This document shows, piece by piece, positions 1-64,000 of a DNA stretch of 64,000 nt. The notes beneath the pieces were generated by a model. It was given only the letters and a program-made list of their open reading frames with translations, was not told where the DNA came from and ran no database searches. The stretch comes from Galbibacter mesophilus (GTDB lineage Bacteria > Bacteroidota > Bacteroidia > Flavobacteriales > Flavobacteriaceae), in assembly GCF_023721415.1 (NCBI RefSeq), contig NZ_JAMQVC010000001.1, positions 1,178,001-1,242,000 of the forward strand. The letters are read 5' to 3'. Position 1 is the stretch's first letter; each line of letters begins with the position of its first letter. The position numbers and the translations under genes are program-made.

Positions 1-23
1 AAAGAATCTAATAAAAAATAAAA

Positions 24-227
24 ATGAAAATTTTTACTATAATATTTATGTTGGTAGCGGTTGTTATGATCGGCGTAAACGTTACCATGCTCGACTTTGA
101 TAATTTATTCGAAGGAGACAGTTTAATCGCCTTAATCGGTATTGTAGCTGCCTTTTGTGCGATTTTAATTTTGGCAATATTTTATCAATCGAAGCGAATT
201 CAGGACAAAATAAAAGATCAGGAATAA
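24..227 (+). CDS. Small two-helix membrane protein, unknown function
   Basis: This 67-residue protein has two hydrophobic segments (about residues 4-22 and 34-53) separated by an acidic linker, and ends in a charged tail (QSKRIQDKIKDQE). That is the layout of a small inner-membrane protein with two spans. I do not recognise the family. Its TAA stop shares an A with the ATG of the next gene (TAATG), so the two are probably translationally coupled. The gene starts only 24 bases into the window, so what lies upstream is unknown. Confidence 0.7.
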   Translation: MKIFTIIFMLVAVVMIGVNVTMLDFDNLFEGDSLIALIGIVAAFCAILILAIFYQSKRIQDKIKDQE

Positions 228-835
228 TGTTGGACGTGTTGATTATTGGTGGCGGTGCCGCTGGCATGCAATGTGCTTTGGTATTGGGTTCAGCAAAGAA
301 AACAGCCTACGCCAGTGATAAGAATATTGCGATTGTAATGCATCAAAGGGCATCGCATCTACAATCGGCTTTGTTGAATAATGTTTTGGGTATTCCGGCA
401 GGTACTTCTGGAATGGAAATTTTGGAACAAGGCAAAAAACAACTCACCGATTTATATCCCCACGTTTCGCAAATCACCAAGGAAAAGGTTCTTTCCGTAG
501 AAAAGAAAGACGGTTTTTTTGAAGTTGTTACCAATAAAAACAAGCATTCAGCTAAAATCGTTGTTGTAGCATTAGGATACACAGATACTTTTTCTATCGA
601 CGGATTGATGAAATATGTCGAGCCGCACCGTTTATCCCCTGCTGAAAAGAACCGTGTTCAGCTTAGAAACAACAATTACTTGGTGGAAGAAAACCTATAT
701 GTTGCTGGAACATTGGCGGGAGGACGTAGTCAGTTTGCCATTGCCGCCGGAAGTGGCGCTCAAGTTGCTACCGACATACTTACGCTTTGGAACGGTGGAA
801 AACATACCAAGGTACACGATAAAATTGCAGAATAG
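227..835 (+). CDS. FAD/NAD(P)-dependent oxidoreductase, thioredoxin-reductase-like fold
   Basis: The N-terminus carries the dinucleotide-binding Rossmann motif (IIGGGAAGMQCA, residues 5-16), and the C-terminus has the FAD-contacting stretch NLYVAGTLAGGRSQ followed by a helix, as in the TrxB superfamily. At 202 residues it is shorter than true thioredoxin reductases (about 310) and has no CxxC redox pair, so it is not a classical TrxB. The frame is open further upstream, but the ATG at 227 overlaps the preceding stop and places the GxGxxG motif close to the N-terminus, so I chose it. The electron acceptor is unknown. Confidence 0.8.
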   Translation: MLDVLIIGGGAAGMQCALVLGSAKKTAYASDKNIAIVMHQRASHLQSALLNNVLGIPAGTSGMEILEQGKKQLTDLYPHVSQITKEKVLSVEKKDGFFEVVTNKNKHSAKIVVVALGYTDTFSIDGLMKYVEPHRLSPAEKNRVQLRNNNYLVEENLYVAGTLAGGRSQFAIAAGSGAQVATDILTLWNGGKHTKVHDKIAE

Positions 836-911
836 ATTTCTCTGCTGAAAATTTCACCCATCAATTTCTTGGCGTAATTATTGCTATATTTAGCTTGGAA
901 AACAAACGCTT

Positions 912-2375
912 TTGTACAACAAACTATCGCTTAGAACCCGCATCTTCATCACTATGATTTTTATAGTGGTACTGGCATCTGTTTTAATTGCCGGTGTAAC
1001 CATCTATCAATACAAAGAACAAGCGGAAGATTATCATAAAGCCTATTTGGAGCGGAAAGAAGACCAATTGAACGCTCAGATTGACTACATTTTAAAAAAC
1101 ACTACTTGGGAGGTTAAGACCGAAAATCTACAATACATTCTTGAATATAAACATGCTATTTATGAAGCTTCGGATGTACTCGATATAAACTTCAATGTAT
1201 ACGATCTTAACGGTAATCTAATCATAAGTTCTAAACCTAGGATTGAAGCTGATGAGTTTTCAAGAAAATTAGATTTTGATGTGATCCAAGGATTGGCCTC
1301 AAGTGCTAACAAAAGGTTTATTGAAAAAACGAAAGCCGCTGGAGACCGTTTTCAATCGTCTTACAGCTATATTTTAGATCCAAAATTTAAACCTATCGGG
1401 ATTCTTCACATTCCCTATTACGAAGATGATACCTTCAATAATAACGAACTAAAGGAATTTCTGCTCCGGCTGGCAGCGGTTTATATTTTGCTGTTGGCAT
1501 TGGCGGTTCTACTAGCCTATATTATTTCAAAATATATTACTCGGTCGCTTAAGGCCATAAGTGATAAATTACACCAAACCCGACTAAGTAAGCGTAACCA
1601 AAAGATTTATTTAGAAGACCCTAGCGAAGAAATTGGCGCCTTGGTAGATGCGTATAACGACATGATTGATGAATTGGAGCGCAGTGCCACCCTACTCGCT
1701 AAAAGTGAACGGGAACAGGCGTGGCGGGAAATGGCCAAACAAGTGGCGCACGAAATTAAGAATCCGCTTACACCAATGCGCCTGAGCGTTCAAAGTTTTG
1801 AAAGAAAGTTCGATCCCAGTGATGAAAATGCCAAAAATAAAATCGAAGAGTTTTCAAAAACACTTATTCAGCAGATAGATACCATGAGTAATATTGCTTC
1901 TGCCTTTGGAAGCTTTGCTAATATGCCTGCCCAACAAAACGAAACGCTCAATGTAATTGAAGTTGTAAAGCTTTCGGTTGATATTTTTAATGAAGATTAC
2001 ATTCGTTTTATTGCTGATGAAAAAGAGATTATTGTAAAGTTAGATCGTACCCAGCTTATTCGTGTAATTACCAATTTGGTGAAAAATGCTATTCAAGCCA
2101 TTCCAGAAGAGAGGGAGCCTAAAATCGTAGTGAACGTTTATACAGAAAAGGATACCGTTAAAATTTCAATTTCCGATAATGGCGTTGGGATTGCTGAAGA
2201 AAACCAAGAGAAGATCTTCGAACCCAAATTTACCACAAAAACTAGTGGAATGGGATTAGGTTTGGGAATGGTAAAAAATATCGTGAAAACGTATAGCGGA
2301 AATATAGGTTTGTCATCAGTTTTAGGAAAAGGTACGGTTTTCACAGTTTCTTTTCCTAAATTTAAAACAGAATAA
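912..2375 (+). CDS. Membrane sensor histidine kinase, NtrY-like
   Basis: Order of parts: transmembrane helix at about residues 10-30, an extracytoplasmic sensor region of about 145 residues, a second helix at about 178-205, a HAMP domain, a HisKA domain with the phosphoacceptor in VAHEIKNPLTPMRLS (His280), and a HATPase_c domain with the N box (LVKNAIQAI), G1 (DNGVGIAEE) and G2 (GMGLGLGMVKNI). The start is a TTG. The next ATG, at 954, would remove the basic residues ahead of the first helix (KLSLRTR), so the TTG fits membrane insertion better. No response regulator is adjacent, so the partner is unknown. Confidence 0.85.
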   Translation: MYNKLSLRTRIFITMIFIVVLASVLIAGVTIYQYKEQAEDYHKAYLERKEDQLNAQIDYILKNTTWEVKTENLQYILEYKHAIYEASDVLDINFNVYDLNGNLIISSKPRIEADEFSRKLDFDVIQGLASSANKRFIEKTKAAGDRFQSSYSYILDPKFKPIGILHIPYYEDDTFNNNELKEFLLRLAAVYILLLALAVLLAYIISKYITRSLKAISDKLHQTRLSKRNQKIYLEDPSEEIGALVDAYNDMIDELERSATLLAKSEREQAWREMAKQVAHEIKNPLTPMRLSVQSFERKFDPSDENAKNKIEEFSKTLIQQIDTMSNIASAFGSFANMPAQQNETLNVIEVVKLSVDIFNEDYIRFIADEKEIIVKLDRTQLIRVITNLVKNAIQAIPEEREPKIVVNVYTEKDTVKISISDNGVGIAEENQEKIFEPKFTTKTSGMGLGLGMVKNIVKTYSGNIGLSSVLGKGTVFTVSFPKFKTE

Positions 2376-2391
2376 AAACAAATAGAATTCT

Positions 2392-3168
2392 ATGGATTTT
2401 GAAAATATTATTACCGAAGTTGAAGATAAAATAGGGTTAATAACTATTAATCGGCCAAATAAGCTAAATGCGCTTAATAAAGCAACCATAGAAGAGTTGC
2501 ATCACGCATTTATTGCAATGGATGAAAATGAGGATGTACGGGCAATAATTATTACTGGTGCTGGTGAAAAGGCTTTTGTAGCTGGGGCAGACATTGCAGA
2601 GTTTTCTAATTTTTCGGTCTATGAAGGGTCTCAATTAGCCGCCAAAGGCCAAGAACTTCTTTTCAATTTAATTGAAAGCTTGGAGACACCGGTTATAGCC
2701 GCTATAAATGGTTTTGCCTTAGGAGGTGGTTTGGAGTTGGCTATGGCTTGTCATATAAGAGTAGCAAACGATCACGCAAGGATGGGATTGCCGGAAACAT
2801 CCCTCGGACTTATTCCTGGGTACGGTGGTACGCAACGACTTCCTCAATTGGTAGGGAAGGGACGCGCTATGGAAATGATTTTAACTGCAGGAATGATAGG
2901 GACGGAGCAAGCGCTCATGTCTGGCTTGATAAATCACATGGTAGCTCAAGAGCAGTTAATCCCTTTCTGCAAAAAAATGGCTGGAAAAATGATTAATAAT
3001 TCACCCGTTGCTATTTCGGCGGCTATCAATGCTATTAACGCCAGCTTTAGCGGAAGTGGTTATAAAAAAGAAATTGAAGCTTTTGGCGAATGTTTCGGTA
3101 CCGAAGACTTTAAAGAAGGAACCACAGCCTTTCTAGAAAAAAGAAAAGCAGATTTTCCTGGAAAATAG
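2392..3168 (+). CDS. Enoyl-CoA hydratase/isomerase (crotonase family)
   Basis: A 258-residue crotonase, the usual family length. It has the oxyanion-hole segment AFVAGADIAEF (about residues 62-72) and both acidic residues expected in a true hydratase: the Glu in ALGGGLELAMAC and the Glu in GLPETSLGLIPGYGGTQRL. It probably hydrates trans-2-enoyl-CoA in fatty-acid or aromatic-acid beta-oxidation. It follows the histidine kinase by 16 bases and may be cotranscribed. A strong hairpin terminator lies just downstream. The substrate chain length cannot be read from sequence. Confidence 0.9.
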   Translation: MDFENIITEVEDKIGLITINRPNKLNALNKATIEELHHAFIAMDENEDVRAIIITGAGEKAFVAGADIAEFSNFSVYEGSQLAAKGQELLFNLIESLETPVIAAINGFALGGGLELAMACHIRVANDHARMGLPETSLGLIPGYGGTQRLPQLVGKGRAMEMILTAGMIGTEQALMSGLINHMVAQEQLIPFCKKMAGKMINNSPVAISAAINAINASFSGSGYKKEIEAFGECFGTEDFKEGTTAFLEKRKADFPGK

Positions 3169-3173
3169 TTTCA

Positions 3174-3213
3174 AAACCCCAAAGATTTCCAAAACCTTTG
3201 GGGTTTATTTTTA
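3174..3213. terminator. Bidirectional intrinsic terminator
   Basis: Perfect 11-bp stem: AAACCCCAAAG (3174-3184) pairs with CTTTGGGGTTT (3196-3206), followed on the plus strand by ATTTTT. On the minus strand the stem is followed by the A/T tract of its partner arm. It sits between convergent genes (enoyl-CoA hydratase and GNAT), so it can serve both. A near-copy of the element occurs at 34290-34331. Confidence 0.85.
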
Positions 3214-3672
3214 ATGGTCTAATCGCTTCTCAAACAAGATTTTTAATCCGTTTTTGGAGGGTTCCGCACCAACGATGTCAAATCCGTTTTTTAAGTTGAA
3301 TTGCATCATGGGTTTGAACTTGTTGGTGGATTTGGTGGTTAGTTTTTGGCAGCCTTTCTCTGCGACGTATTTTTCTTGTATTGATTGAAGCTTTTTCGCG
3401 ATTCCCATTCGTCTGTATTCTTCTTTAACCCCGCCAACCCAACTATAAAAAGTATCAGGGGACGTTTCGTAGCCAATTTTAAATCCTACCACCTCGTTAT
3501 TTAAAGATGCGTAAACTGAAAATAGATTTTTAGCTTCTGAAATTCTTTTAAGGAAAGAATCTCTTTGGTAATCTTCAAAAATTTGGACATACACCTTTTC
3601 GATGAAAGCAATTTCATCATTGGAAAGTTTTCCTGAAATGGTGAAGAAATTAAGCTCTTCCATTGATTTCAT
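3211..3672 (-). CDS. GNAT-family N-acetyltransferase
   Basis: A 153-residue protein with the GNAT pattern: a beta-strand ending in WVGGVKEEYRRMGIAKKLQ (the acetyl-CoA pyrophosphate loop, R-x-x-G-I-A) at about residues 79-97, and a C-terminal segment with an NGFDIVG motif. It would transfer an acetyl group to an unidentified amine. Its start overlaps the end of the upstream HD-domain gene by 23 bases, which suggests cotranscription and coupled translation. The substrate is unknown. Confidence 0.8.
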   Translation of the reverse strand: MKSMEELNFFTISGKLSNDEIAFIEKVYVQIFEDYQRDSFLKRISEAKNLFSVYASLNNEVVGFKIGYETSPDTFYSWVGGVKEEYRRMGIAKKLQSIQEKYVAEKGCQKLTTKSTNKFKPMMQFNLKNGFDIVGAEPSKNGLKILFEKRLDH

Positions 3673-4306
3673 CGTAAAATTGCTTTAAAAAAGTTTCCAT
3701 GTAATCATGTCTTTTTTCGGCTAACTTTTTTCCTGTTTCCGTATTCATTCTATCTTTCAGCAATAAAAGCTTTTCATAAAAATGATTGATGGTAGGGGAA
3801 TCATTTTTCTTGTATTGCTCTTTGGTCATATTCATTTTTGGCTCAATATCGGGGTCGTATAATTTCCGGTTCTTGAAACCGCCATAATTAAAACATCGGG
3901 CGATACCAATGGCGCCTATGGCGTCTAGTCTATCGGCATCCTGAACAATATTAAGTTCAAGGGATGTAAACTTTTGAGAAAAATTACCGCCTTTAAACGA
4001 GATGTTCTCAATGATTTTAACCACATGATTTATTATGTTTTTTTTAACTCCGATACTACTTAAAAACTCTTGTGCCATTTTTGGACCAACCGTTTCATCC
4101 CCATCATAAAATTTGGCGTCTGCGATATCGTGTAGCAAAGCGCCCAGTCCAACTACTAGCGGGTCAGCTTTTTTTTCATCTTTGGCTATTAAAAGGGAGT
4201 TTTTAAAGACGCGCTGTATGTGGAACCAATCATGTCCGCCTTCTGCATTTTTTAGTGTTTCCTTTACAAAAGCAATGGTTTGCTCAATGGTATCGGTGTT
4301 GCTCAT
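3650..4306 (-). CDS. HD-domain phosphohydrolase (YedJ-like)
   Basis: The metal-binding HD signature is visible: GHDWFHIQRV (about residues 24-33), ALLHDIADAKFYDGDE (about 56-71) and DADRLDAIGAIGIAR (about 123-137). Its 218-residue length and motif spacing fit the small YedJ-like HD proteins of unknown substrate. It overlaps the GNAT gene downstream and ends 2 bases after the PlsC-like gene (which lies upstream in transcription), so PlsC, HD and GNAT look like one minus-strand unit. Confidence 0.8.
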   Translation of the reverse strand: MSNTDTIEQTIAFVKETLKNAEGGHDWFHIQRVFKNSLLIAKDEKKADPLVVGLGALLHDIADAKFYDGDETVGPKMAQEFLSSIGVKKNIINHVVKIIENISFKGGNFSQKFTSLELNIVQDADRLDAIGAIGIARCFNYGGFKNRKLYDPDIEPKMNMTKEQYKKNDSPTINHFYEKLLLLKDRMNTETGKKLAEKRHDYMETFLKQFYDEINGRA

Positions 4307-4308
4307 TT

Positions 4309-5043
4309 TTATGCTTTTATACCATTACTAACGATTTCCTCCACTTTTTCAATCAGTTCTTCCGCAGGAAGGTCTCTTGCACCGAGTGGTTTGTGAACGT
4401 CAAACGTAATGTTTATACCAATGCCCATTGGGAATTTACCGTAGCGAAGCGTTTTCCAAGAGTTATTGATGGAAATAGGCACCACATGCGCGTTCGGCAT
4501 TTTCTTCAATAGAATTTTTAAACCACCTGTTTGAAAGCGCTTGGGTTTTCCGTCCCTACTTCGGGTTCCTTCAGGAAAAATAACTACCGACCGATTGTTT
4601 TTATTGGCATAATTGGCAATGTTTATAATTTCTTTGAAAGCTTGTTCCTTGTCTTTTCGGTCTATAAGCGCAGAGCCGCCGTGCCGCAAATTATAGGAAA
4701 TACTAGGGATGCCACGACCCAACTCTTTTTTGCTGATAAATTTTGGGTGATGCTTACGCATATGCCAAATAATGGGCGAAATATCGTACATGCTTTGATG
4801 GTTTGCCACGATAATACAAGGCTTGTCTGTAGGAATGTTATGCGGATTCCTAAATATAATCCAATCGCCTAAAAGCAAGAGTGAGTATGCGAGGAAAAAG
4901 TTGAGAACATCTACACTTTTTTTATGCGCTTGGTAGCCAAAAACGTTAAAACATAGCCATTGTACGGGGTGAAAAATCACCAGTAGAAGTCCGAATACTA
5001 TAAAGTAAACGACCGTAAGTGGGTAAGCAAGTATTTTTCTCAT
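4309..5043 (-). CDS. 1-acyl-sn-glycerol-3-phosphate acyltransferase (PlsC family)
   Basis: The protein has the acyltransferase motifs in order: VANHQSMYDI (HX4D, about residue 81), a mid-region GGSALIDRKD, and FPEGTRSRDGKPKRF (about residue 159). A hydrophobic N-terminal segment (about residues 5-60) would place it in the inner membrane. The expected reaction is acylation of lysophosphatidic acid to phosphatidic acid in phospholipid synthesis. Length (244 residues) is typical. It is followed within a few bases by the HD and GNAT genes. Confidence 0.88.
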   Translation of the reverse strand: MRKILAYPLTVVYFIVFGLLLVIFHPVQWLCFNVFGYQAHKKSVDVLNFFLAYSLLLLGDWIIFRNPHNIPTDKPCIIVANHQSMYDISPIIWHMRKHHPKFISKKELGRGIPSISYNLRHGGSALIDRKDKEQAFKEIINIANYANKNNRSVVIFPEGTRSRDGKPKRFQTGGLKILLKKMPNAHVVPISINNSWKTLRYGKFPMGIGINITFDVHKPLGARDLPAEELIEKVEEIVSNGIKA

Positions 5044-5061
5044 TTTAAATTTTCAGCAAAA

Positions 5062-5493
5062 TTATTTTTTTAGTTGTTCTATTAAACTATAAACCTTTTC
5101 TTCTAACCTTGGTAAAACCGTTGCCGGTTCTTCAATATAATCATCTGCAAAATTCCAGTATTCAATTTCAGTTTCTTTGTCTGGAAAGAATTGCTTCATT
5201 AAATCCCTGTGTTCTTTTTCATCCAACGCAATAATACGATTATAGAAGTCGAAATCTTGCTTTGTGACGGGGATGGGCATTCGGGAAGTAGGAATAACTT
5301 CGATACCTTTATTTTTAAAATAGGTCTCAGTGTGTATAGAGACCGGCCCTTTGTTGCGTTTGGACAAGCGAAGTCCTTTGGAAAAGGCGGTATATGCTAG
5401 ACCTTTCTTTTCTGCCAAATGGTTAAAAAGCATTTCTGCAAACCTACTGCGGTAGTAGTTTCCTGTGCAAAGAAATAAAATTCGGTTTTCCAA
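5062..5493 (-). CDS. Low-molecular-weight protein-tyrosine-phosphatase-like protein
   Basis: The N-terminus FLCTGNYYRSRFAEMLF carries a C-x5-R phosphate loop (Cys9, Arg15), the hallmark of the LMW-PTP/arsenate reductase fold. At 143 residues the length fits. The usual Asp-Pro acid loop is not obvious; the candidate region reads ADDYIEEP. It might act on phosphotyrosine or another phosphoester. It stands 18 bases upstream of the PlsC gene on the same strand and may lead that operon. Confidence 0.75.
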   Translation of the reverse strand: MENRILFLCTGNYYRSRFAEMLFNHLAEKKGLAYTAFSKGLRLSKRNKGPVSIHTETYFKNKGIEVIPTSRMPIPVTKQDFDFYNRIIALDEKEHRDLMKQFFPDKETEIEYWNFADDYIEEPATVLPRLEEKVYSLIEQLKK

Positions 5494-5504
5494 AACAGTA
5501 ATTT

Positions 5505-5600
5505 ATCCCTCATCGAGGGGTTTTTCTCGAGGTTCCACCTGCCAAAAAAGCAATTTATGCTTGCCTGTGGCAAAGGAAGGGTTATCCCGAGATGATTGAT
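5505..5600. other. Structured intergenic region ahead of the LMW phosphatase gene
   Basis: A short hairpin, CCCTC (5507-5511) with GAGGG (5515-5519), is followed on the plus strand by GTTTTT. Further on there are partly complementary CCACCTGCC and GGCAAAGGAAGGG stretches. No reading frame is supported here. It may be a decayed repeat or a leader structure. No promoter could be assigned. Confidence 0.35.
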
Positions 5601-5615
5601 TTTCTTTAGGCAAAA

Positions 5616-5645
5616 TTAAAAAAACCACGTGTAAACGTGGTCTTT
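5616..5645 (-). terminator. Intrinsic terminator of the bacilliredoxin gene
   Basis: The stem ACCACGT (5624-5630) with ACGTGGT (5635-5641) and a 4-base loop is followed on the minus strand by a run of seven T. It lies about 35 bases past the stop of the minus-strand bacilliredoxin gene. The stem is also preceded by AAAAG in that direction, so weak function on the plus strand is possible, but no plus-strand gene needs it. Confidence 0.8.
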
Positions 5646-5679
5646 TAAGTTATAAATTGCCAAAATAAATAGTCTGTTT

Positions 5680-6090
5680 TTAGCAATGTTCGTTGTATGC
5701 TTCGGTAAGGTTGTCTGCAATAATCTCTGCTGGACGCCCTTCAATATGATGTCTTTCTAACATGTGTACCAATTCGCCATCTTTAAACAAGGCCATACAT
5801 GGAGAAGATGGAGGGAACGGAAGCATGTATTCACGCGCTTTGTCGGTTGCTTCTTTGTCAAAACCGGCGAAAACGGTGAATAGGTTGTCAGGTGTTTTAG
5901 CGTTTTTAAGGCTCATTTTAGCACCCGGTCTAGCGTTTGCAGCTGCACAGCCACAAACAGAGTTTACTACAACAAGTGTAGTTCCCTTTTTTTCCATGGC
6001 AGCGTCAACTTCTGCTGGGGAATGTAATTCTTGAAAACCTGCAACAACAAGGTCTTCTTTCATTGGTTTTACTAATTCTGCTGGATACAT
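5680..6090 (-). CDS. Bacilliredoxin, BrxA/BrxB (YphP/YqiW) family
   Basis: This 136-residue protein has the family's CGC active site (VNSVCGCAAANARPG, Cys46-Gly47-Cys48) and the C-terminal block PFPPSSPCMALFKDGELVHMLERHHIEGR. In the family it reduces bacillithiol-protein mixed disulfides after oxidative stress. The frame is open up to 6240, but a good -7 promoter element at 6238-6245 would sit inside that extension. The ATG at 6090 gives the family-length protein, so I use it. The leader is then about 140 bases. A perfect palindrome lies just upstream of the promoter. Confidence 0.9.
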   Translation of the reverse strand: MYPAELVKPMKEDLVVAGFQELHSPAEVDAAMEKKGTTLVVVNSVCGCAAANARPGAKMSLKNAKTPDNLFTVFAGFDKEATDKAREYMLPFPPSSPCMALFKDGELVHMLERHHIEGRPAEIIADNLTEAYNEHC

Positions 6091-6237
6091 AACTGTTATG
6101 TTTTTTAAAATTATTTTTGTTAAATACCTCGTTGAGGGTTTTGTTTCTGCATTACTGCAAACAGTTTGGGAGGTAGTTTTTGCCACCCCTAAAAATACCT
6201 TTCGGGAATACCTTGGATATCTTACATAATTGTGTCG

Positions 6238-6245
6238 CAAAGATA
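6238..6245 (-). promoter_or_regulatory. -7 promoter element for the bacilliredoxin gene
   Basis: On the minus strand this reads TATCTTTG, an exact match to the Bacteroidetes -7 consensus TAnnTTTG. No clear -33 TTTG is present; instead a perfect palindrome occupies that region (6260-6276). Transcription would start near 6231, giving a leader of about 140 bases. Confidence 0.6.
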
Positions 6246-6259
6246 AAGAAAAACATACA

Positions 6260-6276
6260 CTTTAGATAATCTAAAG
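6260..6276. promoter_or_regulatory. Perfect 8-1-8 palindrome, candidate operator
   Basis: CTTTAGAT-A-ATCTAAAG is perfectly symmetric around 6268. It lies 14 bases upstream of the -7 element of the bacilliredoxin promoter, where a regulator would overlap the -33 region. The divergent TerB/J-domain gene starts 37 bases away. The arms TTTAGA/TCTAAA recur in a second palindrome at 15074-15090, but with a different central spacing (3 against 5 bases). Fur-family or DtxR-family regulators are the obvious candidates; this is inference. Confidence 0.45.
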
Positions 6277-6312
6277 CCATGAGCTTTTTAGTGGAGTAAT
6301 ATCTCTTAGACA

Positions 6313-7101
6313 ATGACTTCTATTGAAGATAAATTAAACTTATATTTGACATCTGTTAAAAACAAACAAACTATGTTTAAATGGATTTTAGCCTTTGCGG
6401 GCTATTATTTTTTGCGGTTTCCTGGTGCTATTATCGGTTTTATTTTAGGAAGTGTAATAGATGGTTACAGAAAAGGAGGCATTCAAGTCTCTACTAATTT
6501 TAATAATAGAAACGAAGTTTCCCCTGCTGATTTTGAGTTGAACTTGCTTTCACTTTGTTCTATCGTGATAAAAGCAGATGGAAAGGTGAACGATAATGAA
6601 CTTCAATACGTTCGTTCGTATTTTGTTTCTACCTACGGAAAGGACAAAGCAAACGCTATTTTTAGAACATTTAATGAAGTAATTAAAAAAAGGGAGGTTT
6701 CTGCGGAAAGAATTTGTAATTACCTCAATCAAAGAACGCGTTATGAAGTGCGGGTCCAGCTGATTCATTTTCTCTTCGGAATAGCGCAAGCCGATGGCGC
6801 CGTAACCGAAGCCGAGACCTTAAAAATAAGGGAGATTGCTGGGTATTTGAGAGTTCATTACCGCGATTTTGAAAGCGTTATGGCAATGTTTGTTAAGTCG
6901 GCCGACAATGCTTATAAAATTCTGGAAGTTCGCAAAGAAGCCAGCGATGCCGACGTAAAAGCAGCTTATAGGCAGATGGTAAAGAAGTACCACCCCGATA
7001 AAGTGCGTACGAATGATGAAGCCATAAAAAAAGGCGCTGAAGAAAAGTTTAAGGAAGTGCAACGCGCCTACGAACAGATTCAAAAGGAACGCGGGATGTA
7101 A
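6313..7101 (+). CDS. TerB-like and J-domain membrane co-chaperone (DjlA-like)
   Basis: A hydrophobic segment (about residues 22-48, with LAFAGYYFLRFPGAIIGFILG) anchors the N-terminus. A TerB-like all-helical domain follows (about 75-195, with IKADGKVNDNELQYVRSYF and IAQADGAVTEAETLKIREI). A C-terminal J domain (about 198-262) contains the essential HPD tripeptide in MVKKYHPDKVRT. This is the DjlA architecture: a membrane-tethered partner that stimulates DnaK ATPase. The 262-residue length matches. It is transcribed divergently from bacilliredoxin. Confidence 0.88.
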   Translation: MTSIEDKLNLYLTSVKNKQTMFKWILAFAGYYFLRFPGAIIGFILGSVIDGYRKGGIQVSTNFNNRNEVSPADFELNLLSLCSIVIKADGKVNDNELQYVRSYFVSTYGKDKANAIFRTFNEVIKKREVSAERICNYLNQRTRYEVRVQLIHFLFGIAQADGAVTEAETLKIREIAGYLRVHYRDFESVMAMFVKSADNAYKILEVRKEASDADVKAAYRQMVKKYHPDKVRTNDEAIKKGAEEKFKEVQRAYEQIQKERGM

Positions 7102-7150
7102 TCCTTCAGAAAAAATCGAAGTAAATAAAAACCTTTTTTCCAAAAAATTG

Positions 7151-7158
7151 TAAGTTTG
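7151..7158 (+). promoter_or_regulatory. -7 promoter element for the HupE-like gene
   Basis: TAAGTTTG matches TAnnTTTG exactly and lies 25 bases upstream of the ATG at 7184, giving a leader of about 20 bases. No clean -33 TTTG is visible at the usual distance. Confidence 0.55.
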
Positions 7159-7183
7159 GAAAATCCTTTAATCGCTAATTACC

Positions 7184-7771
7184 ATGGATCAATTTTGGTT
7201 CTATTTTAAACTGGGTCTCGACCACGTTTTAGACATTAATGCTTACGATCATGTGCTGTTTTTCATAGCACTTATCGTTCCTTATACATTTGCCAATTGG
7301 AAAAAGATTCTTTGGCTAGTAACTATGTTTACCATAGGTCACACACTTTCTTTAATTTTGGCAACCTACGGAGTAGTAAGAATAAGCTCGAGTTTAGTGG
7401 AATGTCTTATTCCCGTTACCATTTTTATTACGGCTGTCTTCAATATTTTTACGGCAGGAAAAGGGGCTAAAAATGAAAAATTCGGACTCACTTTTTTTAC
7501 GACTTTGTTTTTCGGACTCATACATGGGCTCGGATTTTCCACGTATTTCAAACAAATAGTGGCCAGCTCTTCAAACAAAATAATTCCTTTGCTTGAATTT
7601 GCTTTGGGAATTGAAGCTTCACAAATTATTGTTGCTTTAGTCGTTTTAATAATAGGCTTTTTAATTCAGTCTGTGTTCAGGTTTAATAAGCGAGACTGGA
7701 TTATGGTTACTTCTTCCATTGTGGTTGGTTTTGTTATACCAATGTTATTGGATACATGTGCTTTTAATTAG
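7184..7771 (+). CDS. HupE/UreJ-family membrane protein
   Basis: A 195-residue protein with about six hydrophobic segments. It carries polar and histidine motifs typical of HupE/UreJ 2 proteins: GLDHVLDINAYDHVLFFIAL near the N-terminus, FTIGHTLSLILA, and FFGLIHGLGFSTYF in the middle. Members of this family are proposed nickel or cobalt permeases, but no hydrogenase or urease genes are nearby, so its substrate here is open. It has its own promoter-like element. Confidence 0.8.
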   Translation: MDQFWFYFKLGLDHVLDINAYDHVLFFIALIVPYTFANWKKILWLVTMFTIGHTLSLILATYGVVRISSSLVECLIPVTIFITAVFNIFTAGKGAKNEKFGLTFFTTLFFGLIHGLGFSTYFKQIVASSSNKIIPLLEFALGIEASQIIVALVVLIIGFLIQSVFRFNKRDWIMVTSSIVVGFVIPMLLDTCAFN

Positions 7772-7875
7772 GTTAAAATTAACGACCTTCCTTTTGTAAA
7801 TATATCCCAAAGCGGTTATCTTAGTCGACCTATGGGTTTTAGCAAGTAATATCCCAAGAATAAGGTTAAGTTATT

Positions 7876-7889
7876 TCGTTTTAAAACGA
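7876..7889. repeat. 14-base perfect palindrome
   Basis: TCGTTTTAAAACGA is perfectly symmetric and lies in the 248-base gap between the HupE-like gene and the dCMP deaminase gene, about 130 bases before the latter. It could be an operator for the downstream gene. No promoter could be confidently placed beside it. Confidence 0.3.
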
Positions 7890-7986
7890 CAAACAATGTA
7901 AAACCTTTGTAGAACATTAGGTTAAAAAATGCATCGTCGTTTTTTGCCTACTTTCAGCGGAAAAGTGCATACCCTAAAACAATTTT

Positions 7987-8006
7987 CCCGACAGCAGTCG
8001 GGTTTT
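7987..8006 (+). other. GC-rich hairpin with T-tract just before the deaminase gene
   Basis: CCCGAC (7987-7992) pairs with GTCGGG (7997-8002) around AGCA, followed by TTTT. It has the form of a small intrinsic terminator, and it ends 13 bases before the dCMP deaminase ATG. It may terminate readthrough from the HupE-like gene or act as an attenuator or leader hairpin. It could also be a short dispersed palindrome. Confidence 0.5.
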
Positions 8007-8019
8007 AAATTCTCATTTA

Positions 8020-8451
8020 ATGAGTAAGAAACAAGAAAGATACGACAGAGCGTATTTACGTATGGCTCGTGAATGGGGAAAATTATCCCATTGTAAAAGA
8101 AAACAAGTTGGCGCAATTATTGTTAAGGATAGAATGATTATCTCTGATGGTTACAATGGTACGCCTACCGGATTTGAAAACAAATGTGAAGACGAGGATA
8201 ATATTACCAAATGGTACGTTTTACATGCCGAGGCAAATGCGATTTTAAAAGTGGCTTCCTCAACGCAATCTTGTAATGGGGCAACACTTTACATAACACT
8301 TTCGCCTTGCAAGGAATGTAGCAAATTGGTACATCAAGCGGGGATTAAAAGAGTGGTGTATAGCAGGGCTTACAAAGATGATGAAGGACTCCAATTTCTC
8401 GCAAAAGCTGGTGTGGAACTGCTTCATTTGGAAAATATAGAAGAAGAATAG
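8020..8451 (+). CDS. dCMP deaminase family protein (ComEB-like)
   Basis: The zinc-dependent deaminase motifs are complete: HAE (His69-Ala70-Glu71) in LHAEANAIL, and PCKEC (Cys97, Cys100) in TLSPCKECSKL. An N-terminal block, SHCKRKQVGAIIVKD, is typical of dCMP deaminases rather than cytidine deaminases. The expected reaction is dCMP to dUMP, feeding dTMP synthesis. The stop at 8449-8451 directly abuts the start of the S41 protease gene, so the two form an operon. Confidence 0.9.
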   Translation: MSKKQERYDRAYLRMAREWGKLSHCKRKQVGAIIVKDRMIISDGYNGTPTGFENKCEDEDNITKWYVLHAEANAILKVASSTQSCNGATLYITLSPCKECSKLVHQAGIKRVVYSRAYKDDEGLQFLAKAGVELLHLENIEEE

Positions 8452-10068
8452 ATGTTAAAGAACAAAACATATTTATTGCCAATTATTATTGCTGCGGCTG
8501 TAGCCGTAGGGGTTTTTATTGGTGGAAAATTAAGTTTTAACGATACGCCAGAAAAGTTATTTTCAACCAATTCCAAAAAGGATAAGCTTAATCGGTTGAT
8601 AGATTACATCGACTATGAGTATGTAGATGATGTAAATACCGATAGTATTGTAGATGTTACCGTAAACAACATCTTGGACAAGCTAGACCCGCATTCCGTT
8701 TATATTCCGAAGGAACAACAGGCACGGGTTGCCGAAAGTATGAAAGGGGATTTTGTAGGTGTAGGCATTAGTTTTTATATGTATAGAGATTCCCTTGCGG
8801 TGATTCGACCGATAGAAGGCGGACCGAGCATTAAAGCGGGGATAAAAGCTGGGGATAGGATTCTTGTAGCCAATCAAGATACCCTTTACGGAAAAAATTT
8901 GAGTAGCCAGGAAATTGTGAATACTCTTAAAGGGGATGATAAAACGAAGATAAAATTAAGTGTTTACAGACCTTCAGAAGCCAAAATCCTTGATATTACC
9001 ATTAAAAGGGCAGCTGTGCCGTTAAAAAGCGTCGATTCTTACTATTTATTGAGTGATAACTTCGGATATATTAGGATAAATCGGTTTGCGGAAAGTACGT
9101 ATCGTGAATTTAAAACAGCATTGGATGAACTTCAGGAAAAGGGGATAACCAAGTTAGCGCTTGACTTGCGTAACAATCCTGGAGGCTACTTAGGTATTGC
9201 GGAGCAAATTGCTGACGAATTTTTGGAGGATGATAAACTTATTCTTTTTACCAAAAACAAAAGTGGCGCTATCGACAAAGCTTTTGCCACCAGAAAGGGC
9301 GATTTTGAAGATGGCGAAATATATGTGTTGATTAACGAAAAATCAGCTTCTGCCAGTGAAATTGTTGCGGGCGCTATCCAAGATAACGATCGCGGTACGA
9401 TTATAGGGAGACGGTCTTTTGGGAAAGGTTTGGTGCAAAGGGAAATGGGTCTTGGAGACGGCTCTTCGGTGCGGCTTACCGTTTCCCGCTATTATACACC
9501 CACGGGAAGGTCCATCCAGCGGTCGTACGAAAATGGTACAAAAGATTATTATAATCAATTTTACAAAAGGTATGAAAATGGAGAACTTTTTTCAGCAGAT
9601 AGCATAAAAGTAGCTGATTCTCTAATTTTTAAAACACCCAAAGGAAAAATTGTGTATGGCGGTGGCGGGATTATTCCAGACGTTTTTGTGCCTTTGGAAG
9701 AGTCACAAGAGGCAGCTTGGGTAAATACGTTGTTGAAGTCAGGTTTCATGTCATTCTTCAGTTTTGAGTATTTAGATGGCCATCGCAATAAATTTGCAGC
9801 TATTTCAGAAGAAGATTTTATTGAAAATATTGAAGTTGAAGATGCTACCGTAGATGATTTTATTTATTATGCTGAAGATCGAGGACTCAAAATCGATTTA
9901 AATCCGTATCGGGAAAATCTGAAACGTCACATTAAATCTACCTTTGCGGAACAACTCTACGGAAAAAATGCACAACAACGTATTTTGAAGGATAACGACC
10001 CAATGCTTGAAGCTTTGATGCACGTGGATGAAACCGAGACGGTGGAAGACTTCGTGTTGGATGAGTAA
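8452..10068 (+). CDS. C-terminal processing peptidase, S41 family, with PDZ domain
   Basis: The order is an N-terminal signal anchor (about residues 5-25), a PDZ domain (about 90-175, with GVGISFYMYRDSLAVIRPIEGGPSIKAGIKAGDRIL), and the S41 catalytic core. The core has the serine motif KSASASEIVAGA (about residues 297-308) and the catalytic lysine in RRSFGKGLVQ (Lys325). It acts in the periplasm on protein C-termini. Length (538) is normal for the flavobacterial CtpA type. It follows the deaminase gene without a gap. Confidence 0.92.
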   Translation: MLKNKTYLLPIIIAAAVAVGVFIGGKLSFNDTPEKLFSTNSKKDKLNRLIDYIDYEYVDDVNTDSIVDVTVNNILDKLDPHSVYIPKEQQARVAESMKGDFVGVGISFYMYRDSLAVIRPIEGGPSIKAGIKAGDRILVANQDTLYGKNLSSQEIVNTLKGDDKTKIKLSVYRPSEAKILDITIKRAAVPLKSVDSYYLLSDNFGYIRINRFAESTYREFKTALDELQEKGITKLALDLRNNPGGYLGIAEQIADEFLEDDKLILFTKNKSGAIDKAFATRKGDFEDGEIYVLINEKSASASEIVAGAIQDNDRGTIIGRRSFGKGLVQREMGLGDGSSVRLTVSRYYTPTGRSIQRSYENGTKDYYNQFYKRYENGELFSADSIKVADSLIFKTPKGKIVYGGGGIIPDVFVPLEESQEAAWVNTLLKSGFMSFFSFEYLDGHRNKFAAISEEDFIENIEVEDATVDDFIYYAEDRGLKIDLNPYRENLKRHIKSTFAEQLYGKNAQQRILKDNDPMLEALMHVDETETVEDFVLDE

Positions 10069-10150
10069 ATTGAAAACTTGTTTAATTTAAAGTTGAAGAA
10101 AGGTTTACGGATTGTATTTTCAGAATTTGTATAGTTTTAGAAAGAACTAA

Positions 10151-10699
10151 TTAAGCTTCCGGATTCTTATCCCGAATTCTCTTATAAATTTTAATTCCAA
10201 GCATCAATAGAATTGCGAGTACAAAAATACCTGCTACTCCAAAAATCCAATTCAGGCTGTTTTTCAGAATAACTAAAAACACTACAGAAAACAATATAAT
10301 CGTAGCACCTTCATTCCAAATGCGCATGAATCGTGAAGTATATTTCACCTCGTCACGTTGAAGTTGTTTAAAAATTTGATGCGTTTTTAAATGATATACA
10401 ATCAGCAGTAAAACAAACAATAGCTTAACGTGCATCCAGCCTTGTTGCAACCACTGTGGCATGATAATAAGCAGCCAAACCGCAAAGATAATTGCTAAAA
10501 TAGCCGAAGGCCAGGTAATGATAAACCATAATCGCTTTGCCATTAATTTTAATTGCGTGCCTAAGATTTCCTTTTCCGGCGATGGCTTGTGGAACGCTTC
10601 AATTTGGTAAACGAACAGTCTTGGGATATAAAACAATCCGGCAAACCAAGTAATTACGAAGATGAGGTGTAATGATTTAATATAATTGTAGTAATCCAT
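10151..10699 (-). CDS. hemJ: Protoporphyrinogen IX oxidase HemJ
   Basis: The N-terminus YIKSLHLIFVITWFAGLFYIPRLFVY has the HemJ signature, with the conserved histidine (His11) and W-F-A-G-L-F-Y-x-P-R-L. Four hydrophobic helices follow in a 182-residue protein. HemJ oxidises protoporphyrinogen IX to protoporphyrin IX in the membrane. Databases often label it as a CopD-family protein, but the gene starts 29 bases after the MATE gene, which itself follows hemH by 3 bases, and the whole pathway is nearby. That context makes the HemJ role convincing. Confidence 0.88.
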   Translation of the reverse strand: MDYYNYIKSLHLIFVITWFAGLFYIPRLFVYQIEAFHKPSPEKEILGTQLKLMAKRLWFIITWPSAILAIIFAVWLLIIMPQWLQQGWMHVKLLFVLLLIVYHLKTHQIFKQLQRDEVKYTSRFMRIWNEGATIILFSVVFLVILKNSLNWIFGVAGIFVLAILLMLGIKIYKRIRDKNPEA

Positions 10700-10728
10700 C
10701 CTTCAGCTAAATTAAAATTTTGTAAGTA

Positions 10729-12090
10729 TTACGTCTCAGGTTCGTTCGGAACTACTAAGTTATTTTTAATTTCTCTATTCAAAAAATAACCAGTAACTAA
10801 AGTTGAAAGTACATCGGCAATTGGGAAGGATATCCAAACCCCAAACTCCCCGTAAAATCTTGGTAAAATAAGGATCAGTGGGATAAAAAAGAATCCTTGC
10901 CTACTCAGTGTTAGCAGTAATGCGGGAATAGCCTTTCCTATCGCTTGAAAATATGCCGAACCAATGAGTTGGATGACTACAATGGGAGTCGCGGCAAAAA
11001 CCCATCGCATGGCATCTGGAGTTTCTTTTAATACTTCATTATCTTGCGTAAACACGCTGGTTATTTGCTCGGGAAAAAGCATGATTAACAGGAAAATTAA
11101 AAACCCCAATAAAATGGCATATTTAATCGCAGTGTTTATAGATTCTCGAACTCTTTCATACAATTGTGCTCCGTAGTTGTAGCCAGCAATGGGTAAAAAT
11201 CCTTGTGTAATACCTAAAACAGGAAAGAGGGCAAACATAAGCATGCGCCCAATAATTGCATAAACCGTAACTGAAGAAGCGCCTCCTAATTCAAATAAAA
11301 TATTGTTCAGGAATAAATAAGTAATGCTTACCACTGCTTGTCTTGCCAGCGTTACGCCACCAAGGGAGGCGATTTCTGAAACTATAGGGGTGTTCAATCC
11401 GAAATGAGACCAACTTATTTTTAATTCTGATTTTTTAGACAGAAAGAACCACAAAATATAAACAAAGCAACATAAGTAAGAACCTGTTGTAGCCCAAGCT
11501 GCACCTAGCATACCTAAATCCAACACATTAATAAATAGGTAATCTAGAATTAAGTTCCCTGCGGAAGGGATAATCATGGCAATCATGGCAAATTTTGGTT
11601 TGCCTTCCGCACGGATGACGGTGTTTCCCATCATACAGAGCGCTAAAAAAGGCACTCCGTATAAAACAACTTTATAATATACTTTTGCGGGTTCAAAAAT
11701 GGGTCCTTTTCCACCGAAACTTGGGATTATACTGTCAACGAAAATCAATCCAACAGCAACCAACAGGGAAGTTAATAATATGGTAAGGGTGATTTGATTA
11801 CCAAACGATTGTAAGGCCTTTTCTTTATCTTCAGCTCCCAAAGCTCTGGAAATAATAGAAGATCCTCCAATTCCAATAGACATACCCAATGCGGCAATAA
11901 AAAAGGAAACCGGTAGCACCACATTAATTGCGGCGATGGCTACCGAGCCAATCCAATTACCAACAAAAATGGTGTCCACTAAAATGTTAAGGGACATTAC
12001 CAAAATACCAATGGAAGCAGGTACAGCCTGCTTAACCAATAGCTTTCCGATAGCATCTGTTCCTAGCTCTTTAGAAGATACGTTTGCCAT
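10729..12090 (-). CDS. MATE-family efflux transporter
   Basis: A 453-residue protein with about 12 hydrophobic helices in two related halves. Its N-terminal repeat has LLVKQAVPASIGILVMSLNILVDTIFVGNWIG and its second half VTLARQAVVSITYLFLNNILFELGG, as in the MATE/DinF group. MATE proteins export cationic or amphipathic compounds using H+ or Na+. It lies between hemH (3-base gap) and hemJ (29-base gap) on the same strand, so a link with porphyrin or heme handling is possible, but that is inference from position only. Confidence 0.9.
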   Translation of the reverse strand: MANVSSKELGTDAIGKLLVKQAVPASIGILVMSLNILVDTIFVGNWIGSVAIAAINVVLPVSFFIAALGMSIGIGGSSIISRALGAEDKEKALQSFGNQITLTILLTSLLVAVGLIFVDSIIPSFGGKGPIFEPAKVYYKVVLYGVPFLALCMMGNTVIRAEGKPKFAMIAMIIPSAGNLILDYLFINVLDLGMLGAAWATTGSYLCCFVYILWFFLSKKSELKISWSHFGLNTPIVSEIASLGGVTLARQAVVSITYLFLNNILFELGGASSVTVYAIIGRMLMFALFPVLGITQGFLPIAGYNYGAQLYERVRESINTAIKYAILLGFLIFLLIMLFPEQITSVFTQDNEVLKETPDAMRWVFAATPIVVIQLIGSAYFQAIGKAIPALLLTLSRQGFFFIPLILILPRFYGEFGVWISFPIADVLSTLVTGYFLNREIKNNLVVPNEPET

Positions 12091-12093
12091 AAT

Positions 12094-13122
12094 TTACTTT
12101 TCCACTGGAGTTAACGCCCATTCATCAATCCATCTGGAAAGTACTTTTACCCAAGCTTCATCATCATTTAAGCAGGGAACTAGATGAAATTCATCCCCGC
12201 CATTTTCTTTGAATTCATGTTGGGCTTCCATGCCTATTTCCTCGAGAGTTTCCAAACAATCGGAAACAAAAGCTGGGGTTACTACAGCTAATTTTTTCAG
12301 ACCGTCTTCTGCAAATTTATTAATGGTTTTATCAGTAAACGGTTGTAGCCATGGATCAATACCCAAGCGCGATTGAAAAGAAGAGCTGTAGGTTCCTTCT
12401 TTCAATCCTAAATATTCAGCAACTTGTCTAGTGGTTTCGTAGCATTGGTGGCGATAACAAAATTGATGTGCCGGAGAAAGTGTTTTACAACACTGACCGT
12501 CGATTTTACAATGTGATTTAGTAATATCTGATTTTTTGATGTGTCTTTCCGGTACTCCGTGGTAAGAAAAAAGGATATGCTCCCATTCCTTATCTTTCAG
12601 GTTTTCCTGAATAGATTCTGACAAAACACGAATGTAATCTGGGTGGTTATAAAAAGCAGGAACATTGGTAAACTGCATTTCAGGGAAATACTGTTTACGT
12701 AGTTCTTCTGCCAAAACCAAGATAGTTTCCGTAGTGGCCATGGCAAACTGAGGGTATAATGGAACGAGCAGAACCTCTGTAACGCCTTCCTTTTTCAGTG
12801 TTTCTAGACCACTTTTTATAGACGGGTTTCCATAGCGCATCGCTAAAGCAACGGAAACCCCCGTTAAAGAATCTACTTTATCTTGCAACCTCTCTGATAA
12901 AACAATTAATGGAGAACCTTCTTCCCACCAAATTTTTTCATAGGCGGCCGCCGATTTTTTCGGACGGGTATTTAGAATAATGCCTTTTACAATAAATGTA
13001 CGAAGCCACAAAGGAAGGTCGATTACACGTTCGTCCATTAAAAACTCTTCCAAATAGCGTTTTACATCTTTTGGGTCTGTAGAATCTGGAGAGCCCAAAT
13101 TCACCAATAAAACTCCTTTCAT
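12094..13122 (-). CDS. hemH: Ferrochelatase HemH
   Basis: A 342-residue protein with the family motifs VLLVNLGSPDS at the N-terminus, the catalytic histidine in LFSYHGVPERH (His188), FQSRLGIDPWLQP (about 249-261), and the conserved acidic block FVSDCLETLEEIG (about 285-297). It inserts Fe2+ into protoporphyrin IX to give protoheme. Between the histidine and the FQSR motif there is a cysteine-rich insert with Cys205, 211, 212, 222 and 227, which may hold a [2Fe-2S] cluster. First gene of a hemH-MATE-hemJ unit. Confidence 0.95.
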   Translation of the reverse strand: MKGVLLVNLGSPDSTDPKDVKRYLEEFLMDERVIDLPLWLRTFIVKGIILNTRPKKSAAAYEKIWWEEGSPLIVLSERLQDKVDSLTGVSVALAMRYGNPSIKSGLETLKKEGVTEVLLVPLYPQFAMATTETILVLAEELRKQYFPEMQFTNVPAFYNHPDYIRVLSESIQENLKDKEWEHILFSYHGVPERHIKKSDITKSHCKIDGQCCKTLSPAHQFCYRHQCYETTRQVAEYLGLKEGTYSSSFQSRLGIDPWLQPFTDKTINKFAEDGLKKLAVVTPAFVSDCLETLEEIGMEAQHEFKENGGDEFHLVPCLNDDEAWVKVLSRWIDEWALTPVEK

Positions 13123-13181
13123 GTGTTTTTATATGTTGTTTTTGTAACATCTGTCTTATGGGCAGATGGATGTTTCAATAG

Positions 13182-13199
13182 TTATAAAAATTTTTATAA
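13182..13199. promoter_or_regulatory. 18-base perfect A/T palindrome upstream of hemH
   Basis: TTATAAAAATTTTTATAA is perfectly symmetric and lies 60-77 bases upstream of the hemH start codon. The position suits an operator, and the ends resemble the TTATAA ends of PerR-type boxes, although the centre differs. The 234-base gap between the ThuA gene and hemH also contains CATCTG...CAGATG (13149-13168), which could form a leader hairpin. The function is inferred. Confidence 0.4.
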
Positions 13200-13356
13200 G
13201 CTGATTTATTTGGTGTAAAATTACCGCTTTACGGCCTGAAATGATTGCTATTTTATGTTAAGGTTTCTATGGCGATATAGAGATAATCGATGTTATTTCC
13301 ATTTCTTATTTCAAATGAATACCTTAAAAACTTTACTTCGATTAAATGAACTGGAA

Positions 13357-14133
13357 CTATTCCCTTTCCAAGCAATAAAAAATACCCCCCAGAACGTGTT
13401 CTACAAATAGTGGCTCTTCAAAAGATTCTTTTGTATGACCGCCTCCTGTGTAAAAAGCGCGACCGCCATCAAATTCATGATACCAAGCAATGGGGTGGTT
13501 TTCACCATTAGTTCCTCCTTCATATGTAGATTCCTCAAGATTCATCAACACATTGATGTCTGAGTTTATATCTTTATAATTATACCACTCGTCTTTTCTA
13601 ATCCACTTCTCAGGAAGTCCTTTTGTAGAGACATGGTTTCTATCTAAAACTGTAATTGTAGCCTCTGGAGTTCCTTTGGGGTGGTTTTCAAAATAAGCGC
13701 CTACCAGTTTACCGTACCACGGCCATTCGTATTCAGTATCTGCGGCAGCGTGGATGCCCATAAAGCTTCCTCCATTTTGTATGTAGCCCTCAAACGCGTT
13801 TTGTTGTTCTTCACCCAAAACATCCATAGTGGTAGAAAGGAACATTACCAAATCGTATTTCTTTAGATTTTCTGTATTAAACTGCAAAGAATCTTCTGTT
13901 TGGGTAACGCTAAAATCGTTTTCATTACCAAGTTTTTTAATGAGTTCCACTCCGGTTTCTATAGATTTATGTCTAAAACCTGCTGTTTTAGTAAAAACCA
14001 ATACTTTGTCTGCGCTGGTAGATACAGAATCGTTTTCTTCAACGGTTTGGGGTGTTTCATCGGTTTTTTCTTCTTTAGTGTCGTTACATGCAACAAAAGC
14101 TAGTAGTATTACGGATAAAAAAAAGTGTTTCAT
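13357..14133 (-). CDS. ThuA-domain lipoprotein
   Basis: The N-terminus has a lipoprotein signal with the lipobox-like LLAFVAC (Cys16), followed by an acidic linker and a ThuA-like glutamine-amidotransferase fold. Motifs are VLVFTKTAGFRHKSI, FMGIHAAADTEYEWPWYGKLVG and HPIAWYHEFDGGRAFYTGGGHT. ThuA domains are linked to sugar (trehalose-type) metabolism and carbohydrate-active proteins, but the catalytic role is uncertain. It follows the AraC regulator gene by 26 bases on the same strand, so the two are probably cotranscribed. Confidence 0.85.
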   Translation of the reverse strand: MKHFFLSVILLAFVACNDTKEEKTDETPQTVEENDSVSTSADKVLVFTKTAGFRHKSIETGVELIKKLGNENDFSVTQTEDSLQFNTENLKKYDLVMFLSTTMDVLGEEQQNAFEGYIQNGGSFMGIHAAADTEYEWPWYGKLVGAYFENHPKGTPEATITVLDRNHVSTKGLPEKWIRKDEWYNYKDINSDINVLMNLEESTYEGGTNGENHPIAWYHEFDGGRAFYTGGGHTKESFEEPLFVEHVLGGIFYCLERE

Positions 14134-14159
14134 TTTTAATTGTATTAATTTGATTAGGT

Positions 14160-15017
14160 TTAATTGTTAAGTGACATTATATATTTTTTGGGCGTAGTGC
14201 TATATTTTTTCTTAAATGCAGCGATAAAATGGCTGGCGGTACTGTAGCCTACTTTTAAGCCAACTTCATTTACATTGAGGTCGCCAGTTTCTAGCATTTT
14301 TCTGGCATACTCCATTTTGTAGTCGAAAAGAAAGCTGTACACAGAGTCGCCATAAACTTGTTTAAATCCTTCTTTGAGTTTTTTAAGGTTCAATCCTATT
14401 TCATCGGAAAGTTCTTGCAAAGAGGGCGGTTCTGCCATGCGGGAAATTACAATATCTTTTGCTTTACGGATGCGCCTTACATTGTCTTCATCTATTAAAA
14501 ACGGGCATTGTTCAATATCGGCATCTTCGGGTTTGTTAAAATAAAGGCCAAGCAATTCGTATACTTTTCCTTTTAAGTACAAACTTTTTATGGATTGATG
14601 CAGGTTATAATTCATCATTTGACTTAGTACTACAGACATTACAGGTGTTACTGGTGTAATGTTGTAATATTTCTTGTCCTTATTTTCTTCATTTAAAAAA
14701 TGGATGTAATTGGCTTCTGAAGAAAACAATGAATGGAATTTTTTTATTGGGATTAGCACAGCAATGAGCCAAGTTTTAGAATTCATTTCTAAATTTATGG
14801 GCAAATCCCGTTGCGGATTGTATAACAAAAGCGCTTCTTCTTCTTTAATGTCTAACGCATAATTTCCTTGGTTAAAACGGAAGATGGCACCTCCTTTTAA
14901 GCAAAAGTGGAACTGAATAAAACTGCTGTCTATTTGCTTGCTAAAATGTTGTATATCATTTGTTTCATTTTGTATTTTCAGCAATGTAAACCCGTCTTCA
15001 ATTACAATTTCTTCCAT
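14160..15017 (-). CDS. AraC-family transcriptional regulator next to hemA
   Basis: The last 100 residues form an AraC-type double helix-turn-helix: LQELSDEIGLNLKKLKEGFKQVYGDSVYSFLFDYKMEYAR and VGLKVGYSTASHFIAAFKKKYSTTPKKY. The N-terminal 180 residues form a possible beta-rich sensor domain. It is transcribed divergently from hemA across a 236-base gap with a perfect palindrome (15074-15090), so it may control heme genes, itself or both. The effector is unknown. Confidence 0.88.
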   Translation of the reverse strand: MEEIVIEDGFTLLKIQNETNDIQHFSKQIDSSFIQFHFCLKGGAIFRFNQGNYALDIKEEEALLLYNPQRDLPINLEMNSKTWLIAVLIPIKKFHSLFSSEANYIHFLNEENKDKKYYNITPVTPVMSVVLSQMMNYNLHQSIKSLYLKGKVYELLGLYFNKPEDADIEQCPFLIDEDNVRRIRKAKDIVISRMAEPPSLQELSDEIGLNLKKLKEGFKQVYGDSVYSFLFDYKMEYARKMLETGDLNVNEVGLKVGYSTASHFIAAFKKKYSTTPKKYIMSLNN

Positions 15018-15073
15018 GGTACTTACAGCGATATTTTTTTTGCTCCTTCAAACCGATCGATAGATCTTTACTA

Positions 15074-15090
15074 TTTAGAATTATTCTAAA
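15074..15090. promoter_or_regulatory. Perfect palindrome, candidate Fur/PerR-family box
   Basis: TTTAGAAT-T-ATTCTAAA is a perfect 8-1-8 inverted repeat. Its inner part, TTAGAATTATTCTAA, has the 7-1-7 layout and the AATNATT core of Fur-family operators and resembles the PerR consensus TTATAATNATTATAA. CTATTTAG occurs as a direct repeat at 15071-15078 and 15091-15098. The site is 57 bases upstream of the AraC-type gene and 163 bases upstream of hemA. Regulation of either gene is inference. Confidence 0.5.
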
Positions 15091-15223
15091 CTATTTAGCT
15101 CAAAAAGGTTTATTTTACTTCAAAAATAAGGTATTTTGCTGAATTATGTAGGAATGGATTTCTAATTTTCTTGCAGCGATATAAAAAGTTCTTCTAGCGT
15201 TATTTTTTTAGTTCTTTAAAAAT

Positions 15224-15231
15224 TAATTTTG
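15224..15231 (+). promoter_or_regulatory. -7 promoter element for hemA
   Basis: TAATTTTG matches TAnnTTTG exactly and ends 22 bases before the hemA ATG, giving a leader of about 15 bases. No convincing -33 TTTG is visible, which is common for regulated promoters. Confidence 0.55.
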
Positions 15232-15253
15232 TGCCGACTTCAGAAAAAACTGA

Positions 15254-16507
15254 ATGGAAGCTTACAATATATCAAAACATAGTTCTTTTTACGCCATTGG
15301 AATAAGTTATAAAAAAGCCGATGCAGCATTGAGGGGTAAGTTTAGTTTGGACGAAACGGCAAAAAATGCCTTGTTAGACCAAGCTAAGTCTGCCGGGATT
15401 GATGGCATTTTGGTAACTTCAACCTGTAACAGAACAGAAATTTACGGCTTTGCCCAACACCCTTTTCAATTAATTCAGCTCTTGTGTGGGAATTCTAATG
15501 GAACGGTAGAAGAGTTTCAGGCAATTGGTTATGTATACAAAAATAACAATGCTATTTCTCACCTATTCCGTGTGGGTACTGGGCTCGACAGCCAGATTTT
15601 GGGGGATTTCGAAATTATAAGTCAGATAAAGCAAAGTTTTTATTTTTCAAAAGAAAAAGGACTCACCAATCATTTTCTAGAGCGACTGTGCAATTGTGTT
15701 ATACAGGCCAGTAAACGTATTAAAAATGAAACCGAAATATCTTCTGGAGCCACTTCGGTGGCGTTTGCATCTGTACAATACATTTTGGCACGTGTTCCCC
15801 ATATTTCAGAAAAAAACATTTTGCTTTTCGGAACTGGAAAAATAGGGAGGAATACTTGCGAAAATTTGGTGAAACATACCAAAAACGACCATATTGTTTT
15901 AATAAATCGTACTAAAGATAAAGCGGAAAAGGTAGCAGGAAAGTTTAACCTTAAGGTAAAAGAATATGGGGCGCTGCAAGAGGAGATACGTAAGGCAGAT
16001 GTGCTTATTGTGGCTACAGGGGCGCAAAAACCTACTGTTTCTAAAGAATTGATCCATACGTCTAAAAATTTGTTGGTTTTAGATTTGTCTATCCCACAAA
16101 ATGTAGACCCGAATGTAGAAACGCTTCCAAATGTTACGTTGGTTCATTTAGACCAGCTTTCAAAAATTACAGACGATACTTTGCGAAGGAGGGAAATGTT
16201 TATCCCCAAAGCAGAAAGCATAATTGCTGAAGTAGAATTGGAATTTAAAAGTTGGTTGGAAACCAGAAAATTCGCGCCTACCATTAAGGCTTTGAAAAAG
16301 AAGCTTAGAACGTTGAAGGATGCAGAAATAGATTTCCAGCGGAAGAAAATAGATGATTTCAACGATGAGCAGGCGGAAATTATAAGCAACCGTATCATTC
16401 AAAAAATAACCACCCATTTCGCCAACCATTTGAAAGGGAACTCCAATACCTCCGATGAAAGCATCGAACTAATCAAAAAAGTGTTTCAATTAGAAACTTC
16501 AAAATGA
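15254..16507 (+). CDS. hemA: Glutamyl-tRNA reductase HemA
   Basis: A 417-residue protein with the catalytic cysteine in TSTCNRTEIYG (Cys58), the S-x-I-x-G-x-x-Q segment GTGLDSQILGDFEIISQIK, and an NADPH Rossmann domain beginning NILLFGTGKIGRNTCENL (about residue 193). A C-terminal dimerisation helix follows. It reduces Glu-tRNA to glutamate-1-semialdehyde, the committed step of C5-pathway tetrapyrrole synthesis. Its TGA overlaps the hemC ATG (ATGA, 4 bases), so the two are coupled. Confidence 0.96.
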   Translation: MEAYNISKHSSFYAIGISYKKADAALRGKFSLDETAKNALLDQAKSAGIDGILVTSTCNRTEIYGFAQHPFQLIQLLCGNSNGTVEEFQAIGYVYKNNNAISHLFRVGTGLDSQILGDFEIISQIKQSFYFSKEKGLTNHFLERLCNCVIQASKRIKNETEISSGATSVAFASVQYILARVPHISEKNILLFGTGKIGRNTCENLVKHTKNDHIVLINRTKDKAEKVAGKFNLKVKEYGALQEEIRKADVLIVATGAQKPTVSKELIHTSKNLLVLDLSIPQNVDPNVETLPNVTLVHLDQLSKITDDTLRRREMFIPKAESIIAEVELEFKSWLETRKFAPTIKALKKKLRTLKDAEIDFQRKKIDDFNDEQAEIISNRIIQKITTHFANHLKGNSNTSDESIELIKKVFQLETSK

Positions 16508-17430
16508 ATAAAGTAATACGTATTGGTACGCGCGATAGCGAATTGGCGTTATGGCAAGCGAACCATGTTAAAAATCTACTCGAAAATAACGGGTATGCAA
16601 CAGAAATAGTTCCTGTAAAATCAGATGGGGATTTAATGTTAGACAAACCACTTCATGAACTTGGCATTACGGGAGTTTTTACAAAAACCTTGGATGTGGC
16701 CATGCATAAAGGAATGGTGGATATTGCCGTGCATAGCATGAAAGACGTGCCAACAAAGTTGCCTAAAAATGTGGTTAAAGCAGCAGTTTTGGAGCGTGCT
16801 AATCCTATGGATTTGTTTTTGCACAAAGACAAGATTGTTGATCTTAACAAGCTTCCTGAAAAGGCTACTATAGCTACGGGAAGCTTGCGCAGAAAGGCGC
16901 AGTGGTTAAGTAAATTCCCGAAAAATAAAGTGGAAGACCTTCGCGGAAATGTAAATACACGATTGGAAAAGCTTAAAAATAACGCTTGGGAAGGTGCTGT
17001 TTTTGCGGCCGCCGGATTAGAAAGAATTAACCTCAAGCCAAAAAACCATACTGTTCTGGACTGGATGATACCTGCCCCCGCACAGGGAGCAATGCTGGTA
17101 GTTGCTATGGTAAACGATGCGTATTCCCGCGAAGCTTTAAAGTCTTTAAACCATTACGAAACAGATATTTGCACAACGATAGAAAGGGAATTTTTAAGTA
17201 CCTTAGAGGGTGGCTGTACAGCTCCTATTGGTGCTTTAGCTACTATTGATGTAGATTACGTTACGTTTACTGGTGGATTGTTTTCTTTGGAAGGAAAACA
17301 GAAGGTAATAGTGGAAAAAAGGGTGCTGATTGAAAATTGCGACGGACTTGGGGCACTGTGCGCGCAGGAAGTTTTGCAAAATGGCGGGAAAGAAATAATG
17401 AATAAGTTGCGCAAAGAGCTTAACTTGTAA
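16504..17430 (+). CDS. hemC: Hydroxymethylbilane synthase HemC
   Basis: A 308-residue protein with IGTRDSELALWQA at the N-terminus, the substrate-binding arginine segments ATGSLRRKAQ and DLRGNVNTRLEKL, and the dipyrromethane cofactor attachment site EGGCTAPIGA (Cys238). It polymerises four porphobilinogen molecules to hydroxymethylbilane. It is translationally coupled to hemA. Unusually for the gene order, trkH and trkA separate it from hemD. Confidence 0.96.
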   Translation: MNKVIRIGTRDSELALWQANHVKNLLENNGYATEIVPVKSDGDLMLDKPLHELGITGVFTKTLDVAMHKGMVDIAVHSMKDVPTKLPKNVVKAAVLERANPMDLFLHKDKIVDLNKLPEKATIATGSLRRKAQWLSKFPKNKVEDLRGNVNTRLEKLKNNAWEGAVFAAAGLERINLKPKNHTVLDWMIPAPAQGAMLVVAMVNDAYSREALKSLNHYETDICTTIEREFLSTLEGGCTAPIGALATIDVDYVTFTGGLFSLEGKQKVIVEKRVLIENCDGLGALCAQEVLQNGGKEIMNKLRKELNL

Positions 17431-17491
17431 AATGAGTATTCCCTATTTTTAAGGATACTTTTCAAATTAGAAACGCTTAAAATGTAAACAG

Positions 17492-19234
17492 ATGAAAAAA
17501 GTAAGTCAGCAAAGACTGTTTTTTTTATTGATTGACTTTATTGTCATAAGCTTTCTTATTTTTGATTTTGGCTTTATTGCTTACGAACAATTTACCTCAC
17601 ATAAACTTCTTGTAATAGCTGTAATAATTGTAATTCTTTTGGTTACCTATGTTTATAGGTACAAGGTACATACAGATAAAACTAGAAAAATTTTAAGCCT
17701 AACTTACGCATGCCTATTCGGTGCGGCTATATTTTTAAGCGCAGGCTTTTATCTATTTGGTCCTGAAAAGGCCATGGAAGCATACCTTTTAAGTGTAAAA
17801 CCTTTTATTGAAGGGGCTTTGTTGCTATACTTAATTATGCGATTAAGTATTTTGATACGCTATTTATACAGTGTTTATTTTAATCCAGCGATATTATTTG
17901 TAGGAAGCTTTTTTATTTTCGATTTGTTGGGCGCCTTCTTGCTAATGCTGCCAAAAGCAACAACTTCTGGCCAAATAGATTTTATCAACGCACTTTTTAC
18001 TTCCACAAGTGCAGTTTGTGTTACGGGTCTTGCGGTTCTAGATACTTCAGCCGATTTCACACTGTTTGGCCAGGGGGTTATTCTATTTTTAATTCAGCTG
18101 GGCGGATTGGGAATTTTGACTTTTACGTCCTTTTTCGCATACTTTTTTAAAGGAGGATCTTCTTTTAAGGAAAGTCTTTATGTAAAAGATTATGTTGCTT
18201 CAGAAACCTTAAAAGATGCGCTTAAATTTGCTATGAATATAGTGTTGTTCACTTTTGCTATTGAGCTTGTTGGAGCTATATTTATATATCTTTCTATTGA
18301 AGATCTTAATAAGGTTGAGCACCCTATCTTTTTTAGTATTTTCCATGCTATTTCTGCTTTTTGTAACGCTGGTTTTTCCAATATGGGCGACGGATTATTT
18401 AACGACAATTTGCGTTTTGACTATCCTTTTCAATGGGTGATAATGTTATTGGTGATAATTGGCGGTTTAGGGTATAATATTATTTTCAACTTCTATAATT
18501 ACCTAAAAATATATGTTTTAAACCTTTTCAATAAAAAGCATAGCAAACATTTGGTAAGGTTGTTAACCCTCAATTCTAAACTTGTCATGGCAACTACGGT
18601 TATTCTGCTAGTTGCTGGTTTTGTTTTTTTCTATTTTTCCGAAGGAAACAATACGCTTTCAGAGCATCAAACCCTTTTTGGGAAAATTACCGCTACTGCT
18701 TTTCAGTCGGTAACTCCTAGAACGGCAGGGTTCAATACAATAAACTATGCAGAGCTCACCATGCCATCCCTATTGTTTGTAATTTTATTAATGTGGATTG
18801 GTGGTTCGCCAGCTTCAACCGCTGGAGGTATTAAAACGACCACTTTTGCATTGGCAACGTTGAACATTTTTAATATTGCCAGAAATAGAAAACGTATAGA
18901 AATCGGCACGAGAAGTATAAGCAACGCCACTTTGAATCGTGCTTTTGCCATAGTTTCTATATCCTTAATTACTATTGGAATTGCTATTATATTGCTGCTT
19001 TTTTTCGAGCCTCAACTCAATTTAATATCAGTAGCTTTCGAAGCATTTTCAGCTTACAGTACAGTCGGGCTAAGCTTAAACCTTACACCATCATTAAGCA
19101 ACCCCAGTAAAATTGTAATAACAGTAGTTATGTTTATAGGAAGAATTGGAATGCTAAATATACTTGTGGGTGTTTTAAGGCAGATGAATAATCAGTTTTA
19201 TGAATATCCTAAAGAAAACATATTAATTAACTAA
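17492..19234 (+). CDS. Potassium uptake protein, TrkH/KtrB family
   Basis: A 580-residue membrane protein. The four pore loops with single-glycine filters can be found: SAVCVTGLAVLDT, CNAGFSNMGDGLF, RTAGFNTINYAEL and YSTVGLSLNLTPS. About five extra hydrophobic segments precede the core, as in longer TrkH types. It forms the K+-translocating subunit in the inner membrane and should pair with the TrkA-type protein encoded next. It begins 61 bases after hemC. Confidence 0.93.
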   Translation: MKKVSQQRLFFLLIDFIVISFLIFDFGFIAYEQFTSHKLLVIAVIIVILLVTYVYRYKVHTDKTRKILSLTYACLFGAAIFLSAGFYLFGPEKAMEAYLLSVKPFIEGALLLYLIMRLSILIRYLYSVYFNPAILFVGSFFIFDLLGAFLLMLPKATTSGQIDFINALFTSTSAVCVTGLAVLDTSADFTLFGQGVILFLIQLGGLGILTFTSFFAYFFKGGSSFKESLYVKDYVASETLKDALKFAMNIVLFTFAIELVGAIFIYLSIEDLNKVEHPIFFSIFHAISAFCNAGFSNMGDGLFNDNLRFDYPFQWVIMLLVIIGGLGYNIIFNFYNYLKIYVLNLFNKKHSKHLVRLLTLNSKLVMATTVILLVAGFVFFYFSEGNNTLSEHQTLFGKITATAFQSVTPRTAGFNTINYAELTMPSLLFVILLMWIGGSPASTAGGIKTTTFALATLNIFNIARNRKRIEIGTRSISNATLNRAFAIVSISLITIGIAIILLLFFEPQLNLISVAFEAFSAYSTVGLSLNLTPSLSNPSKIVITVVMFIGRIGMLNILVGVLRQMNNQFYEYPKENILIN

Positions 19235-19308
19235 TTTTGAAGTAAGTAGAGGTTGAAAATTTGATCATTTGAAATGAACATAAACAAATTTAATTTTTAC
19301 TTACCCGC

Positions 19309-19339
19309 TGAAATAATAAAATTTTTTATTTCATTTTTT
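19309..19339 (+). terminator. Weak AT-rich hairpin with T-run between trkH and trkA
   Basis: TGAAATAA (19309-19316) pairs with TTATTTCA (19326-19333), and the stem is followed by six T. The stem is AT-rich and so weak. It may be a partial terminator that reduces expression of trkA and the later heme genes relative to trkH, or may have no function. Confidence 0.35.
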
Positions 19340-19362
19340 AGTAGAATAGAAATTTTAAATAG

Positions 19363-20055
19363 ATGAAAATTGTCGTTTTTGGTTTAGGGAATTTTGGAAG
19401 TTCGTTAGCTTTAAAGTTAACCGAATCGGGTAACGAAGTAATTGGAGTAGATATAAAAATGGAAAAGGTAAATCTTTTAAAAGATAAAATTGCACACACC
19501 ATTTGTTTAGATGCTACCAACGAACTAGCCTATGATAGACTCCCATTAAAAGATGCACATATTGCTATTGTTGCCATTGGAGAAAATGAAGGTGCAGCCA
19601 TTATTACTACGGCAATATTAAAAGACAAAACTGAAGCTAAAATTATCAGTAGATCTTTGTCTCCAGTGCATGATACGGTGCTAAAGGCAATGGGAATAAA
19701 CAATATAATTCATCCAGAGCAAGAAGCGGCAGCCAACCTTACCGGAAAAATTAACCTAAAAAATGTTTTGGATAACTTTAATTTAGATGATGAATATTCC
19801 ATTTCCGAAGTTATAGCAAAAGACTCATTTCAAGGGAAATCACTACATGAGTTAGATTTTAGAAAAAAATATAATTTAAATGTAGTTACCATAATTCGTC
19901 CTTGCGAAAAAAAGAATTTTTTAGGAAATAAATTGAAGAAAAAAGAAGTAATTGGGTTACCGGATAACAACACTAAAATTCAAAAAAATGATCAGTTAAT
20001 TGTCTTTGGTAGAAACGAAGATATTGCGAATTTTGGTGAGGAAATGACTAAATGA
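19363..20055 (+). CDS. TrkA-family potassium channel regulatory subunit (RCK domains)
   Basis: The protein opens with a Rossmann-type RCK_N domain (VFGLGNFGSSLALKLTESGNEVIGVD) and ends with an RCK_C domain (about residues 140-228, with SLHELDFRKKYNLNVVTIIRP and DQLIVFGRNEDIANF). At 230 residues it is the KtrA/TrkA single-unit type that forms an octameric gating ring under the TrkH pore, binding nucleotides. hemD begins 9 bases after its stop, so the potassium and heme genes share a transcript here. Confidence 0.93.
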   Translation: MKIVVFGLGNFGSSLALKLTESGNEVIGVDIKMEKVNLLKDKIAHTICLDATNELAYDRLPLKDAHIAIVAIGENEGAAIITTAILKDKTEAKIISRSLSPVHDTVLKAMGINNIIHPEQEAAANLTGKINLKNVLDNFNLDDEYSISEVIAKDSFQGKSLHELDFRKKYNLNVVTIIRPCEKKNFLGNKLKKKEVIGLPDNNTKIQKNDQLIVFGRNEDIANFGEEMTK

Positions 20056-20064
20056 TAAGATGAT

Positions 20065-20709
20065 ATGATAGAAGTATTGAGTACCAAAAAATTAACCAAC
20101 GCTCAAAAAGAACTATTATTGAATGAAGGTATAAAGTGTATTGACGAGAACTTTATCCAAATAAATCCAAAAAAATTTAAAAGTGAAAAAAGTATTGAAA
20201 ACGCTATTTTTACTAGTAAAAATGCCGTTAAATCAATTCTTAAACGTGAAATTACGATAAATAATTGTTTTTGTGTAGGCGATAAGACCGAAGCCTATCT
20301 TAAAAGAAATGGATTTAACGTAGTAGAAAAAGCATATCAAGCAAAAGCTTTGGCCGAACAAATAGTAAAAAAGCATGCTGATAAAGCATTTACACTTTTT
20401 TGTGGGAACATCCGTAGGGAAGAGTTGCCAAAATTGCTACAGGAAAATAGGGTAACGTTAACCGAAATAGAAGTATATGAAACCGTTCTTACCTCTAAAA
20501 ATATGATTCGTTCTTTTGATGGGATTTTATTTTTTAGCCCGAGTGCCGTGGAAAGTTATGCGCAGCGAAACCTTTTTGAAGATATCACTGTATTCTGTTT
20601 GGGGAAAACCACAGAGGCAGAAGCAAGAAAACATACCAATAATATTATAACCGCTAATAGAACAACTATTGAAAATGTGATTGTTCAAGTAATAAAACAT
20701 TTTGAATAG
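20065..20709 (+). CDS. hemD: Uroporphyrinogen-III synthase HemD
   Basis: A 214-residue protein with the two-domain HemD pattern: IFTSKNAVKSIL (about residues 48-59), CVGDKTEAYLKRNGFNVV (about 71-88), FDGILFFSPSAVESYAQ and VFCLGKTTEAEARKH near the C-terminus. The family is very divergent, but the position just before hemE and after hemA/hemC supports the call. It cyclises hydroxymethylbilane to uroporphyrinogen III with inversion of ring D. Confidence 0.9.
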   Translation: MIEVLSTKKLTNAQKELLLNEGIKCIDENFIQINPKKFKSEKSIENAIFTSKNAVKSILKREITINNCFCVGDKTEAYLKRNGFNVVEKAYQAKALAEQIVKKHADKAFTLFCGNIRREELPKLLQENRVTLTEIEVYETVLTSKNMIRSFDGILFFSPSAVESYAQRNLFEDITVFCLGKTTEAEARKHTNNIITANRTTIENVIVQVIKHFE

Positions 20710-20757
20710 ATAACCTCCTGCAAGATAGATTGTAAATCCTGCGGAAAAACAAGATAT

Positions 20758-21783
20758 ATGATAAAAAACGATTTATTCTTAAAGGCCTTAAAAGGCGAAT
20801 CAGTAAGTAGACCTCCAGTATGGATGATGCGTCAAGCTGGAAGGTATTTGCCGGAATTTATGGCTTTAAAAGAAAAATACGATTTCTTTACGCGTTGCCG
20901 TACTCCCGAATTGGCTTCTGAAATTACTGTACAGCCTATCCGCATTGTAAAACCGGATGCCGCCATTCTGTTTTCTGACATTTTGGTAATTCCGCAAGCG
21001 ATGAATATTGAGGTGGAAATGAAACCGGGTGTTGGACCTTGGTTGCCAAACCCAATACGTTCTGCAAAAGATGTTGAGCAAGTGGTGGTGCCGGAAATCA
21101 ATGAGGAGTTGGGGTATGTTATGGATGCCATAAAGCTCACCAAAGAAATGTTGAACGATGAGGTGCCGCTAATCGGTTTTGCTGGCTCGCCATGGACGAT
21201 TCTTTGTTACGCAGTGGAAGGGCAGGGCTCGAAAAGCTTCGACAAAGCCAAAGGTTTTTGCTTTTCTCAACCCGAAGCAGCGCATGCATTACTTCAAAAA
21301 ATCACTGATACCACAATTCTATATTTAAAGGAAAAAGTTAAAAATGGAGTGAATGCTGTGCAGATATTCGATTCTTGGGGCGGAATGCTTTCCCCAACCG
21401 ATTATCAGGAGTTTTCATGGAAATATATCAACCAGATTGTAGAAGCACTTGCCGATGAAACCGAAGTGATTGTTTTTGGTAAAGGGTGTTGGTTTGCTTT
21501 GGGAGATATGGCAAAAAGTAAGGCATCTGCTTTGGGCGTAGATTGGACGTGCTCTCCTAAAAACGCGCGTTATTTAACGGGTGGAAATATTACATTACAA
21601 GGTAATTTCGATCCGTCGAGATTGTTGTCGCCTATTCCAACCATTAAAAAGATGGTTCATGAAATGATAGATGAGTTTGGGAAAGATAAATATGTAGTGA
21701 ACCTAGGTCATGGTATTTTACCGCATGTTCCCGTAGACCATGCAAAGGCATTTATAGAAGCCGTAAAAGAATACGGAAACTAA
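20758..21783 (+). CDS. hemE: Uroporphyrinogen decarboxylase HemE
   Basis: A 341-residue protein with the hallmark N-terminal [17 protein letters not shown] (about residues 19-35), [12 protein letters not shown] carrying the catalytic aspartate, [16 protein letters not shown], and the C-terminal [15 protein letters not shown]. It removes four carboxyl groups from uroporphyrinogen III to give coproporphyrinogen III, the substrate of the HemF encoded downstream. The intergenic DNA after it is highly structured. Confidence 0.96.
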
Positions 21784-21796
21784 ATAATCTTCAAAA

Positions 21797-21842
21797 ATTG
21801 GCAATAAATTATGGTGGAAAAACATTATAATTTATTGCCAAT
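21797..21842. repeat. Perfect 16-bp inverted repeat after hemE
   Basis: ATTGGCAATAAATTAT (21797-21812) and ATAATTTATTGCCAAT (21827-21842) are perfect reverse complements around a 14-base loop. No T-run follows on the plus strand, so this is not a standard terminator of hemE. On the minus strand the stem is followed by TTTTG. It may be an mRNA-stabilising or processing hairpin at the hemE 3' end. Confidence 0.75.
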
Positions 21843-21849
21843 GTTACTC

Positions 21850-21912
21850 GTCATGTTCGGGGCAAAAAAAAATCTTTTCTTGCGCCAGTGAATTCAAAAA
21901 ACAGAACATGAC
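21850..21912 (+). promoter_or_regulatory. 9-bp inverted repeat that would pair with the next start codon
   Basis: GTCATGTTC (21850-21858) is the reverse complement of GAACATGAC (21904-21912), and the second arm contains the ATG (21908) of the secreted-protein gene. A weaker GGC...GCC pairing is nested inside. If transcribed from upstream, the leader could hide the start codon. This is a structural prediction by eye only. Confidence 0.4.
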
Positions 21913-23437
21913 AAAATTCTCCTTTCTATTTTTGTTGGCATCTTTCAGCATTTATGGACAGCATTTAATTTTTCAGCCTAAAAAAAATCATACTTACCAT
22001 TATAAAAGTGAAACATTCGCTTACAAAATGAACTCCCTTGGTTTTTTATCCTTTAACATAGATTACGACGTTACCTTTTTAAAAGATGACAGGTTAAGTG
22101 TGAAGGTAAATCATTATGGAGGGAAATTGCCCAATTTAGTTTTTGATTCGAGGGATGTGAGTGGCAGTGATAGTATTCTGGTATCTAAATTAACCGCTGA
22201 GCCATACATTTTTAAGCCTACTCAAAATGGATTTCGTTTAGAGAATTCAAAAAAACTCAATAAGCGACAAGAAACATTCTTCAATCGAGCTATTCAAAAC
22301 GATTACTTTGATGATACTTCAAATAGTAATAAAGTTTATTTAAAAGAAGGGTATTCTTGGGAGCGAACAGATTCAATAAAGATTGATTACGACACCGATG
22401 AAAAACAGGCTATTTCGTATTTATTATCTGTAGATAAGATTACAAGGAAAGAGATAATCATTTCGGGAACGGGTTCGATTCCTTTTGAAGGAGAGGAAGC
22501 AGATGTAGCGATAAAATATGTTTTGGATAAAAATACCGGAATGCCACTTTACATCAAACAAATTATTATCCCAAGCACTGAACTTAGTGGAGCTATATTG
22601 ATGATTACTAAAATCCCTGAATATGAGGCACCAAGTTTATTTGAAGAGGCGGTGAAGATAAGACCGTTGTTGGATAATAAGGGAGCACTCGAAATAATGG
22701 ATAGTGAGCCCATGAAGTATCAGTTTAGAAGATTTCCACTAGAAAAAAACAAAAAGGAGGTAAAGCGAATGTTGAACGAATATATGAGCAGTCAAAGGTT
22801 GTATTTTGATGCTGATAACTCGTTAATATTTTCATCAGATTTGGATTTTGAGCTTTTAGAAAAAAAATTTGAAGCTTTGCTAACAGGTAGCCATCTAGAA
22901 ATAAACACAATTAATTTTTACGACAAAAATGGTGAAAAATTAAACCATGATATGTCCAATGACAAATTTAAAATGTTCAAAGCCTTCGGAACGGTTTATT
23001 GTGAGCCTTTTGTAAAACTTGGTAAAATTGAAAGAACAGAGGCCATTATTTCTTTTTTTAAAGCTACCAAGCGTGAAATTGTAAGTACTACTTCAAATTT
23101 GAAGAATTCAAAGTATGAATTAACCTTCGCGAAAGACACTGTTAAGGTGAGCGTAAAAGAGTTTACGTCGGTAGATGCATTATCATTTAAGTTTTTTAAT
23201 GAAGATGGTAAAGAATTAGATTCGGTTATGGTACAGGTAGCTTACCTGACACTAGATGAATATATTGGTAATAAAGCCATTGCGAATGCATTTATAATGG
23301 GTCAAATAGAGAACAAAAATGAATTGGAACTCAACCTTAATTTTTTAGCAAAAGGAGTTTCTAAGGTTACTTTTGATGAGCTTCTGAATTACAAAGAGTA
23401 TCAGTATAAGAAAACAGTCGACGAGAGAGATTGGTAA
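21908..23437 (+). CDS. Secreted protein of unknown function, paralogue 1
   Basis: A 509-residue protein with a signal peptide (residues 1-18, cleavage near SIYGQ) and no domain I can name. It is a tandem paralogue of the next gene: shared blocks include GYSWERTDSIKIDYD, AIKYVLDKNTGMPLY, EYEAPSLFEE and the C-terminal KNSKYELTFAKDTVKVSV. The pattern of alternating strands suggests an extracellular or periplasmic beta-rich protein. It sits inside the heme gene run, between hemE and hemF. Confidence 0.8.
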   Translation: MTKFSFLFLLASFSIYGQHLIFQPKKNHTYHYKSETFAYKMNSLGFLSFNIDYDVTFLKDDRLSVKVNHYGGKLPNLVFDSRDVSGSDSILVSKLTAEPYIFKPTQNGFRLENSKKLNKRQETFFNRAIQNDYFDDTSNSNKVYLKEGYSWERTDSIKIDYDTDEKQAISYLLSVDKITRKEIIISGTGSIPFEGEEADVAIKYVLDKNTGMPLYIKQIIIPSTELSGAILMITKIPEYEAPSLFEEAVKIRPLLDNKGALEIMDSEPMKYQFRRFPLEKNKKEVKRMLNEYMSSQRLYFDADNSLIFSSDLDFELLEKKFEALLTGSHLEINTINFYDKNGEKLNHDMSNDKFKMFKAFGTVYCEPFVKLGKIERTEAIISFFKATKREIVSTTSNLKNSKYELTFAKDTVKVSVKEFTSVDALSFKFFNEDGKELDSVMVQVAYLTLDEYIGNKAIANAFIMGQIENKNELELNLNFLAKGVSKVTFDELLNYKEYQYKKTVDERDW

Positions 23438-23512
23438 TAGTAAGCCGCTAGCCAATGTATATAATACGTTATTTTCATTCAATTTTTATTAATAATTAAA
23501 TACAATTTCTCA

Positions 23513-25036
23513 ATGAGAACCTTCATATTGCTTTTATTGCTTTCGCTAACCGTAAAAGGTCAAGAGCTTTCACTACTACCCAAAACCGATAAAGTATATC
23601 ACTACGAAAACGAAATAATTTCACATGAAATTTATGGGGGAGTGGATTTTGCATCAAGACTAGAATATGATGCTCAATTCTTGTCTAAAAATGAGCTTGA
23701 GATTACTCCGGTCCGTTTTCGAGCAAACACAACAGATACCATTATAGATTCCAATAAAGGTTATAATGACAATAGTTTTCAGTCTGAAAAGACGCTATCA
23801 AAACTTAATTCTTTTCAGTATGTACGCGCCGACAACCATTTTAAATATGGTTCGAAATCTGATAAACAAGATAGAACAGAAAAAATCATAAAGGAAGTTA
23901 TAGAGGCGAACAACCCAATTTACAATAGTCTTTATGAAAACTTAGTTTTAAGAAAAGGGCATTCTTGGAAACAAACCGACTCCATCGTTGTCGATTTTAA
24001 TAGATTGAGAAAAATGGAAATCGACTTCAACTTCAATGTAAATGACATTACTGCTAAGGAGGTAGTTGTAAAGGGAAATGGCACTATAACCAATGGAAAT
24101 ATAACAACAGATTTGGCAGTAAAATATGTTCTTGATAGAAAAACAGGAATTCCACTTTATACAAAATTCATTGCAGTCGCCAAATACGCCAATGATATTT
24201 TAATGATTAGTAAACTTACTGACTACGAAGCTCCGAGTTTACACGAAGAATTTTTCGGAATAAAACCTTACTTTGCCATGCAGGATAGAGGCGGGCAACC
24301 ATTGAAACCGCATTTTTTTGATTATATGTATAAGGAGATACCTTCATTGGTTGATGCTAATGAAGATCTAAGTAATATGGTAGAAAATTACATAAATAAC
24401 TTTTCAATTTACGAGGATGAGCAAGTGGGATTCTATTATTTATCCGTTAGTCACGGTGCCACAGAAAAGGAGATGTTGCCAATTACTGCCGGGGGAAAAA
24501 TAAAAATCAATAATATTACATATTTTAATAAGAAAGGGAATGTAGTAGATTTAACTTCGTGCAATTTGCCTGATTCTGCTGCTCTATTCGGATTTTATCA
24601 TTACAATTTCTATGAAAAAAAACCGGAAGTATATAAAACTAGTATGGATGTTACGGTATGGAAACCCCAAAAACGAAAGAAAATTGAGGTTACTTCCAAT
24701 ACTGAAAATTCTAAGTACAAAATATGGTTTAATAAAGATACCGTCTTTCTAGAAGTTAGAAAGCCTGATTTGGATGGCTATTCGTTTAAATTTTACAATT
24801 CAAAAGGGGAAGAAATTGCTGCAAAGTACTCGCAGTACTTTTTTGATCAAGAAACGAAAGTGAATGGAGAAAGCGTTGCAACCAGATTTATAGACCAAAA
24901 TATGTTTAAGAAGGAAGAGTTTTTATACCGTTTTAAATTTTCTGCAGAAGACGTTTCGAAAGTAACTTTTAATGTCTGTACAAGTTATAAGAAATTTAGA
25001 TTCAAAAACATAATATCAAATTTGGCTTGTGAATAG
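23513..25036 (+). CDS. Secreted protein of unknown function, paralogue 2
   Basis: A 507-residue protein with a signal peptide (residues 1-16, ending LTVKGQ). It aligns by eye along most of its length with the preceding gene: GHSWKQTDSIVVDFN, AVKYVLDRKTGIPLY, DYEAPSLHEEFFGIKPY and ENSKYKIWFNKDTVFLEV. The two arose by tandem duplication and have diverged strongly. The GTG start of the next gene overlaps its stop, so it is probably cotranscribed with the membrane protein and hemF. Confidence 0.8.
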   Translation: MRTFILLLLLSLTVKGQELSLLPKTDKVYHYENEIISHEIYGGVDFASRLEYDAQFLSKNELEITPVRFRANTTDTIIDSNKGYNDNSFQSEKTLSKLNSFQYVRADNHFKYGSKSDKQDRTEKIIKEVIEANNPIYNSLYENLVLRKGHSWKQTDSIVVDFNRLRKMEIDFNFNVNDITAKEVVVKGNGTITNGNITTDLAVKYVLDRKTGIPLYTKFIAVAKYANDILMISKLTDYEAPSLHEEFFGIKPYFAMQDRGGQPLKPHFFDYMYKEIPSLVDANEDLSNMVENYINNFSIYEDEQVGFYYLSVSHGATEKEMLPITAGGKIKINNITYFNKKGNVVDLTSCNLPDSAALFGFYHYNFYEKKPEVYKTSMDVTVWKPQKRKKIEVTSNTENSKYKIWFNKDTVFLEVRKPDLDGYSFKFYNSKGEEIAAKYSQYFFDQETKVNGESVATRFIDQNMFKKEEFLYRFKFSAEDVSKVTFNVCTSYKKFRFKNIISNLACE

Positions 25037-25664
25037 CGAAAGAAATATGCCCTTGAACATCATAGAAAAATACGACAAGCAATTTGAATATGTGGGAATA
25101 GCCATGTATGTATTTATTGCAAGCCAATTTTTTCAGCTTTGGCTTTTCCCCGAAGAAACACAGGCTGAAAAAATATATTCCATGTCATTTTTAATCATTT
25201 TTGAATTTGTCATGGTACATTCCGGTGTTTTTATGGCTGTAATGCCAAAGAAATGGTCGTTTTTCATTTTTATTCCGTTTTATGGGGTTTTTGCTTGGGC
25301 ATTTAATCATGCTGTCCCCAATAATGTTGTTTTAATCACCTATTTGGTGGTTGTTTTAAACAGAATGCGTTTTGCTTTTTTTAATGCTGATAAAAGATTG
25401 AAGGAAAGAGCAGCGGCATTTTCAGTTTTTGCGCTCATCGTTTATTTTGTGCTTACCTTTGTGGTGCTATTTAGTGCGGAAATCCTCCCAGAATTCGGAC
25501 TCACAGCTGAGTTTTTGGAGAAATCGGGATACAATGCCATTAAAAGTGCAACCGGCACTTTTGTTGATGTGCCGCAAACAGCGCTCTGTTTAGGCGTTTT
25601 GTATTACAGCGCACTAGCAATTATTGAAGCAAAACTAGTTTCTCATTCAGAAAAGAAAAAATGA
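25029..25664 (+). CDS. Polytopic membrane protein of unknown function upstream of hemF
   Basis: A 211-residue protein with about six hydrophobic segments and a short charged tail (VSHSEKKK). I do not recognise the family. The frame can begin with GTG at 25029, overlapping the previous stop, or ATG at 25047; neither start is favoured by the sequence. Its TGA overlaps the hemF ATG by 4 bases (ATGA), so its translation is probably coupled to hemF. Confidence 0.75.
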   Translation: MNSERNMPLNIIEKYDKQFEYVGIAMYVFIASQFFQLWLFPEETQAEKIYSMSFLIIFEFVMVHSGVFMAVMPKKWSFFIFIPFYGVFAWAFNHAVPNNVVLITYLVVVLNRMRFAFFNADKRLKERAAAFSVFALIVYFVLTFVVLFSAEILPEFGLTAEFLEKSGYNAIKSATGTFVDVPQTALCLGVLYYSALAIIEAKLVSHSEKKK

Positions 25665-26563
25665 AAGAAAAATTCTATAAATACATACAGGAATTACAAG
25701 ATACCATCACTTCTAAATTGGAAGCGGTGGATGGAAAAGCAACCTTTCAAGAAGACCTTTGGGAACGCCCAGAAGGTGGCGGTGGAAGAACTCGGGTTAT
25801 TGAAAACGGAGCCGTTTTCGAAAAAGGCGGGGTAAATATTTCAGCAGTCCATGGGCCTTTGCCTCCTGCGATGCAAAAATATTTTAATGTAGAGGACTGC
25901 GATTTTTTCGCTTGCGGATTGAGTTTGGTGCTTCACCCTAAAAATCCGTTTGTGCCTACCGTGCATGCCAATTGGCGTTATTTTGAGATGTACAACAAGC
26001 AGGGTGAAATTGTTGATAGCTGGTTTGGTGGCGGCCAAGACCTAACGCCGTATTATTTGTTTGAAGAAGATGCCACGCATTTTCATCAGGTATGTAAAAC
26101 ATCTTGTGATAAGCATGATGCTAATTTCTATCCTGAATACAAAAAGAAGTGTGATGAATATTTTTGGAATGCCCACCGAAACGAAGCCCGTGGTATAGGT
26201 GGTCTCTTTTTTGATTACTGTAAGGCTTCCGAAGAAAAATCCATGGAGGATTGGTATAATTTTGTAACGGAAGTTGGTAACAGCTTTCTGGAAGCGTATG
26301 TGCCAATTGTTGAGGAAAGAAAGGAAATTTCATATTCTGAAGCGAACAAAAATTGGCAGGAAATTAGACGCGGGCGTTATGTAGAATTTAACTTGGTTCA
26401 CGATAAGGGTACTTTATTCGGATTAAAAACGAACGGACGCATAGAAAGTATTTTAATGAGTCTTCCTCCGCATGTGCAATGGGTGTACGACCATCATCCC
26501 GAGAAAGGAAGCGAAGAAGAAAGGCTAATTAAGGTTTTGGAAAATCCTAAAAACTGGTTGTAA
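25661..26563 (+). CDS. hemF: Oxygen-dependent coproporphyrinogen III oxidase HemF
   Basis: A 300-residue protein with the classic aerobic CPO blocks: GGGGRTRVIENGAVFEKGGVN, FVPTVHANWRYFE, WFGGGQDLTPYYLFEEDA with the following HFHQ, and RRGRYVEFNLVHDKGTLFGLKT. It converts coproporphyrinogen III to protoporphyrinogen IX using O2, the substrate of HemJ. Its presence, together with HemJ and a protoporphyrin-type HemH, marks the protoporphyrin branch. The oxygen-independent HemN is not in the window. Confidence 0.96.
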   Translation: MKEKFYKYIQELQDTITSKLEAVDGKATFQEDLWERPEGGGGRTRVIENGAVFEKGGVNISAVHGPLPPAMQKYFNVEDCDFFACGLSLVLHPKNPFVPTVHANWRYFEMYNKQGEIVDSWFGGGQDLTPYYLFEEDATHFHQVCKTSCDKHDANFYPEYKKKCDEYFWNAHRNEARGIGGLFFDYCKASEEKSMEDWYNFVTEVGNSFLEAYVPIVEERKEISYSEANKNWQEIRRGRYVEFNLVHDKGTLFGLKTNGRIESILMSLPPHVQWVYDHHPEKGSEEERLIKVLENPKNWL

Positions 26564-26630
26564 AGCTATCGTTGCCAAGTAAAAACATAGAGATGATAAA
26601 AAAACTGGGAAATAACATGCGACCATTTTA

Positions 26631-27617
26631 ATGCGTTTTTATGTAAACAAAATACTTGTCCTCTTAGTCTTTCTTTTTCACGGGTTAGGAATGGCTCAAA
26701 ATGATTCGCTTCAAAAGAGTGAATACATCCAAACATTTCCAAATCAGTTGGCAATGAAGGTTTCTTATGTTATTACTGAAAATAGGTTTAGTTATAATCA
26801 GAAAGAAGATGGGCAGAATCGTGAGTTTAAAGCGTTCCCAAATAAAAAGAACCGTATTTTATTAGGTATTCAATACCGCGCGATTGAAGCAAACATTGGG
26901 ATTTCTCCCAGCGGATTGCCAGGTAATCGAACATCCGATTCTATCGACTCGAAAATTTATAATCTTAATGCCAAAGGGTTTTATAAAGGGTGGATACAAA
27001 CGCTTACCATTTATCATCAACGCGGATTTACCTTGGAGGAGAATGGAGAAATAAGGGAAGCACCTTTCTTGGAAACTAATAAATTCGCGGGCTCAACGGC
27101 TTATTCTTTTAATGAAGATTTTTCGTTCCGTGCAACTATTGGTCAGAAAGAAAAGCAGTTAAAGAGTGTAGGAAGTGTTTTATACAAAGTTTCTTATGAT
27201 TATACCAATTTCGTGTTGGAGTCCAGTGGCTTTGAAAATAATGTAAATGCGCTCAATTTAGGAATTACACCGGGCTATTACTATAATTATGTGTTTAGTG
27301 AGAATCTCTTTTTGGCAGCCGGTGTCGATGTGGGCTTTGGATTAAACTATAACGATTTTGGTGATAATTCTATCGTTTCTTCCGTATTTTTGCTTGGCGG
27401 AAGTGCTACCTTAGGATTCAATTATGATAGGTTTTTTGGAGGTGTTTACACCAATCTGTCTATGCGAAATTATCAAGGAAGTAATCGTATTAAATTAAAT
27501 GATAATATTCGGTTTGTTGAATTTTTTATAGGCTACCGTTTTAAAGCACCTAAAATTCTAGATAAAACTGCCGATAAAGTAAATGAAACGTTACGTCTAC
27601 CAAAATTAAATGATTGA
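26631..27617 (+). CDS. Predicted outer-membrane beta-barrel protein (DUF4421-like)
   Basis: A 328-residue protein with a signal peptide (to about residue 22, FHGLGMAQ) and alternating amphipathic strands rich in Tyr, Phe and Gly: IQYRAIEANIGISPS, GITPGYYYNYVFSENLFLAAGVDVG, GGVYTNLSMRNYQGSN. The last strand, VEFFIGYRF, comes 28 residues before the end and is followed by a charged tail. The pattern is that of an outer-membrane barrel; the DUF4421 match is from memory. It lies between hemF and hemB on the same strand. Confidence 0.7.
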   Translation: MRFYVNKILVLLVFLFHGLGMAQNDSLQKSEYIQTFPNQLAMKVSYVITENRFSYNQKEDGQNREFKAFPNKKNRILLGIQYRAIEANIGISPSGLPGNRTSDSIDSKIYNLNAKGFYKGWIQTLTIYHQRGFTLEENGEIREAPFLETNKFAGSTAYSFNEDFSFRATIGQKEKQLKSVGSVLYKVSYDYTNFVLESSGFENNVNALNLGITPGYYYNYVFSENLFLAAGVDVGFGLNYNDFGDNSIVSSVFLLGGSATLGFNYDRFFGGVYTNLSMRNYQGSNRIKLNDNIRFVEFFIGYRFKAPKILDKTADKVNETLRLPKLND

Positions 27618-27629
27618 TTTTTGGTGTAG

Positions 27630-28643
<1,014 letters not shown>

Positions 28644-28648
28644 GAAAA

Positions 28649-29149
28649 ATGAAGGGAACTTTACTGGTTTGTGCACTTTTGATGCTAACACTATCCCAAG
28701 CTCAGAGTTTTTCGGTAGTAACTTTTACTGAAAAATGGGAAAATTCCAAAAACTATTTATTGGAAATCGCCCAATCCATGCCCGAAGAAAATTACGACTA
28801 CAAACCTACTGAAAGAGAAATGAGTTTTAAGGAGCAACTTATTCATATTCAGCAAAATATGAACTGGTTAGGCAAGACTTATTTTAATGCTGAAATTGAA
28901 GAAAATCCGGAGAAACTTACCAAGCAGAAACTTATAGAAGTCATAGCGCAATCTTTCGATGCTGTTAAAATAGCAGTTCTAAAAACTTCAGAAGAGGAAC
29001 TCCATAAAAAGGTAGATTTTTTTGCTGGGGAGAAAACAAAACTGCAAATACTTAATCTGCTTCAGGACCATGTTACCCACCACCGTGGACAAATTATTGT
29101 CTATTTAAATCTTAACCACATCAAGCCTCCGAAGTATGTCGGGTGGTAG
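28649..29149 (+). CDS. Secreted DinB-family metal-dependent protein
   Basis: A 166-residue protein with a signal peptide (residues 1-18, ending LTLSQAQS) and a DinB four-helix bundle. Its metal ligands are recognisable in LIHIQQNMNWL (about residue 66) and DHVTHHRGQIIVYL near the C-terminus. DinB members are thiol-dependent transferases or hydrolases of mostly unknown substrate; a secreted form is common in Bacteroidetes. It begins 5 bases after hemB and is probably cotranscribed. Confidence 0.82.
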   Translation: MKGTLLVCALLMLTLSQAQSFSVVTFTEKWENSKNYLLEIAQSMPEENYDYKPTEREMSFKEQLIHIQQNMNWLGKTYFNAEIEENPEKLTKQKLIEVIAQSFDAVKIAVLKTSEEELHKKVDFFAGEKTKLQILNLLQDHVTHHRGQIIVYLNLNHIKPPKYVGW

Positions 29150-29281
29150 GCTTGTTGAACATTCTTAATTTTGTGTTTCTTACAAAGGTTTGGTTATTAT
29201 TCTATTTTCATCGTTTTAGTTTGCAGCCTTTAACAATATAACAACGCAATGTATAAATACAGTCACATCCTTTATTCTTCT

Positions 29282-29313
29282 TTTGCTTCTTAACGTATAT
29301 ATCGCTAAATTCG
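29282..29313 (+). promoter_or_regulatory. Candidate promoter for the CorC/CNNM gene
   Basis: TTTG (29282-29285), 20 bases of spacer, then TAAATTCG (29306-29313), one mismatch from TAnnTTTG. Spacing fits the Bacteroidetes -33/-7 pattern. It would give a very short leader before the ATG at 29329. A perfect -7-like TAATTTTG also occurs at 29166-29173. Confidence 0.35.
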
Positions 29314-29328
29314 CTACAAATCATTTCT

Positions 29329-30444
29329 ATGGGATTACTCATTTTATTTGCCCTGATATCAATCTTTTTTTCGTTTCTATGCTCGGTGTTAGAAGCGGTT
29401 TTTTTAAGTGTTACGCCAACTTTTATCAATGTAAAAAAGCAGGAAGGGAAAGCGTATGCCTTCACGCTGGAGCGATTAAAGCATAACGTAGATGAACCCT
29501 TAATTGCTATACTAACCATTAATACCGTTGCCCATACCGTTGGCGCAATTTTAGTGGGTGTTCAGGCAGAAAAATTGCCTTATAAGATTGATATTTTTGG
29601 ATTCAATATCGTTGGAGTGGTTTCCGCCATTATGACGATTTTAATTTTAGTGGTTTCAGAGATTATACCCAAAACCATTGGTGCAACGTATTGGAGAAGT
29701 TTAGGGAATTTTACGGCTAAAGCTCTAACTCTTATGATTTTTCCGCTGAAATGGACTGGAATGATTTGGTTGTTAAAACTTACCACAAAGGTGATTGGCG
29801 GTAAAAGTGCCCACGGTTCTGTTTTCAGCAGAGAAGATTTTACGGCCATGGCAGATATCGCGCAAGAGGAAGGTGTTTTCCAAGAGTCAGAATCCACAAT
29901 GATTAAAAACCTAATGCGTTTCGACCAAATCTTGGCTAAAGATATTATGACACCGCGAACGGTTATGAAAACCGCTTCTGAAGATACTACCATTGAAGCT
30001 TTTTTTCAGAAAAATCCAAAGCTGCGCTTTTCCCGAATACCGGTTTATAAGAGCAATGTAGACAACATTACCGGATTTGTACTCAAGGACCAAGTGTTGG
30101 AGGCAATGATAAACGGACAAGGGGGCGAGAAATTAAGCACCCTAAGACGGGATATTTTAGTTGCCAAGAGAAGCATTCCACTTCCGGAATTGTTCGAAAA
30201 ATTCATCGGAAATCAAGATCATATTGCGCTTGTGGTAGATGAATATGGCTCCATAAGTGGATTGGTAACCATGGAAGATTTGATTGAAACCATTTTAGGG
30301 TTGGAAATTGTTGATGAAAGCGATAATGTGGAAGATTTACAGTTGTTGGCCAGAAGAAATTGGCAAATAAGAGCCGAAAGAATGGGGATTTTTGAGAATC
30401 CACCAGCGCAAAACAACGAAAGCGATGAAACAAGCGGTCATTAA
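29329..30444 (+). CDS. CNNM/CorC-family membrane protein with CBS domains
   Basis: An N-terminal DUF21 transmembrane domain (about residues 1-150, with SEIIPKTIGATYWR) is followed by a CBS pair (about 190-320, with RFDQILAKDIMTPRTVM, FSRIPVYKSNVDNITGFV and VVDEYGSISGLVTMEDLIETILG). The 371-residue length lacks the C-terminal CorC_HlyC domain of longer members. The family is linked to Mg2+/Co2+ or Na+ transport. The next gene starts inside its last codons. Confidence 0.9.
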   Translation: MGLLILFALISIFFSFLCSVLEAVFLSVTPTFINVKKQEGKAYAFTLERLKHNVDEPLIAILTINTVAHTVGAILVGVQAEKLPYKIDIFGFNIVGVVSAIMTILILVVSEIIPKTIGATYWRSLGNFTAKALTLMIFPLKWTGMIWLLKLTTKVIGGKSAHGSVFSREDFTAMADIAQEEGVFQESESTMIKNLMRFDQILAKDIMTPRTVMKTASEDTTIEAFFQKNPKLRFSRIPVYKSNVDNITGFVLKDQVLEAMINGQGGEKLSTLRRDILVAKRSIPLPELFEKFIGNQDHIALVVDEYGSISGLVTMEDLIETILGLEIVDESDNVEDLQLLARRNWQIRAERMGIFENPPAQNNESDETSGH

Positions 30445-30898
30445 AACGCCGTTAGGCTTTACCAAAATTGTTGGAGATGAGAGCGGAATTTCTTCAATTA
30501 CCGTTTTAGAGGAGCGCTTGAAGGAAGATGAAATAATTCCTTCGGAACTAGAAGAGGCCGTGCGTCAGTTAAAAGAATATTTTGCTGGTGACAGAAATAA
30601 CTTCACTTTTACTTTAAATCCAGAGGGAACCGATTTTCAGAAAAAAGTTTGGAAAGAATTATTGGAAATCCCCTTCGGAAAAACGACATCTTATTTGGAG
30701 CTTTCTAAAAAAATAGGCGATGTTAAGGCCATTCGGGCCGTTGCGGCCGCCAATGGCAAAAACCCGCTTTGGATTATAGTCCCCTGTCATCGTGTTATTG
30801 GAAGTGATGGTTCGCTTACAGGTTATGCAGGTGGATTATGGCGCAAAAAATGGCTTTTGGAACATGAAAGTCCCTCACCGCAACAAAAACTATTTTAG
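30425..30898 (+). CDS. Methylated-DNA--protein-cysteine methyltransferase
   Basis: A 157-residue protein with the suicide cysteine in the IVPCHRVIGSDGSLTGYAGG motif and the helix-turn-helix arginine finger region AIRAVAAANGKNP. It removes O6-alkyl groups from guanine in DNA by transfer to its own cysteine. The frame is open from 30392, but the ATG at 30425 (MKQAVIKTPLGF) gives the normal start. It overlaps the CNNM gene by 20 bases. Confidence 0.93.
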   Translation: MKQAVIKTPLGFTKIVGDESGISSITVLEERLKEDEIIPSELEEAVRQLKEYFAGDRNNFTFTLNPEGTDFQKKVWKELLEIPFGKTTSYLELSKKIGDVKAIRAVAAANGKNPLWIIVPCHRVIGSDGSLTGYAGGLWRKKWLLEHESPSPQQKLF

Positions 30899-30947
30899 GG
30901 GAAAATTGCTATATTGAACGGTATAATCATAGTCATACTTGTCCTTT

Positions 30948-32102
30948 ATGAAAATAGTTTTACGCATCATCAAATTCATACTTTTTCTTACAGCGTTGCT
31001 CATTATTGCTCTCTATATTTTTGGGTACGACTACCTTATAAAAGCTGTTAACGTAACGTATCTAAATGGACACTCAACGGCTTTTCTAGAAGATTATAAA
31101 TATTTCGATAATCAGTTAATACAAAAGGGAAACCATCCAGAACCCTGGCCTCAATCCAAAAACTATAACACGAAACTTTCGCCCGAATTGGATGAATTGA
31201 ACAAAACCTATAAAAGTGTAAGTTTTTTAATAATTAAAAATGATAGCCTTTATAGGGAAAAATATTATGAAAACTATACTGAAACCTCTAAAAGCAACTC
31301 TTTTTCAATGGCAAAAACCCTAGTGGTCACCCTAATGCAAAAAGCAATCCAACAAGGATATATTGAAAGTATGGAACAACCAGTTGCAGATTTTTATCCC
31401 CAGTTTAATAGCGCTATGGGAAAGAAATTGACGGTTGGGGACCTCGCCGCAATGTCGAGTGGATTAAATTGGGACGAAGCCTACTACAGTCCGTTTTCCA
31501 TTACTACCCGTGCCTATTTTGATGATGATTTGGCCAAGGTGATTTTAGGTTTGGAGGTGGTTGAAGAACCAGGGAAATCCTTTAAATACCTTAGTGGAAA
31601 TACACAACTGTTGGCCATGATTATTGAAAAAGCTACCAAGCAAAGTTTAGCCAATTATCTCTCCAGAAATTTTTGGCAACCTATGGGAGCAGAAAATATT
31701 GCTCTCTGGCAACTCGATAGTGAAGAAAACGGTTTGGTTAAAGCATATTGTTGCATTGCTGCCACCGCTAGGGATTTCTCTAGGTTCGGAAAATTATATA
31801 AAAATTCAGGAAACTGGAACGGTACTCAAATGCTAGACTCCTCTTTCGTCTCCAAAGCCACACGGCCACATTTTGAGAACGGTGAGGTGTACGGGCTCGG
31901 ACTTTGGCTCTTGAATTTTAAAAATAAGGATTTCTTCATGCTGAGAGGGCATTTAGGGCAATATGTAATTATACAACCAGAAGATAATATTATGATTACG
32001 AGGCTTGGTCATTCAACTGCGAAAAAAGGCAAAGACGCATATACAGAAGATATTTATCAGTATATTGAAGAAACCTATAAAATACTGGGAGATGCTTTAT
32101 AA
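30948..32102 (+). CDS. Serine hydrolase, class C beta-lactamase-like, membrane anchored
   Basis: An N-terminal helix (about residues 3-25) anchors the protein to the membrane. The penicillin-binding fold follows, with SMAK as the S-x-x-K motif (in SNSFSMAKTLVVT), an SGN triad (YLSGNTQLL) in place of Y-x-N, and a C-terminal HLGQ in place of the KTG strand. It is probably an esterase or peptidase rather than a resistance enzyme. The ATG at 30948 is preferred over a TTG at 30939. It overlaps the exonuclease gene. Confidence 0.82.
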   Translation: MKIVLRIIKFILFLTALLIIALYIFGYDYLIKAVNVTYLNGHSTAFLEDYKYFDNQLIQKGNHPEPWPQSKNYNTKLSPELDELNKTYKSVSFLIIKNDSLYREKYYENYTETSKSNSFSMAKTLVVTLMQKAIQQGYIESMEQPVADFYPQFNSAMGKKLTVGDLAAMSSGLNWDEAYYSPFSITTRAYFDDDLAKVILGLEVVEEPGKSFKYLSGNTQLLAMIIEKATKQSLANYLSRNFWQPMGAENIALWQLDSEENGLVKAYCCIAATARDFSRFGKLYKNSGNWNGTQMLDSSFVSKATRPHFENGEVYGLGLWLLNFKNKDFFMLRGHLGQYVIIQPEDNIMITRLGHSTAKKGKDAYTEDIYQYIEETYKILGDAL

Positions 32103-32805
32103 AATTTCTTTGGAAAACATTTTGTTTTTAGATATTGAAACCGTTCCGGAAAAGGGAGATTTCAATTCGTTGAGTGATGAAAGCAAAGATTTATGGGCGC
32201 ATAAAACACAGTATCAACGAAAAGAGGATTTTACGCCTGAAGAATTTTATGACCGAGCTGGTATTTGGGCAGAGTTTGGTAAAATAATTTGTATTTCGGT
32301 GGGCTATTTTACTTTCAAAGGGGATGGGCGTACCTTTCGGGTAACATCCTTTCATGGTGAGGAAAAAACTATTTTAAATGAATTTAAAACGCTTTTGGAG
32401 TCACATTTCAGTGAACCATACAAGCTTTTGTGTGGGCACAATGCCAAAGAGTTTGATTTTCCTTTTATCGCCAGAAGAATGATTATCCACGGAATAAAAC
32501 TGCCGTCTAAACTAAATCTTTTCGGGAAAAAACCTTGGGAAATTCCTCATTTGGATACTATGGAGCTTTGGAAATTTGGCGACTATAAACATTTTACTTC
32601 CTTGAAGCTTTTAACCCACATTCTCAATATCCCATCGCCAAAAGACGATATTGACGGAAGCATGGTGGCCCATGTTTATTATCAGGAAAATGACATTGAT
32701 AAGATTATAAACTATTGTGAAAAAGACGTTATTGCCGTAGCACAGATATTTCTACGTCTTCGAGGTGAGGAAATTCTAGACGACGTTGAGGTGAAGCATG
32801 TTTAA
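32092..32805 (+). CDS. DEDDy-type 3'-5' exonuclease (PolB-exonuclease-like)
   Basis: A 237-residue protein with the three exonuclease motifs: FLDIETVPEKG (Asp, Glu) near the N-terminus, LCGHNAKEFDFPFIARRM in the middle, and YCEKDVIAVAQIF (Y-x3-D) near the C-terminus. It resembles the stand-alone exonucleases related to the proofreading domain of family B polymerases. The ATG at 32092 overlaps the stop of the serine hydrolase gene by 11 bases. The larger open frame upstream is a shadow of that gene. Confidence 0.85.
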   Translation: MLYKISLENILFLDIETVPEKGDFNSLSDESKDLWAHKTQYQRKEDFTPEEFYDRAGIWAEFGKIICISVGYFTFKGDGRTFRVTSFHGEEKTILNEFKTLLESHFSEPYKLLCGHNAKEFDFPFIARRMIIHGIKLPSKLNLFGKKPWEIPHLDTMELWKFGDYKHFTSLKLLTHILNIPSPKDDIDGSMVAHVYYQENDIDKIINYCEKDVIAVAQIFLRLRGEEILDDVEVKHV

Positions 32806-32880
32806 ACAACCTGTCTTTGTAGCCCAAAATGCTATTTACCTTTCCTTCTTTAAACCTTTCCCAGTATAAATCAATTATCC

Positions 32881-32888
32881 TATCTTTG
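32881..32888 (+). promoter_or_regulatory. -7 promoter element for tyrS
   Basis: TATCTTTG is an exact TAnnTTTG match, 23 bases upstream of the tyrS ATG (32912). The leader would be about 16 bases, too short for a T-box or similar regulator. Confidence 0.6.
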
Positions 32889-32911
32889 CGGCTGTTTTAA
32901 AAGAATTCAAA

Positions 32912-34225
32912 ATGACAACAAATTTAGTTGAAGAACTCCGTTGGAGAGGCATGGTGCACGATATGATGCCGGGAACAGAAGAGCAACTTACCAAGGAAAT
33001 GACAACCGCTTATATTGGTTTTGATCCTACTTCCGATTCACTTCATATTGGTAGTTTGGTACCCATTATTCTTTTGGTTCATTTGTACAAAGCTGGTCAT
33101 AAACCGATTGCTTTGGTAGGTGGCGCAACGGGAATGATTGGGGATCCTTCGGGAAAATCCGATGAGCGTAATTTGTTGGATGAAGCAACCCTCGCTAAAA
33201 ATGTAGCTGGAATTAAAGGAGTGCTTTCTAGATACTTGGATTTTAACGTGGATGCTGAAAATGCTCCTGTTTTGGTGAACAACTACGATTGGATGAAAGA
33301 TTTTTCATTTATTGAGTTCGCTCGGGATGTTGGGAAGCGTATCACCGTAAACTATATGATGTCTAAAGATTCCGTAAAAAAACGCCTAAGTGCCGATTCA
33401 GGTGTTGGGATGTCTTTTACTGAATTTACCTACCAACTTATTCAAGGATACGATTTTTACCACTTGCATAAAGAATACGGTTGTATGTTGCAGATGGGTG
33501 GAAGCGACCAGTGGGGAAATATTACTACCGGAACAGAGTTGGTGCGACGAATGAATGTAGATGCCGAAGGAAACGAACCGGCAAAAGCATACGCGCTTAC
33601 TTGTCCGCTTATTACCAAAGCAGACGGCTCTAAATTTGGAAAATCAGAAGGAGGGAATGTTTGGTTGGACGCCGATAAAACATCCCCTTATAAATTTTAC
33701 CAATTCTGGTTGAATACTTCAGATGAGGATGCGGAAAAATATATCAAAATGTTTACTTTTTTAGATAAATCTACTATCGAAGCGCTTGTTGAGGAGCACA
33801 AAGAAGCACCTCATATGCGTTTGTTGCAAAAAAGGTTGGCAGAAGAAGTGACTACTTTTGTGCATTCCAAAGAAGAATATGAAAATGCTGTAAAAGCATC
33901 CAATATTTTATTTGGTGGTGGCGCAGAAGACCTTAAAAGCTTAAATGAAAAGACTTTTTTAGATGTTTTTGAAGGGGTTCCGCAGGCTGAAATCAAAAAA
34001 GAAGAAGTAGAGACTGGATTGGATGTTATCGCTGCTTTGGCTGGGGAAACGGGATTTTTGAAATCAAATGGTGAAGCGAGAAGAGCTTTGAAGGAAAATT
34101 CCATTTCCGTAAATAAAGAAAAAGTAAAAGAGGACTACAAAATCACTTCCGAAGATTTAATTAACGGAAAGTTTGTCTTGTTGCAACGCGGAAAGAAAAA
34201 TTATTTCCTAATACAGGTAGTATAA
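32912..34225 (+). CDS. tyrS: Tyrosyl-tRNA synthetase
   Basis: A 437-residue class I synthetase. The HIGH-type motif is in [15 protein letters not shown] (about residues 37-51), the tyrosine pocket in [12 protein letters not shown] and [14 protein letters not shown], and the KMSKS-type loop reads [12 protein letters not shown] (about 230-241). A C-terminal S4 RNA-binding domain (about 370-437) ends the protein. It has its own promoter and a strong terminator downstream. Confidence 0.96.
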
Positions 34226-34254
34226 AATACCAAAATGTTATCCTGAGTCTGCCA

Positions 34255-34273
34255 CCTGTCCGATGGGGACAGG
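34255..34273. repeat. Short GC-rich hairpin in a REP-like sequence after tyrS
   Basis: CCTGTCC (34255-34261) pairs with GGACAGG (34267-34273). It is embedded in ATCCTGAGTCTGCC...GTCGAAGGAATT, which resembles a short dispersed palindromic sequence common in Flavobacteriaceae intergenic DNA (from memory). It lies between tyrS and the terminator. Confidence 0.5.
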
Positions 34274-34289
34274 TCGAAGGAATTATGTT

Positions 34290-34331
34290 AAACACCCCAA
34301 AGGTTTTCAAAATCTTTGGGGTGTTTTTTTA
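34290..34331. terminator. Bidirectional intrinsic terminator
   Basis: AAACACCCCAAAG (34290-34302) pairs perfectly with CTTTGGGGTGTTT (34314-34326), followed by a run of T. The loop can extend the stem (TTTT with AAAA). It lies between the convergent tyrS and MutS-like genes. The stem core CCCCAAAG/CTTTGGGG and much of the loop match the element at 3174-3213. Confidence 0.85.
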
Positions 34332-36098
34332 TACTATTCCCATATTTTTAAGCAGGAAAGAAGCATTCATGTTTTGACAAATCCCTTCCTTGAATTTATA
34401 GTCGAACGAGAGTTCCTTGCCGTTTATAAAAGCTTCAAAAAAGTAATTCTCCACACTTTCCATTTCATTGGCTACTTCGCAAAGGCTTAAATCGTGGGTT
34501 GCAATAATTCCCGTTGCTTTAGATGCCGACAGCTTCTCCACAAATTTTTTAGATCCAATTGCTTTGTCTTTGCTGTTTGTACCTTTTAATATTTCATCCA
34601 ATACCACAAAATAGCGGTCGGTTTTTATTTTATCTACAATGAGCTTTAACCGTTTTAGTTCTGCGTAAAAATAGGAAGCATCATCGGTAAGGGAATCGGC
34701 GGTGCGCATGCTGGTTACTAATTTTATCGGACTGTATTCACTTTCGGCGGCACAAACTGGCAAACCGCAATTTGCCATTACAATGTGCAAGGAGACAGTG
34801 CGTAAAAATGTGCTTTTTCCAGCCATATTTGCTCCGGTAATTACAAAAAATTGCTCTTTTTGAATATTAAAATCGTTGTAAACCAGTTTGTTTTCATCAA
34901 TTAACGGATGCCCAAGTTGCTTTGCCTTTATCGACTTTTGGTCGTTATTAATTGTTGGGAAACTGTAATTGGGATGGTTAAAAGTAAAGTTTCCGAGGGA
35001 GTTGTAGGCATCAAAAAAAGCGATGACATTAAACCAGTTTTCAATCTCATTTCGGTATTTTTCAATCCATTTTTCAATGCGATGGGTGTTGAACAAGTCC
35101 ATCAGAAAAAAAGCATTTCCTGGGACTGAAATCAATAAATTTCCACGTTGCTCCAACGCATCCAGCATTTTAGAAAACTGCCTAATGATTTGCGAAGTGC
35201 TTTTCCCATTACCAAGTATAATTTGCTGCTTTTCTTTCAGCAAGGAACTGGAAAACGTAGCCGATTCTATCTTTGAGATGAGATGATGATACTGCTGAAA
35301 AGTATCTTGTGCTTTGGCTGTGTTTTCCGAAAGTTCACCAATTTTTTTCACCTTACTGCCGGAAATAGTGAGTCCGACTAAAAACCAATAGAATACAAAT
35401 GAACTTGGAATGGCACTCAAATATGCAGCTACAAATATGGCAATGGAAGCAATAGAGAATGCATACGGAAGCCAAGTCCAACGCTTGTTTATAATAGAGG
35501 AATGGTTTTTTAGCCATTTTGAAATGGTTTTGGCAGCAACTTCGGTTTTTACCTGAGCGGCGGTTGCACTAAAATCCTGTCGCCATTCCACTTTTTTAGC
35601 CAATTCTTTTATCGCTTCTTGTTTTTCGGTAATTCCATCAATAGCATTCTCTGTGTAAAGCTCTGCCAGAAGTGTTTTTCCAGCTTCCGTAGCAGTTCGG
35701 TTGCTGTATTGAAAAAAACTTCCCTTTCCGAAGAGATCTATATCATGACTAAAGTCGTGGCTGTAATTGGCAAAGTGCTTTCCGTCATCCAAGAAATGGA
35801 AATCTTTTTGAAGTACTTTAAGCTCGGTTTCGTTGATACGGATACGCTCGAGAATTTTATTCTTTTGATATTTGTAATCGCTGTATTTAGAAACCAATAC
35901 AATGAAAAGGATGATTCCTACAAGAATTGAAGGCATTAGTACAGCCGTGTTTCTCCAAAAGAAATAGAGAATACCCAATAAGGCCAAAAAAATAAGCAGT
36001 CTAAAAACACTAAGAATAGTTAGCGTTTTTTTGACTGCCTTTAAGTTTTGTTTGAAAAATGTAATACTTTTCGTGTATTGTTGTTGCGGATTTTCCAT
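34329..36098 (-). CDS. Membrane-associated MutS-family ATPase
   Basis: A 589-residue protein with two hydrophobic hairpins: residues about 28-72, and about 210-245 with AFSIASIAIFVAAYLSAI. The MutS ATPase domain at the C-terminus has the P-loop ITGANMAGKSTFLRT (Gly427-Lys428-Ser429), DASYFYAELKRLK, Walker B FVVLDEILKGTNS, and GIIATHDLSLCE. It lacks the mismatch-recognition domain of MutS and the Smr domain of MutS2. This membrane MutS-like type is widespread in Bacteroidetes and its role is unknown. Confidence 0.85.
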   Translation of the reverse strand: MENPQQQYTKSITFFKQNLKAVKKTLTILSVFRLLIFLALLGILYFFWRNTAVLMPSILVGIILFIVLVSKYSDYKYQKNKILERIRINETELKVLQKDFHFLDDGKHFANYSHDFSHDIDLFGKGSFFQYSNRTATEAGKTLLAELYTENAIDGITEKQEAIKELAKKVEWRQDFSATAAQVKTEVAAKTISKWLKNHSSIINKRWTWLPYAFSIASIAIFVAAYLSAIPSSFVFYWFLVGLTISGSKVKKIGELSENTAKAQDTFQQYHHLISKIESATFSSSLLKEKQQIILGNGKSTSQIIRQFSKMLDALEQRGNLLISVPGNAFFLMDLFNTHRIEKWIEKYRNEIENWFNVIAFFDAYNSLGNFTFNHPNYSFPTINNDQKSIKAKQLGHPLIDENKLVYNDFNIQKEQFFVITGANMAGKSTFLRTVSLHIVMANCGLPVCAAESEYSPIKLVTSMRTADSLTDDASYFYAELKRLKLIVDKIKTDRYFVVLDEILKGTNSKDKAIGSKKFVEKLSASKATGIIATHDLSLCEVANEMESVENYFFEAFINGKELSFDYKFKEGICQNMNASFLLKNMGIV

Positions 36099-36171
36099 TC
36101 AGCATATTACGTTACCCGTTATTCAGGTAAAACTAAATAAATATCCCAAATATCAATACCTAAAAAAAGGT

Positions 36172-36366
36172 TTATTCTTCCTGATCTCTTAGGTACTGCT
36201 CTTTATAAGCCGCTTTTTGCTTTGTTTTACGTTTTGCTTCTGATGGCTTTGTGTATTGTTGTCTGTCTCTAAGCTCTTGAAGTACTTTGGTGTTTCTAAA
36301 TTTTCTTTTGTAACGTTTAAGTGCTCTTTCAATACTTTCGCCTTCTTTTACTACAGTTTTTAACAT
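36172..36366 (-). CDS. rpsU: 30S ribosomal protein bS21
   Basis: A 64-residue basic protein with the bS21 core GESIERALKRYKRKF and a C-terminal KRKTKQKAAYKEQYL helix. It binds near the anti-Shine-Dalgarno region of the 30S subunit. In the Bacteroidetes ribosome this protein helps hide the anti-SD, which fits the lack of Shine-Dalgarno sequences in this window. I looked for an SD before its own start and found none (the leader ends AATTCTATCT). It stands alone between the MutS-like and MmcQ genes. Confidence 0.95.
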   Translation of the reverse strand: MLKTVVKEGESIERALKRYKRKFRNTKVLQELRDRQQYTKPSEAKRKTKQKAAYKEQYLRDQEE

Positions 36367-36491
36367 AGATAGAATTTAAATTTTTATACTAGCTACATTA
36401 TAAAAAAATTACTGAGAAAATCTGTTAAAGAAGCAATAATTTTTAGGAATTTAAGCAGAAAAGGAGTGAAGAGATTAATTTTAATAGTATT

Positions 36492-36857
36492 TTATGCTGA
36501 AAGTCCCTCTCTTACCTTCTTCGGAAGGCTTTTTACAACCAAATCGTAGGAATGATCTATTAACTCCCTTAAAAACGATGGAGAAATCTCAGGAGAGTCG
36601 GCAGCAACGGTATTCCAATGCTTTTTACTCATATGATAACCCGGACGGATGCTCTCATAATTTTCCCGTAATTCTTCCGCCCAAACGGGGTCGCATTTTA
36701 AATTGATGCTTTTATCTCCGTTTTCCCACCGCTCAAGTCCACAAAGGGCAAACATCTTACCGCCCACTTTAAAAACCAACGTTGTTTCATCAAAAGGGAA
36801 ATGTTCGGTAGCTCCTTTTTTAGATAAGCAGTATTGATAAAGCGACTCGATGTTCAT
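36492..36857 (-). CDS. MmcQ/YjbR-family protein
   Basis: A 121-residue protein with the family's features: EHFPFDETTLVFKVGGKMFAL near the N-terminus, INLKCDPVWAEELRENY in the middle, and PGYHMSKKHWNTV followed by a C-terminal helix with LIDHSYDLVVKSLPKK. The fold is CyaY-like and is sometimes described as DNA-binding, but a function has not been settled. It stands alone, followed by about 125 bases of A/T-rich DNA with no recognised feature before rpsU. Confidence 0.88.
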   Translation of the reverse strand: MNIESLYQYCLSKKGATEHFPFDETTLVFKVGGKMFALCGLERWENGDKSINLKCDPVWAEELRENYESIRPGYHMSKKHWNTVAADSPEISPSFLRELIDHSYDLVVKSLPKKVREGLSA

Positions 36858-36998
36858 TGTAAAATGCTTTTTTTACTGAAATAATTATCTGCTTTTAAAG
36901 TTAATCAATAAATAATTATCCGCAGAAATGAGGTAATGAAGTTTTGATGAAAGTTAGGAAATCGGTTGGATTGCTTAAACAGCGTTAAGACTTTAAAG

Positions 36999-37913
36999 CT
37001 AGAACACCGGAATATAAAAATCCACCACAGCCTTCTTTTCAGGGTGTTCGTTAAAGTTGTTGTGATAAATTTCAAATGGCTCGCTATCTCTTTTTTGGTA
37101 ACCATTTTCGTTCATCCAAAGAAATAGGCCGGTCCACGACTTTTCAAATTCATGCAACCCTATTTCAAAGCTCCCAACAATATGTTTTCCCGCTTCTATG
37201 GTTGCAAGTCCGATTTCTCCGTTTGTTGTCACAGGTTCATTCAGCAAAATTGATGCGCTCATTCTCACTTTTTCGGGAGCTGTTACTTTAAAACTGTCGT
37301 GATAAATGGTAATCATTTTGGTGTGTTGGTTCATTAATCCTCTATCCCCAGCCCATTTCATTATTTTTCCATAAGCGGATTCAAGGTTTTGAACTCCCAA
37401 ACTGGTAACATAAGCCACTTCCATTTTCTGGGTTTCTACAATGTCTATTTTTGCATTCATTTTAATCCATTTTTTTAGGTTCTCAATGATGCGAATGTAC
37501 TGGTCGTAATCGGGATATGCTTGTCCAATCTTGCTATTCCATTTATGGATTTTGCTAAGTCTATGGGGATATTTTTCTTTGAAGACGGTCGGACTAACCT
37601 CAAAGTATTTTTTGAAAGCTTTGGAGTATGATGAATTATCGCTAAACCCATACCTGTGCGCTATTTCGGATAGATTGCCATTTTTATGTAGTAAATCCAA
37701 CGCAGATTTTTCAAGCCTTCGTCTTTTTACGTAATCATTTAAAGTTTCGTTGGTTATGAATTTAAAAACACGATGAAAATGAAAAGGTGAGAAAAAAGCA
37801 ACTTCAGAAATATTCTTCAGGGATAAATCACCTTCCAAATTTTCATCTATAAATGCAAATACATTATTAATGCGTTGATGATAGTCTCCTTGAATTTTAT
37901 TGCTTTTATTCAA
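36999..37913 (-). CDS. AraC-family regulator with GyrI-like effector domain
   Basis: The N-terminal third holds the AraC double helix-turn-helix (LSLKNISEVAFFSPFHFHRVFKF and SEIAHRYGFSDNSSYSKAFKKYF). The C-terminal half (about residues 145-304) is a GyrI-like small-molecule-binding domain, with VETQKMEVAYVTSLG and a final KKAVVDFYIPV. This is the Rob/SoxS-type architecture of multidrug-responsive activators. No efflux gene is adjacent, so its target is unknown. It ends about 140 bases from the MmcQ gene. Confidence 0.88.
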   Translation of the reverse strand: MNKSNKIQGDYHQRINNVFAFIDENLEGDLSLKNISEVAFFSPFHFHRVFKFITNETLNDYVKRRRLEKSALDLLHKNGNLSEIAHRYGFSDNSSYSKAFKKYFEVSPTVFKEKYPHRLSKIHKWNSKIGQAYPDYDQYIRIIENLKKWIKMNAKIDIVETQKMEVAYVTSLGVQNLESAYGKIMKWAGDRGLMNQHTKMITIYHDSFKVTAPEKVRMSASILLNEPVTTNGEIGLATIEAGKHIVGSFEIGLHEFEKSWTGLFLWMNENGYQKRDSEPFEIYHNNFNEHPEKKAVVDFYIPVF

Positions 37914-37931
37914 ACTTTAAATTGATTTCAA

Positions 37932-39389
37932 CTATTCAATCTTGCCTGCTTGTCTGTTTTCTTCTCCTTGAATATTTTGAAGGGCATCACCAAGTTCTTT
38001 CCTTTTATCGCTTGCAAGTTGATTCATTTTTTCTACGATTTCTGGGTGGTTTTCAATAACATTGTTGGTTTCAGAAGAATCAACAGCCAAGTTATACAAT
38101 TCCATTTCCTCTAAATTTATGTGTTCGTAGTTTCCAGGAAGTCCGTCTTTGCCTTGTTTTTGTCCTTTCATCGTACGATAACGATGTGGGAAATACAATT
38201 TCCAATCTCCGTATCGAATGGCGTGGAGTTCATTAACTCGGTAATAATAATAGAAGGCCTCGTGAGGGGAGCTGTCGCTTTCTCCTTTTAGCACGCTCCA
38301 AACGCTTTTACCGTCAATTTTCTTTTTGGGCAAATTACTTTTAGTGATTTCCGCAATAGTTGGGAAAACATCGATGGCCATAACGGGTATACCAATTGTT
38401 TTGTTTTCCGGGATTTTATTTGGAAACCGAGCGATAAATGGCACTCTTTGTCCGCCTTCCCAAACCGTTCCTTTCCCTTCCCTAAAAGGCTGTGCCGAGC
38501 CGGAGTGATTTCCGTAGGAAAGCCAAGGACCATTATCCGAAGTAAAAATAACCAATGTGTTTTTGTCCAATCCTTCTTCTTTTAAGGTTTTAAGAATTTG
38601 ACCAACGCTCCAATCAATTTCCATGATGACATCGCCATAGAGGCCACGTTCCGATTTTCCTTTGAATTTTTCAGAAACAAATAGAGGAACGTGCGGTTGT
38701 GGATGCGGGATATAAGCAAAAAAGGGTTCTTCTTTATGCTGTTTGATAAAAGAAATAGCGCGCTCTGTAATTTGAGTCGTCAATTGCGATTGGTCGTTAA
38801 GCGTATCTATTATTTTTTCGTTTTCGTATAACGGAAGCGGATCAAAATTGAATTCTGTTCCCTGTTTGGGGTGGTTTGGCCACATATCGTTGGAATATGG
38901 AATACCAAAATACGTATCAAAGCCCTGTTTGGTAGGCATAAATTTTTCATGGTCACCCAAATGCCACTTCCCAAAAATCCCTGTTTTATAGCCTTTTTCT
39001 TTTAGCATTTCCGCCAAAGTGGTCTCCTCAAGATTTAGTCCAATTTTAGCGTCGGGCATAAGCGCATTGTGAATACCAATTCTGTTAGGGTAACAACCCG
39101 TTAAATAACTAGCACGGGATGCCGAGCAAATAGGCTGGGTTGTGAAAAAATCCGTAAGTCGAACCCCTTCTTTAGCCATTTGGTCGAGGTTGGGTGTTTT
39201 AATATCGGGAGAGCCGAAACAGCCAACATCTTCGTATCCTTGGTCATCGGTGATGATGAGTACAACATTGGGTTGTTTGGTTTCTTTTTCAATATTGTTT
39301 TCCGAGCTTTTTGCGTTTTCTTTACAGGAAATAAAAAAGACCAAAAAACCGACAAAAAGGAGCCTATGGAGTGTGTTTACATGCTTCAT
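37932..39389 (-). CDS. Sulfatase lipoprotein (arylsulfatase family)
   Basis: A lipoprotein signal with a lipobox (FLVFFISCKEN) leads into a type I sulfatase. VLIITDDQGYEDVGCFG has the metal-binding aspartates, and CSASRASYLTGCYPNRIG has the Cys that becomes formylglycine (C-x-A-S-R). GKWHLGD, VIFTSDNGPWLSYGNH and PHPQPHVPLF are also present. It probably removes sulfate esters from marine polysaccharide. The ATG at 39389 (MKHVNTLHRL) is chosen; an in-frame ATG exists at 39401. No SusC/D pair is adjacent. Confidence 0.9.
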   Translation of the reverse strand: MKHVNTLHRLLFVGFLVFFISCKENAKSSENNIEKETKQPNVVLIITDDQGYEDVGCFGSPDIKTPNLDQMAKEGVRLTDFFTTQPICSASRASYLTGCYPNRIGIHNALMPDAKIGLNLEETTLAEMLKEKGYKTGIFGKWHLGDHEKFMPTKQGFDTYFGIPYSNDMWPNHPKQGTEFNFDPLPLYENEKIIDTLNDQSQLTTQITERAISFIKQHKEEPFFAYIPHPQPHVPLFVSEKFKGKSERGLYGDVIMEIDWSVGQILKTLKEEGLDKNTLVIFTSDNGPWLSYGNHSGSAQPFREGKGTVWEGGQRVPFIARFPNKIPENKTIGIPVMAIDVFPTIAEITKSNLPKKKIDGKSVWSVLKGESDSSPHEAFYYYYRVNELHAIRYGDWKLYFPHRYRTMKGQKQGKDGLPGNYEHINLEEMELYNLAVDSSETNNVIENHPEIVEKMNQLASDKRKELGDALQNIQGEENRQAGKIE

Positions 39390-39450
39390 AAAAACAAACA
39401 TAGCTTAAAAACCAAAGGTTTAAAAGCTATGTTTAAATATTTTATGTTAT

Positions 39451-39612
39451 TGAAGTGGTTTAAACTTTTTTCATTCGTTAAAAAATTACTCTTTTCCGCC
39501 TATTTTTCGTCTTTTTTTCGGTCCGTAGCGCTGCTATGTAACTCAAAAAAGCCATCAAATAGCCATAAAACACCTAATTTTCACTAGAAAGCGAAAAGTT
39601 TAAACCACTTCA
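39451..39612. mobile_element. MITE-like element with 19-bp perfect terminal inverted repeats
   Basis: TGAAGTGGTTTAAACTTTT (39451-39469) and its exact reverse complement (39594-39612) enclose 124 bases with no coding potential. If the ends are taken one base inside, at 39452 and 39611, the element is flanked by ATT on both sides (39449-39451 and 39612-39614), a possible 3-bp target duplication. No transposase is present, so it would depend on one elsewhere. A long hairpin of another origin is the alternative. Confidence 0.55.
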
Positions 39613-39623
39613 TTGATAAAATT

Positions 39624-40670
39624 CTATACATCATCGTAATCAATTGCGATTGTGTCTGTTGTGGGGTGCGCTTGGCAAGTTAAAATAAGTCCTTCAGCAA
39701 TTTCACTATCGGTTAGAATTTGGTTTTTCACCATCTCCACTTTCCCTTCCGTAAGTCGGGCAACACAACTGCTGCAAATTCCACCTTGGCAAGAATAAGG
39801 AGCATCAAGGTCTCTATCCAAAACAGCATCCAACACACGTTGTTTTCTGTCCATGATGATTTCGGTTTCCTCGTCGTCTATTAAAACTTTCACTTTGGTT
39901 TTGCCTTCTTCAACCGTTTCGGGTGCCGAGTGGTCATCAGAAGTGGTAAAATGTTCAATATGAATTTTATCTTCGGAAATATTGTTGTCTTCCAAAGTAG
40001 CTTTTACAGTTTCAATCATGGCTTCCGGACCGCAAATGTAAAACGCGTCAAAAGGAGTTTCTTTGTGTTTATTCTTTAAAATAAAATTGATGGTGGATTT
40101 CTCGATTCTTCCAAATAAAGCACCTTCTTCTTCAGCTTGACTGTAAACAAATTGCGCACTGAACCTGTTGGGATATTCTTTTAGTAAATCGGTTAAATCT
40201 TTATGGAACATGGTTTCTTCCAAAGACTTGTTTCCGTAAACCAATAAAAAGTTTTTGTTGGTATTTTTAAGTGCTTCTTTAGCAATACTCATAATAGGGG
40301 TAATACCACTTCCAGCAACAAAAGCAGCAAGGTTTTCCCCTTTTTGGTTTTCTGGTTGAAAAGTGAATCGGCCTTCTGGCGGGTGGACTTCAAAAGTGTC
40401 GCCGACCTGTATACTCTGAGCAAATTTTGAAAAAGTACCACTTGGCATTTCTTTTATCCCTACTGAAATACCTTTGTCTTTCTTAGCGGAGCAAATGGAA
40501 TACGAACGACGCAGTTCTTTACCATCTATTTCCTTTTTAATAGTAATGTATTGGCCTGGTATAAATGTAAATGCTTCTGAAAGTTCATTAGGAATTCCGA
40601 AAGTGATTACTATGGCTTTTGGTGTTATTTTGTTTACGGATGCTACTTTAAGCAAATGAAAATGAGTCAT
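39624..40670 (-). CDS. Ferredoxin--NADP reductase-type oxidoreductase (PaaE-like)
   Basis: Three domains are visible. An FAD-binding barrel has PGQYITIKKEIDGKELRRSYSICSA; an NAD(P)-binding domain has AAFVAGSGITPIMSIAKEAL and YICGPEAMIETVKATL; and a C-terminal plant-type [2Fe-2S] domain has SCQGGICSSC with a later LTCQAHP. This is the architecture of the reductase subunit of phenylacetyl-CoA epoxidase and of related Hmp-like reductases. The paaABCD genes are not in the window. The ATG at 40670 (MTHFHLLKV) is chosen over 40688 because an exact -7 element ends only 16 bases upstream. Confidence 0.88.
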   Translation of the reverse strand: MTHFHLLKVASVNKITPKAIVITFGIPNELSEAFTFIPGQYITIKKEIDGKELRRSYSICSAKKDKGISVGIKEMPSGTFSKFAQSIQVGDTFEVHPPEGRFTFQPENQKGENLAAFVAGSGITPIMSIAKEALKNTNKNFLLVYGNKSLEETMFHKDLTDLLKEYPNRFSAQFVYSQAEEEGALFGRIEKSTINFILKNKHKETPFDAFYICGPEAMIETVKATLEDNNISEDKIHIEHFTTSDDHSAPETVEEGKTKVKVLIDDEETEIIMDRKQRVLDAVLDRDLDAPYSCQGGICSSCVARLTEGKVEMVKNQILTDSEIAEGLILTCQAHPTTDTIAIDYDDV

Positions 40671-40685
40671 CAAAAAAATTTTTCG

Positions 40686-40693
40686 CAAAAATA
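40686..40693 (-). promoter_or_regulatory. -7 promoter element for the PaaE-like gene
   Basis: On the minus strand this reads TATTTTTG, an exact match to TAnnTTTG. It overlaps the alternative start at 40688, so the downstream ATG at 40670 is the likely start and the mRNA is almost leaderless. Confidence 0.55.
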
Positions 40694-40864
40694 GACATTG
40701 ATTTGAGGATATAAAATGATTATGAAAATTTTATAAGTCAAATAATTCTAAGATGAGCCGCTATTTTAGAGTCTTTTAACAAATAGGGTAAAAGATTGAT
40801 AATATTGTATAAGCGAAAAGCGATGTGAGAAATTATCTTTATGGGATACTAAACTATTTTGTAA

Positions 40865-41857
40865 ATGAAATACTTACGATTTTTCCTGATGCTTTTATAC
40901 AGTATCGGTATGCAATCCCAATCCCCTGTAAATAAAAATGCTACTCCGGAAGCAAAAGCGTTGCTAGCATATATTTATTCTTTGGAAGACAAGATTATTT
41001 CCGGTCAGCATACTTACAATCATCAACCCACAGAATTCTACGATTTGGCGAGATCAATTTCAGGTAAAAACCCAGCTATTTGGGGTTCCGATTTTTACTG
41101 GTCTGCCAAGGAAGATCCAGGAAAACGTGTAGTAGAAACCGCCAAGAAAATGCATAATAACGGAGCGATAATTACTTTAATGTGGCATGTAGGAAAACCT
41201 ACTGACGATCCTCCCTTTAGATGGAAAACCAGTACGCAAGGAGAACTTAGTGATGCTGAATGGCAAGAATTGATAACGCCGGGAACGAATCTTTTTAAAC
41301 GTTGGGAAAAACAAGTAGACCACGTTGCAGGTTATTTAAAGGAATTGCAAAAGGCGAACATTCCCATTTTATGGCGACCTTATCACGAGATGAATGGTGT
41401 TTGGTTTTGGTGGGGCGATAAAAAAGGTGGAAAAGGCTACGCCCAGCTTTGGAAAAATCTGTACGAAAGGTTGGTGAACCATCATAAACTAAATAATTTG
41501 CTTTGGGTGTGGAATGCCAACGGTCCGCGCGATATTCCCAATGATCAAGCATATGATTATCATCATTATTATCCAGGACATGAATACGTAGATATTTTAG
41601 CGACCGATGTCTATCATTTCGATTACGAACAAAAGGACTACCAGCAATTATTGAATTTAGCTAATGGAAAGCCAATCGCCCTCGGCGAAGTGGGGGAGTT
41701 GCCTAAGCCCGATATTTTAGAGGCACAGCCCAAATGGTCTTGGTTTATGGTATGGTCTAATTGGATTGAAAAAGCCAATACCAAAGAAAGGGTACAAGAA
41801 GTTTACAACCGTGCAGAAACAATTAGCAGGGATGATTTACCAGCTCTTTTTGATTGA
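40865..41857 (+). CDS. Glycoside hydrolase family 26, beta-mannanase-like
   Basis: A signal peptide (residues 1-18, ending GMQSQ) precedes a 310-residue GH26 domain. It has IISGQHTYNHQ, IWGSDFYWS, MWHVGKP, the acid/base glutamate in LWRPYHEMNGVWFWWG (Glu175), and the nucleophile region IALGEVGELPK (Glu275). It should cleave beta-1,4-mannan outside the cytoplasm. No carbohydrate-binding or sorting domain is attached. The sulfatase and the PL-like gene at the end of the window point the same way, towards polysaccharide use. Confidence 0.9.
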   Translation: MKYLRFFLMLLYSIGMQSQSPVNKNATPEAKALLAYIYSLEDKIISGQHTYNHQPTEFYDLARSISGKNPAIWGSDFYWSAKEDPGKRVVETAKKMHNNGAIITLMWHVGKPTDDPPFRWKTSTQGELSDAEWQELITPGTNLFKRWEKQVDHVAGYLKELQKANIPILWRPYHEMNGVWFWWGDKKGGKGYAQLWKNLYERLVNHHKLNNLLWVWNANGPRDIPNDQAYDYHHYYPGHEYVDILATDVYHFDYEQKDYQQLLNLANGKPIALGEVGELPKPDILEAQPKWSWFMVWSNWIEKANTKERVQEVYNRAETISRDDLPALFD

Positions 41858-41962
41858 TTTTTATGTTCCGATAGCACGAGATTTTCTAAACATCGCTTAA
41901 AACTTGTAACATTTTCTTACTTTAATACACTCATACAGATGCATTAACCAACAATTCTTTTT

Positions 41963-43435
41963 ATGTTAAAGCATTTCTTTTCACTGCAATGGAAATCTTT
42001 TTTTAGGTCGGCTTCTTTTTCCACCAATTTGGGTATGAAAATCCTTATGGGTTTTATCGCTCTTTATTTAATAGCTACATTTTCAATATTGGGTGGAGCG
42101 GCATATTATTTAATTGAAGAAAAGTTGCAGTTGAACGCCTTAGAAGTGGTAAGTAGAATTTTAATTTATTACTTGGTTGGCGATTTACTCTTTCGGTACA
42201 TGCTTCAAAAAATGCCGGTGGTAAATATTAAACCTTTGCTCTATTTACCGTTTAAAAAAGGTAAAATAGTGCATTTCAGTCTTTGGAAAACTGTTTTCTC
42301 GTTTTTTAATATCATTCATGCTTTCTTTTTTGTTCCTTTTTGCGTGGTTTTGATAAGCAATGGTTATGAACCTTTGCAAGTGATTACGTGGTTTTTGGGT
42401 ATTTACATGCTTTTGTATTGCAATAATTTCATCAATATATTTTTAAATGGGGTTAATGCTTTTTTAGGCGTGGTATTTGGCTGCATAATCATTTTGGGGA
42501 CATTACAATATTATGGGATTTTTGATATCACCTTGTACACGGGACCTGTTTTTCAACTTTTCTACGGAGTGCCTTACACTGTTTTGGCGCCTATATTATT
42601 GCTGATAGTATTGTATTATGTGGCTTTTTCATACTTCAGAAAAAATTTATACCTCGATGCTGGATTGGCAAGCAAACATCAAGAGGCTAAAGCAGAAGAT
42701 TTAGATTGGCTTAACAGGTTTGGAAGTATTTCTGTGTTTCTTAAAAATGATATCAAGCTCATTAAAAGAAACAAGCGTTCAAAAACATCTGTATTTATGA
42801 GCTTCCTTTTTATTTTTTATGGATTGTTATTTTTTACGGGAGCTTTGGAAGTCTATCAAGGAGCGCCTTGGCGTATTTTTGCTGCCATTTTTGTTACTGG
42901 GGGCTTTCTTTTCAGCTTTGGTCAGTTTGTGCCTAGTTGGGACAGTGCATATTACCCGCTAATGATGAGTCAGAATATTCGTTATCGGGATTACCTCAAT
43001 GCAAAATGGTGGCTTTTGGTTATGGCAACTATTGTTACTACCATTTTGGCGACTTTTTATATTTATTACGGCTGGGAGGTGTATTTGGCGATTGTTGTGG
43101 GTGCCATTTACAACATCGGAGTAAATTCCCACATGGTTCTGTGGGGTGGAGCTTACGTAAAAACGCCCATCGACCTTACCACAAATAAAAAAGCATTTGG
43201 CGATGCACAGGCTTTTAATGCAAAGACATTGCTGCTTATGTTGCCAAAATTGGTGTTACCAGTGCTATTATATGCCGCAGGCCATTATACCGTTTGTCCG
43301 TTTTTAGGGTATTTGCTGGTGGTACTCACGGGAATATTAGGATTTGCCTTTAAAGAGAAGGTATTCAATAAAATAGAAAAGGTGTATAAAACTGAAAAGT
43401 ATAAAACATTGGCCGCCTACAAACAAAAAAATTAG
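41963..43435 (+). CDS. DUF5687-type membrane protein, ABC-exporter permease
   Basis: A 490-residue protein with about ten hydrophobic segments, starting with the conserved-looking MLKHFFSLQWKSFFRSASFS. A cytoplasmic segment (KHQEAKAEDLDWLNRFGSISVFLKNDIKLIKRNKR) separates the two halves. It ends 3 bases before the ATPase gene, so the two form a permease/ATPase pair. I place it with the DUF5687 permeases of Bacteroidetes from memory. Its substrate is unknown. Confidence 0.75.
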   Translation: MLKHFFSLQWKSFFRSASFSTNLGMKILMGFIALYLIATFSILGGAAYYLIEEKLQLNALEVVSRILIYYLVGDLLFRYMLQKMPVVNIKPLLYLPFKKGKIVHFSLWKTVFSFFNIIHAFFFVPFCVVLISNGYEPLQVITWFLGIYMLLYCNNFINIFLNGVNAFLGVVFGCIIILGTLQYYGIFDITLYTGPVFQLFYGVPYTVLAPILLLIVLYYVAFSYFRKNLYLDAGLASKHQEAKAEDLDWLNRFGSISVFLKNDIKLIKRNKRSKTSVFMSFLFIFYGLLFFTGALEVYQGAPWRIFAAIFVTGGFLFSFGQFVPSWDSAYYPLMMSQNIRYRDYLNAKWWLLVMATIVTTILATFYIYYGWEVYLAIVVGAIYNIGVNSHMVLWGGAYVKTPIDLTTNKKAFGDAQAFNAKTLLLMLPKLVLPVLLYAAGHYTVCPFLGYLLVVLTGILGFAFKEKVFNKIEKVYKTEKYKTLAAYKQKN

Positions 43436-43438
43436 ATT

Positions 43439-44173
43439 ATGATAACAGTAGAAAATCTTTCAAAAACATATAATGGGAACATGGTTTTGTCTATAGAAAA
43501 CCTTGAAATCCCAAACGGACAAATATTCGGATTGGTAGGTAATAACGGAGCTGGAAAAACCACACTTTTCAGTTTGCTTCTCGATTTAATCCAACCGAGC
43601 TCTGGTTTCGTAAAAAATAACGATGTACAAGTAAATGCCAGTGAAAACTGGAAGCCTTTCACAGCAGCTTTTATAGATGAAACCTTTTTGATTGGCTATC
43701 TAACTCCAGAAGAATACTTCTATTTCATTGGAGAACTACGGGGTTTAAACAAAGAAGATGTAAATGTTTTTCTGAAGGATTATGAAGAGTTCTTCCACGG
43801 CGAAATTCTAGGTGGAAAGAAGTATTTGAGGGATTTATCGAAAGGAAATCAGAAGAAAGTGGGGATTGTAGCTGCTTTTATCGGGAAGCCAAAAGTGATT
43901 ATTCTAGATGAACCTTTTGCCAATTTAGACCCTTCAACACAATTCCGATTGAAAAAACTTATCAAAAACTTTAAAGACGAGCCGGAGGTGACCGTTCTTA
44001 TTTCCAGTCACGATTTGTTACATGTTACCGAAGTCTGTGAACGTATTGTAGTGCTGGAAAAAGGGAAGACGGTTAAAGACATACAAACTTCCGAAGCCAC
44101 TTTAAAAGAGTTGGAAACCTTTTTTTCTGAGGAGATTTTAAGCGATGCTGCTCAAATTCCGGTGAGCGAATAG
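43439..44173 (+). CDS. ABC transporter ATP-binding protein
   Basis: A 244-residue ATPase with Walker A GLVGNNGAGKTTLFSLLL (about residues 31-48), a signature motif that reads LSKGNQKKVG rather than LSGGQ, Walker B KVIILDEPFANLDP, and the switch histidine in ISSHDLLHVTE. It energises the membrane protein encoded 3 bases upstream. Exporters of this two-gene form often act on lipids, peptides or drugs; here nothing indicates which. Confidence 0.92.
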   Translation: MITVENLSKTYNGNMVLSIENLEIPNGQIFGLVGNNGAGKTTLFSLLLDLIQPSSGFVKNNDVQVNASENWKPFTAAFIDETFLIGYLTPEEYFYFIGELRGLNKEDVNVFLKDYEEFFHGEILGGKKYLRDLSKGNQKKVGIVAAFIGKPKVIILDEPFANLDPSTQFRLKKLIKNFKDEPEVTVLISSHDLLHVTEVCERIVVLEKGKTVKDIQTSEATLKELETFFSEEILSDAAQIPVSE

Positions 44174-44179
44174 CTTTAT

Positions 44180-45031
44180 ATGAAGCATATTTTAATTTTT
44201 ACCACCTTCTTTTTTGTTTTTGGAAATACTGTCGTTGCCCAAAGAACTATTGAAGGAAAAGTAATCGATTCAGAAACAAAAAAGGCAATTCCGTATGTAA
44301 ACGTCGGAATAGAAAACAAAAATTTCGGAACTATTTCAAAGGAAGACGGAAGTTTCAGTTTGAAGATTAAAAGTGAGCTGATAGATGAAAATCCAACAGT
44401 GGTTTTCTCCAGTTTGGGTTATAAAACACAGAAAATTCCAACACATGTTATTGAAGAAAGCAATATTGTAAGCATGTCTCCGGAGGCCATTCAGCTTGAA
44501 GAAGTGATTGTAGATACAAGAAAAAAGCGATGGAAAAAGAAGAAACTGGGCGGCTACCGAACATCGATATTCAATACAGGGGAAGCGAATACAGATGCGT
44601 ACGGAGTTGGAAAGGAGTACGGACTTAAAATTCATCATCCAGGGGTAGATTATCGAATTGAAAAAGTAAATTTCATGCTTTCGGAAAATACAATCGACAG
44701 CGTTTTGTTCCGAATTAATATGTACACCTTTTCAAAAGAAAACAAACTTGTAAAATCCATCCTAAAGGAACCGCTTTTTGTAAAAAGCTATAAAAATGAT
44801 GAATTGATAAGTATAGATGTTTCCGAAAGGAAGTTGGAGATAGAACAAGATATGGTAGTAGCAATTGAACCGGTGCGGCTTTGGTATAAATCTCAAGAAG
44901 ATAATCAATTGTTCTATCAACAAACAAAGCAAAAATCAACTACTTTTTTGAGAAGTTCAAGCGCTTCGGGATGGACAAAAAATGAACTTCCTCCATTCGC
45001 TATTTTTTTAGATATTAAGTATTATAAATAG
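44180..45031 (+). CDS. Secreted CarboxypepD_reg-like domain protein
   Basis: A signal peptide (residues 1-20, ending NTVVAQ) is followed by the beta-sandwich domain common to TonB-receptor plugs and other envelope proteins (RTIEGKVIDSETKKAIPYVNVGIENKNFG, about residues 21-50). A C-terminal region of about 190 residues is not recognised. It begins 6 bases after the ATPase gene, so it is probably cotranscribed with the exporter. It may be an outer-membrane-linked or periplasmic partner, which is inference from position. Confidence 0.75.
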   Translation: MKHILIFTTFFFVFGNTVVAQRTIEGKVIDSETKKAIPYVNVGIENKNFGTISKEDGSFSLKIKSELIDENPTVVFSSLGYKTQKIPTHVIEESNIVSMSPEAIQLEEVIVDTRKKRWKKKKLGGYRTSIFNTGEANTDAYGVGKEYGLKIHHPGVDYRIEKVNFMLSENTIDSVLFRINMYTFSKENKLVKSILKEPLFVKSYKNDELISIDVSERKLEIEQDMVVAIEPVRLWYKSQEDNQLFYQQTKQKSTTFLRSSSASGWTKNELPPFAIFLDIKYYK

Positions 45032-45203
45032 AAGCGAAAAACGGATTACTTAAACTTCAACAAGTAATATTTTCACTTTCGCGATGCGCTTTTTTAACAT
45101 TAATCAACTTCAGAAATAGCAAGAATCAAAAAATAATGTATTTTTACCTCGTTTCGGCAATAAATAACTAACTTCAAAGTTACTATTGAAATAAACCTAG
45201 GTT

Positions 45204-47753
45204 TTGACTAAATACCTTAAAATACCTGCGTATCTGCTACTTATGGTTTTCTTGGCAATGGCTTGTTCTACCAAGAAAGATACTGCTATAAATAGAAATT
45301 TCCACGCTTTAAATACAAAGTTCAATATTCTTTACAACGGGCAAGTTGCCTTGGAGGAAGGGCAAGAGCAGTTGGCCGAAACCTATGTGGATAATTATTG
45401 GGAAATACTACCTGTGGAACGTATGGAAATACGTGATGAAATAATCATTGATACGGCTAAGTTGAATCCTAATTTCCGTCGAGCGGAAGAAAAAGCCACG
45501 AAAGCCATTCAAAAGCACGGGATGAATATTGGTGGTCAAGAGCGAAATCCGCAAATAGATGAAGCTTATTTGCTGCTTGGGAAAGCACGTTATTACGACC
45601 AACGGTTTGTTCCGGCCTTGGAAGCATTCAACTACATTTTATTGAAGTATACCGATAGTGATATTATTCATCAAGCAGGAATTTGGCGTGAGAAAACCAA
45701 TCTTAGGATGGAAAATGAAGAAGTGGCGCTTACCAACTTCAAAAAAATCCTTCAATTGGATATTACCGATCAGCAATATGCGGATGCTTCTGCAATGATG
45801 GCGCAGGCATACATCAATTTAAAACAAAAGGATAGTGCCATTTACCGATTGAAACTCGCGGCAAATATCACTAGGAAAAATGAAGAAAAAGGGCGTTACA
45901 ACTACATAATCGGTCAGCTTTACGATGAAAAAGGCGAACTGGATAGCGCCAATATGGCTTTTGACAAAGTGATTGCCCTAAACCGGAAATCACCTCGAAT
46001 CTACATGATGAACGCTTATGTGGAAAAGATTAAGAACCAGTATCAGCGTGATGAAGAAGATTCTACCTTGTTGGAGTTTTTAGACAAGTTAGAACGAAAT
46101 CGGGAAAACCGACCTTACCTTGGGAAACTATATCGACTCAATGCCGCTTATTACCTAAAAAAAGACAGTATTGCGTTAGCACAATATTATTTAAACCAAT
46201 CACTTCGAAATACCGAAAGTGATCCTATTTTAAACGCATTAAACTATGAGGATTTGGCCGTTATGTATTTTGATAACGCTTATTACAAAGATGCAGGTGC
46301 TTATTATGATAGTACATTAACGAATTTGAATCCGAATTCAAAGAAATTTAGAACTCTTACTAGAAAACGTGAAAACTTAGAGAGCGTTATCAAATATGAG
46401 GCAATTGCAAGTAGGAACGATAGCATTTTAAACGTTCTTGCAATGAGCGATGAACAACAGAATGCTTACTATCAAAAATATATCGACTCTATTAAAGCCG
46501 TAGAAGATGTGCGAAGGGAGAAAGAAAAAATTGCCTTGATGCAACAAAATAGTTTTGGGACTCTAGGCGGTATTAATAGTAATAAAAAAAGAGAAAGTGC
46601 CGATTTCTATTTCTATAACCAAGCAAGTGTTCAATACGGAATACAGGAGTTTAGAAAAATATGGGGAAATAGAGCTTTGGAAGATAACTGGCGTTTAAAC
46701 AAAAAGGCTGTTGGCGCTATTCAGCAGCAACAAATTACCGAAATAGCTGCACCGGAAGATTCAAATTTATATAAAGTAAGTTATTACACAGATCAGCTGC
46801 CAACAGAGCCCGAGGCCATTGACAGTATTGTAGAAGAGAACAACTTTGCCTATTACCAATTAGGATTGATTTATAAGGAAAAATTTCAAGAGTACGATTT
46901 AGCCATCAATAAATTGGAAACCTTGCTGGATAATAATCCGGAAGAGCGTTTGGTACTTCCGGCGAAGTACAATCTCTTTAAAATTTATCAGCAAGTAGGT
47001 TCGCCTTTAGCAGATCAATATAAAGCAGACATAATAGCCAACCATGCCGGGTCCCGCTACGCCGAAATATTAAAAAATCCAGAAGCCGTGCTTGCAAACG
47101 ATGGTTCTAGTCCGGATGCTGTTTATGCAGCGTTGTATAAAGATTTTGAAAATCAGCAATATGAAAAAGTGATTTTAGAAGCAGACGAAAGTATTTCTAA
47201 ATACAACGGGGAAGACGTAATGCTAAAGTTTGAAATGCTAAAAGCCACGGCAAAAGCTAGACTGTATGGATTGGAAGCTTATAAAGAGGCTTTAAATTAT
47301 GTTGCCTTGAACTATCCTAATAGCGAGGAGGGGGAAGAGGCTCAAAATATCTTGGATAACACAATTCCAATGGTAGCCGATTCTACTTTTACTATAGAAC
47401 CTACATCTTCCAATAATTGGAAAGTTATATATCCTTTTGCCTCTAATCAAGGTGAAGAACTGCAAACGCTCAAAAAGACAATAGAGGAATCACTTGTTGA
47501 TTTAAAATATGGCTATGTAAGCCTTTCTGAAGATATTTACAACCCGAATACAATATTTCTAGTAGTTCACGGTTTTGATAGTAAACTCCGTGCTGAAGGC
47601 TACGCTGAGCTATTAAACATTAACAAAGATTATTTGGTTGAGCATGAGAAATTTGTAATTTCGTCACCCAATTATAGAAAAGTACAAATTCACAAGAATT
47701 TGCCTTCTTATTTAGCTGAATATAATACGAATAACCCGAATCTAAATAACTAA
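45204..47753 (+). CDS. sprE: T9SS/gliding motility lipoprotein SprE/PorW-like, TPR protein
   Basis: A lipoprotein signal (LLMVFLAMACSTKKDT, lipobox Cys near residue 21) precedes a conserved N-terminal block, NRNFHALNTKFNILYNGQVALEEGQEQL split here for length, and many TPR-like helix pairs across 849 residues. It ends with a SPOR-like segment (NTIFLVVHGFDSKLRAEGYAELL). This matches SprE (PorW), which is needed for type IX secretion and gliding in Flavobacterium. The start is TTG; no ATG lies close enough upstream to keep the signal peptide. Confidence 0.88.
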   Translation: MTKYLKIPAYLLLMVFLAMACSTKKDTAINRNFHALNTKFNILYNGQVALEEGQEQLAETYVDNYWEILPVERMEIRDEIIIDTAKLNPNFRRAEEKATKAIQKHGMNIGGQERNPQIDEAYLLLGKARYYDQRFVPALEAFNYILLKYTDSDIIHQAGIWREKTNLRMENEEVALTNFKKILQLDITDQQYADASAMMAQAYINLKQKDSAIYRLKLAANITRKNEEKGRYNYIIGQLYDEKGELDSANMAFDKVIALNRKSPRIYMMNAYVEKIKNQYQRDEEDSTLLEFLDKLERNRENRPYLGKLYRLNAAYYLKKDSIALAQYYLNQSLRNTESDPILNALNYEDLAVMYFDNAYYKDAGAYYDSTLTNLNPNSKKFRTLTRKRENLESVIKYEAIASRNDSILNVLAMSDEQQNAYYQKYIDSIKAVEDVRREKEKIALMQQNSFGTLGGINSNKKRESADFYFYNQASVQYGIQEFRKIWGNRALEDNWRLNKKAVGAIQQQQITEIAAPEDSNLYKVSYYTDQLPTEPEAIDSIVEENNFAYYQLGLIYKEKFQEYDLAINKLETLLDNNPEERLVLPAKYNLFKIYQQVGSPLADQYKADIIANHAGSRYAEILKNPEAVLANDGSSPDAVYAALYKDFENQQYEKVILEADESISKYNGEDVMLKFEMLKATAKARLYGLEAYKEALNYVALNYPNSEEGEEAQNILDNTIPMVADSTFTIEPTSSNNWKVIYPFASNQGEELQTLKKTIEESLVDLKYGYVSLSEDIYNPNTIFLVVHGFDSKLRAEGYAELLNINKDYLVEHEKFVISSPNYRKVQIHKNLPSYLAEYNTNNPNLNN

Positions 47754-47757
47754 AAAG

Positions 47758-48177
47758 ATGTTTGCAGAATCTAAAAAAAACCGAATAGAACCCATTCAAG
47801 GTCAGACCAATAGAATTGTTGAAAACACTAAAATTAAAGGTGATTTAATTTCTGAAGCCGATATTCGTATTGATGGCGATTTAGAGGGCAGTATTACTGC
47901 AAAAGGAAAAGTGGTAATTGGTAGAGCCGGAAAAGTAATTGGAAAGATTGAGTGTATGAACGCCGATGTAGAAGGTACTTTTGATGGTGATTTAAAGGTT
48001 GAAAACGTGCTGAGTCTTAAAAGTACGGCAGTAATTGAAGGGGATGTAATTGTTGGAAAATTGGCGGTGGAGCCAGGAGCTACTTTCAACGCGGCATGCT
48101 CTATGAAAGGAGCCTCTTTAAAATCGGTAAAAGAAGATGGACAAAAACAACAAAAAGCAGGCGAAAAATCAGCTTAA
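47758..48177 (+). CDS. Bactofilin family cytoskeletal protein
   Basis: A 139-residue protein dominated by the bactofilin beta-helix repeats: TKIKGDLISEADIRIDGDLEGSI, AKGKVVIGRAGKVIGKIEC and LSLKSTAVIEGDVIVGKLAVEPGA. Bactofilins polymerise into filaments that organise the cell envelope. Its last 41 bases overlap the AtpZ gene in another frame, so it is joined to the ATP synthase operon. It begins 4 bases after sprE. Confidence 0.92.
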   Translation: MFAESKKNRIEPIQGQTNRIVENTKIKGDLISEADIRIDGDLEGSITAKGKVVIGRAGKVIGKIECMNADVEGTFDGDLKVENVLSLKSTAVIEGDVIVGKLAVEPGATFNAACSMKGASLKSVKEDGQKQQKAGEKSA

Positions 48178-48370
48178 TTCTTGGATTAAGTTCACAAATA
48201 TTGGCCTTCAAATGGCCATAGTTATTGCAGCCGGCGTCTTTTTGGGAGTTTGGCTCGACGAGAAATATTCGAATAACGCTTCGACTTTTACCATTATTTT
48301 TTCTTTGCTTGGGGTATTTGCTGCGCTTTACAATGTGTACAGACAGGTAAAAGATCTAGGTAAAGATTAA
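48137..48370 (+). CDS. atpZ: AtpZ/AtpI-family ATP synthase assembly protein
   Basis: A 77-residue protein with a charged N-terminus and two helices (about residues 21-40 and 48-66: LQMAIVIAAGVFLGVWLDEKY and FTIIFSLLGVFAALYNVYRQV). AtpZ/AtpI proteins help c-ring assembly or Mg2+ supply. Position ahead of atpB supports the call. It overlaps bactofilin by 41 bases. Confidence 0.85.
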   Translation: MDKNNKKQAKNQLNSWIKFTNIGLQMAIVIAAGVFLGVWLDEKYSNNASTFTIIFSLLGVFAALYNVYRQVKDLGKD

Positions 48371-48382
48371 TAGATCTTTTCA

Positions 48383-48763
48383 ATGAAAAAACAGCTTCTT
48401 TCTTTTATCAGTGTGTTGGTTCCTTTGAGCTTGCTTTTGTTTGCAGCTCAATACTACACACAATCCATATTTTATTCAGAAACCGAATTCTTCTATTCCG
48501 TTGTTAGCATTTATGCTTTTCATTTTACCATTACTTTGATTCTGTATTTGGCAATTCTATCCATTCACAATATTTTGCCTGATAAAACGGGTTTTGCCTT
48601 TTTAGGTTTTAGCGGACTCAAAATGCTCGCGGCAATTGTTTTTTTAATACCGCTTTTTCAAGCAGACCTGTTGAATCCCATTCCTTCCGTATTTAGTTTC
48701 TTCATTCCTTATTTCGTTTATTTGTTTTTGGAAGCTTTGTTTGTTATAAAACTCTTGAAATGA
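48383..48763 (+). CDS. Small four-helix membrane protein of the atp operon
   Basis: A 126-residue protein with four hydrophobic segments, first about residues 7-25 and last about 100-125. It takes the place where many bacteria have atpI, and flavobacterial members are usually annotated as DUF6168 (from memory). It may act in F0 assembly. It follows AtpZ by 12 bases, while atpB follows after 130 bases that contain a good promoter element. Confidence 0.7.
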   Translation: MKKQLLSFISVLVPLSLLLFAAQYYTQSIFYSETEFFYSVVSIYAFHFTITLILYLAILSIHNILPDKTGFAFLGFSGLKMLAAIVFLIPLFQADLLNPIPSVFSFFIPYFVYLFLEALFVIKLLK

Positions 48764-48844
48764 GGATATTTTGATAAAAAATATTCTTTTCCTTCCGAAG
48801 CGAAAAAAAAATAGTTGTTAACTTCCTAATGTGAATAAAAAATG

Positions 48845-48852
48845 TACCTTTG
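48845..48852 (+). promoter_or_regulatory. -7 promoter element for atpB
   Basis: TACCTTTG matches TAnnTTTG exactly and ends 41 bases before the atpB ATG. TTG at 48815-48817 is farther than usual from it (27 bases). It suggests that atpBEFHA(G) can be transcribed separately from sprE, bactofilin and atpZ. Confidence 0.6.
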
Positions 48853-48893
48853 CACCAAATTTTTGAGGACCATTTATTTTATCAACACGAGGT

Positions 48894-49979
48894 ATGATGA
48901 TAGCACAGAAATCTTTCAAGAGATTTTTTCTTTTAGTAATGTTCTTTGTTTCTTTGGTAGCTACTGCACAAGAACACGAAAACACTCATAATGAGGAGGC
49001 TAACGATGAGGCTTTTAATCCGACAGAATTAATAAATCATCACACTAAAGATTCTCACGAATTCCATATTGCAGATTGGAACGGGCACGCAATTTCTATG
49101 CCGCTTCCAGTGATTTTATGGACAGAAAACGGGTTGGTGACTTTTATGTCTTCTGAATTTCACCACGATGAAGAAGGAAAAGTGATTGTTGAGAAAAACG
49201 GAATGAAGTTTGCCCGTGTTCACGATCAGATTTACTACGCTGATGGTGGATTGAATTTTGATGAAGAGCATCATGTAACTAACGAGCGTCCACTTAACTT
49301 TTCTATTACAAAAAATGTGTTCACTTTAATGATTTCAGCAATTTTAATGTTGTTGATATTCATTCCTGTGGCCAACTCTTATAAAAAGAATCAAAGAGCA
49401 CCAAAAGGGATTGCCGGTTTTATGGAGCCATTAATTGTTTTTGTGCGTGATGACATTGCAAGACCAAATATTGGAGAGAAAAAGTACAAAAAGTACATGC
49501 CGTATTTATTAACGGTGTTCTTTTTAATCTGGATTGGTAACCTTTTCGGGTTGATTCCATTCTTTCCATTCCAAGGAACACTCACCAACGACATTTTGTT
49601 TACTGGTGTATTGGCAACGTTTACCTTTTTAATTACCATTTTTAGTGGTAATAAAAGTTACTGGGGGCATATTTTTGCAACTCCGGGCGTACCAAAATGG
49701 TTGTTGCCAATTATGATTCCTGTTGAGGTTTTGGGTATGTTCACCAAGCCTTTTGCCTTGATGATTCGTTTGTTTGCGAACATCACCGCAGGTCACATTA
49801 TTATATTGAGTTTGTTGTCGTTGATATTTATTTTTGAATCAGCGGCGGTATCACCAATATCAATCGGTTTCTCCTTGTTTATGTACGGGTTGGAATTGTT
49901 GGTTGCGGCATTGCAAGCGTATGTGTTCACATTGCTTTCGGCTTTGTTTATTGGCCAAGCAGTAGAAGAGCACCATTAA
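48894..49979 (+). CDS. atpB: F1F0 ATP synthase subunit a
   Basis: A 361-residue subunit. The C-terminal 200 residues hold the usual helices, with the essential arginine in FALMIRLFANITAGH (about residue 295) and a second conserved stretch, MYGLELLVAALQAYVFTLLSALF. It differs from short a subunits by a signal-like N-terminus and about 100 residues rich in histidine and acids (EHENTHNEE, INHHTKDSHEFH, SEFHHDEEG) facing the periplasm. It forms the proton half-channels in F0. Confidence 0.95.
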   Translation: MMIAQKSFKRFFLLVMFFVSLVATAQEHENTHNEEANDEAFNPTELINHHTKDSHEFHIADWNGHAISMPLPVILWTENGLVTFMSSEFHHDEEGKVIVEKNGMKFARVHDQIYYADGGLNFDEEHHVTNERPLNFSITKNVFTLMISAILMLLIFIPVANSYKKNQRAPKGIAGFMEPLIVFVRDDIARPNIGEKKYKKYMPYLLTVFFLIWIGNLFGLIPFFPFQGTLTNDILFTGVLATFTFLITIFSGNKSYWGHIFATPGVPKWLLPIMIPVEVLGMFTKPFALMIRLFANITAGHIIILSLLSLIFIFESAAVSPISIGFSLFMYGLELLVAALQAYVFTLLSALFIGQAVEEHH

Positions 49980-49985
49980 AATTGA

Positions 49986-50219
<234 letters not shown>

Positions 50220-50236
50220 TTTTTGACAAAACAACA

Positions 50237-50271
50237 AAACTATGCTGCAACGGTTGGTTGCAGCATAGTTT
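50237..50271 (+). other. Perfect 15-bp stem-loop between atpE and atpF
   Basis: AAACTATGCTGCAAC (50237-50251), a 5-base loop GGTTG, and GTTGCAGCATAGTTT (50257-50271) form a perfect stem. It begins 18 bases after the atpE stop. There is no T-run, so full termination is unlikely. It is placed to stabilise an atpE 3' end or partly terminate before atpF. This role is inferred. Confidence 0.8.
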
Positions 50272-50311
50272 ACCTTAAAAAGTTACACAACGTTTTTTAA
50301 TATTTTTCATA

Positions 50312-50803
50312 ATGAATATTACACATCCTGAAAGTTTAATTTTTTGGTCGATAATAGTTTTTATAATTCTATTTGTACTATTACGTAAATATGCTTGGAA
50401 GCCAATTTTAGGGGCAGTAAATAGCAGAGAAGAGTCAATCAACAAAGCTTTAAGTGCAGCAGATGATGCCCGTAAAGAATTACAGAACCTTCAAGCGGAT
50501 AACGAAAAGTTATTGCAGGAAGCTCGTGCAGAAAGAGATGCTATGATTAAGGAAGCTCGTGAAATTAAAGAAAAAATGATTTCTGAAGCAAAAGAGGAAG
50601 CAGGAGCACAGGCCGATAAAATGATAAAACAAGCACAGCAGACTATTCAAAGTGAAAAGCAAGCTGCAGTTGCTGAGTTGAAAAATCAAGTAGCGGCATT
50701 GTCTGTAGAAATTGCAGAAAAAGTAGTGAAGTCAGAACTTTCTTCAAAAGACAAGCAATTAAAGCTTGTTAATGATATGTTGGAAGAAGTTACATTGAAC
50801 TAA
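50312..50803 (+). CDS. atpF: F1F0 ATP synthase subunit b
   Basis: A 163-residue protein with one N-terminal membrane helix (about residues 9-26, LIFWSIIVFIILFVLLRKYAWKPI) and a long charged coiled coil typical of subunit b (repeats such as EKLLQEARAERDAMIKEAR). It forms the peripheral stalk with subunit delta. It lies between the stem-loop and atpH in the standard order. Confidence 0.95.
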   Translation: MNITHPESLIFWSIIVFIILFVLLRKYAWKPILGAVNSREESINKALSAADDARKELQNLQADNEKLLQEARAERDAMIKEAREIKEKMISEAKEEAGAQADKMIKQAQQTIQSEKQAAVAELKNQVAALSVEIAEKVVKSELSSKDKQLKLVNDMLEEVTLN

Positions 50804-50822
50804 TTTGTAAGTTAGCAACACC

Positions 50823-51371
50823 ATGACAGGTACCAGAGCAGGATATAGATACGCAAAGGCGGTTTTAGATTACGCCAAGGAGCAAAATGCACTTGAGGCA
50901 GTTAGTGCCGATATGAAAGACATTTCTGCAACTATCAACGGCAGTAAAGAACTGCAAGATGCATTGCAAAGTCCCATCATCAAACTTTCTGATAAAAAGG
51001 CAGCGGTAAAGGAGATTTTTTCTGGAATCAACGCAGTCTCAGAAGGATTGATTGATGTTCTTATAGAAAACAACCGTATCAATTTGTTGAAGGTGGTTGC
51101 TGAAAAGTATATCATTCTCTATGATAAAATGCGTGGCGAAGAAGTAGCTGTAGTTACTACCGCAGTTCCATTGTCAGGAGAGTTGGAGCAAAAAGTGTTG
51201 GCAAAGGTAAAAGAGCTTACCGGAAACAACGCTACCATTGAAAATAAAATAGATGAAAGCATTATTGGTGGTTTTATTTTACGTGTAGGAGATCTACAGT
51301 ACAACGCCAGTATTGCCAATCAACTAAATAATCTCAAGAGAGATTTACATAATAACGCATACGTTTCTTAA
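50823..51371 (+). CDS. atpH: F1F0 ATP synthase subunit delta
   Basis: A 182-residue protein with the six-helix N-terminal domain (GTRAGYRYAKAVLDYAKEQ at the start) and the C-terminal block GGFILRVGDLQYNASIANQLNNL, which matches the end of the family. It connects the b stalk to the top of F1. It begins 19 bases after atpF. Confidence 0.94.
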   Translation: MTGTRAGYRYAKAVLDYAKEQNALEAVSADMKDISATINGSKELQDALQSPIIKLSDKKAAVKEIFSGINAVSEGLIDVLIENNRINLLKVVAEKYIILYDKMRGEEVAVVTTAVPLSGELEQKVLAKVKELTGNNATIENKIDESIIGGFILRVGDLQYNASIANQLNNLKRDLHNNAYVS

Positions 51372-51390
51372 TAAATTAAATTAAAAGGTA

Positions 51391-51414
51391 AGATGCTTTA
51401 ATTGTAGAGCATCT
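51391..51414 (+). other. Short hairpin between atpH and atpA
   Basis: AGATGCT (51391-51397) pairs with AGCATCT (51408-51414) around a 10-base loop, in the 64-base gap between the two genes. It may be a processing or stability element. Its stem is modest and function is unproven. Confidence 0.45.
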
Positions 51415-51435
51415 AAAATCTAAATACTAAATAAG

Positions 51436-53013
51436 ATGGCTGAAGTTAAAGCGGCTGAGGTATCAGCAATATTAAAAAAGCAACTATCAGGATTTGAAGC
51501 AAAAGCTTCATTAGACGAAGTGGGAACTGTTCTTCAGATAGGGGATGGTATTGCCCGAGTTTACGGATTATCAAATGCACAGTACGGAGAGTTAGTGCAG
51601 TTTGAGTCTGGACTTGAGGGTATCGTTTTGAACCTTGAGGAAGACAATGTTGGTATTGTATTGTTAGGTCCTTCAAAAGAAATTAAAGAAGGAGATACTG
51701 TTAAGCGTACACAGCGTATCGCATCTATTAAAGTAGGTGAAGAAATGGTAGGCCGTGTTGTAGATACACTTGGTAACCCTATCGATGGTAAAGGACCCAT
51801 TGGAGGGGAGCTTTATGAAATGCCTTTGGAGCGTAAAGCACCTGGGGTTATTTTCCGTCAGCCAGTAAACGAGCCTATGCAAACAGGTATCAAATCTATC
51901 GATGCGATGATTCCTGTAGGTAGAGGACAGCGTGAGTTGGTAATTGGTGACCGTCAAACAGGTAAAACTACCGTTTGTATCGATACCATTATCAATCAGA
52001 AAGAATTTTATGATGCTGGTAAGCCAGTATTCTGTATATATGTTGCGGTTGGACAAAAAGCGTCTACTGTTGCAGCAATTGCAAAAACATTAGAAGATAA
52101 AGGAGCGTTGGCTTACACGGTGATCGTTGCTGCAAATGCATCAGATCCTGCTCCAATGCAGGTTTATGCACCATTTGCTGGAGCTGCTATTGGTGAGTAT
52201 TTTAGAGATACAGGCCGTCCTGCTTTAATTGTTTATGATGATTTGTCTAAGCAAGCGGTAGCTTACCGTGAGGTATCGTTACTACTTCGTCGTCCACCAG
52301 GACGTGAGGCATATCCTGGAGACGTTTTCTTCTTGCACTCAAGATTATTGGAGCGTGCTGCAAAAGTGATTGCTGATGATGAGATTGCAAAAGGAATGAA
52401 CGATCTTCCAGAATCTTTGAAGCCAATCGTTAAAGGTGGTGGTTCGTTAACGGCACTACCAATTATCGAAACACAGGCGGGAGACGTTTCTGCATATATT
52501 CCAACCAACGTAATTTCTATTACGGATGGTCAGATTTTCTTGGAGTCAGATTTATTTAACTCTGGAGTACGTCCTGCAATTAACGTAGGTATTTCAGTAT
52601 CGCGTGTAGGTGGGTCTGCTCAGATTAAATCCATGAAAAAAGTAGCTGGTACTTTGAAACTAGACCAAGCGCAATACCGTGAATTGGAAGCGTTTGCTAA
52701 GTTCGGTTCTGATTTGGATGCAGCTACAAGAAACGTAATTGAAAAAGGTAAGCGTAACGTTGAAATCTTAAAGCAAGCTCAAAACGATCCTTACACCGTG
52801 GAAGATCAAATTGCTATTATCTACGCTGGTTCTAAAAACCTTTTAAAGGATGTTCCAGTTGATAAAGTAAAAGAATTTGAAAGCGACTATTTAGAATATT
52901 TGAACGCAAAACACAGAGGCGTATTAGATACATTGAAAGCAGGTAAACTTACAGACGAAGTTACCGATACACTTACACAAGTGTCTAAAGAGCTTTCAGC
53001 AAAATATAAATAG
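51436..53013 (+). CDS. atpA: F1F0 ATP synthase subunit alpha
   Basis: A 525-residue protein with the Walker A loop [13 protein letters not shown] (about residues 171-183), the alpha-family [31 protein letters not shown] split here, and [16 protein letters not shown]. It is the noncatalytic nucleotide-binding subunit of F1. The catalytic beta and the epsilon genes are not in the window. A cassette with a four-helix-bundle gene lies immediately downstream, before atpG. Confidence 0.97.
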
Positions 53014-53017
53014 GCCC

Positions 53018-53049
53018 AGTTATAAGTGTTGAGTTGGGAGTTATGAGTT
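53018..53049 (+). repeat. Left inverted repeat of the four-helix-bundle cassette
   Basis: The arm runs from AGTTATAAG to GTTATGAGTT and contains repeated GAGTT/GTTATGAGTT words. It pairs with the arm at 53387-53418. The gene's ATG (53060) lies 11 bases inside it. Confidence 0.6.
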
Positions 53050-53059
53050 GTTTTTTGTA

Positions 53060-53395
53060 ATGAAAATTAATGAAAGTCCTATTCGGATAAAAAGTTTTGA
53101 TTTTGCATGTGATATTGTAAGATATTGCGATAAACTGAAGCAAGAAAAGGATTTTGTTATAGCTACTCAACTACTAAAAAGCGGAACTAGTATTGGTGCC
53201 AATACACGAGAAGCACAAAGAGCAGTTAGTAAAAAGGATTTTAAAAATAAGTTTGGAATTGCTTTAAAGGAAGCAGACGAAACCAAGTACTGGTTAGAGA
53301 TACTTGAGACAACTGGAAGGCAATTACCAATAGGAATGATGGAAAAGTGTGAAGAGTTGATAAAAATATTGGCAGCAATAACTAAGAACTCATAA
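53060..53395 (+). CDS. Four-helix-bundle protein (23S rRNA IVS-type protein)
   Basis: A 111-residue protein of the IVS/four-helix-bundle family, with SFDFACDIVRYCDKL, ATQLLKSGTSIGANTREAQRA and GIALKEADETKYWLEIL, the family's most conserved stretches. The family is best known from ORFs in intervening sequences of bacterial 23S rRNA genes and may bind RNA. The ATG at 53060 is chosen over a TTG at 53048 that lies within the left repeat. Its stop codon lies inside the right repeat. It interrupts the atp operon. Confidence 0.88.
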   Translation: MKINESPIRIKSFDFACDIVRYCDKLKQEKDFVIATQLLKSGTSIGANTREAQRAVSKKDFKNKFGIALKEADETKYWLEILETTGRQLPIGMMEKCEELIKILAAITKNS

Positions 53396-53418
53396 TTCAG
53401 CACTCAAAATTCATAATT
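53387..53418 (+). repeat. Right inverted repeat of the four-helix-bundle cassette
   Basis: The arm runs from AACTCATAATTCAGC to AAAATTCATAATT. It contains the TAA stop (53393-53395) of the four-helix-bundle gene and is the reverse complement, with eight mismatches, of 53018-53049. Confidence 0.6.
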
Positions 53419-53425
53419 TAAAACA

Positions 53426-54289
53426 ATGGCAAACTTAAAAGAAATACGTAGCAGAATTTCATCGGTGGGTTCAACCATGCAGATTACCAGTGCCATGAAA
53501 ATGGTTTCTGCGGCAAAGTTGAAAAAAGCGCAAGATGCCATTACGGCAATGCGACCATATTCAGATAAACTTACCGAGCTTTTGCAAAGTTTAAGTGCAA
53601 CGTTAGAGGGAGATGCTGGAAGTGTTTTTGCTGAAAGAAGGGAAGTTAAAAATGTTCTTGTTGTAGCAATTACGTCCAATAGAGGATTGTGTGGAGCTTT
53701 CAATACAAACATCATAAAGACGTCTAGCCGTTTAGCGGAATCAACGTATGCTGGTAAAAATGTGAGTTTCGTAACGATTGGAAAAAAAGGAAATGATATC
53801 CTTAAAAAGAGTCATTACGTTACACATAACAATAATGAGATTTTTGATGACCTAACATTTGATAATGTTTCTAAGATAGCAGAGCGTTTGATGATGTTGT
53901 TTGAGGAGCGCACTTACGATAAAATCGTATTGGTTTACAATCATTTTAAAAATGCAGCTACTCAAGCCGTAATTACGGAAGATTTCTTGCCAATTAAACC
54001 TATAGAAAGTGAAGAGCCTGTTGCTTCAGCAGACTACATTTTTGAGCCTTCTAAGGCAGAAATTGTGGAAACGTTGATTCCTAAGTCTTTGAAAACGCAG
54101 TTGTATAAAGCAATTCGTGATTCTTTTGCTTCTGAGCACGGTGCGCGTATGACAGCGATGCACAAAGCAACGGATAACGCTTCGGAATTAAAAGCAGAGC
54201 TTACATTAACTTACAACAAAGCACGTCAAGCCGCTATTACCAACGAAATTTTGGAAATTGTTGGTGGTGCAGAGGCGCTGAACAATTAG
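53426..54289 (+). CDS. atpG: F1F0 ATP synthase subunit gamma
   Basis: A 287-residue protein with the N-terminal shaft helix EIRSRISSVGSTMQITSAMKMVSAAKLKKAQ (split in two by families' register), the central SNRGLCGAFNTNI, and the C-terminal AMHKATDNASELKAELTLTYNKARQAAITNEILEIVGGAEAL region, all typical. It is the rotating shaft of F1. Beta and epsilon do not follow. The last codons are part of a 46-bp tandem repeat. Confidence 0.96.
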   Translation: MANLKEIRSRISSVGSTMQITSAMKMVSAAKLKKAQDAITAMRPYSDKLTELLQSLSATLEGDAGSVFAERREVKNVLVVAITSNRGLCGAFNTNIIKTSSRLAESTYAGKNVSFVTIGKKGNDILKKSHYVTHNNNEIFDDLTFDNVSKIAERLMMLFEERTYDKIVLVYNHFKNAATQAVITEDFLPIKPIESEEPVASADYIFEPSKAEIVETLIPKSLKTQLYKAIRDSFASEHGARMTAMHKATDNASELKAELTLTYNKARQAAITNEILEIVGGAEALNN

Positions 54290-54381
54290 GGACTGAAAGG
54301 AGCAAATTTTTCCAGCGGAAGCATTGAACAATTAGCGACTGAATGGAGCAAATTTTTCAATTTGAAGCTTTGAATAATTAG
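54279..54381. repeat. 46-bp tandem repeat covering the 3' end of atpG
   Basis: Two full units (54279-54324 and 54325-54370) match at about 39 of 46 positions, and 11 bases of a third follow (54371-54381). Each starts TGAACAATTAG or TGAATAATTAG, which in the first unit contains the last two codons and stop of atpG. The best-conserved part reads GGAGCAAATTTTTC. It seems to be a local duplication. Confidence 0.75.
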
Positions 54382-54415
54382 ATGTTTATCGAAGCATTTT
54401 ACTTTTAAAATATAG

Positions 54416-54442
54416 AAAGCCCGGCAATTTGCTGGGCTTTTT
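54416..54442. terminator. Terminator between atpG and the LysR gene
   Basis: AAAGCCCGGC (54416-54425) pairs with GCTGGGCTTT (54431-54440) with one G-U pair, and a T-run follows on the plus strand. On the minus strand, AAAGCCCAGC...GCCGGGCTTT is followed by CTATA. It mainly ends the atp operon and abuts the stop of the convergent LysR gene. Confidence 0.8.
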
Positions 54443-55365
54443 CAATACTTAAATGCCCAGCCAAAAGTTGTGTTGATAATCGCTTCTTTTTCCTTTTTTA
54501 TATATTCCAAATAAGCGAGTGCGGCGGGTGATAAATTCTTTGATTTTAACCAGATTAAATACCATGTAGTACTTATTGGCAATTCCTTCACGGGAACAAT
54601 CTTTAAATCCCCACTTTTTAGTTCGTTTTTTATTCCAATGATGGGCATAACAGAACATCCCAAACCAGCTACAACCGCTTGTTTAACAGCCTCATTCGAG
54701 GTTAATTGAATTTTTTTCTTGACTGTATATTTGTTTTGGGTAATAAAATCTACCATGGCATTTCTGGTGGCAGAACCCTGTTCTCTGTAAATAAGTGCTG
54801 TTTTCTCAAATAAGTTTTTTTTGCTAGGGCTTTTTGGCAACTTAAATTCCCTACCCGCCACGTAGAACAATTTATTTTTCATTAATTCTACGGTTTCCAC
54901 ATTTAATTTATCCGGTAGTACCGAAACCAAAGCAAAATCTACCTCATTTAGCTCTAAACTTTCTACCACTTTAGCTTTGTTGGTAACATCCATACTAAGT
55001 TCTACACCTTTATGTTTATCCATAAATTCCGATAAAAAATAGGGCATAACATATTTGCCGGTGGATACCACGGATATTTTTAAACGGCCAAAAAGTTCTC
55101 CTTTAAAAGCAGAGGTTTTATAATTAATAGCGTGTACTTGATTAATGATTTTCTCCGCATCACGCGCTATTTCTTTACCAAAATCTGTAATAAAAAGTTT
55201 CCTTCCTACTACTTCTGTCAAGGGAATTGGAAATTGATCTTGAAAGTTTTTTAACTGAATGGAAACCGCTGGCTGGGTGAGATGTAGCGCTTCGGAAGCT
55301 TTTGTTATGCTTCCTAATTCAGCGATTTTTAAAAAGATCTGTAGCTGGTGAAAAGTATAATTCAT
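54442..55365 (-). CDS. LysR-family regulator of the DAB operon (CbbR/LcdR-like)
   Basis: A 307-residue LysR protein with the N-terminal winged helix (FLKIAELGSITKASEALHLTQPAVSIQLKNF) and a periplasmic-binding-type effector domain (about residues 90-295). It is transcribed divergently from the dab genes, as the LysR regulators LcdR and CbbR are from inorganic-carbon genes in other bacteria. A T-N11-A dyad lies in the shared intergenic region. Its effector is unknown. Confidence 0.88.
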   Translation of the reverse strand: MNYTFHQLQIFLKIAELGSITKASEALHLTQPAVSIQLKNFQDQFPIPLTEVVGRKLFITDFGKEIARDAEKIINQVHAINYKTSAFKGELFGRLKISVVSTGKYVMPYFLSEFMDKHKGVELSMDVTNKAKVVESLELNEVDFALVSVLPDKLNVETVELMKNKLFYVAGREFKLPKSPSKKNLFEKTALIYREQGSATRNAMVDFITQNKYTVKKKIQLTSNEAVKQAVVAGLGCSVMPIIGIKNELKSGDLKIVPVKELPISTTWYLIWLKSKNLSPAALAYLEYIKKEKEAIINTTFGWAFKY

Positions 55366-55373
55366 TAAAATAT

Positions 55374-55399
55374 TTTATATATAACATAACTAATATAAA
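55374..55399. promoter_or_regulatory. Candidate LysR-type operator
   Basis: TTTATAT (55374-55380) and ATATAAA (55393-55399) form a 7-bp inverted repeat around 12 bases, and the T at 55380 and A at 55392 give the T-N11-A pattern of LysR boxes. It lies 9 bases upstream of the LysR start and 77 bases upstream of the first operon gene, so it could serve both. Confidence 0.4.
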
Positions 55400-55475
55400 T
55401 AAAAATTTATGAAAAAAAAATTGAAACTTTGACCTCAGATTTGTTCATCCTATTAATTATTAAAAACAAAGTATT

Positions 55476-55781
55476 ATGCAAACAGAAATTCAACAATCTG
55501 AAAAAATCAAAAAACAAACGGAAGTTGTTCAACTGGTAAAAGGTGAGTTTACGGCGACCCAAATTGGCGAAGTTATGTCCTCTCTTTTAGAAGAAAAAAT
55601 AAATTTCAACAAGGTTAAGAAGCTTCAAATTTGGGAAGAAAATCATCAGTCTGATTTGGCGTTAATCAATGAGCGTATCTATCAGCTTGAAGGAGAAAAG
55701 AGAAAGGTCGAGGAGTTTATAAATGCGCACCCGCAAAAAAGCTTTTCAGTTAATGGAACTATCGAGATCACGCTTTCTTAA
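55476..55781 (+). CDS. Small coiled-coil protein of unknown function in the DAB operon
   Basis: A 101-residue, soluble, highly charged protein that begins MQTEIQQSEKIKKQTE. It has a likely coiled coil (about residues 45-85: KVKKLQIWEENHQSDLALIN and onward) and a short beta-like C-terminus (FSVNGTIEITLS). It has no recognised domain. It leads a run of four closely spaced plus-strand genes ending with dabA. Being the first gene after the divergent regulator suggests a role in carbon uptake or its control; this is inference. Confidence 0.7.
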   Translation: MQTEIQQSEKIKKQTEVVQLVKGEFTATQIGEVMSSLLEEKINFNKVKKLQIWEENHQSDLALINERIYQLEGEKRKVEEFINAHPQKSFSVNGTIEITLS

Positions 55782-55792
55782 AAACAGAACAA

Positions 55793-56107
55793 ATGACTCT
55801 TTTCAAAACAAAAATACTGCCTTATCTCGGTTTTCTCTGCATTCTTTCAATTATCATATTATCCTATAGATTTCAATACCCATTTTCTGAAAAAGTTATT
55901 ATTGGCTTGTTCATTTTTGCTATTCCTCTCCTTCATCAAATGATGGAAGGTGCCAAGAAAAGTACTACAAAATTGAATAGCAAAACGGGTAATTACCAGA
56001 ATGCCACGGCCGTTAAATTTACTGTCATATCGCAAAAAGTAGCGAAGCCGTCTTTGTCTAATAATCACCGTAAAGGTCAAACAACAAAATCTTATATAAG
56101 TTTATGA
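55793..56107 (+). CDS. Small two-helix membrane protein of unknown function in the DAB operon
   Basis: A 104-residue protein with two hydrophobic segments (about residues 9-26 and 35-49) and a basic, Lys/Asn/Thr-rich tail of about 50 residues. I do not recognise the family. It begins 11 bases after the previous gene, and its stop overlaps the dabB ATG by 4 bases (ATGA). It may be an accessory subunit of the DabAB complex, inferred from position only. Confidence 0.65.
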   Translation: MTLFKTKILPYLGFLCILSIIILSYRFQYPFSEKVIIGLFIFAIPLLHQMMEGAKKSTTKLNSKTGNYQNATAVKFTVISQKVAKPSLSNNHRKGQTTKSYISL

Positions 56108-57543
56108 AGAATATAAATAAACGGGATTCATTTAATATTTTCAAGATTTTAAATCCATTGTTGTGGCTATTATTTATAGCTAACGCGTTGTTTCTCCTTC
56201 TCAGTTTTCCAAATATTCAAGAATGGAGATTTGATGAAATTTTTAGAATCAATGGTTTTACCATGGTAATTTGGACTGTGGTAAGTTTCTTTAGCGCAAT
56301 TATTAGTACCTATTCTAGTAATTATTTAAAGGGATATAAATACTACAACCGATTTGGAGTCTTTCTTCTCGGTTTTACCGTGTCGGTTTTCGTACTTGTA
56401 ATTTCCAACCACTTACTACCTTTTTTACTGTCCTGGGCATTTATGGGTCTTTTTATGGCGCAATTAATCGGGATAGACAAAAGGTGGGGCGAAGCCAGGG
56501 AAGCTTTTAAGTTTACTTTAAAATACTTTATGTTGGGAACACTATTTCTCGCAATAGGAACACTCCTGCTTGCTTTTTACACAAACGAATATACCATTAC
56601 TGGTATTTTGGCTGGAATAGATGGGCTTTCCAAAGTTGTACTTATAACGAGCACGATGTTCATAATATTGGCCGCCATTATTCAGTCGGCAATGTATCCT
56701 TTCCACCGTTGGTTGTTATCTGCCATGACAGCGCCTACACCAGCTTCCGCGCTAATGCACGCCGGTTTTGTTAATGCGGCGGGAATATTGCTAACCCTTT
56801 TTGCGCCATTGCTTTTTGCAGCAAGTATGTTGGATTTACTTTTCATAATAGGAGGCGTAACGGCTATAACCGCTCAGTTTGCTAAGCTCCTGCAAGTAAG
56901 TGTAAAACAAAAATTAGCATGCTCAACCATGGCTCAAATGGGTTTCATGATTATGCAATGCGGGCTAGGTTTCTTTAATGCGGCTGTTGCACACCTTATA
57001 CTCCATGGATTCTATAAAGCCTATTTATTTCTATCTGTTGGAGATACGGTGGAGCAAAAAAGTCCTGAGGATGGACCTATAATCAAAATTACACCATTGC
57101 AATCTTTTCTAGTGTTGATTTTCGGAGTATTGGGTGCTGCGCTCTTTGCCTTGCTAACCGGAAAAGGAACTTCTCTAGATAGTGGAATCATTCTTACGCT
57201 AGTAGTGGCAATTACAGTGGGGCAGGTAACTTACAATATAGTGAAACAAAAAAGCCTATCCCCAACGCAGAGAATTGCGTTGCCTGCGTTTCTCTCAATT
57301 TGCGGGATTGCACTCTATGCTATTGTCTACAACGGAGTGTCCTTATTGTTAATTGATATGCCACTGGCAAATGCTGGTACTTCCCTTTCTGTATTGCAAA
57401 TAAGTACAGGAGTCTTGTTCTTACTGGGGTTCTTTATCATGAAACTCGGCGTGTACCGAAGAGTTCCTTTCCTGTACGTGAAACTCCTCAACGATTCTCA
57501 ACCTTTTAACAAAACTGTATTATCCTACAAATCCAAGTTATAA
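56104..57543 (+). CDS. dabB: DabB, proton-conducting subunit of the inorganic-carbon transporter
   Basis: A 479-residue, strongly hydrophobic protein of the NuoL/MrpA-like family, with the conserved lysine and histidine segments MYPFHRWLLSAMTAPTPASALMHAG (split by a proline-rich turn) and ACSTMAQMGFMIMQCG. In DAB systems it forms the membrane partner of DabA and is thought to use the ion gradient to drive CO2 hydration or bicarbonate accumulation. Its stop overlaps the dabA ATG by one base. Confidence 0.88.
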   Translation: MKNINKRDSFNIFKILNPLLWLLFIANALFLLLSFPNIQEWRFDEIFRINGFTMVIWTVVSFFSAIISTYSSNYLKGYKYYNRFGVFLLGFTVSVFVLVISNHLLPFLLSWAFMGLFMAQLIGIDKRWGEAREAFKFTLKYFMLGTLFLAIGTLLLAFYTNEYTITGILAGIDGLSKVVLITSTMFIILAAIIQSAMYPFHRWLLSAMTAPTPASALMHAGFVNAAGILLTLFAPLLFAASMLDLLFIIGGVTAITAQFAKLLQVSVKQKLACSTMAQMGFMIMQCGLGFFNAAVAHLILHGFYKAYLFLSVGDTVEQKSPEDGPIIKITPLQSFLVLIFGVLGAALFALLTGKGTSLDSGIILTLVVAITVGQVTYNIVKQKSLSPTQRIALPAFLSICGIALYAIVYNGVSLLLIDMPLANAGTSLSVLQISTGVLFLLGFFIMKLGVYRRVPFLYVKLLNDSQPFNKTVLSYKSKL

Positions 57544-59906
57544 TGAAAAAAACGCAACTCTTTACAACTATCGACGCTGCCTCCAAGGTGGTAGGAAAAA
57601 CGTGGCCGCTCTATTCCTTTGTAACCTCCAACCCTCTTTCGGGGTATGAAAACATGCCATTTCAAAAAGCTATTGAAAAGGTAGAAAACACTTTGGGCGC
57701 CAATGCCATGCCGAGTCCAGAAATGTTTCGTAAAGCATGGGAGGGAGAAGAAATAAATCGGGACATTTTATCTAAACTTCTCTTGGCTGAAGGATATAAA
57801 GATTCTCCAGAGCATTCTCTAAGTATCTTAGAGGCGCAAAGGGTTTCTCAACAGAAAAACGAAAACCACCAATTGGATCAGATAGTTACTAAATGGCTTG
57901 GTGCCTTCATGGATGAAGGAGTGTCTGAATGGCAAATGCCTAATAGACAAAAGGGATTTTACGCTGCTTGGCGTGCTTTGGCTCCGTACGATAGTCAAAT
58001 TAAAAGTATCAAGGCCAGTGAAATTCCAAAGACGAAAACGGAGGCGTTATTGCAAGTACTCTCATCTTATAGCGAAGAGGAGTGTGGAAAAATAATGGAA
58101 TATCACTTGGCCGCATTACCGGGCTGGACGGGCTATATTAAACTTCGGGTGGATGAAGATTCGCTTTGGCACAAAAAGAACCCAATTACCTTAGAAGATT
58201 ACTTGGCGGTACGTTTGTGGATAGCACATAAAATTGGTACAAAAATACTTCCGAAGAAAAATGAGAATGGCAATCGTTCTGAATATTTAAAGCTAGCTTA
58301 TATTTGGCTGAAGGCTTGGGAAAAATCATGGCAACAGGATTTAACAAGTACCTTACGGTCTAAAGCAATTCTGAAAGGAGGCATTGAGAAGCCAGATGCA
58401 CAAATGGTATTCTGTATAGATACCCGTTCGGAAGCGATTAGGAGGCACGTAGAATCACAAGGGAAGTATGAAACCTTCGGCTATGCCGGCTTCTTTGGTA
58501 TCGCGATGGATTACGAAAACATGGAGGACGGTAATACAAGAAAATCATGCCCGCCAATTGTGAATTCTTCTTACAAAGTTTCAGAAGCTTCAAAAGATAA
58601 CCAACAAGAGGTCTTTTCAAACTTTAAAAAGAAAATTGAGAGGAGGCAGTTCGGGAATTATTTCCTTCGAAGACTTAAAAATATGTTGCCTTCTGCCTTC
58701 GGATACGTAGAAACTACAGGAGCGGCTTACGGAGTATCTCTGTTGCTGAAAACACTGGTGCCAGATTACCTGTATCGTTTTAATCAGAAAAATAAAACGA
58801 ACCATGAACACTTTTGTGATACGAAATTAACGAAATACACTTCTGAAGCCGCTATCGAAGAAAAAGCGGGTATCGTTAAAGCGGCATTCGATCTTATGGG
58901 CTGGGAAGAGTTTGCTCCACTCGTACTGTTTGTGGGTCATGGAAGCCATTCATCCAACAACGCTTTTAGTTCCAGTTTAGAATGTGGTGCTTGTGCGGCA
59001 AGCCCCGGTAGGCATAATGCTAGAATGCTTGCTAGTCTGGCAAACGATAAGGAGGTACGCGGATTTTTACAGAATGAATTTGAACTTTCAATCCCGAACG
59101 ATACTGTTTTTATAGGTGCAGAACACAACACCACGACCGATGAGATTGTACTGTTTGATGCGGATGTGCCAGAAACACACCTTGAACGCTTGAAAAACCT
59201 TAAAAATGATTTACTTAGCATCCAAAAGAAAGCTACTCAGGAGCGATTGCAAGATACATCCAATAGCGTAGCAAAGGCGCAACGAAAAGCGAACGACTGG
59301 ACCGAAACCAGACCGGAATGGGGGCTCGCAAAAAATGCCACTTTTATTATAGCTCCGCGAGCCTTAACCAAAAGCCTTAATCTTCGAGGAAGATCCTTTT
59401 TACACTCCTACAACTGGGAATTAGACTCCTCTGGAGCAGCTTTGGAAGGAATTATGCAAGGACCTATGGTGGTAACGCAGTGGATTAACAATCACTATTA
59501 CTTTGCCACGGTAAACAACGAAGCTTTTGGCGGCGGATCTAAAATAACCCATAACATTACAGGGAAATTTGGTGCGGTAACGGGAAATGGTGGTGATTTA
59601 AAGATAGGACTGCCCTTACAGTCACTCATGGAAACCGATGATGAGGCTTATCATCAACCATTGAGATTGTCTGTATGCATTCAGGCGCCTATAAAACGAA
59701 TAGAGAAGATTTTGGAGAAGAATCCGAGCCTAAAAAATCTTTTTGAAAACGAATGGATTTATCTAATGGTTATGGATCCGGAAGACGGAAATAAAATTAA
59801 AAACTATGAGAAAGGTATGGTTTGGGGGCAACATTCGGCAAGTATAGCTGGACGAAAAAAAGAACGTTTACAGCAAGTAGAGGACAGCGTACTAATGCCT
59901 GTTTAA
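57543..59906 (+). CDS. dabA: DabA (DUF2309), carbonic-anhydrase-like subunit
   Basis: A 787-residue DUF2309 protein. The proposed zinc ligands and active-site residues are in place: Cys291 and Asp293 in FCIDTRSEAIRRH, His466 in FVGHGSHSSNN, and Cys481 in LECGACAAS. The spacing (2 between the first pair, 15 between His and Cys) equals that of the studied Halothiobacillus DabA (C351, D353, H524, C539). It converts CO2 to bicarbonate in one direction when coupled to DabB. A terminator follows. Confidence 0.93.
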   Translation: MKKTQLFTTIDAASKVVGKTWPLYSFVTSNPLSGYENMPFQKAIEKVENTLGANAMPSPEMFRKAWEGEEINRDILSKLLLAEGYKDSPEHSLSILEAQRVSQQKNENHQLDQIVTKWLGAFMDEGVSEWQMPNRQKGFYAAWRALAPYDSQIKSIKASEIPKTKTEALLQVLSSYSEEECGKIMEYHLAALPGWTGYIKLRVDEDSLWHKKNPITLEDYLAVRLWIAHKIGTKILPKKNENGNRSEYLKLAYIWLKAWEKSWQQDLTSTLRSKAILKGGIEKPDAQMVFCIDTRSEAIRRHVESQGKYETFGYAGFFGIAMDYENMEDGNTRKSCPPIVNSSYKVSEASKDNQQEVFSNFKKKIERRQFGNYFLRRLKNMLPSAFGYVETTGAAYGVSLLLKTLVPDYLYRFNQKNKTNHEHFCDTKLTKYTSEAAIEEKAGIVKAAFDLMGWEEFAPLVLFVGHGSHSSNNAFSSSLECGACAASPGRHNARMLASLANDKEVRGFLQNEFELSIPNDTVFIGAEHNTTTDEIVLFDADVPETHLERLKNLKNDLLSIQKKATQERLQDTSNSVAKAQRKANDWTETRPEWGLAKNATFIIAPRALTKSLNLRGRSFLHSYNWELDSSGAALEGIMQGPMVVTQWINNHYYFATVNNEAFGGGSKITHNITGKFGAVTGNGGDLKIGLPLQSLMETDDEAYHQPLRLSVCIQAPIKRIEKILEKNPSLKNLFENEWIYLMVMDPEDGNKIKNYEKGMVWGQHSASIAGRKKERLQQVEDSVLMPV

Positions 59907-59934
59907 CTTTTTCATAACTACCCTCGAACTATCG

Positions 59935-59964
59935 AAAAAGCATCAGAGAATTCTGATGCTTTTT
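59935..59964. terminator. Intrinsic terminator of the DAB operon
   Basis: AAAAAGCATCAGA (59935-59947) pairs perfectly with TCTGATGCTTTTT (59952-59964) around GAAT, and the T-run is part of the stem. It lies 29 bases past the dabA stop and is followed by the TonB receptor promoter region. Confidence 0.88.
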
Positions 59965-60075
59965 CTGTTTCAATCATATACTTTGTTTGACTCAACCAGC
60001 GATTTGTCCGATACTTAGTACTTACTGAAAATCAATAAAGTCTTTGTTAAAATTTTATAATCAAAAATAAATTAT

Positions 60076-60083
60076 TAGGTTTG
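60076..60083 (+). promoter_or_regulatory. -7 promoter element for the TonB receptor gene
   Basis: TAGGTTTG is an exact match to TAnnTTTG. It overlaps an in-frame TTG at 60081, so the TTG cannot be the translation start from this promoter; the ATG at 60117 is favoured. Confidence 0.55.
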
Positions 60084-60116
60084 TCTAAAAATATATTTAA
60101 TCAAACTAAAACTATA

Positions 60117-62471
60117 ATGAAGCTTTATTTATATTTCTTTCTGTTTGTTGGTTTTATTGCTTTTCCGCAGCAAAAAGAAGTAACCATTTCCGGTACGATT
60201 TCTTCGGATGGAAAACCAGTTCCCTTTGGAAGTGTGTATGTGAAAAACGGCTCCCAAGGTACCGATGCAGATGATTCAGGAAAATATAGTCTTACTTTAT
60301 CAGAAGGAACAGTAAGCTTAGCTGTGTATGCTCAAGGATTTAGGCCTCAAACTAGGCAGATAGTTGTAAGCGCTGGTGACGATAAAGTAGTAAACTTCGA
60401 GTTAGAAGAAGATGCTTTGGGACTCGATCAAGTGGTGGTGAGTGCTACTCGGAATAGTCTTAGCAAAAAAGAGGCTCCTGTTATCGTCAATGTTGTTGGG
60501 CCGAAGCTACTAAACGCTACCCAATCTATTTCCGTAGCCGATGGCTTGAATTACCAGCCAGGAGTTCGGGTCGAAACCAATTGTCAAAACTGCGGTTTTA
60601 CCCAAGTACGCTTAAATGGTTTGGGAGGGCAATACACTCAAATTTTGGTAAATAGCAGGCCGGTTTTTAGTGCTTTAAATGGTGTTTATGGATTGGAACA
60701 AATTCCAGTGAGTATTATAGATCGTGTAGAAGTTGTGCGAAGTGGGGGATCGGCCTTGTTTGGCTCGAATGCCATTGCAGGAACGGTAAATGTTATCACC
60801 AAAGAGCCCATTTACAATACGTGGGACGTGACAACCAATTTAGGATTAATAGATGGAAAAGTACCCGACAGAAATGTAAACCTTAATGGGTCTATTGTAA
60901 GTGAAGATCTATCTAGTGGAATCACTATTTTTGGGATGTTTAGAGACCGAGATGGTTATGATGCCAACGGCGACGGTTTTACGGAAATTACTAAACTAAC
61001 CAACAACTCTTTAGGTACAAAAGCTTTTTTAAAGCCCAATGATAACAGTAGAATTGGATTTGACTTCACCGCAATTCGCGAATATCGCCGTGGTGGAGAT
61101 CGTTTGGATTTAGCACCACAGTTTACAGATGTAACGGAAGAACTGGACCATAATACAGTGTTTTCTGGAGTAGATTATCAACTTTTTAATGACGAACGTA
61201 GCAATGATTTCTCTGCATACGTATCGGTTCAGCACACCGATAGGGACAGTTACTATGGTGGTTTGGGCGGAGGAAGAACAGCGGCAGATTCTGCCGCGGC
61301 TAACAATGCCTTCGGAAAAACTAAGGATTTGGCATTTGTGGCTGGAACAAAGTTTACGCACACGTTTAAAAATAAAGATGTGTTAACGAGCGGTGTAGAA
61401 TATCAATTGAATGACACGGATGATGCTATTATTGGTTACAACCGAGTGGTAGATCAAAAGGTTAACAATATTGGTTTTTACACGCAGTACGAATGGAAGC
61501 CTACGGAAAAATTTAAAGCGTTAATAGGGGCAAGGCTTGATCATGTAAATGTAGATGGATTTTACACCATTCAGGATATCGCACGTACTTCCGAAGTAAA
61601 TCAAACCGTTGTGAGTCCGCGTTTCACAGTACTTTACGACATAACCGATGCACTTCAATTTCGTGGGGGATATGCAAGAGGATTTAGGGCGCCACAGGCA
61701 TTCAATGAAGATCTTCATATTTCTTCGGTTGGGGGAGAACAACGTTTTGTAATCCTTTCAGAAGATTTAGAGAGTGAATTTTCCAATGCTTACACTGCTT
61801 CTTTAAATTTCACCAAGGATTTTAATAAAGTGCAAACGAATTTCTTGGTTGAAGGATTTTATACGGATTTACAAAACCCATTTACCACAGTAAGTACAGG
61901 AGCTTCATTGCCGAATGGTTCAATTTTAGAGGAATCTAGAAATGGTGAAGGAGCGTATGTGGCGGGAACAAATATTGAAGCTACTGTTTCGCCGAGTAAA
62001 GCGTTGTTTTTTCAAGTGGGAATAACTTTTCAAAAATCTATTTATAAAGAAGATCAAGTGCTTTTTGAAGCCGATGGATCGGTGCCTGGTGAAGAAGATG
62101 TGGTGGTGGATGAGTTTACCCGCGCACCCAATATGTATGGATTTTTGAATAGTAATTGGCAAATGACAGACGATTTTAACCTTGACGTAACAGGTAGTTT
62201 TACTGGCTCCATGATAGTTCCGCATGTTATAAGCGAATCGGGTTTTATGGAGTTGGTAGATACCAACGCTTTCTTTGATATGACAGGAAAGCTTACCTAT
62301 CATTTAGACCTTTTGGATCGCTTTCATGCCGAAGTAAGTGGCGGGGTTCAAAACGTATTTAATAGCTATCAAGACGATTTCGATACAGGTGCCCTGCGCG
62401 ATTCTGATTATATTTATGGACCCAATCGCCCGAGAACCTTTTTCATCGGACTCAAATTTGGGGATTTTTAA
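60117..62471 (+). CDS. TonB-dependent outer-membrane receptor
   Basis: A signal peptide (residues 1-16) is followed by a CarboxypepD_reg-like domain (about 20-100, VTISGTISSDGKPVPFGSVYVKNG), a plug domain (about 115-225: VVVSATRNSLSKKEAP, ILVNSRPVFSALNGVYG, IDRVEVVRSGGSALFG), and a 22-strand barrel ending in TFFIGLKFGDF. The plug holds an NCQNCGFTQVRLNGL segment with a C-x2-C pair. The ligand may be a metal complex, but this is inferred. ATG at 60117 chosen because the -7 element overlaps the upstream TTG. Confidence 0.92.
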   Translation: MKLYLYFFLFVGFIAFPQQKEVTISGTISSDGKPVPFGSVYVKNGSQGTDADDSGKYSLTLSEGTVSLAVYAQGFRPQTRQIVVSAGDDKVVNFELEEDALGLDQVVVSATRNSLSKKEAPVIVNVVGPKLLNATQSISVADGLNYQPGVRVETNCQNCGFTQVRLNGLGGQYTQILVNSRPVFSALNGVYGLEQIPVSIIDRVEVVRSGGSALFGSNAIAGTVNVITKEPIYNTWDVTTNLGLIDGKVPDRNVNLNGSIVSEDLSSGITIFGMFRDRDGYDANGDGFTEITKLTNNSLGTKAFLKPNDNSRIGFDFTAIREYRRGGDRLDLAPQFTDVTEELDHNTVFSGVDYQLFNDERSNDFSAYVSVQHTDRDSYYGGLGGGRTAADSAAANNAFGKTKDLAFVAGTKFTHTFKNKDVLTSGVEYQLNDTDDAIIGYNRVVDQKVNNIGFYTQYEWKPTEKFKALIGARLDHVNVDGFYTIQDIARTSEVNQTVVSPRFTVLYDITDALQFRGGYARGFRAPQAFNEDLHISSVGGEQRFVILSEDLESEFSNAYTASLNFTKDFNKVQTNFLVEGFYTDLQNPFTTVSTGASLPNGSILEESRNGEGAYVAGTNIEATVSPSKALFFQVGITFQKSIYKEDQVLFEADGSVPGEEDVVVDEFTRAPNMYGFLNSNWQMTDDFNLDVTGSFTGSMIVPHVISESGFMELVDTNAFFDMTGKLTYHLDLLDRFHAEVSGGVQNVFNSYQDDFDTGALRDSDYIYGPNRPRTFFIGLKFGDF

Positions 62472-62481
62472 AAGTTTAGAA

Positions 62482-62952
62482 ATGAAGAAGTGGTTAATAT
62501 CTTATATGATTTTCTTTTGCTTTGCAACGGTTTCCTTGGCGCAGCAAAAGGAAGAAATCCACTGGAAAACATTTCCAGCGCTGGAGGATGCGCTAAAAGA
62601 AAAGCAGAAACCAGTATTCATTTTCTTTTATGCTGATTGGTGTGCGTATTGTAAAAAGATAAAAAGGTGGGTATTTACAAACGCTCAAGTAATTGAGAAA
62701 CTCAATACGGAATATTACGCCGTAATGATGGATGCAGAAAGTAAAGAAAGTATTGCTTTTGACGGTAAAACCTTTTCAAATGAACAGGCGAAAACCCAGC
62801 GAAATGGTATTCATGAAATTCCACTTTTGTTGGCATCACGTAATGATATTCCATTTTCACTTCCCGCCACAGTTATTTTAACGGAAGATTTTGAGGTAAA
62901 AAAAAGGGTATTTGAGTACTATACTTCCGAAGAAATTCTTGAAATGCTTTAG
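62482..62952 (+). CDS. Secreted thioredoxin-family protein
   Basis: A 156-residue protein with a signal peptide (residues 1-19, ending ATVSLAQ) and a thioredoxin-like domain with the redox motif YADWCAYCKKIKRWVF (C-x2-C). It probably acts in the periplasm as a thiol-disulfide reductase or isomerase. It starts 10 bases after the TonB receptor stop and is likely cotranscribed. The open frame extends upstream to 62338, but only the ATG at 62482 gives a signal peptide. Confidence 0.88.
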   Translation: MKKWLISYMIFFCFATVSLAQQKEEIHWKTFPALEDALKEKQKPVFIFFYADWCAYCKKIKRWVFTNAQVIEKLNTEYYAVMMDAESKESIAFDGKTFSNEQAKTQRNGIHEIPLLLASRNDIPFSLPATVILTEDFEVKKRVFEYYTSEEILEML

Positions 62953-63052
62953 TCTTATTTCAATTATTCCTAATGGGAATTGAGTTAAAAAGCAAAAGCC
63001 ACTTCTCTCGAAATGGCCCTGCAACTAACTAAATTTAATCTAACCGAATGCA

Positions 63053-64000
63053 TTATTTAATAATGATGGTCTTGTTGACGGTTTTTTGTCCGTCATATTG
63101 TAATTTCAATACGTAGGTACCTGGGGATACTTCCTTATTGATATTTAAATTTATTTTTTCCTGATCCAGAATCTCTGTTTCAATTGGTACTTCATCGCCA
63201 TTAAAGGTATAAAGCGATATTTGGTTTGGTTTTTCTTCTAAGTTGTTTATGTGCATAACCTTTCCGCCTGAAGGATTAGGATATACCAATACATTCTTAT
63301 TGGATTTTTCAATGGTTTGTGCGCTTTGAGCAGTTTGTGAACAGTCGCAATCTACCTCATTTTTGTAATTGCCGCCATCGGGAGCCAATCCAAATTTAAT
63401 TTCATCATAATAAACCTCATGCATGGGGTCGGTGTTTTTTAGAACATCGCTGTAGGTTCCAAACTTTACATAGCAACTTTGTTTTTCAGGAAAATCTACG
63501 TTTGTTTTTTTAACATAATCGTCCCCAATCCAAACTTCAATTACACCATCGTTGTTGGTTCCATACTTTAAATGCACTACAATATCCGTCCACTGGTTTA
63601 AGACAACATCCGACACATCGCCATAACCGGCTACATCATATTTGTAAACCCCATCCACTTTATGGGTAATAATAGAGCCGTACTGATTTCCGCCCCCTCC
63701 CGCGTCTATGTTTTTAAACTGAAAAATATGAACATTCTCACTCGACCATTTGTCCTGCAAATAATTGTCTTTTATGTAAACGCTAAAGCCAATCCACACA
63801 TCATCGCCGTAGCTCGCAAATGCATCTTCATAATTTCCTATTTCGTTTCTTGCGCTGCAGTAGCTTCCGCCGGTAAGTACTTTTTCTTCATAAGACCGTG
63901 TAAATCGTAAGGATTTGGATCCGCATCTGGATAAATCATCAGAAACCTTCAAAGGAGACGAACTGCATGGTGTTCCGCAGCTCGGACCAACATCACAATT
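63053..64000 (-). CDS. Polysaccharide-lyase-like secreted protein with T9SS sorting domain (partial)
   Basis: Gene continues past the window edge; the frame stays open to base 64000 with no start. The visible part has a heparin-lyase-I-like beta-jelly-roll domain (VWIGFSVYIKDNYL, NVHIFQFKNIDAGG, VLNQWTDIVVHLKYG, HEVYYDEIKFG), then a linker and a C-terminal type IX sorting domain (VLVYPNPSGGKVMHINNL, TYVLKLQYDGQKTVNKTIIIK). It is exported by the T9SS and should act on acidic polysaccharide. An internal TTG at 63952 is not a true start. Confidence 0.85.
   Translation of the reverse strand, partial: NCDVGPSCGTPCSSSPLKVSDDLSRCGSKSLRFTRSYEEKVLTGGSYCSARNEIGNYEDAFASYGDDVWIGFSVYIKDNYLQDKWSSENVHIFQFKNIDAGGGGNQYGSIITHKVDGVYKYDVAGYGDVSDVVLNQWTDIVVHLKYGTNNDGVIEVWIGDDYVKKTNVDFPEKQSCYVKFGTYSDVLKNTDPMHEVYYDEIKFGLAPDGGNYKNEVDCDCSQTAQSAQTIEKSNKNVLVYPNPSGGKVMHINNLEEKPNQISLYTFNGDEVPIETEILDQEKINLNINKEVSPGTYVLKLQYDGQKTVNKTIIIK

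Follow-up and report, generated by a model that had tools for sequence, protein, structure and literature searches.

The atpA–atpG junction of Galbibacter mesophilus holds a cassette in which a gene for a four-helix-bundle (4HB) protein lies between two inverted arms that look like degenerate arrays of a seven-base unit. The same architecture recurs around 4HB genes in several phyla, with a heptamer particular to each locus and with matched arms; orthologous sites occur with and without the cassette, and in Bacteroidota the gene is placed in the same direction as its neighbors. We lean towards the reading that this is an operon-resident element of the intervening-sequence (IVS)/S23 class, with a 4HB gene between two inverted heptamer arrays set in sense orientation between codirectional genes and arms that are copied at the DNA level. 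The cassette is likely to belong to the same class as the IVSs of rRNA genes. IVS elements have been described in rRNA; reported here are the presence of the same cassette between protein genes, its spread over several phyla and the ability of its arms to turn over in concert. The window (the whole stretch of 64 000 nucleotides that was analysed) is part of a genome of 3.77 Mb (G000), with the atp genes on the forward strand. The features of the junction are as follows.

53018–53418, + strand: whole cassette (left arm, 4HB gene and right arm), which fills almost all of the atpA–atpG junction
53018–53049, + strand: left arm, a degenerate heptamer array of AGTTATG type that matches the right arm at 24 of 32 positions
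53060–53395, + strand: 4HB gene (23S rRNA intervening-sequence protein, IVP, or S23), 111 amino acids, ATG start; TIGR02436, PF05635
53387–53418, + strand: right arm, which pairs with the left arm in inverted orientation and contains the 4HB stop codon (53393–53395)
51436–53013, + strand: atpA, ATP synthase alpha subunit, the upstream neighbor; PF00006, PF00306, PF02874
53426–54289, + strand: atpG, ATP synthase gamma subunit, the downstream neighbor; PF00231, 335.3 bits

A sequence-only reading of the window had proposed an IVS-like cassette at this place, consisting of a 4HB gene with inverted repeats between atpA and atpG. The gene is confirmed by profile scores of 91.9 bits for TIGR02436 (cut-off 24) and 72.5 bits for PF05635 (cut-off 33.8), and its product matches PDB entry 2rld_A with a phmmer E value of 8.7e-22. 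The arms are as they had been described: they pair at 24/32 positions with the innermost nine perfect, the left arm begins 4 bases after the atpA stop, the right arm ends 7 bases before the atpG ATG and the 4HB stop codon lies inside the right arm. A repeat search extends the arms to 33 nt (76%), and an in-frame TTG (53048) falls in the inner end of this left arm, upstream of the 4HB ATG. The suggested folding into a stem also holds, with an RNA fold of 53011–53425 that has a z score of −2.67 (1 of 100 shuffles was as good) and a minimum-free-energy structure that closes on the arms. Judged alone, the window arms exceed chance only just, with a score of 13.0 that is near the 99th percentile of ordinary genes (95th percentile 11.0 and 99th 13.1 in the flanks of 277 other genes); they are credible because the family of 4HB loci shares such arms. 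The period-7 array of the window, which was found at 53031–53058 at a lax threshold, is degenerate. A partner search for period-7 arrays did not set the window apart from the background, as its own array finds a partner at 11.5 and three of 19 other arrays find an inverted partner at 12.0–13.0, in A/T-rich DNA or at short range. A sigma-70 scan of 52900–53500 for a promoter of the cassette's own returned two sites compared with 1.8 in shuffles, using a model that may not suit this host; the promoters of Bacteroidota differ from the sigma-70 consensus type. An Rfam scan of the window at gathering thresholds gave no match to a known RNA gene.

The genome that contains the window has seven TIGR02436 genes, the heptamers of which differ even among themselves, and 4HB genes were found in 41 of the 60 relatives searched. 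A first set of 128 distinct 4HB loci was assembled from Flavobacteriales genomes (10 of 138 hits were dropped owing to a short flank or as partial or duplicate) and was compared with 277 other genes from G000 and G013. The flanks of the 4HB genes carry short tandem repeats, often with a period of seven, that run in opposite orientations before and after the gene. Arrays at lag 7 are present in both flanks of 69 of the 128 4HB loci versus one of the 277 control genes, and in either flank of 95 versus 27. Both-flank counts at lags 5, 6 and 9–13 were only 0–2, and 18 loci scored at lag 8, with some arrays appearing octameric; a clear array is missing in one or both flanks of 59 loci. The arms of 76 loci score above the 99th percentile of the controls. 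The median flank-versus-flank score is 15 with the own partner and 8.5 with a random partner, and the own partner beats all 12 random partners in 84 loci (9.8 expected). The autocorrelation of 194 arms with an own score of at least 12 is 0.51, 0.49 and 0.45 at lags 7, 14 and 21, respectively (∼0.32 when shuffled), and the coding part of the loci displays no peak at these lags. We are very sure of this excess of period-7 inverted arms around 4HB genes and of their matching to their own partners.

The heptamer differs from locus to locus, and the left arm tends to recur as its reverse complement on the right. Of the 32-base arms in the sequence-only reading, the inverted arms are real and the fixed 32-base sequence is not, since the heptamer tends to change from one locus to the next. 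The differences between loci rule out an arm sequence common to all copies, and a DNA transposon or MITE with fixed terminal repeats does not fit them. A conserved heptamer core is also ruled out, with an information content of 1.99 bits compared with a mean of 1.97 and a maximum of 2.02 in position-permuted controls. G exceeds C in 85 and falls below it in nine of 97 left arms; arms from other phyla appear mixed by eye.

The second set comprised six plasmid loci and 80 loci from a species-level collection of genomes, the best of 564 confirmed relatives, and leans towards the subfamily of the window and the atp site (15 of 81 rows). Six of these 86 loci gave no usable domain (L197, L200, L203, L207, L237 and L241) and L251 gave two; three loci are common to both sets (L014/L201, L022/L261 and L024/L259), and the 209 rows thus represent 206 distinct loci. 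Lag-7 arrays occupy both flanks in 55 of the 81 domains, with at most one domain at lags 5, 6 and 9–13 (counted in 4HB loci alone), and the own partner beats ten random partners in 51 of the 81. By group, both flanks are periodic in 24 of 43 Bacteroidota rows outside the atp site, in the single Bernardetia row, in 11 of 15 rows at the atp site and in 19 of 22 rows outside Bacteroidota. The last group includes four cyanobacterial plasmids, Bacillota (6/7), Ignavibacteriota (2/3) and Mycoplasmatota (0/1), together with Spirochaetota, Myxococcota, Balneolota, Cloacimonadota and Patescibacteria. All six plasmid loci (four from cyanobacteria, one each from Treponema and Bernardetia) have heptamer arms by eye. 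Matches to the TIGR02436 family were found in two of 50 697 phage records and 25 of 72 556 plasmid records. The patescibacterial genome behind L243 (G102), of ∼1.4 Mb, contains 21 TIGR02436 matches.

The neighbors are codirectional on both sides at 123 of the 128 Flavobacteriales loci and in 188 of all 209 rows compared with 155 of 274 background triplets, as counted from crude ORF calls with ORFs running off the fetched DNA retained. No 4HB gene was located in rRNA in an Rfam scan of the window and 39 further locus records, some of which cover the same places. The family of G099 gave eight matches, five of them in ORFs of 263–298 residues, and four new loci (L349–L352) outside the scanned records. 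A cassette between two apparent CoA-transferase subunit genes (named by sequence reading) is seen in several genera (L003, L019, L027, L034, L040 and L023), which makes this type of junction a second recurrent site.

The closest published parallel that we consider is the 23S rRNA IVS of Coxiella burnetii, an element of ∼430 nt with a 28 bp terminal stem, excision by RNase III and an S23 ORF, as described in the relevant part of PMC4990558. Upstream of the ORF it carries tandem heptamers (GACAGAT) with a copy number that varies between strains, which that part of the paper treats as a local feature; the ORF is said there to be decaying and probably not expressed (PMC4990558). Like this IVS, the window cassette combines a four-helix protein of the S23/IVP family, a terminal inverted-repeat stem and tandem heptamers. 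Unlike it, the cassette lies in a protein-coding operon and not in an rRNA gene, and most 4HB genes at the atp site are intact and under purifying selection. The cassette therefore has the protein family and the stem-forming inverted repeats of an IVS/S23 element and differs in its location; the tandem heptamers, which are in print for Coxiella only and belong to no formal definition, are also present, in degenerate form in the window itself. With this parallel, the recurrence of the architecture at many 4HB genes and the existence of junctions with and without it, the label of IVS-like cassette is supported.

The PF05635 family is said to resemble Avd, an accessory protein of diversity-generating retroelements, in the section of PMC10053308 that deals with it. 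The window protein shares the PF05635 four-helix bundle with Avd, but unlike such retroelements its genome has no RVT_1 reverse transcriptase: PF00078 gave no match in the whole genome and was positive in three of 14 control genomes. The reverse transcriptase that would be the partner of an Avd-like protein is thus missing in this genome, and another host polymerase would have to copy the arms. 23S_rRNA_IVP genes have been listed with CRISPR-associated genes, beside or between cas genes, in parts of PMC3936711 and PMC10910872. In contrast to that listed association, the cas2–4HB–cas1 loci found here have heptamer arms and cassette-free relatives; insertion is a simpler reading for these loci and may account for part of the published 'CRISPR association' of IVP genes. 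Direct repeats of the heptamer TAACTGA have been described in Beggiatoaceae, cyanobacteria and Bacteroidetes (in the portion of PMC4679880 concerned). They resemble the 4HB arms in being intergenic tandem heptamers in overlapping taxa and differ in consisting of one fixed, direct heptamer, the 4HB arms being locus-specific and inverted; the text of PMC4679880 contains no S23, four-helix or intervening-sequence term. Among the titles and abstract beginnings listed from the open-access literature, none joins 4HB genes with inverted heptamer arrays. The IVS protein was still called functionally uncharacterized in 2024, in a passage of PMC11270868.

We compared the arms of orthologous cassettes, requiring a score of at least 13 for both arms in both loci, a condition that favors similarity within a locus. 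In 27 independent pairs, the mean within-locus similarity exceeds the mean similarity between the same sides of different species in two of 11 pairs with core identity above 77% and in ten of 16 at or below 77%; at or below 72%, all four independent pairs keep within-locus scores of 13–27 and same-side scores between species of 6–12.5. The same comparison over all 136 orthologous pairs gives 85 in which the within-locus similarity is the higher. For L204/L246, the two arms of each locus score 27 and 24.5 against each other and the same sides of the two loci score 9.5 and 7.5, where unrelated flanks have a median of 8.5. The arms of L233 and L258 are identical within each locus (22/22 and 32/32), but the sides are also alike across the two loci (22 left, 16 right), so this pair is not clean. 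Concerted change of the arms is hence not general; slow turnover predicts such counts, as does weak signal, and the exchange of one cassette for another would give the same picture where the sites have diverged most.

The mismatches between the arms bear on whether similarity is kept at the level of DNA or RNA. If the cassette were a true mRNA intervening sequence, the arms would pair in the atp transcript, RNase III would cut the stem and selection on the RNA stem would keep the arms complementary. The complementary arms, the short cassette and its sense orientation between codirectional genes all suit such an element, the rRNA IVS of Coxiella is cleaved by RNase III in vitro according to the part of PMC4990558 that describes it, and atp junctions that lack the gene often keep an inverted repeat (in 13 of 23, above all 20 shuffles). 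Against it, the mismatches show no preference for G·U pairs in the sense strand (135 sense versus 163 antisense; on 183 loci, 236 versus 294, with p = 0.013 in the wrong direction), three cyanobacterial cassettes with equally good arms are antisense to both annotated neighbors and the heptamers are not explained by RNA pairing alone. We therefore regard an mRNA intervening sequence as possible although rather unlikely. The lack of a sense G·U preference, taken with the concerted turnover, favors copying at the DNA level, and the comparison of sequences tips slightly towards arms that are copied from each other in DNA. Broken 4HB genes keep their arms nearly as alike as intact genes (median arm scores of 12.75, n = 20, and 15, n = 122; p = 0.09), and a dependence of the arms on the 4HB protein is accordingly treated as conjecture.

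The 4HB gene was found between atpA and atpG in 19 rows (18 distinct loci), which form one side of a branch among the 209 4HBs with a support of only 38. The nearest to the window's locus among the named ones, within the best 80 of 564 confirmed relatives, are from Flavobacteriaceae. The window gene and its ortholog in G002 have a dN/dS of 0.04, and of the 18 pairs that include the window gene, the 12 for which the ratio was computable gave 0.04–0.28, with synonymous sites near saturation. Mean pN/pS over 171 pairs is 0.27 for the atp-site 4HB compared with 0.22 for atpG. These values refer to intact copies, the two atp-site copies that are broken by stops (G012 and G016) being set aside, and the intact genes are under strong purifying selection.

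Such selection, the 18 distinct loci that carry the gene at the atp site and the inverted repeats at many empty junctions are what would be expected if this were an ordinary, conserved gene of the operon accompanied by a regulatory hairpin. The 4HB protein would then be of use to the host, and the arms would adjust the stability or translation of the mRNA between atpA and atpG. The distribution and history of the gene make this improbable. Of 30 atpA–atpG junctions, including that of the window, five have the 4HB gene and 25 do not, all of the latter belonging to the 29 relatives; a further atp-site gene is that of G043, in L015. On an atp tree of 45 rows, 15 of which were added because they carry the gene, its presence requires 13 changes and is about as scattered as shuffled labels (14.8 on average, with 103 of 500 shuffles as low). 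The Mantel correlation between 4HB and atpG is 0.59, and 0.28 without two long rows. The 4HB tree conflicts with that of the operon: an alignment of 18 rows (L202 and L095, with long branches, were left out) rejects the atp topology, with fixed-topology log-likelihoods of −1427.9 and −1660.3 and an AU p of 1.6e-7. Simple descent with the operon therefore does not account for the cassette, which either passed from lineage to lineage at the atp site or existed in several variants that were lost differentially. The broken copies, the recurrence of this architecture beside unrelated genes and in further phyla, and the empty sites elsewhere also argue against an ordinary operon gene. According to the sequence-only reading, such a gene would be present at this place without repeats in all relatives, or its repeats would be found nowhere else; instead the junctions vary and the arms recur at other 4HB loci.

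The proposal that the cassette is selfish is doubtful, given the strong purifying selection on the intact atp-site genes and the sharing of both flanks by close 4HB relatives. Both flanks are common to a row and its nearest 4HB in 41 of 44 rows when the identity is at least 80%, in 34 of 85 at 65–80%, in 14 of 71 at 50–65% and in none of nine below 50%. On the visible time scale, cassettes are rarely placed at new sites. Among pairs with cores of at least 85% identity, L234/L248 (87%) is the sole one with unrelated flanks, so that mobility can only be inferred; near 80%, the matches listed include a few partial ones whose flanks are also unrelated.

Sites with, without and with decayed cassettes were compared at several junctions. 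Of the 25 empty atpA–atpG junctions, 23 are at least 30 nt long. Five cassette-free atpA–atpG junctions (L071, L072, L074, L081 and L089) have another repeat, roughly GCCCCACTCGGTCTCC ... GAGAGGATTTAGGAGAGGC, which gives the impression that a hairpin of one kind or another is apt to occupy this place. At the hisH–hisA site (names by sequence reading), a cassette is present in G000, nothing but a short heptamer-like hairpin with the same first bases as the left arm of G000 in G005, and arm-like ends with a 4HB remnant in G004; no 4HB was seen at this site in G001, G002, G003 and G006. Between cas2 and cas1 the cassette lies antisense in L181 and L292 (Nostoc and Anabaena plasmids) and is absent in L293 and L294, where the two genes are 2 nt apart or overlap; comparison of these sequences suggests that the cas1 end was replaced at the cassette site. 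One plasmid of Nostoc C052 carries a cassette at a position that is filled by different sequence in paralogous plasmids. No clean, repeated target-site duplication was seen among the few sites compared: the cassette is bordered by a direct repeat of 5 bases (ACAGG) in L181 and not in L292, and target DNA is apparently lost at both Nostoc-type sites. L291 was left out of the alignments.

That the heptamer hairpins are a host repeat class in which the 4HB gene landed as a passenger is less probable still, as the gene-less heptamer-like hairpins at relatives' atp junctions and at hisH–hisA of G005 could equally be remnants, and the period-7 arrays elsewhere, three of 19 with an inverted partner above the 11.5 of the window, are set against both-flank periodicity in one of 277 control genes versus 69 of 128 4HB genes and against 464 kb of mostly random sequence in which period-7 arrays (21 at the lax threshold used) are no commoner than those at lags 9 and 12 (24 and 27). 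At a strict threshold, the same 464 kb gave five period-7 arrays versus 0–3 at other lags.

For the preferred reading, an IVS/S23-class element with arms copied at the DNA level, the following mechanism can be envisaged. The arms would be kept alike by heptamer slippage combined with templated copying or template switching through the hairpin. The 4HB protein may bind the paired arms, which would explain why such arms are found around 4HB genes and hardly around others; that it takes part in copying them is our guess. Cassettes would spread rarely and mostly to the same site in another lineage, by recombination in the conserved flanking genes; placement at new sites would be rare, and loss by deletion could leave a short heptamer hairpin. 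A wider view, which we offer tentatively and consider unlikely in its full form, is that of a phylum-crossing element class with ends that are self-renewing inverted heptamer arrays, a telomere-like principle inside bacterial operons of which the rRNA IVSs would be the special case noticed first. The 4HB protein and a host polymerase would write seven-base units and copy one arm from the other, and the arms would stay complementary as their sequence drifts. The cassettes link rRNA IVSs, genes annotated as 'four helix bundle protein' and at least some IVP genes of cas loci, and make the function of the 4HB protein testable as binding or upkeep of the arms. The atpA–atpG junction provides a well defined model, for which relatives offer intact and broken versions as well as empty junctions.

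Other features of the window were noted near the atp genes. A 46 bp tandem repeat at 54279–54381 places a second copy of the atpG end, stop codon included, just after the gene. A 30 bp tandem repeat of 2.3 copies at 48774–48843 lies upstream of an ORF (48894–49979) that we take to be atpB from its place and sequence. At 56104–59906, a membrane-subunit ORF and an adjacent ORF of 787 residues resemble an inorganic carbon uptake pair of the DabB/DabA type, with what appears to be a LysR-like gene nearby.
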